Shown one piece after another: positions 1 to 16,454 of a DNA stretch of 16,454 nt (its first letter is position 1; every line of letters begins with the position of its first letter). The stretch covers positions 526,188 through 542,641 of the forward strand of contig CP070758.1 in assembly GCA_020348925.1 (NCBI GenBank), written 5' to 3'. Source of the stretch: Gemmatimonadota bacterium. Its GTDB lineage: Bacteria; JBHIER01; G020348925. Made by a program: the position numbers and the translations under genes. Below the pieces are notes generated by a model. It was not told the origin of the DNA. It was given only the letters and a program-made list of their open reading frames with translations, and did not search any database.

Positions 1-8
1 CACTTTAT

Positions 9-40
9 ACTTATGATAATATAGACTTATGATAATATAG
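9..40. repeat. Tandem 16-bp repeat, two copies
   Basis: The 16-mer acttatgataatatag occurs twice head to tail with no mismatch. It lies in an AT-rich stretch downstream of the small membrane protein gene. No function is evident; it could be slippage-prone intergenic DNA. The copies themselves are read directly from the sequence. Confidence 0.85.
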
Positions 41-72
41 AAACAAATTTTTTTATTAGAAAATATATTTTC

Positions 73-297
73 CTAAAAACCAATCGCTGATTTCATTCCA
101 ACTAACAGCACAACAGCCATGAGAGCGACTATGACGAACATGTAGGTTGCAAAGATGTAGGACTTTTGTTTTACTTTATGTAATACCTCGCCCACGGTAG
201 GAACGAATATCAGCCCGAGTCCGAAGACAAATGCCGCCCCCAATGCTATTGCCAGTGCCACGCTCCCGACCAATTTAATCACTGCAAATACTTCCAT
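73..297 (-). CDS. Small two-helix membrane protein under riboswitch control
   Basis: This is a 74-aa protein I do not recognise. It has two long hydrophobic segments, about residues 6-33 (rich in Ala, Gly, Val and Phe) and 48-69, joined by a short basic loop with Lys-rich sequence near residues 39-44 (HKVKQKS). This predicts a helical hairpin in the inner membrane. The start is set by an AGGAG Shine-Dalgarno about 8 nt upstream of the ATG at 297. A longer reading from 351 would begin inside a terminator hairpin and is rejected. The leader carries a GEMM-I riboswitch and an intrinsic terminator, so expression is probably controlled by a cyclic dinucleotide. In known genomes GEMM-I riboswitches often control motility, pili, cytochromes or surface genes, but nothing in this protein identifies a pathway. 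It appears to be the only gene of its transcript inside the window. Confidence 0.8.
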   Translation of the reverse strand: MEVFAVIKLVGSVALAIALGAAFVFGLGLIFVPTVGEVLHKVKQKSYIFATYMFVIVALMAVVLLVGMKSAIGF

Positions 298-333
298 TGT
301 AGCTTCTCCTTTTTTCTTCAGTCGTCTGTAAGC

Positions 334-363
334 AAAAAAAATCTGCCCCACATGTGGAGCAGA
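334..363 (-). terminator. Intrinsic terminator in riboswitch expression platform
   Basis: On the minus strand the 22 nt from 363 to 342 fold into a near-perfect hairpin (TCTGCTCCAC pairing with GTGGGGCAGA, one G-U pair) followed at once by eight T residues (341-334). It lies between the GEMM-type aptamer and the ribosome binding site of the 74-aa gene. That is where an expression platform for transcriptional control is expected. Whether ligand turns the gene on or off cannot be decided by eye. Confidence 0.85.
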
Positions 364-387
364 CTCTCTTTCAAAAGATTATGCTTA

Positions 388-476
388 TCACGGTTTCGGT
401 AACCCGGCTTGCTAACAAATGAGCCCCGTGGCTTCCCGTCCCACCTTCACAAGTGGTTTGGCTTTTCGGTCCGTCT
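388..476 (-). promoter_or_regulatory. GEMM-I (c-di-GMP-I class) riboswitch aptamer
   Basis: Read on the minus strand, the segment carries the GEMM-I landmarks in order: GCCAAACC; a six-pair stem (CCACTT with AGGTGG) capped by a GTGA GNRA tetraloop; GGGACGGGAAGCCACGGG; a second arm; and GCCGGGTTACCG. A short closing helix pairs ACGG at 474-471 with CCGT at 393-390. This matches the family by arrangement and conserved bases (Vc2 aptamer and GEMM consensus known from the literature). Compared with Vc2, the bases corresponding to the G21-C46 pair appear swapped to C-G, and the base corresponding to A47 appears to be G. The ligand is therefore presumably a cyclic dinucleotide, but c-di-GMP is not certain. 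The element precedes an intrinsic terminator and the 74-aa membrane protein gene. Confidence 0.88.
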
Positions 477-478
477 AT

Positions 479-513
479 GTTATACTATCGATACTATCGG
501 CCTACACTTTCAA
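479..513 (-). promoter_or_regulatory. Possible promoter of riboswitch transcript (weak)
   Basis: On the minus strand a TTGAAA (513-508) lies upstream of two overlapping -10-like boxes, TAGTAT (487-482) and TATAAC (484-479), just before the aptamer. The spacing of about 20 nt is too long for a good sigma70 promoter. The sequence GATAGTAT is tandemly repeated here. The position is right for a leader promoter, but the match is poor. Confidence 0.25.
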
Positions 514-829
514 CTTCCTCCAAATTTATGAAATTTCAAATACTGAATAAATGTTTTTATCTTCCTTCGCTGTTCAACTCCTGGCACTTCTATTGTGAAC
601 TTCCCTTACGCCATTCTTGTGTTTCTTCGTATCCTTTATGCTTAGCATAAAAATTCTATTGTTAGTAGCGCAAAACCAATGCCAACCTCATATATTAAAT
701 CCAGAAATAATCGGATTCATTTTAAGTCATTATAATTTAAATATATTATAAGAATTGAAAGTAAAATAGTGATAGAACCGAAATCGTCGTTGAGCGGCCA
801 AATCACCCAAATCTTGCATTTTGCATGGT

Positions 830-851
830 AAAATTGCACACGCCTGTGCAA
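830..851 (-). terminator. Candidate intrinsic terminator of the dockerin operon
   Basis: A perfect 7-bp stem (TTGCACA/TGTGCAA) with a 4-nt loop is followed on the minus strand by TTTTA. The T-run is short and the hairpin lies about 430 nt beyond the stop codon of the GH99-like gene, so the assignment is tentative. It is the only hairpin with a T-tail that I noticed between that gene and the riboswitch transcript. Confidence 0.45.
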
Positions 852-1140
852 CTATATGAGCTTGTTAGCGGGCATACCATTCATGTGAAGTTGAAAATCG
901 GCCATATTCAGGGCAACGAAGAGGATTGAGGAGGAACTACGAAGCAGAGGAGTGGAGGAGCAGAGGTGAAGGAGAGAAATAATGAAAAGATCAAAAATAG
1001 GAGTATAAGGAGAGACGATGAACAGAGGGGCAAGGGGGGCAGGGGAGAATTGGTGCGGAAGAGTCGTGTGCCTTGCAGGCAACCTTATGACGCCTTTCCT
1101 GACGAAAGTACCAGAGATTGTGCTTCACGGCAGCGTAGGT

Positions 1141-1162
1141 CTCGCATGCCTAAGCGTGCGAG
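1141..1162. repeat. Inverted repeat (hairpin) in non-coding DNA
   Basis: The segment reads ctcgcatgc, ctaa, gcgtgcgag: nine pairs with one mismatch or wobble around a 4-nt loop. There is no T-run on either side, so it is not an intrinsic terminator. It lies about 120 bp past the GH99-like stop codon and could protect a 3' end or be incidental. Confidence 0.6.
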
Positions 1163-1284
1163 TATCACTGCCGCCACCACCTTCTTCGACGCCGTTTCGA
1201 GGAGCAATCCGATCCCCGAGCCGAATCTGCGACACTCTGAAGAGCAAACTGCCGTTGATTTCGATATCAGACTGCCTCTTGATC

Positions 1285-2889
1285 TCACTCCTCCAATATC
1301 TCACGCACAATAGAAAGAACATCCACAATATTCAATTCTCCATCCCCATTCATATCAGCTCTTTCACGTTCTTCGGCGGTCGGGATATTGATTTGAAGTA
1401 TGAAATTTATTAAGACGACTACGTCAATGATATCGATGGTACCATCACCATTGACATCACCCTGTATCATGATCCACGCATTGCGATAGACCTTTGTCGA
1501 GTCGAGATAGGCAAATCCGTATTCCAGCGACGGTTCGATCTCTGTGCCTTCATGCCATTCGTTCCAACTGGTGATGAGGATCCAGTGAGGTGCGTTGGCC
1601 GTCGCGATGCTCCATCGCGATGCATAGAAGGCGCCGTCCTCTCTCGGCACATGGATGCCTGGGTCTCTGATGATTCGATCGTCGTACCCGGGCACGACCG
1701 TGGCGGCGAAGATTCTGCTGGAGTAATAAGCCTGAATGGAAGCTGTCCAGTACATGCGATCCGTCTCCTCTTCGGACAGGGTTACCGGATTGTACGTGTG
1801 ACAGCCGTCGAATACGGTGAGGGCCTCCGGGGTAAACGTGTCGGCGATGAAGAGGGCGTCCGAAGTCACCTGATTCAGAACGTTTTTCCAGGCCTCAAGG
1901 GGTAGAAGGCTCAGGGGATAACCGTAGATGAAGATAACGGGCAGGTCATTCTGTTTGAGAAAAGCCGGGTGATGTCCGTACGTATCAAGAAGATAATTGA
2001 GCTCGGCGGCAAAGATATCAATCCTGTCCTCCTCGGATGCGTTTTGGGCTGCCCAGGACGCCTCCAGGTAGACGGTGATCTCGATCCCACAGTCGAGAGC
2101 CGTTTCGAGGATTGGGTTGAGGGCGTTATCCTCGAAGCTGTCGATGCCCCACCAGGAAGAGATGAAAACGTCGACGCCAAAGTCGGCCGCCCACTGCATA
2201 TGTTGCTGCACGACGGTATCGCTCAGAGAGTCATAGTATCCCAGAAGAGGTGTATCAGTACTGGCATAATGATTGTATGGGTCCCAGTGGAACCAGGAGC
2301 CGGTTGGTCCCCTCGGATTGCCGTACCAGGGGTAGTAAAAAGCCATCACTTTTTTCGGAATGAAAAGGGACGTCCCCTCCAAAGGTGCGGGACCGTTTTC
2401 CATTAGAAGTTCGGCCGGGACGGTGAAGGTGCGGCTGTTGGTGGGATCGCCAGGTATGCTGCCAGGATTGGTGAAGGTAGAGACGGGTTCCGGAGGTTCA
2501 CTGTTTGCATTCATGATTATGAAGTTTACGATACCCCAATCCCCCTTCTGGCTCCGGATTATGAAACCTTCGTCTGGAATTGATCCTGAAAAGAGAAGGT
2601 ACTCGACAATTACGAGGGCCGTATCCTCTCTGAAAATGCCGTGGCAGTTGACGGTGGCCGAGCCCGACCGGTCCTCGATGATGTTAAGGTCGAGGCACAT
2701 GGTCTCATTGCTGTTCGTAATCTCCAAACTTGCCCAATCGGAGGTGCTGGAGAAGAGGATTTTCGTCTCATAGCCCAAAGGCTGCCCACTGCTTGTCGGA
2801 CAGAGGGGAAGGGAGGAAAAAAGAAGGGCAAGACACGTTCCAATCATAAAAGGCACAAGTGAGTACCGTAATCTTCGAGTTCGGAACAT
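1285..2889 (-). CDS. Secreted GH99-like glycosidase-type protein with C-terminal dockerin
   Basis: This 534-aa protein starts with a basic, then hydrophobic Sec signal peptide (about residues 1-30). An N-terminal beta-rich region reaches about residue 175. A TIM-barrel domain of the GH99-like/GH71-like type follows: FYYPWYGNP (184-192), SWWG (245-248), a YLE (274-276) and WNEWHEGTEIEPS (442-454). Glu444 and Glu447 are three residues apart, as are the two essential glutamates of bacterial GH99 endo-mannanases (known from that family). This supports a retro-barrel glycosidase, although the same fold occurs in WbsX-type proteins. Residues 477-534 form a dockerin with two Ca-binding loops (GDVNGDG, ADMNGDG). 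The ATG at 2889 has GGAGG 8 nt upstream, placed in the last codons of the preceding gene, whose stop ends one base before. This implies tight coupling. A longer frame to 2958 only mirrors the neighbour. Likely substrate: an alpha-mannan or related polysaccharide, unproven. Confidence 0.87.
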   Translation of the reverse strand: MFRTRRLRYSLVPFMIGTCLALLFSSLPLCPTSSGQPLGYETKILFSSTSDWASLEITNSNETMCLDLNIIEDRSGSATVNCHGIFREDTALVIVEYLLFSGSIPDEGFIIRSQKGDWGIVNFIIMNANSEPPEPVSTFTNPGSIPGDPTNSRTFTVPAELLMENGPAPLEGTSLFIPKKVMAFYYPWYGNPRGPTGSWFHWDPYNHYASTDTPLLGYYDSLSDTVVQQHMQWAADFGVDVFISSWWGIDSFEDNALNPILETALDCGIEITVYLEASWAAQNASEEDRIDIFAAELNYLLDTYGHHPAFLKQNDLPVIFIYGYPLSLLPLEAWKNVLNQVTSDALFIADTFTPEALTVFDGCHTYNPVTLSEEETDRMYWTASIQAYYSSRIFAATVVPGYDDRIIRDPGIHVPREDGAFYASRWSIATANAPHWILITSWNEWHEGTEIEPSLEYGFAYLDSTKVYRNAWIMIQGDVNGDGTIDIIDVVVLINFILQINIPTAEERERADMNGDGELNIVDVLSIVREILEE

Positions 2890-2890
2890 A

Positions 2891-5191
2891 TCAGGGGCCT
2901 CCAAGAATTGCGTTGACGATACGCACGATGTCCATGATGTTGATCTCGCCGTCGTCATTCATGTCCGCGGCCCACAATTCATCCTCAGTGGGTTCGTCCG
3001 CCAATACAAGGATGATGTTGACCGCCGTAACGACATCCAGAATATTGATGGATCCATCCCGGTTGACGTCACCTTTGGTCGGTTCTACGTATTCGTAGAC
3101 ATCGATAAGAAGTACGCTGTGCATGTTGAGATCAATGCTTGCGGTGATTAACGATGGATCGGGCTGGTCGAATGGTTGGGGGGTCCAATTTCCGAGGAAA
3201 TCAAGTTTTTGGCAGGAGGTGATTTCCTCCGCTTGGGGGAGGGTTACCGTGAGAGTCACCGATACGGGTGTCGGCACGGCATCGTTTTCGCCCACACCTG
3301 AATAATTCACAAGTCTCACCTGTAGGTCGTTTCCTTTTTGAAAGGGGAAAGCGACCACTCCGTGGGATGCAGTGACCGCGATGAGAGGATCGTAACTGAG
3401 ATGGTTCCACACCTGACTCACGAATTGCTGCCGAATGTATTCGGCTGTGGCAGGGTCGCCGCCCGTCCAATATGGAGCGGCGGCCCAGTAGTACTCCCGT
3501 TCCAATAGGGTGAGGAGATAGACACACTGTCCCGATCCATAGGTGTTGAGGTAGACCATTCCCTCTACAGCGTCGGTGTAACTGACGTCGAAAACATCTG
3601 CGAGCTGAAAATCGGCCCTCTCCTGTCCCCATTCATTGAAGAGTGATGTTTCACCGGTGGCAAGAAGAAGACCCCCGTTTGATACAAAGTTCCGGAGGGT
3701 CACCACTTGATCTGAACTCATGCAGCCGAGCAGAGGAGCGATCACGACCTTGAATTCACTGAGATGGTGAAGATCGGAATCGGAAATCACGCGATAGGGG
3801 ATGTTCGATTCCAAAAGCATCATGGCCATGCCCGGCCAGGCGTCGTGGTAGGCGTAGTCACCCTCCCAGGATCCTCGATCAAGATAGTCCATGGTTCGGC
3901 GGGAGAAGATGAGGGCCACGTCGGCGTAAGGCTCCCAATCTGTGTTGTAGTAAATTCCGCCGTACGTATTGAGCCATTGAAAGAACTGGCGGCGGAAGCC
4001 CACGTCCGGCGTACTGACCATACCCTCTTCACCGGAAGTGTAGTAGTGGAATCCTGCCGTGATGACGGATGCGGCGTGGAGGCGGGCCACATCGGTGGTA
4101 TTGGTTTGATCTTTCTCAACGTAGGAGAGGAGCCAGGGAGGATTGTCTTTGTCCAGATCGCTCCAAAACTTCAGGGTGGCCTGCATAGCCGGCCAGATAT
4201 GGTATTTCCATGCTCTTCCAGGACCTCCGAATTCATGAGCCGTGGCGTCGCACACGTTGGGCAGGTCCAGCGGACTGCTTCCGGTCTGCGTCATGCTCAC
4301 CGACGGTCCCACGGACGTCTCAATGATGAGCATGCAGTCGGGATCGACAGCTTTCAGTGCTGAATCAAAGTCGGCAATGAAGCGGTTCGCCTGCGTGTAT
4401 CGCCAGGCGATGAAATTTCGCCAGTTGGGATCGTTCCAGTTTGGGGTGATTGGCGGTTCGGACAGCGAGTATCCGGTCTCATTGTGAAACCGGGCCCGGC
4501 TGTAAGGATCCACCGTGGCCCATTGGTCCTGCCAGCCATCGCCGAATTCGGTGCGGAGAAAGGGGACATCGAACCAGACACCGTCCACACCGGTGGCTCC
4601 AATCCGGCCTGCGAGGGTCATGATGAGATCGTGGTATTCGGGATGATCAGGATTGAGCCAGACGTCCTCCTCAGTCTCGCCGACCCAGAAGGGCATGCCC
4701 GGCATGGATCCGTAGAAGACGGCCGGGCGGCCGTCGATGCCCATCTGGAGCCAGTCGGGGTGATCCGTGTAGGCGCTCAACTGGCCGTCGTCATCCTGGC
4801 CATCCATGTTCGTGTCGGAACCGTAGGTGCCCATCTCGAGAGGGGCAATATAGACAATCAGGGAGACGCCGGGGAAAGTGCTGTGAACATAATCCACGCC
4901 GGATTGCAAGGCGACCAATCCGGCATCGGGTTCAAGAATGCGGCCCCGGTACGAGTCGCTGAAGTTGGCCCAGCACAGGATGACGTTGGCTCCATCGTCC
5001 ACGGCTCTGGAGACACCGTCCTGCCAGCTTACGGCGTTTGGATCGTCCCAGGCCGTGGCGATGCGGGCCGTTCGAAGCCAGTCGGAGGATTGAGCCCGTG
5101 AACCAGCCAGGATGAAGGGTACGAGAAAACAAACGGCACAGAGAATTCTTATTGAAGAGCATATCATGCATTTGAGATGCGATGTCGGCAT
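2891..5191 (-). CDS. Secreted TIM-barrel glycosidase-like protein with GATase-like domain and dockerin
   Basis: This 766-aa protein begins with a signal peptide (hydrophobic about 13-30, cleavage likely after SRAQS). Residues about 38-415 look like a (beta/alpha)8 glycoside hydrolase domain: GVDGVWFDVPF at 201-211 ends a predicted strand with Asp208, and LIIETSVGP (288-296) carries Glu291. These are possible catalytic acids, by inference only. Residues about 424-535 resemble the GATase-like trimerisation domain of GH42 beta-galactosidases (DVALIFSRR, then VVIAPLLGCMSSDQV, then NFVSNGGLLLATGE). A beta-sandwich follows, then a dockerin at 707-766 (GDVNRDG, ADMNDDG). I cannot assign a GH family. 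The ATG at 5191 follows a modest AGGGA-type site; a second ATG eight codons in is possible. It is first in a two-gene operon with the GH99-like protein and sits about 90 nt behind a strong promoter. Confidence 0.82.
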   Translation of the reverse strand: MPTSHLKCMICSSIRILCAVCFLVPFILAGSRAQSSDWLRTARIATAWDDPNAVSWQDGVSRAVDDGANVILCWANFSDSYRGRILEPDAGLVALQSGVDYVHSTFPGVSLIVYIAPLEMGTYGSDTNMDGQDDDGQLSAYTDHPDWLQMGIDGRPAVFYGSMPGMPFWVGETEEDVWLNPDHPEYHDLIMTLAGRIGATGVDGVWFDVPFLRTEFGDGWQDQWATVDPYSRARFHNETGYSLSEPPITPNWNDPNWRNFIAWRYTQANRFIADFDSALKAVDPDCMLIIETSVGPSVSMTQTGSSPLDLPNVCDATAHEFGGPGRAWKYHIWPAMQATLKFWSDLDKDNPPWLLSYVEKDQTNTTDVARLHAASVITAGFHYYTSGEEGMVSTPDVGFRRQFFQWLNTYGGIYYNTDWEPYADVALIFSRRTMDYLDRGSWEGDYAYHDAWPGMAMMLLESNIPYRVISDSDLHHLSEFKVVIAPLLGCMSSDQVVTLRNFVSNGGLLLATGETSLFNEWGQERADFQLADVFDVSYTDAVEGMVYLNTYGSGQCVYLLTLLEREYYWAAAPYWTGGDPATAEYIRQQFVSQVWNHLSYDPLIAVTASHGVVAFPFQKGNDLQVRLVNYSGVGENDAVPTPVSVTLTVTLPQAEEITSCQKLDFLGNWTPQPFDQPDPSLITASIDLNMHSVLLIDVYEYVEPTKGDVNRDGSINILDVVTAVNIILVLADEPTEDELWAADMNDDGEINIMDIVRIVNAILGGP

Positions 5192-5231
5192 GATTTCTTC
5201 CCTTTTGATGTGGCACTGATGGATTGTCGGG

Positions 5232-5258
5232 CTTCCGAAGTCTTTGGGAATTCGGAAG
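5232..5258 (-). repeat. Hairpin in the 5' leader of the dockerin operon
   Basis: A perfect 8-bp inverted repeat (CTTCCGAA/TTCGGAAG, 11-nt loop) lies in the predicted untranslated leader, between the promoter and the start codon at 5191. It could stabilise the mRNA or bind a regulator; no T-run follows, so it is not a terminator. Confidence 0.65.
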
Positions 5259-5290
5259 TCTCCTGAATCGGCTGCAAAGCTTTGAGAAGT

Positions 5291-5319
5291 ATACTATACT
5301 TTCGTGGGATGCATGTCAA
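5291..5319 (-). promoter_or_regulatory. Sigma70-type promoter of dockerin glycosidase operon
   Basis: On the minus strand there is a consensus -35 TTGACA (5319-5314), a 17-nt spacer and a -10 TAGTAT (5296-5291). Transcription would begin near 5284, leaving a leader of about 93 nt that contains the 5232-5258 hairpin. A 20-bp perfect palindrome lies 27 bp upstream of the -35 box and could be an operator or the end of the upstream transcript. Confidence 0.75.
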
Positions 5320-5346
5320 GCTTCTTTTAACGGTGCTGAAAAATAT

Positions 5347-5366
5347 TGAAATGATTAATCATTTCA
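5347..5366. repeat. 20-bp perfect palindrome upstream of operon promoter
   Basis: TGAAATGATTAATCATTTCA is its own reverse complement. It sits 27 bp upstream of the TTGACA box of the dockerin operon. On the minus strand it is followed by AATATTTTT, so it might be a weak AT-rich terminator for the tupA transcript. Its dyad symmetry also fits a homodimeric regulator site. Confidence 0.7.
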
Positions 5367-5408
5367 CTCCAGATTGTTGCATTGAATGTGAAAGGGACAG
5401 GTGAGGAG

Positions 5409-5428
5409 TGCAACGATTTATCGTTGCA
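5409..5428. repeat. Inverted repeat with 9-bp arms
   Basis: TGCAACGAT and ATCGTTGCA are perfect inverted arms separated by two bases. It lies between tupA and the dockerin operon promoter, in the same cluster as the palindromes at 5347 and 5445. No T-run follows on the minus strand. It could be an operator or mRNA 3'-end hairpin. Confidence 0.7.
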
Positions 5429-5444
5429 GAGAAGTATTGGAAAC

Positions 5445-5461
5445 CATTTGCCAGGCAAATG
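5445..5461. repeat. Inverted repeat with 7-bp arms downstream of tupA
   Basis: CATTTGC and GCAAATG flank a 3-nt loop. On the plus strand it is followed by CATTTTT, but no plus-strand gene would need termination here. It is the palindrome nearest to the tupA stop codon (about 50 bp away), so it may shape the 3' end of that mRNA. Confidence 0.6.
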
Positions 5462-5512
5462 CATTTTTATGGTATTTTTTTCAATCTGTCGAGAGGTGAT
5501 CAGGTGAAAGGC

Positions 5513-6328
5513 TTAGGGATATGCATTCGGGTGGAAAAGAATTTTTCCGTCCTTCTTGAAATCACCGATGATCTTTTGACCCTCAGGCGAGGTCACCCAT
5601 CCTATGAACGCCATGGCGTGAAAGTAGTTGACGTGGGGGTGTCGGTGTGGGTTGACGGCGATGATGCCGTAAGGATTGAAAAGTCTTTCGTCTCCCTCAC
5701 ACAGAATGACGAGGTCGAGCTTCTTTTCAAAAGCGATGAAGGTTCCTCGATCGACAAGGCAATAGGTGTTCTTTTCGTTGGCCATCTGGAGGGTTGTTCC
5801 CTTCCCCTGTCCTGTCTCGACGTACCATTTTCCGTGAGGGATGATTTCCGCTACTTCCCATAAATTTTTCTCTTTTGCGTGGGTTCCGGACTCGTCACCC
5901 CGGGAGTAGAAAGGCTGCTGCGACGTAGCGATTCTTTTGAGAGCATCGGCACCACGTGTGCCCTTTATTCCGGCAGGGTCGTTTTCGGGACCGACCATAA
6001 CAAAATCGTTGTACATGACGTCCCGTCGGTTCACACCATATCCGATTTCGATAAATCTGTCCTCTGCCTCACGGGCATGGACGAGGACGAGATCGACGTC
6101 ACCGTTTTCTCCCAACTTCAAAGCTTTACCGGTACCGACGGCTATCACATCGACGGTGACCTGAAATCGGTCTTCGAAGGGCGGTACTAAAACCTGGAGA
6201 AGGCCCGAATTGTCGGTGGATGTCGTCGTGGCCATTTTGATCCGTTCAGTCGATGCTGCTGAGGAAGTTAGAAATATCACGACAGCCAGAATGGCAAAAC
6301 AGTTTTTAATGAATCGACGTCGTCTCAT
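5513..6328 (-). CDS. tupA: Tungstate ABC transporter substrate-binding protein, TupA type
   Basis: This 271-aa periplasmic solute-binding protein should capture tungstate (or molybdate) and deliver it to an ABC permease. It has a basic N-terminus (MRRRR), a hydrophobic signal segment (about 9-25), and right after it the family signature TTTSTDNSGLL (34-44). Further TupA-like segments are GTGKAL, DVDLVLVHA, YNDFVMVGP, SRGDESGTH and YCLVDRGTF. The start at 6328 is chosen because AAGGA lies 9 nt upstream and it gives a proper signal peptide. A GTG at 6394, overlapping the protease stop codon, would add 22 residues ahead of the signal peptide. The gene follows the protease gene by 62 bp and may share its promoter at 9053-9081. 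No tupB or tupC is adjacent, so this is an orphan binding protein within this window; a permease elsewhere is likely. Confidence 0.9.
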   Translation of the reverse strand: MRRRRFIKNCFAILAVVIFLTSSAASTERIKMATTTSTDNSGLLQVLVPPFEDRFQVTVDVIAVGTGKALKLGENGDVDLVLVHAREAEDRFIEIGYGVNRRDVMYNDFVMVGPENDPAGIKGTRGADALKRIATSQQPFYSRGDESGTHAKEKNLWEVAEIIPHGKWYVETGQGKGTTLQMANEKNTYCLVDRGTFIAFEKKLDLVILCEGDERLFNPYGIIAVNPHRHPHVNYFHAMAFIGWVTSPEGQKIIGDFKKDGKILFHPNAYP

Positions 6329-6390
6329 GGAGTGGTTCCTTTGAAATAAAAAATTTTTCTTATCGATACCAGGAATTCTGGGAAGCCTTT

Positions 6391-8949
6391 TCACTCAGGA
6401 CTGGAAAGAATCACCATGATTGTAAGCACCAAATCCACCACGTCCACCGAGTCGTCTCCGTTGAAATCTGCTGCCCAGCGATCAGAAGGGTGCGGGTCGA
6501 GGAGGCCTATGATTATATTCACTCCGAGGACGACATCCATAACGTTGACAGTCCCATCATTGTTGATATCCCCCTTCAGATCTTCGGCAACAGAGATTTG
6601 GACGTCGTCGATGTACCAGCCTTCAGCACTGGCGGTCGTATCGGAGCCGGCTCTGAAACGGAACCGAACCGGGCCGTAATAGTCTGTGAGATCAAACTCC
6701 GCTTCCGACCAGCCCTGAGATCCTGAGTAGATGGGCGTATTGCCAGGAAACGGGTTTCCGGAGTATCCGTCCGTCAGAAAATATGGATACCCGCCCTTGG
6801 GGGTGATGAGCGTCCAGCCGTCCCCGTCATTGATTTCGACAAGAGCACCATCATAGGGCACCTCCATATCGATCCAGTGCCAGAAGGTCAGGGTCGTGTT
6901 AAAGCTAAGATCGATGATCGGCGATACGAGCCCGGCATCAAGCGTATTGGCATAATGCTCACTTTCAGGACCGCCACATTTCCAGCTCGTCGTGCCTCCG
7001 AGGGTGTGATTTCTGTATGTGCTTTGATGCCACTGGTCATGATAGCCTGGAGTGATTGCCCCGGGCAACCACGCACCAGATCCCGATTCCATGTCATCGG
7101 CGAAGACTCGATCCAAACCTATGGTCATGGTGAATGATACTGTGAGAGGGTCACAGCCCTGACAGGCGACAGTCAAGAGGAAGAAAACCTCCCGATTTAT
7201 GGGACAATCGGATTCTACGCTCAAACGATAGGGAGTTTGTGAACTCTTTGTCTCAACAGTATCAATTGCACCGAAGGACGCTGTTGCGTTGATGATGGTA
7301 ACGTAGAGATCAGGTGAACTCAAGGTTCCCGTGATGTTTTCGCTTCCGGCTGAGCCGACATTCTGGAGGTCGATAGTAACATCAACGGTTTCACCGGGAT
7401 CGGGAAATGCATCCCCATCACCTCCGGTGTCGTCAACATGGAGATCGGCGACAGCAAATGCGGGGACTCCGGTGCACGCAATGTCAAAGGTCATCACCGA
7501 GCCGGAGTTGCCAATGTTGGTGATTTGTATTCCACTTGATTCGTTGTAGCCGGCGGTGTTCGGTGTCGTCGTTGAGGTGAACTCCGTCTGTCCGTCTTCG
7601 GCTGAAAAACATGCCCCGATTTTGAACTCCCACGGATACCACCACTCGCTGAATTCGCCCACAGCATCCCACGGCTTGGCCGGATCGTAACCGGCATCTT
7701 CGACTACAACCCTGTAATGAGGGCGGTTTCCGCTGTTGGAAGGAATGTCTTCATCGACATGGGTGATCAACAGTCCGGCATCGAGTGGATTCGGTCCTGG
7801 AGTGAACCATTCAAACCAGGCCGAAAAATCCGAATCGTAATGATCGAAAAGAGCCGATGAGGCCGAGTTGCGATTTTCGATCAGAAAGTACTCCGTGAGT
7901 GAACTGTTGATGGGGATTTTATAGAGTGCGTTGACGAGTGTCGTTTCGATTTCGTTGATTTGAACGTTGTTGTGCGAGGAGTCAAGCACCGTCGGGGTGA
8001 TCCAGCCGAGAAAGTTTTTCATATAACCACACAGATGAGTGGGAGTGATGTCCGCACCGTAGGATGATACGGAATATCCGTAGTATCCCATGAGACACCA
8101 GTCCATTAAAGGATGATCGTTTTCGTCATTGGGGGTATTGTATGTGTCCGTATTCATTTTCCCATCGTAGTCGTACAGATCTGGGCAGCCGAGTAAATGG
8201 GAATATTCGTGGGCAAAGACTCGAATGCCCTGCATTTCTCCCGCAGTGCCTTCTCCTCTCAGCTCGGGGTTCATCGAGTAGAGGGTAATGGTGACCCCGT
8301 CGTATACTCTCCGTTCTCGCAGGGCCCACTGGTGAGACCAGATATCGTTCAGACTGCCTGTTGATTCCGCTCCAGGCCCCTGATGGACGATGATGAGTCC
8401 GTCCACGTAGCCGTCAGAATCGTTATCGTACTGGGAGAAATCCACACCGCCAGCTTCGGCGGCATCCACCGCTTCCTCGACAAGCGCCTGGGCATTGTAG
8501 GGGTACGTCCCCATACCATAGTTCCCGCCGCCGGTATAATGGGCATAATTGTTGGCGGCGGTGTACCATCCCCCCACTTCACCGGTCAGACCGAAAGTGC
8601 CATAGGAGACCTCTGCGAAATAGTCATTCAGGCTTCCCGTCGGATAACTCCCGGTGGTGAACAGCATATTGTGAAAACTTTCACGGGAATGAGTGCCGGA
8701 GACATCCGGTGTTTGAATAAGGATGACCAGAGCTTTATCCGGACTGCCGGTCCTTTCGAGATTGAGAGCCGCCGGTTCATCAACACCTTCGGGGAAGACG
8801 GGGTAGGGGTCGCCGGTCGTCACCGAGCGGCCGCTCTTCGCATCGTACAAGCCGGGCCGAGGCGGGACATGCCCCCAGGAAAGTGTCGGTAAGACCAGTA
8901 TAATGATGAAGAGGATTACCTTCAACGAGGTATTTTTTCCACTGTTCAT
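6391..8949 (-). CDS. Secreted M6-type (immune inhibitor A-like) metalloprotease with dockerin
   Basis: This 852-aa extracellular zinc protease starts with a signal peptide (hydrophobic about 9-25). The catalytic domain contains HEYSHLLGCPDLYD at 247-260: the HExxH zinc motif with a likely third ligand Asp257, as in the M6 family. A Ca-loop-like DNDSDGYVD is at 175-183, and LMDWCLMGYYG follows, resembling the Met-containing turn region of such enzymes. After about residue 490 come a CARDB/Ig-like beta domain (VADLHVDDTGGDGD...), then a MAM/jelly-roll-like module typical of M6 proteins (GWYIDDVQISV at its end). A dockerin occupies 793-852 (GDINNDG, ADFNGDD). The second Ca loop has D in place of the usual Gly. 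The ATG at 8949 has GGAGGT 8 nt upstream, and a good promoter lies about 100 nt upstream. It separates the porin and tupA genes, so its role in that neighbourhood is unclear. Confidence 0.9.
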   Translation of the reverse strand: MNSGKNTSLKVILFIIILVLPTLSWGHVPPRPGLYDAKSGRSVTTGDPYPVFPEGVDEPAALNLERTGSPDKALVILIQTPDVSGTHSRESFHNMLFTTGSYPTGSLNDYFAEVSYGTFGLTGEVGGWYTAANNYAHYTGGGNYGMGTYPYNAQALVEEAVDAAEAGGVDFSQYDNDSDGYVDGLIIVHQGPGAESTGSLNDIWSHQWALRERRVYDGVTITLYSMNPELRGEGTAGEMQGIRVFAHEYSHLLGCPDLYDYDGKMNTDTYNTPNDENDHPLMDWCLMGYYGYSVSSYGADITPTHLCGYMKNFLGWITPTVLDSSHNNVQINEIETTLVNALYKIPINSSLTEYFLIENRNSASSALFDHYDSDFSAWFEWFTPGPNPLDAGLLITHVDEDIPSNSGNRPHYRVVVEDAGYDPAKPWDAVGEFSEWWYPWEFKIGACFSAEDGQTEFTSTTTPNTAGYNESSGIQITNIGNSGSVMTFDIACTGVPAFAVADLHVDDTGGDGDAFPDPGETVDVTIDLQNVGSAGSENITGTLSSPDLYVTIINATASFGAIDTVETKSSQTPYRLSVESDCPINREVFFLLTVACQGCDPLTVSFTMTIGLDRVFADDMESGSGAWLPGAITPGYHDQWHQSTYRNHTLGGTTSWKCGGPESEHYANTLDAGLVSPIIDLSFNTTLTFWHWIDMEVPYDGALVEINDGDGWTLITPKGGYPYFLTDGYSGNPFPGNTPIYSGSQGWSEAEFDLTDYYGPVRFRFRAGSDTTASAEGWYIDDVQISVAEDLKGDINNDGTVNVMDVVLGVNIIIGLLDPHPSDRWAADFNGDDSVDVVDLVLTIMVILSSPE

Positions 8950-9052
8950 GAACGAGCACCTCCACCTGAATTATGGTTTCGAATGATTCTCATGGACTGT
9001 TTTTCGATTCCCACATACTCAGTCTCCTCTGGTTTGGGAAAAGAGACTCTCA

Positions 9053-9081
9053 AGTCTAATACGAAATGCGGATCTTGTCAA
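9053..9081 (-). promoter_or_regulatory. Sigma70-type promoter of the protease-tupA unit
   Basis: On the minus strand a consensus TTGACA (9081-9076), 17-nt spacer and TAGACT (9058-9053) are present. Predicted start is near 9046, giving a leader of about 97 nt before the ATG at 8949. The architecture is very similar to the promoter at 5291-5319, including the leader length, which suggests similar control of dockerin genes. Confidence 0.7.
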
Positions 9082-9156
9082 CTCATTTTTCAGGTGTTTG
9101 CTCAAAAGGTGTTGAAAGAGTAAAACCTTTGAACGAGAACGCATCATTCTGTCACA

Positions 9157-10071
9157 TTAGAAAGTGGTCTGAAACTGGGCTTTTAGGGCGTCGCTATGAT
9201 CTCCATCGTCCCTTAAGAGGTAATTGATTTGAACTTTCGAATTGTTGTGAATAAACACGTTCAATCCCAGTATAATGATAGCGGAAGTATCGTCTGAAAC
9301 ATCTCTGTCGGGATCGTACGTGTCGTATCGCACCAATCCTTGGAAGTCGGTGAAACATGAATAGGCCGCTTGAACGAACCAGCCGTCCCTCTGATCAGAG
9401 CCATCTTCAGCATATATATACTCGCCACCCAAGGAGAGCAAACCAAGATGTGTCGCCATATAAATTCCTGTCCGGTTCTTCTTCTGGCGTTCTTCACCGG
9501 ACTTCCCTCTATAGTGAGAGAACCCCATTTCCGCTTCATTGAAGGGTTTCGCCACTATCATTCCAACGACATCTTTCCAGTCATTTTCATCGGAAGTGTT
9601 CTTCCCAGACCCGTTAAAGACCCCGAGGCTGTACGAAAGTATTTTGAAGCTTCCGCTCACTTGCAACCCAATATCATACTTCGTTGATAAATTCGAGACC
9701 ACTTGTGCTCGGTCAATCATGCTCAATTTTGCACTCGACGTAAGATATTCGTTGCTGAAAGGGGTTTTGAATTGGCCAAGACGAAGAGTAATCCATGGCT
9801 TGTAGTTGATGTCTATATGGGCTTTCCATAGAATGGGAGTAGAAACCGCATCGAAGAGAATTAAAAAGCTCATGTTCTTGAGAAGATCTCCAGAACATTT
9901 TAATCTCGCCCGTCTGACCTGAAATTCATCAATGGAATTCTCGTCAGAGGTGTATCGTACCTGGACATAGCCGCCTGTTTTCATCTCTGTTCCGGTCGTT
10001 TGTGCGAAAAGGGATAAACTGTTCATTACATGCAGTACTGCGATGAATGTGAACGGAGCGGTTCTTTTCAT
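9157..10071 (-). CDS. OprO/OprP-type (phosphate-selective family) porin
   Basis: This 304-aa outer-membrane beta-barrel protein has a signal peptide (MKRTAPFTF..., cleavage near LFAQ). Features of the OprO/OprP family are visible: FQVRRARLKCSG near residue 45-56, a central LRLGQFKTPFSNEYLTSS (about 96-113), alternating beta-strand patterns and a terminal Phe (QFQTTF), the BAM recognition residue. Members form anion channels; phosphate, pyrophosphate or other oxyanions are known substrates of the family. The ATG at 10071 follows an AGGAG about 10 nt upstream. It begins 31 bp after the stop codon of the HTH/binding-domain regulator, so the two are probably co-transcribed from the promoter at 11054-11082. 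Nearby tupA makes tungstate or molybdate passage attractive but unproven. No clear terminator was seen downstream. Confidence 0.85.
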   Translation of the reverse strand: MKRTAPFTFIAVLHVMNSLSLFAQTTGTEMKTGGYVQVRYTSDENSIDEFQVRRARLKCSGDLLKNMSFLILFDAVSTPILWKAHIDINYKPWITLRLGQFKTPFSNEYLTSSAKLSMIDRAQVVSNLSTKYDIGLQVSGSFKILSYSLGVFNGSGKNTSDENDWKDVVGMIVAKPFNEAEMGFSHYRGKSGEERQKKNRTGIYMATHLGLLSLGGEYIYAEDGSDQRDGWFVQAAYSCFTDFQGLVRYDTYDPDRDVSDDTSAIIILGLNVFIHNNSKVQINYLLRDDGDHSDALKAQFQTTF

Positions 10072-10102
10072 CTTCTTTTTTCTCCTTATTTGTTTACATC
10101 TG

Positions 10103-10996
10103 TCACCAGGCGATCACTCTGCCAGAATCCCTCGTGTCGTAGCCGCCCATGCGGTCAACTCTGTATCGGAAATGCTCGGAGCGAATAACCTCCAATATCT
10201 CCTGAATCGGTTCTGTATAGAAGTGAGCTTTGGTAATGACAAAATCGAAGCGTTCCTTCGTAATCGGAATGAAATTCAGACCGAAGGCTGTGGCAGCGGC
10301 CTTCAAACCCAGCCCCACATCGGCCTCCCCGTTGCGCACGGCCAGAGCGACCTCCGTGTGGGTCGACACACACCTTTCGTAACCGCGTATCTGCCATCCC
10401 TCGATGTTCAATCGCTGTAAGTGATAATCGAGGAGCTGACGAGTCCCGGCGCCTTCCTGACGATTGATGAAACGCACATCCGGCCGGGTGAGATCCTCAA
10501 AAGCCTTTACTTTGAGAGGATTTCCCGGTTGCACCATGAACCCCTGCTCCCGATCCAGAAAGTGGACGACGACGGTCTCCGCTTTCGGCAGGTATTTTGG
10601 CACAAAGGGGAGGTTGTATTCCTTCGTTTCCGGGTCCAGGAGGTGAATGCCGGCCATGTGGCTGGAGCCCCGCTGAAGATGCACAAGACCTTTGACGCTG
10701 CCCACATGGGCTGAGAGGACGACCAATTGCGGGAAGTGTTCGATCACTTCCGATTCAAGGATATCGATGGCCAGATCGTGGCTGCCCATGATGGTGATAT
10801 TCTCTGTTTTGTCCAACGGTTTCTTCCCCCGGATGTCCTCGTCTATCCACTGATCGATGGATTTCTTCGGGAAAAGCCATTTTCCCGTGATCCGGGTGCA
10901 CGGGATGTCCCCGCGCTTGATGAGAGCATAGATCTTTTTCTCATTGAGGCTCAAATACTTGGCGAGTTCTTGGACCGTCATCAATGCCTGAGTCAT
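10103..10996 (-). CDS. HTH regulator fused to molybdate/tungstate-type binding domain
   Basis: This approximately 297-aa cytoplasmic protein has an excisionase/MerR-like helix-turn-helix at its N-terminus (MTVQELAKYLSLNEKKIYAL, then GDIPCTRITGKWLFPKKSIDQWI). A solute-binding-protein-like domain (COG1910/PBP-like type) follows from about residue 65 to 285, with INRQEGAGTRQLLDYHL, AVRNGEADVGLGLKA and FDFVITKAHFY. Such proteins are one-component regulators that sense molybdate, tungstate or a related ligand. No signal peptide is present. Start choice: ATG at 10996 is used. A TTG at 11002 has AAAGG at a better 6-nt spacing, and ATG at 10981 (MTVQEL) is also possible, so the first few residues are uncertain. 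It heads an operon with the anion porin and may control that porin, itself and the nearby tupA. Confidence 0.87.
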   Translation of the reverse strand: MTQALMTVQELAKYLSLNEKKIYALIKRGDIPCTRITGKWLFPKKSIDQWIDEDIRGKKPLDKTENITIMGSHDLAIDILESEVIEHFPQLVVLSAHVGSVKGLVHLQRGSSHMAGIHLLDPETKEYNLPFVPKYLPKAETVVVHFLDREQGFMVQPGNPLKVKAFEDLTRPDVRFINRQEGAGTRQLLDYHLQRLNIEGWQIRGYERCVSTHTEVALAVRNGEADVGLGLKAAATAFGLNFIPITKERFDFVITKAHFYTEPIQEILEVIRSEHFRYRVDRMGGYDTRDSGRVIAW

Positions 10997-11053
10997 GTTC
11001 AATACAAGCCTTTCAGTGATACGAACAGGATTTTGGTGTTTTTGTTAGGGAGG

Positions 11054-11082
11054 AATTTAAACTCTGAGATAGGTGATGACAA
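11054..11082 (-). promoter_or_regulatory. Sigma70-type promoter of regulator-porin operon
   Basis: On the minus strand: TTGTCA (11082-11077), 17-nt spacer, TAAATT (11059-11054). The start would be near 11047, about 50 nt before the ATG at 10996. Immediately upstream (11083-11150) is a very A/T-rich run that could act as an UP element. The rest of the 280-bp interval up to the plus-strand gene shows nothing else clear. Confidence 0.6.
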
Positions 11083-11283
11083 GAAAAAAACGAAAAAAAT
11101 AACAAATAAAGACAAATAATAATAAATAATGACTAATAATAACTATGTTGTACACTGCTCAATAGATGTTTTGAATAGATGTACCCCCATTTTGACTTGA
11201 CCCGGAGGGGAAACGAGCGGAGATAAAGCACATGGAAATGTGATATGTATGTTTTTTGGGTACCGAAGCAGAGGTGTTGAACG

Positions 11284-11917
11284 ATGAAAAAATCCATGAG
11301 AATACCGCTGTTTATCATCCGTGGCCTGTCCGTTCTCATCATCCTGGGTGTCCTTTTAACCAAACTGGCTGCAATCATTGTCGGTCCTGATACTTTTGAA
11401 GAGAGACTTGCTCGAGATATGAAGGGAGCGGTCAAAGATTCTCTCCGTTTCGCTAAAAAATTGAAGAAAGTATTCAAAAGGATGGAATGGGTCGTGTCAA
11501 GGAGATACGTATCTGTATGCGGGATCTTTTTAATATTCGGACAGGTCCAGGGAAACATACCTCAGGGATAAGATGGGCAAGCTTTCGAGAGGAGATGAGA
11601 TTTTTATCCTCGAAGAAATTGACGGCCGGGTGAAGTTTCGTCTCATCTCAGAAGATACCGAGTGGTCCGGCTGGGTTCAAAAAAATGGGACTGTTCCGAA
11701 ACAACAATGGGACCTTTCAAAATATGATATGACTGTAAAAGAATTGATGGACTCCGGCCTCATCGTTGAAATTCAACTCAAGACTGTCCTCGTGAATGGT
11801 TCCGTGTGGAAATCATTGGAGTACGAAGAACGAGGGAGTATCGCACAAATGCTTGCCATGTATTTTATCCTTCAGCAAAAATCTGAAATTATATTCAGTT
11901 TCATAATAGACATCTAA
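11284..11917 (+). pseudogene. Membrane-anchored SH3-domain protein, broken by two frameshifts
   Basis: The gene starts well: GAGGT lies 8 nt before the ATG. The first frame gives MKKSMRIPLF, a membrane segment (about residues 7-35) and a basic linker, then enters an SH3-like domain. The conserved NIRTGPGKHTSG (11532-11567) is in another frame, and GKLSRGDEIFILEE through SGWV is in a third (from about 11567). Adding one T to the five-T run at 11527-11531 and one G to the GGG at 11565-11567 restores a single reading frame of about 210 residues. The repaired protein reads YVSVCG-IFF-NIRTGPGKHTSG-DKMGKLSRGDE, a normal bacterial SH3 pattern. A C-terminal segment follows (VWKSLEYEERGSIAQMLAMYF). 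So this is either a decaying gene or two sequencing or assembly errors. It is the only plus-strand gene and is divergent from the regulator. Function unknown; SH3 domains of this type often bind cell wall or sense envelope state. Confidence 0.72.
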
Positions 11918-11978
11918 TCGGGTCATACCCTTGCCGAATCTAGAGAAGACAAAGGCTTTAGCCTGGTTTATTCATGAG

Positions 11979-12067
11979 CTGTCATTCCGGCTGGAATGCC
12001 GGAATCTCCTCGATTGATGCACCGGATTCTCTCTTCAGGGGATTCCGGGATAACCCCGGCATGACAG
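11979..12067. repeat. REP/MITE-like palindromic element
   Basis: This 89-bp element has inverted ends CTGTCAT and ATGACAG. Each half contains its own small hairpin: CCGGC/GCCGG near 11987-12002 and CCGGG/CCCGG near 12045-12059. The pattern 'GTCATTCC ... GGAAT ... ATGAC' matches the common dispersed palindromic repeats of many bacterial genomes (from general knowledge). No coding capacity; possibly mobilised in trans by a REP-type transposase. Confidence 0.65.
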
Positions 12068-12387
12068 AGTATACAATTGCGGGAGATACTACCGAACAAA
12101 GTCCAACACCCGTGTTCATTATAATTCCATAAATATTTCTTGTTACGTTGCGTTTGCAGTGGTTGTATGAATTATCCGGGTTAGAAAATATTCGTTGTGG
12201 TAGATCCTATTCAAACTTGATTTATTCATACATTTTCATAAAAAGATCCCTAAAAATTTCGGAAAGTTTCGTTTATTAAAAGGGGAGAAAGGCAAAAATG
12301 TTATAATGTCTTCTGTAACTACTATGTTTTCTTTCAGGAACTTTCCAAAGCCTCCAAAAGGACGAAGCAAACTCTTCATCAAACCTC

Positions 12388-12474
12388 GTCATTGCGAGGA
12401 GGACCGTGTGTAACACAGCAGAACGAAGTAATCTCCTTGTTCGAGAGAGATTGCCGCGCTTCGCTCGCAATGAC
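12388..12474. repeat. Second REP/MITE-like palindromic element
   Basis: This 87-bp element has perfect inverted ends GTCATTGCGA and TCGCAATGAC, with an internal 'GAAGTAATCTC ... GAGATTGCCGCGCTTCG' pair. This layout is a widespread dispersed repeat type in bacteria. It differs in sequence from the element at 11979-12067, so two repeat families may coexist here. Confidence 0.65.
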
Positions 12475-12504
12475 AGGCAAAAGTGAGAGATTGCCGCGCT
12501 TCGC
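12445..12504. repeat. Direct repeat of the element's right end
   Basis: The 20-mer gagagattgccgcgcttcgc occurs at 12445-12464 and again at 12485-12504, a period of 40 bp. The second copy is not followed by the element's terminal TCGCAATGAC. This looks like a partial duplication or nested remnant of the palindromic element. Confidence 0.75.
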
Positions 12505-12560
12505 ACCGTGAGAGACAATTCCATAGGCCTGATATTTCCACCACCAAACCCTGATACACA

Positions 12561-14108
12561 TCAATCAGTTTCATACTTAAAAGATTTATGCTTCAGATAT
12601 GAGATCAAAAGCTCAATGACTTTTTTGGCGGTTGATTTGGAATAGGGGAATGTAATGGAGTAGGAGGCGTCTGCTGAATCTATGCTGAGTGTGCGCAGAG
12701 CCTTGCTTTTTTTCGTGGTGGGATTACTGCTGGAGGATCGTTTCATTTCGTGATACGGCAAAAATATCCGCTGTTTCTTGAAATCGAGGATGATATGTTC
12801 GTTTGTGAAAACGACCGTGCCTCTGCTGGACATCTGTTGTCCCTTGGAAGGTGCCATCTCTATGTGAGGGCTCCCTTTGAGAAAACGTCCATGGGGTATG
12901 GCCAGCAAAATCCTGTTGTTGGGAGGGAGGCTGTAGCTCGTCTTTGCCCTAGTTCGGTTTTGCGCGTAATTCTTTCGGATGTCGTTGAAGCTCCGGATCT
13001 TGACCGAGAGTTCCTGCTCCAGTCGTGTCTCCTCCTTGAACATGTCGCAGCCGCACTTTTTGCAGCTGGGCACCAGTGCTCTGTTCGGTGTTTCGCAGAG
13101 TGGGCATTTGACGACCACGGATTTGTTGCATTCAGGACAGACCTTCCTCCGTTCAGCGACGGCAGCCTGACAGTGGGGGCAGGGAACCATAGGTACATAG
13201 TCCGATTCTCGAGGCATTTTTGTCTCCTGAGCCTCTTTTTTCCCTTTTTCGAGAAAGTGGAAGTAGTGAAAGCCTTCTCCGCCACCATCCATGTCCTTGC
13301 AGGCGAGAGAGACCTGAGCGAAATCGATACGTTTGACTCCATGACTGTGACCAATGACGAGACAGAGGTCGGCTAAAGAACAGATAACGCGGGGGACACC
13401 CATGGAAAATTTGTATATGGTTTCGTAGGCGAAATCAGTAAAGATTTCAGTTCCGGTGTATCCTGCCTTCGAGAGACGAAACCGGATAAGATCTTTCGTC
13501 TCGCTGAGATTGAGGTTTTTAAGAAAGAAGCGGACGGGCAATCGCTGCCAGAACTCAGGCATGCTCCGGACAATACCCTCGAGTGGTTTCTGGCCAGAGA
13601 AGATAAAGGTTAGAAGAAAAGCTTCGGCGACGCAGAAATTGAGGAGGATCCGGAGTTCCTGCAGAAGGTCGAGGCGGTGGCTGAGCATCTGCCCTTCATC
13701 GACTATGACAACGGTCTTGAAACCTGCATCGTGATAGGATTGCAGCTGTTCTCTCAATTGGTTTAAAGCATCAACTTTATCCCTGATTTTTTGGAGAGAA
13801 CCCAATTGACGGGCGAGCTCGCTGATCAGCTGGGTTGGGGTGAGGGTTGGGTGGTCGATGAAGACGAGCTTTATCTTCTCCCCGTACTCGGTCTCCATGT
13901 CCTGACAGAGACGTGAGAGGACGCTCGTTTTGCCGTCACCGGCGTGATCAGAGACTAAAAGTGCCCCGCCTTTATTCGATTGAATGGCGTACTTCAATCG
14001 CAGGAGACACTCGCGGTGTTGGCTGCTCAAATAGAGCATTTCCGGATCCGGAGTGAGAGAGAAGGGGATCTTATCAAGACCCCAATATGTGAGATATTGG
14101 TCAATCAT
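12561..14108 (-). CDS. ExeA/GspA-type AAA ATPase fused to zinc ribbons and C-terminal PH-like domain
   Basis: This 515-aa protein has three parts. Residues 1-270 resemble ExeA/GspA AAA ATPases: the PFSLTPDPEMLYLSSQHRECL opening region (15-35), Walker A SDHAGDGKT (53-61, with Asp where the first Gly is usual), Walker B VVIVDEGQ (133-140), sensor-like FIFSGQ (168-173) and RLPVRF (189-194). Residues 310-354 carry four CxxC-type pairs (C310/C313, C324/C327, C335/C338, C349/C352), a double zinc ribbon. The C-terminus (about 395-510) is beta-rich; RGTVVFTNEHIILDF with YHEM resembles a bacterial PH/YokE-like domain, a weak match. ExeA itself couples ATP use to secretin assembly and has a peptidoglycan-binding C-terminus, which is absent here; I see no membrane segment. 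The ATG at 14108 follows GAGGT by 6 nt. It is monocistronic, with its own promoter. Its partner is unknown. Confidence 0.85.
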   Translation of the reverse strand: MIDQYLTYWGLDKIPFSLTPDPEMLYLSSQHRECLLRLKYAIQSNKGGALLVSDHAGDGKTSVLSRLCQDMETEYGEKIKLVFIDHPTLTPTQLISELARQLGSLQKIRDKVDALNQLREQLQSYHDAGFKTVVIVDEGQMLSHRLDLLQELRILLNFCVAEAFLLTFIFSGQKPLEGIVRSMPEFWQRLPVRFFLKNLNLSETKDLIRFRLSKAGYTGTEIFTDFAYETIYKFSMGVPRVICSLADLCLVIGHSHGVKRIDFAQVSLACKDMDGGGEGFHYFHFLEKGKKEAQETKMPRESDYVPMVPCPHCQAAVAERRKVCPECNKSVVVKCPLCETPNRALVPSCKKCGCDMFKEETRLEQELSVKIRSFNDIRKNYAQNRTRAKTSYSLPPNNRILLAIPHGRFLKGSPHIEMAPSKGQQMSSRGTVVFTNEHIILDFKKQRIFLPYHEMKRSSSSNPTTKKSKALRTLSIDSADASYSITFPYSKSTAKKVIELLISYLKHKSFKYETD

Positions 14109-14146
14109 CAGAAACCTCGTTGAATATGAGTACTACAAATCTATAC

Positions 14147-14176
14147 ATAATACTAAAGTCACTGTACCATTGTCAA
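14147..14176 (-). promoter_or_regulatory. Sigma70-type promoter of the AAA ATPase gene
   Basis: On the minus strand: consensus TTGACA (14176-14171), 18-nt spacer and TATTAT (14152-14147). The start would be near 14140, leaving a leader of about 30 nt before the ATG at 14108. Confidence 0.7.
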
Positions 14177-14535
14177 CCCCAAAATCGTAATCGTGTGAAG
14201 AAAAAGATGAATGGAGAGAGAGGAGGATGTGGTGAAGTCGATCCCTGAGATAATGAAATAGGCATTGCACCGAAGCCGAATGTGAGAAAATCAATGGAGA
14301 GAGGATCTCATTCGATTGAATTGCGTCAGGAGGGGATGCACACTCTGAACCTGAATTATGAAAAAATTGGGTTGCGAACAGAACGGGTTTTCGTCCTCAT
14401 GGGAGAGGGACTAAAATAAGGTGGGAATTTGTGGAAGGTAAGCGGTAGGGGGGTATTATGTGGTTGAAAAGACCCAACCCTCTCTACGCTAATTTTCAAT
14501 AGCGTAAATCAAGCTTTTCCACAAATAATAGTACT
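14177..14535. other. Non-coding interval with inverted repeats
   Basis: I see no gene here. Three inverted repeats lie near its right end: a 7-bp hairpin TACGCTA/TAGCGTA (14485-14491 with 14500-14506), GGTTG/CAACC (14462-14466 with 14475-14479), and long-range 10-bp arms ATTTGTGGAA/TTCCACAAAT (14427-14436 with 14517-14526). They lie just downstream of the candidate RNA gene and may belong to its 3' end. None has a T-run typical of an intrinsic terminator on the minus strand. Confidence 0.5.
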
Positions 14536-14814
14536 ACTTACCCGCTCTGTTCACAACGTCCGAGTTTTGTACTCAAGGGGCACAACCTGAGTAGTATCCC
14601 TCGCCCTTGAAAAACTTGGTGCTCTGAAACACCAAACCTGTCAACGTCCGTGAAGAATCGACTCCTTTCTTCAGACAAGTTAACGGGAGAACAGTTTCGT
14701 AGCCCCCTGGCGCGAAGCTGATGCAATGATTGGTGTCGCGCCCTACGAGAAACCCTCACTGTTGACCTTGCACGTGTGGGTCAACAAAAGACTGGAGGAC
14801 TTCTATCCACTACT
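14536..14814 (-). ncRNA. Candidate structured non-coding RNA, family unknown
   Basis: A promoter with near-consensus boxes starts minus-strand transcription near 14812, but no convincing ORF follows. The RNA would contain many helices. GTTGACC pairs with GGTCAAC (14761-14767 with 14779-14785). GGCGCGA pairs with TCGCGCC (14709-14715 with 14736-14742), extended by GTAG/CTAC and GTTTC/GAAAC around it (14694-14753). TGAAGAA pairs with TTCTTCA (14651-14657 with 14667-14673), TTGGTG with CACCAA (14616-14621 with 14630-14635), and TCAAGGG with CCCTTGA (14573-14579 with 14604-14610). The 9-mer CAACGTCCG occurs twice (plus strand, 14554 and 14642). I do not recognise tmRNA, RNase P, SRP, 6S or a known riboswitch. 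A 73-aa frame overlapping it has no ribosome binding site and an arginine-rich, low-plausibility sequence. The 3' end is not defined. Confidence 0.55.
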
Positions 14815-14818
14815 CTCG

Positions 14819-14847
14819 AATGTAGTGCGTCGTTAAGAAATTGTCAA
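14819..14847 (-). promoter_or_regulatory. Sigma70-type promoter of the candidate RNA
   Basis: On the minus strand: consensus TTGACA (14847-14842), exactly 17 nt, then TACATT (14824-14819). It is preceded by a T/A-rich stretch. No start codon with a ribosome binding site follows within a usual distance, which points to a non-coding transcript. Confidence 0.7.
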
Positions 14848-15075
14848 GTGTTTTTTGGGGAATATTCATTATATTTCAATAAAATCGCTTTTTTTTAAAG
14901 AAATTAATATATCTTACTGAAAAATATTGAAGTTATTCTATGTTGAGAACCATTTCCACGAACCGCCATATGGGCTGAATCAAGGATTTGTCGCGTACGC
15001 CTGTGAGATGGGCAGCAACCGCGAGTTCGAATGACTCAGCGGTCCTGTTGTATCGACTGTCACGTGGGACGGTTC
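14848..15075. other. Intergenic region downstream of the cohesin-dockerin gene
   Basis: This interval follows the stop codon of the cohesin-dockerin protein. Positions 14860-14940 are very AT-rich with runs of T. No hairpin with a T-run that would clearly terminate the minus-strand gene was found, so read-through into the candidate RNA promoter region is possible. Confidence 0.45.
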
Positions 15076-16454
15076 TTATTTCACAAGGACCATGCGTTTC
15101 GTAGCTCTGAATTCCCCCTGAAGGTCTCGTGATGTTCCGCCTGCCGAGAGCGTATAGAGGTACACGCCACTGGAGACTTTTCTTCCTTCCTCATCCTTCC
15201 CGTCCCAGGTTGCCCTATGGCGCCCCGGCGCTTTCCGCTCATTGACCAGGGTTCGCACTTCCTGCCCGACAATGTTGTAGATTTTCAGAGAGACCCACGG
15301 TGTGAGTTCAGTGGTCGGAACAGAGTAGATGATCGTAGTCGTGGGATTGAAGGGATTGGGATAGTTTTGTTCCAGAACCCACGTCTCGGGTTGGAGGTCT
15401 CCTTTGAGGTTGATGGGGTAGATATCAACCGGAATTTCACGACATCCTTCTCCGGCCAAGAGCGCTTCTGAAATTTCGATCATCGGTCTTTGAGTCGTGG
15501 ATTTCGAGTTCCGCATAGAGAAGGATGCGGTCAGGATTGAACCGGATCCGGCAGGAATAGAAGTGCCATCGGGATTGTAAATGAGGATGACCCACCGGCC
15601 GTCTGCCCATTCATGATCAAGCTTCATGTGAGAGGCGCGGCCCCGGAGTTGAGGCGCTTGTGGGTGGAGGGCGGTTGGATCGTAGCCGAGGATGAGCTGT
15701 ATTCCAGTCATATCATGTTCAGAGCGGATGGCGAGGGGGAGTTCGAGGCGTCCGTGTGTGAACTCCGCCTCCTCCCCAGGGCTCCAGATGCTGGCCGGAG
15801 ATATGGCTATCTTTGCCAAGCTTGAAGTGGGCGGGCAGGTGCCAAGGCCGAGAATGACGTTGATGATGCCCACGACATCGAGAATATCGACGGCATCGTC
15901 CTCGTTGCAGTCGGCGGCCCAGAATTGAAAGGTGGTGAATTCTATTCGTTCGAGGATGTAGTTGATCATCCAGACGGCATCCAGGACATCCACTTCGCCG
16001 TCCATGTTGACGTCCCCTTTGATCCCTGTGCCGAGGAACAGCGTACCGTCCTGCACCCTCAGTGGGATTGCGATGCCGACCGTATCACTCAGTACGACTC
16101 TGTCAAAATGAATGCGTGTGCTATCGCCCACCGTTACGCTTGGATTCACCTCAAACGTGATCTCGGCCACAGGTCCTGTTCCGGATGCGATCGCTTCGAG
16201 CTCTGAAGTGGCGAAGACGATGATGAGGCGTCCCGGATCCGGGATGTTCCAATCGAAGAGACCATCAATGCGCGGGGTCGGTTGGACATCCAGGACAGTT
16301 GCAAAGGTATCACTGTACGTCAAGTGCGACTGAAAGGCGGCGATGGGGTCGTCCCTTTCGGTCTGGTTGTCGATATTTAGAGTCATCGTCACCGTATCGC
16401 CAGGCAGTGACCAAGCGTCGGGGATGGCAACAATGACCTGAGCTTCTCTCACGA
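15076..16454 (-). CDS. Secreted cohesin-dockerin protein with C-terminal sorting tail (N-terminus outside window)
   Basis: At least 458 residues are visible; the true start lies beyond 16454, since the frame is open to the edge. Residues about 4-141 form a cohesin-like beta-sandwich (SLPGDTVTMTLNIDN, then FQSHLTYSDT, then PVAEITFEV and VQDGTLFLG). Residues 146-204 are a dockerin with two Ca loops (GDVNMDG, ADCNEDD). Residues about 213-320 resemble a second cohesin-type domain (GIQLILGYDPTAL, GSILTASFSM). The last 95 residues carry QNYPNPFNP (362-370), KIYNIVGQEVRTL, WDGKDEEGR, VSSGVYLYTL and a terminal KRMVLVK. This is a FlgD-like/T9SS type A-like sorting domain, so the protein is probably exported across the outer membrane and attached or released at the surface. 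Cohesins bind dockerins, so it could in principle hold the dockerin proteins encoded at 1285-8949; this is inferred. The stop codon is TAA at 15076-15078. Confidence 0.85.
   Translation of the reverse strand, partial: VREAQVIVAIPDAWSLPGDTVTMTLNIDNQTERDDPIAAFQSHLTYSDTFATVLDVQPTPRIDGLFDWNIPDPGRLIIVFATSELEAIASGTGPVAEITFEVNPSVTVGDSTRIHFDRVVLSDTVGIAIPLRVQDGTLFLGTGIKGDVNMDGEVDVLDAVWMINYILERIEFTTFQFWAADCNEDDAVDILDVVGIINVILGLGTCPPTSSLAKIAISPASIWSPGEEAEFTHGRLELPLAIRSEHDMTGIQLILGYDPTALHPQAPQLRGRASHMKLDHEWADGRWVILIYNPDGTSIPAGSGSILTASFSMRNSKSTTQRPMIEISEALLAGEGCREIPVDIYPINLKGDLQPETWVLEQNYPNPFNPTTTIIYSVPTTELTPWVSLKIYNIVGQEVRTLVNERKAPGRHRATWDGKDEEGRKVSSGVYLYTLSAGGTSRDLQGEFRATKRMVLVK

Follow-up and report, generated by a model that had tools for sequence, protein, structure and literature searches.

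In the Vc2 aptamer of Vibrio cholerae, whose positions we use throughout for numbering, the ligand is recognized by G20, A47, and C92 together with A48; A47, named among the key recognition bases, stacks with both guanines (PMC4744006; PMC3764141). Two expression-platform layouts have been described: in pilM, a cGAMP-responsive ON switch of the GEMM-I type, the aptamer and the terminator are mutually exclusive, whereas in Cd1 of Clostridioides difficile, an OFF switch in front of flagellar genes, both coexist and compete with an antiterminator, for which the strand that closes the aptamer is proposed to be used (PMC9262584). Here we describe a GEMM-I element from a Gemmatimonadota genome, found in a window (the whole stretch of DNA analyzed) of 16,454 nucleotides, which shares its fold with Vc2, its pocket letters with a curated variant family, and the separate position of its terminator with Cd1.

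The aptamer and its binding pocket

On the minus strand, a genuine GEMM-I riboswitch (394 to 471), a new member of a known variant family, separates a glycoside hydrolase/dockerin gene (end at 1285) from an open reading frame running from 297 to 73. A cmscan search matches it over the full model length to the c-di-GMP-I-GGC family of the GEMM-I clan (Rfam RF03167; 66.7 bits, E 3.7e-14, gathering score 59) and also to RF01051 (c-di-GMP-I) with 57.5 bits against a cut-off of 35, both models of the clan (CL00126) thus scoring above their curated cut-offs. An earlier note, made from the sequence alone, had assigned a GEMM-I riboswitch to 334 to 476 and proposed an Infernal search with the GEMM-I model as a check; that search gave these significant matches, and every landmark the note named is present on the minus strand, but the aptamer proper is confined to 394 to 471 and its Rfam subfamily is, more exactly, the GGC variant.

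The P2 helix is capped by a GUGA loop of the GNRA class, and in an alignment with 12 relatives this helix covaries together with pairs 21-46 and 22-45, 96.9% of the cells being paired. The covariation score of the P1b/P2 pairs is 0.96; shuffling gives 0.27, none of 500 shuffles reaching the observed value, and sliding the pairing along gives no more than 0.22. The riboswitch is therefore not a chance resemblance. The minimum-energy fold extends P1 by pairing ACGG (471 to 474) with CCGU (390 to 393), so that the extended P1 spans 390 to 474 on the minus strand.

The sequence and the alignment place a G at position 20 (462, minus strand), as in c-di-GMP sensors; what marks the GEMM-Ib cGAMP riboswitches is a selective binding of 3',3'-cGAMP. 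Position 92 (399, minus strand) is the conserved C, and A48 and A49 are retained. Position 47 (435, minus strand), however, is G and not the near-invariant A that all eight sibling elements of the same genome carry, and the canonical c-di-GMP-I arrangement, with A47 stacked between two guanines, is therefore absent. The RF03167 consensus also has G in this column. The element thus carries G20, G47, and C92, the combination of the c-di-GMP-I-GGC type, and we read the "GGC" of the family name as these three letters. This type was reportedly defined by Weinberg et al. in 2017.

Sequence, structure, and pocket are otherwise shared with RF03167, the difference being pair 21-46, which is C-G here and G-C in the model. 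With Vc2 and the canonical RF01051, the element has in common the fold, the GNRA loop, C44, G83, G20, C92, A48, and A49, and departs from them in the replacement of A47 by G. Its pairs C22-G45 and C21-G46 are of a type that two unrelated genomes (L057 and L060) combine with A47. The A47G change may weaken or alter ligand binding; we found no binding measurement for it in the open-access literature.

Elements with G47 are rare. Among 386 genomes sampled across the domain, 51 contain RF03167 matches above the cut-off, and the G47 pattern occurs in one, the source genome itself; a stricter pattern applied to 84,980 species genomes gave five matches, with two credible further G47 cases. Since these counts rest on exact-pattern matching, they are lower bounds. 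One of the two, in a Bacillales MAG (L051), scores 60.1 bits, over the cut-off; the other, in a Woeseiaceae MAG (L048), scores 38.4 bits, below the cut-off, with an E value of 8.9e-8 in a 301-base search. Both lie upstream of genes whose products begin with a hydrophobic or signal segment, the sub-cut-off GEMM-like element (L048:5214-5328) preceding an exported hydrolase-like protein. The remaining three pattern matches, in Methylococcaceae, reached no Rfam gathering score, and one of them (L047) lay within long coding frames; the three were set aside as chance. No G47 pattern was found in viral contigs.

Sibling elements and the expression platform

The source genome contains nine GEMM-I elements: the one in the window and eight others (G000:C1 at 4463382, 4456513, 5036690, 2273272, 504621, 1972330, 1065017, and 344728; L009 to L015 and L017). 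All eight siblings have G20 and A47 with pairs U22-A45 and G21-C46, and in all eight the aptamer itself provides the 5' arm of the terminator, a AGCCGGGCUGCC-type segment of its 3' strand. Aptamer and terminator are therefore mutually exclusive in the siblings, which is the published pilM ON layout. Three of them precede pilin-like genes (L009, L011, and L013) and four precede genes for exported proteins (L012, L014, L015, and L017), while one (L010) has no clear target. The eight canonical elements likely form a c-di-GMP-ON regulon. By a simple hydrophobicity count, most identifiable first open reading frames behind GEMM loci of other genomes also have a signal-like or pilin N terminus; one of them (L077) encodes a 57-residue pilin-like protein, a partial precedent for tiny membrane-inserted targets. 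We found 10 GGDEF matches in the genome, and all four that were read carry the ordinary GHxxGD motif, so c-di-GMP is very probably made in the source bacterium.

The layout of the window element is not that of its siblings or of pilM. An intrinsic terminator (335 to 370, minus strand), with a 16-bp stem followed by a T run, lies entirely downstream of the aptamer and separate from it. Its hairpin folds at -19.7 kcal/mol, compared with a shuffle mean of -6.7 kcal/mol and with 0 of 500 shuffles as stable, in agreement with the strong terminator that had been proposed from the sequence. The hairpin is not listed by an automated terminator scan, and its support comes from the fold and from direct reading of the sequence. 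Upstream of and overlapping it, we identify a candidate antiterminator hairpin (352 to 391, minus strand) of 3+4+5 pairs, in which AGCA would pair with UGCU and UCUUU with AGAGA, and an optional outer helix, GUG with CAC, would take the 3' strand of P1. This candidate folds at -9.0 kcal/mol with the P1 strand and at -6.4 kcal/mol without it (22 of 500 shuffles as stable), weak beside the -19.7 kcal/mol of the terminator; blocking the 5' strand of P1 leaves a difference of just 0.5 kcal/mol to the alternative fold. Of the two hallmarks of a Cd1-type OFF switch, the separate terminator is thus clear and the competing antiterminator weak, and by analogy we infer, with modest confidence, that the element is probably an OFF switch. 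This OFF-type layout and the A47G pocket change, both overlooked by the earlier note, are the unusual features of the locus.

The downstream gene and its 3' flank

The first gene downstream of the terminator is, as had been proposed, a 74-residue open reading frame (73 to 297, minus strand) preceded by a Shine-Dalgarno sequence, GGAG (306 to 309), at a distance of 8 bases from its ATG (297). The predicted product (P0001) is a two-helix membrane protein, with helices at residues 2-42 and 46-73 in a single-sequence model (mean pLDDT 77, pTM 0.36) and a turn marked by a basic stretch (HKVKQKS). Its frame has a codon score of -0.04; the two remaining frames of the same strand score -0.33 and -0.37.

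No recognizable homologue was found in the 386 genomes, viral contigs, plasmids, Pfam, PHROGs, or NCBIfam, which left none to count behind GEMM elements; this absence says little, because in the set searched nothing is related to the source genome more closely than at the level of domain. The suggestion that the protein represents an effector type worth naming is accordingly not supported. Matches to Pfam DUF1761 (E 0.096) and NCBIfam XopAV (E 0.59), both far under the curated cut-offs, and to PHROG 369 (E 0.081) were rejected as chance similarity of hydrophobic sequence. Nearly all matches in the 386 genomes at E 1e-3 to 1e-2 lie inside frames of 336 to 669 codons, and the one short-frame match (L085) sits among ordinary neighboring genes; these too were rejected. 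A Foldseek search with the model returned nothing beyond an ATP synthase chain (E 6.1), a meaningless match for a helical hairpin.

The AT-rich 3' flank (1 to 72) ends at an assembly gap of 100 Ns, which begins 72 bases past the stop codon, abuts the left edge of the window, and holds one collapsed copy of an insertion sequence. Beyond the gap is the start of a transposase, of which a complete copy elsewhere in the genome belongs to the IS110 family (PF02371, PF01548). Because this gap and IS110 copy interrupt the 3' neighborhood, the small protein cannot be concluded to be the "lone" or sole output of the riboswitch, as the earlier note had it. The next gene on the same strand past the gap encodes a 532-residue protein with a signal-like N terminus (start at L039:2691). 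In the IS110-family copies (L039:3067-3287, L097, L099, and L100), a long near-palindrome immediately precedes the ATG of the transposase.

Readings of the locus

Building on the aptamer, pocket letters, terminator, open reading frame, and two layouts obtained by computation, we infer a ligand, a direction of switching, and a role for the protein, and we give about even weight to the resulting reading: the segment from 480 to 298 on the minus strand is the leader of the 74-residue gene and a transcriptional OFF switch of the GGC-type GEMM-I class, most likely binding c-di-GMP. In this scheme, c-di-GMP would bind the pocket with G47 stacking in the place normally held by A47. Ligand binding would close P1 (ACGG with CCGU) and withhold the CCGU strand from the antiterminator hairpin, upon which the separate strong terminator would form and the membrane protein would be switched off. 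Rising c-di-GMP would then turn the pilin and exported-protein genes up and the 74-residue membrane protein down. The model match of 66.7 bits, the retention of G20, C92, A48, and A49, the compensating pairs 21-46 and 22-45, the GGDEF proteins of the genome, the two other G47 elements before genes of surface or exported type, the contrast in layout with the siblings, and the gain in stability that the P1 strand gives the competing hairpin favor this reading, and the sequence evidence suggests that the element probably responds to c-di-GMP.

The replaced pocket base could instead mean that the aptamer has been retuned to another cyclic dinucleotide, such as 3',3'-cGAMP, or to another nucleotide, with the single GGC element reading a separate signal. 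A change of ligand from c-di-GMP to c-AMP-GMP through a change in the pocket is known in the clan (PMC7266159), Rfam treats GGC as a separate family, and pocket, platform, and type of target all set the window element apart from the eight siblings. G20 is nevertheless kept, the four GGDEF proteins read out of 10 have GHxxGD and not the Hypr serine, and the two other G47 elements stand before ordinary exported-type genes, and we consider such retuning rather unlikely. It is more doubtful still that the GGC pocket reads something other than c-di-GMP and that the response is carried by a hitherto unknown two-helix membrane protein, whose level would be set by this one element, wired oppositely to the eight canonical switches. 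The rarity of G47 and a terminator far stronger than its antiterminator would also suit a decaying riboswitch, in which A47G impairs binding and the terminator constitutively attenuates expression; yet the element retains the other recognition bases and undamaged P1b/P2 helices, the score is over the gathering cut-off, the Bacillales and Woeseiaceae elements are independent G47 cases, and the GGC type is curated in Rfam, all of which make decay unlikely.

Two further alternatives concern the target. Whichever reading of the RNA is adopted, the 74-residue gene could be part of a longer unit cut by IS110 that includes genes past the gap, such as that for the 532-residue protein about 600 bases on. 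The short distance from the stop codon to the gap, the flanking transposase start, the shared strand, and the fact that exported proteins are the usual targets speak for such a unit, but about 350 non-coding bases separate the 532-residue gene from the end of the insertion sequence, so a separate promoter is likely for that gene, and we think the longer unit a possibility of limited weight. That the 74-residue frame is not a gene at all, leaving a leader with no target at the locus, appears very unlikely: it would agree with the absence of homologues in the sets searched and with a codon score that is low for this genome and about equaled by two reverse frames, but the frame outscores the other two of its strand, is preceded by a well-spaced Shine-Dalgarno sequence, encodes two well-defined hydrophobic helices joined by a basic loop, and has a GC content of 0.31 at codon position 2, a low value typical of membrane proteins.

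A single genome holds eight canonical switches of one layout and one pocket variant of another, an internal comparison that bears on what replacing A47 by G does to the choice of ligand and on whether one RNA fold can let a single messenger drive outputs in opposite directions. A small membrane protein here joins a list of targets made up mainly of pilins and exported proteins, its assignment being limited by the lack of a homologue in the sets searched and by the adjoining insertion sequence.

Elsewhere in the window, the minus strand between 5513 and 11002 encodes, one after another, a PBP_like_2 binding protein, an M6 protease with a dockerin, a phosphate-selective-type porin, and a regulator combining HTH_17 and PBP_like domains, which looks like a cluster for the uptake and sensing of an oxyanion (tungstate- or molybdate-like). 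A protein encoded at 15076 to 16452 (minus strand) combines cohesin, dockerin, and FlgD/type IX-like C-terminal sorting domains, and the window contains three further dockerin proteins.
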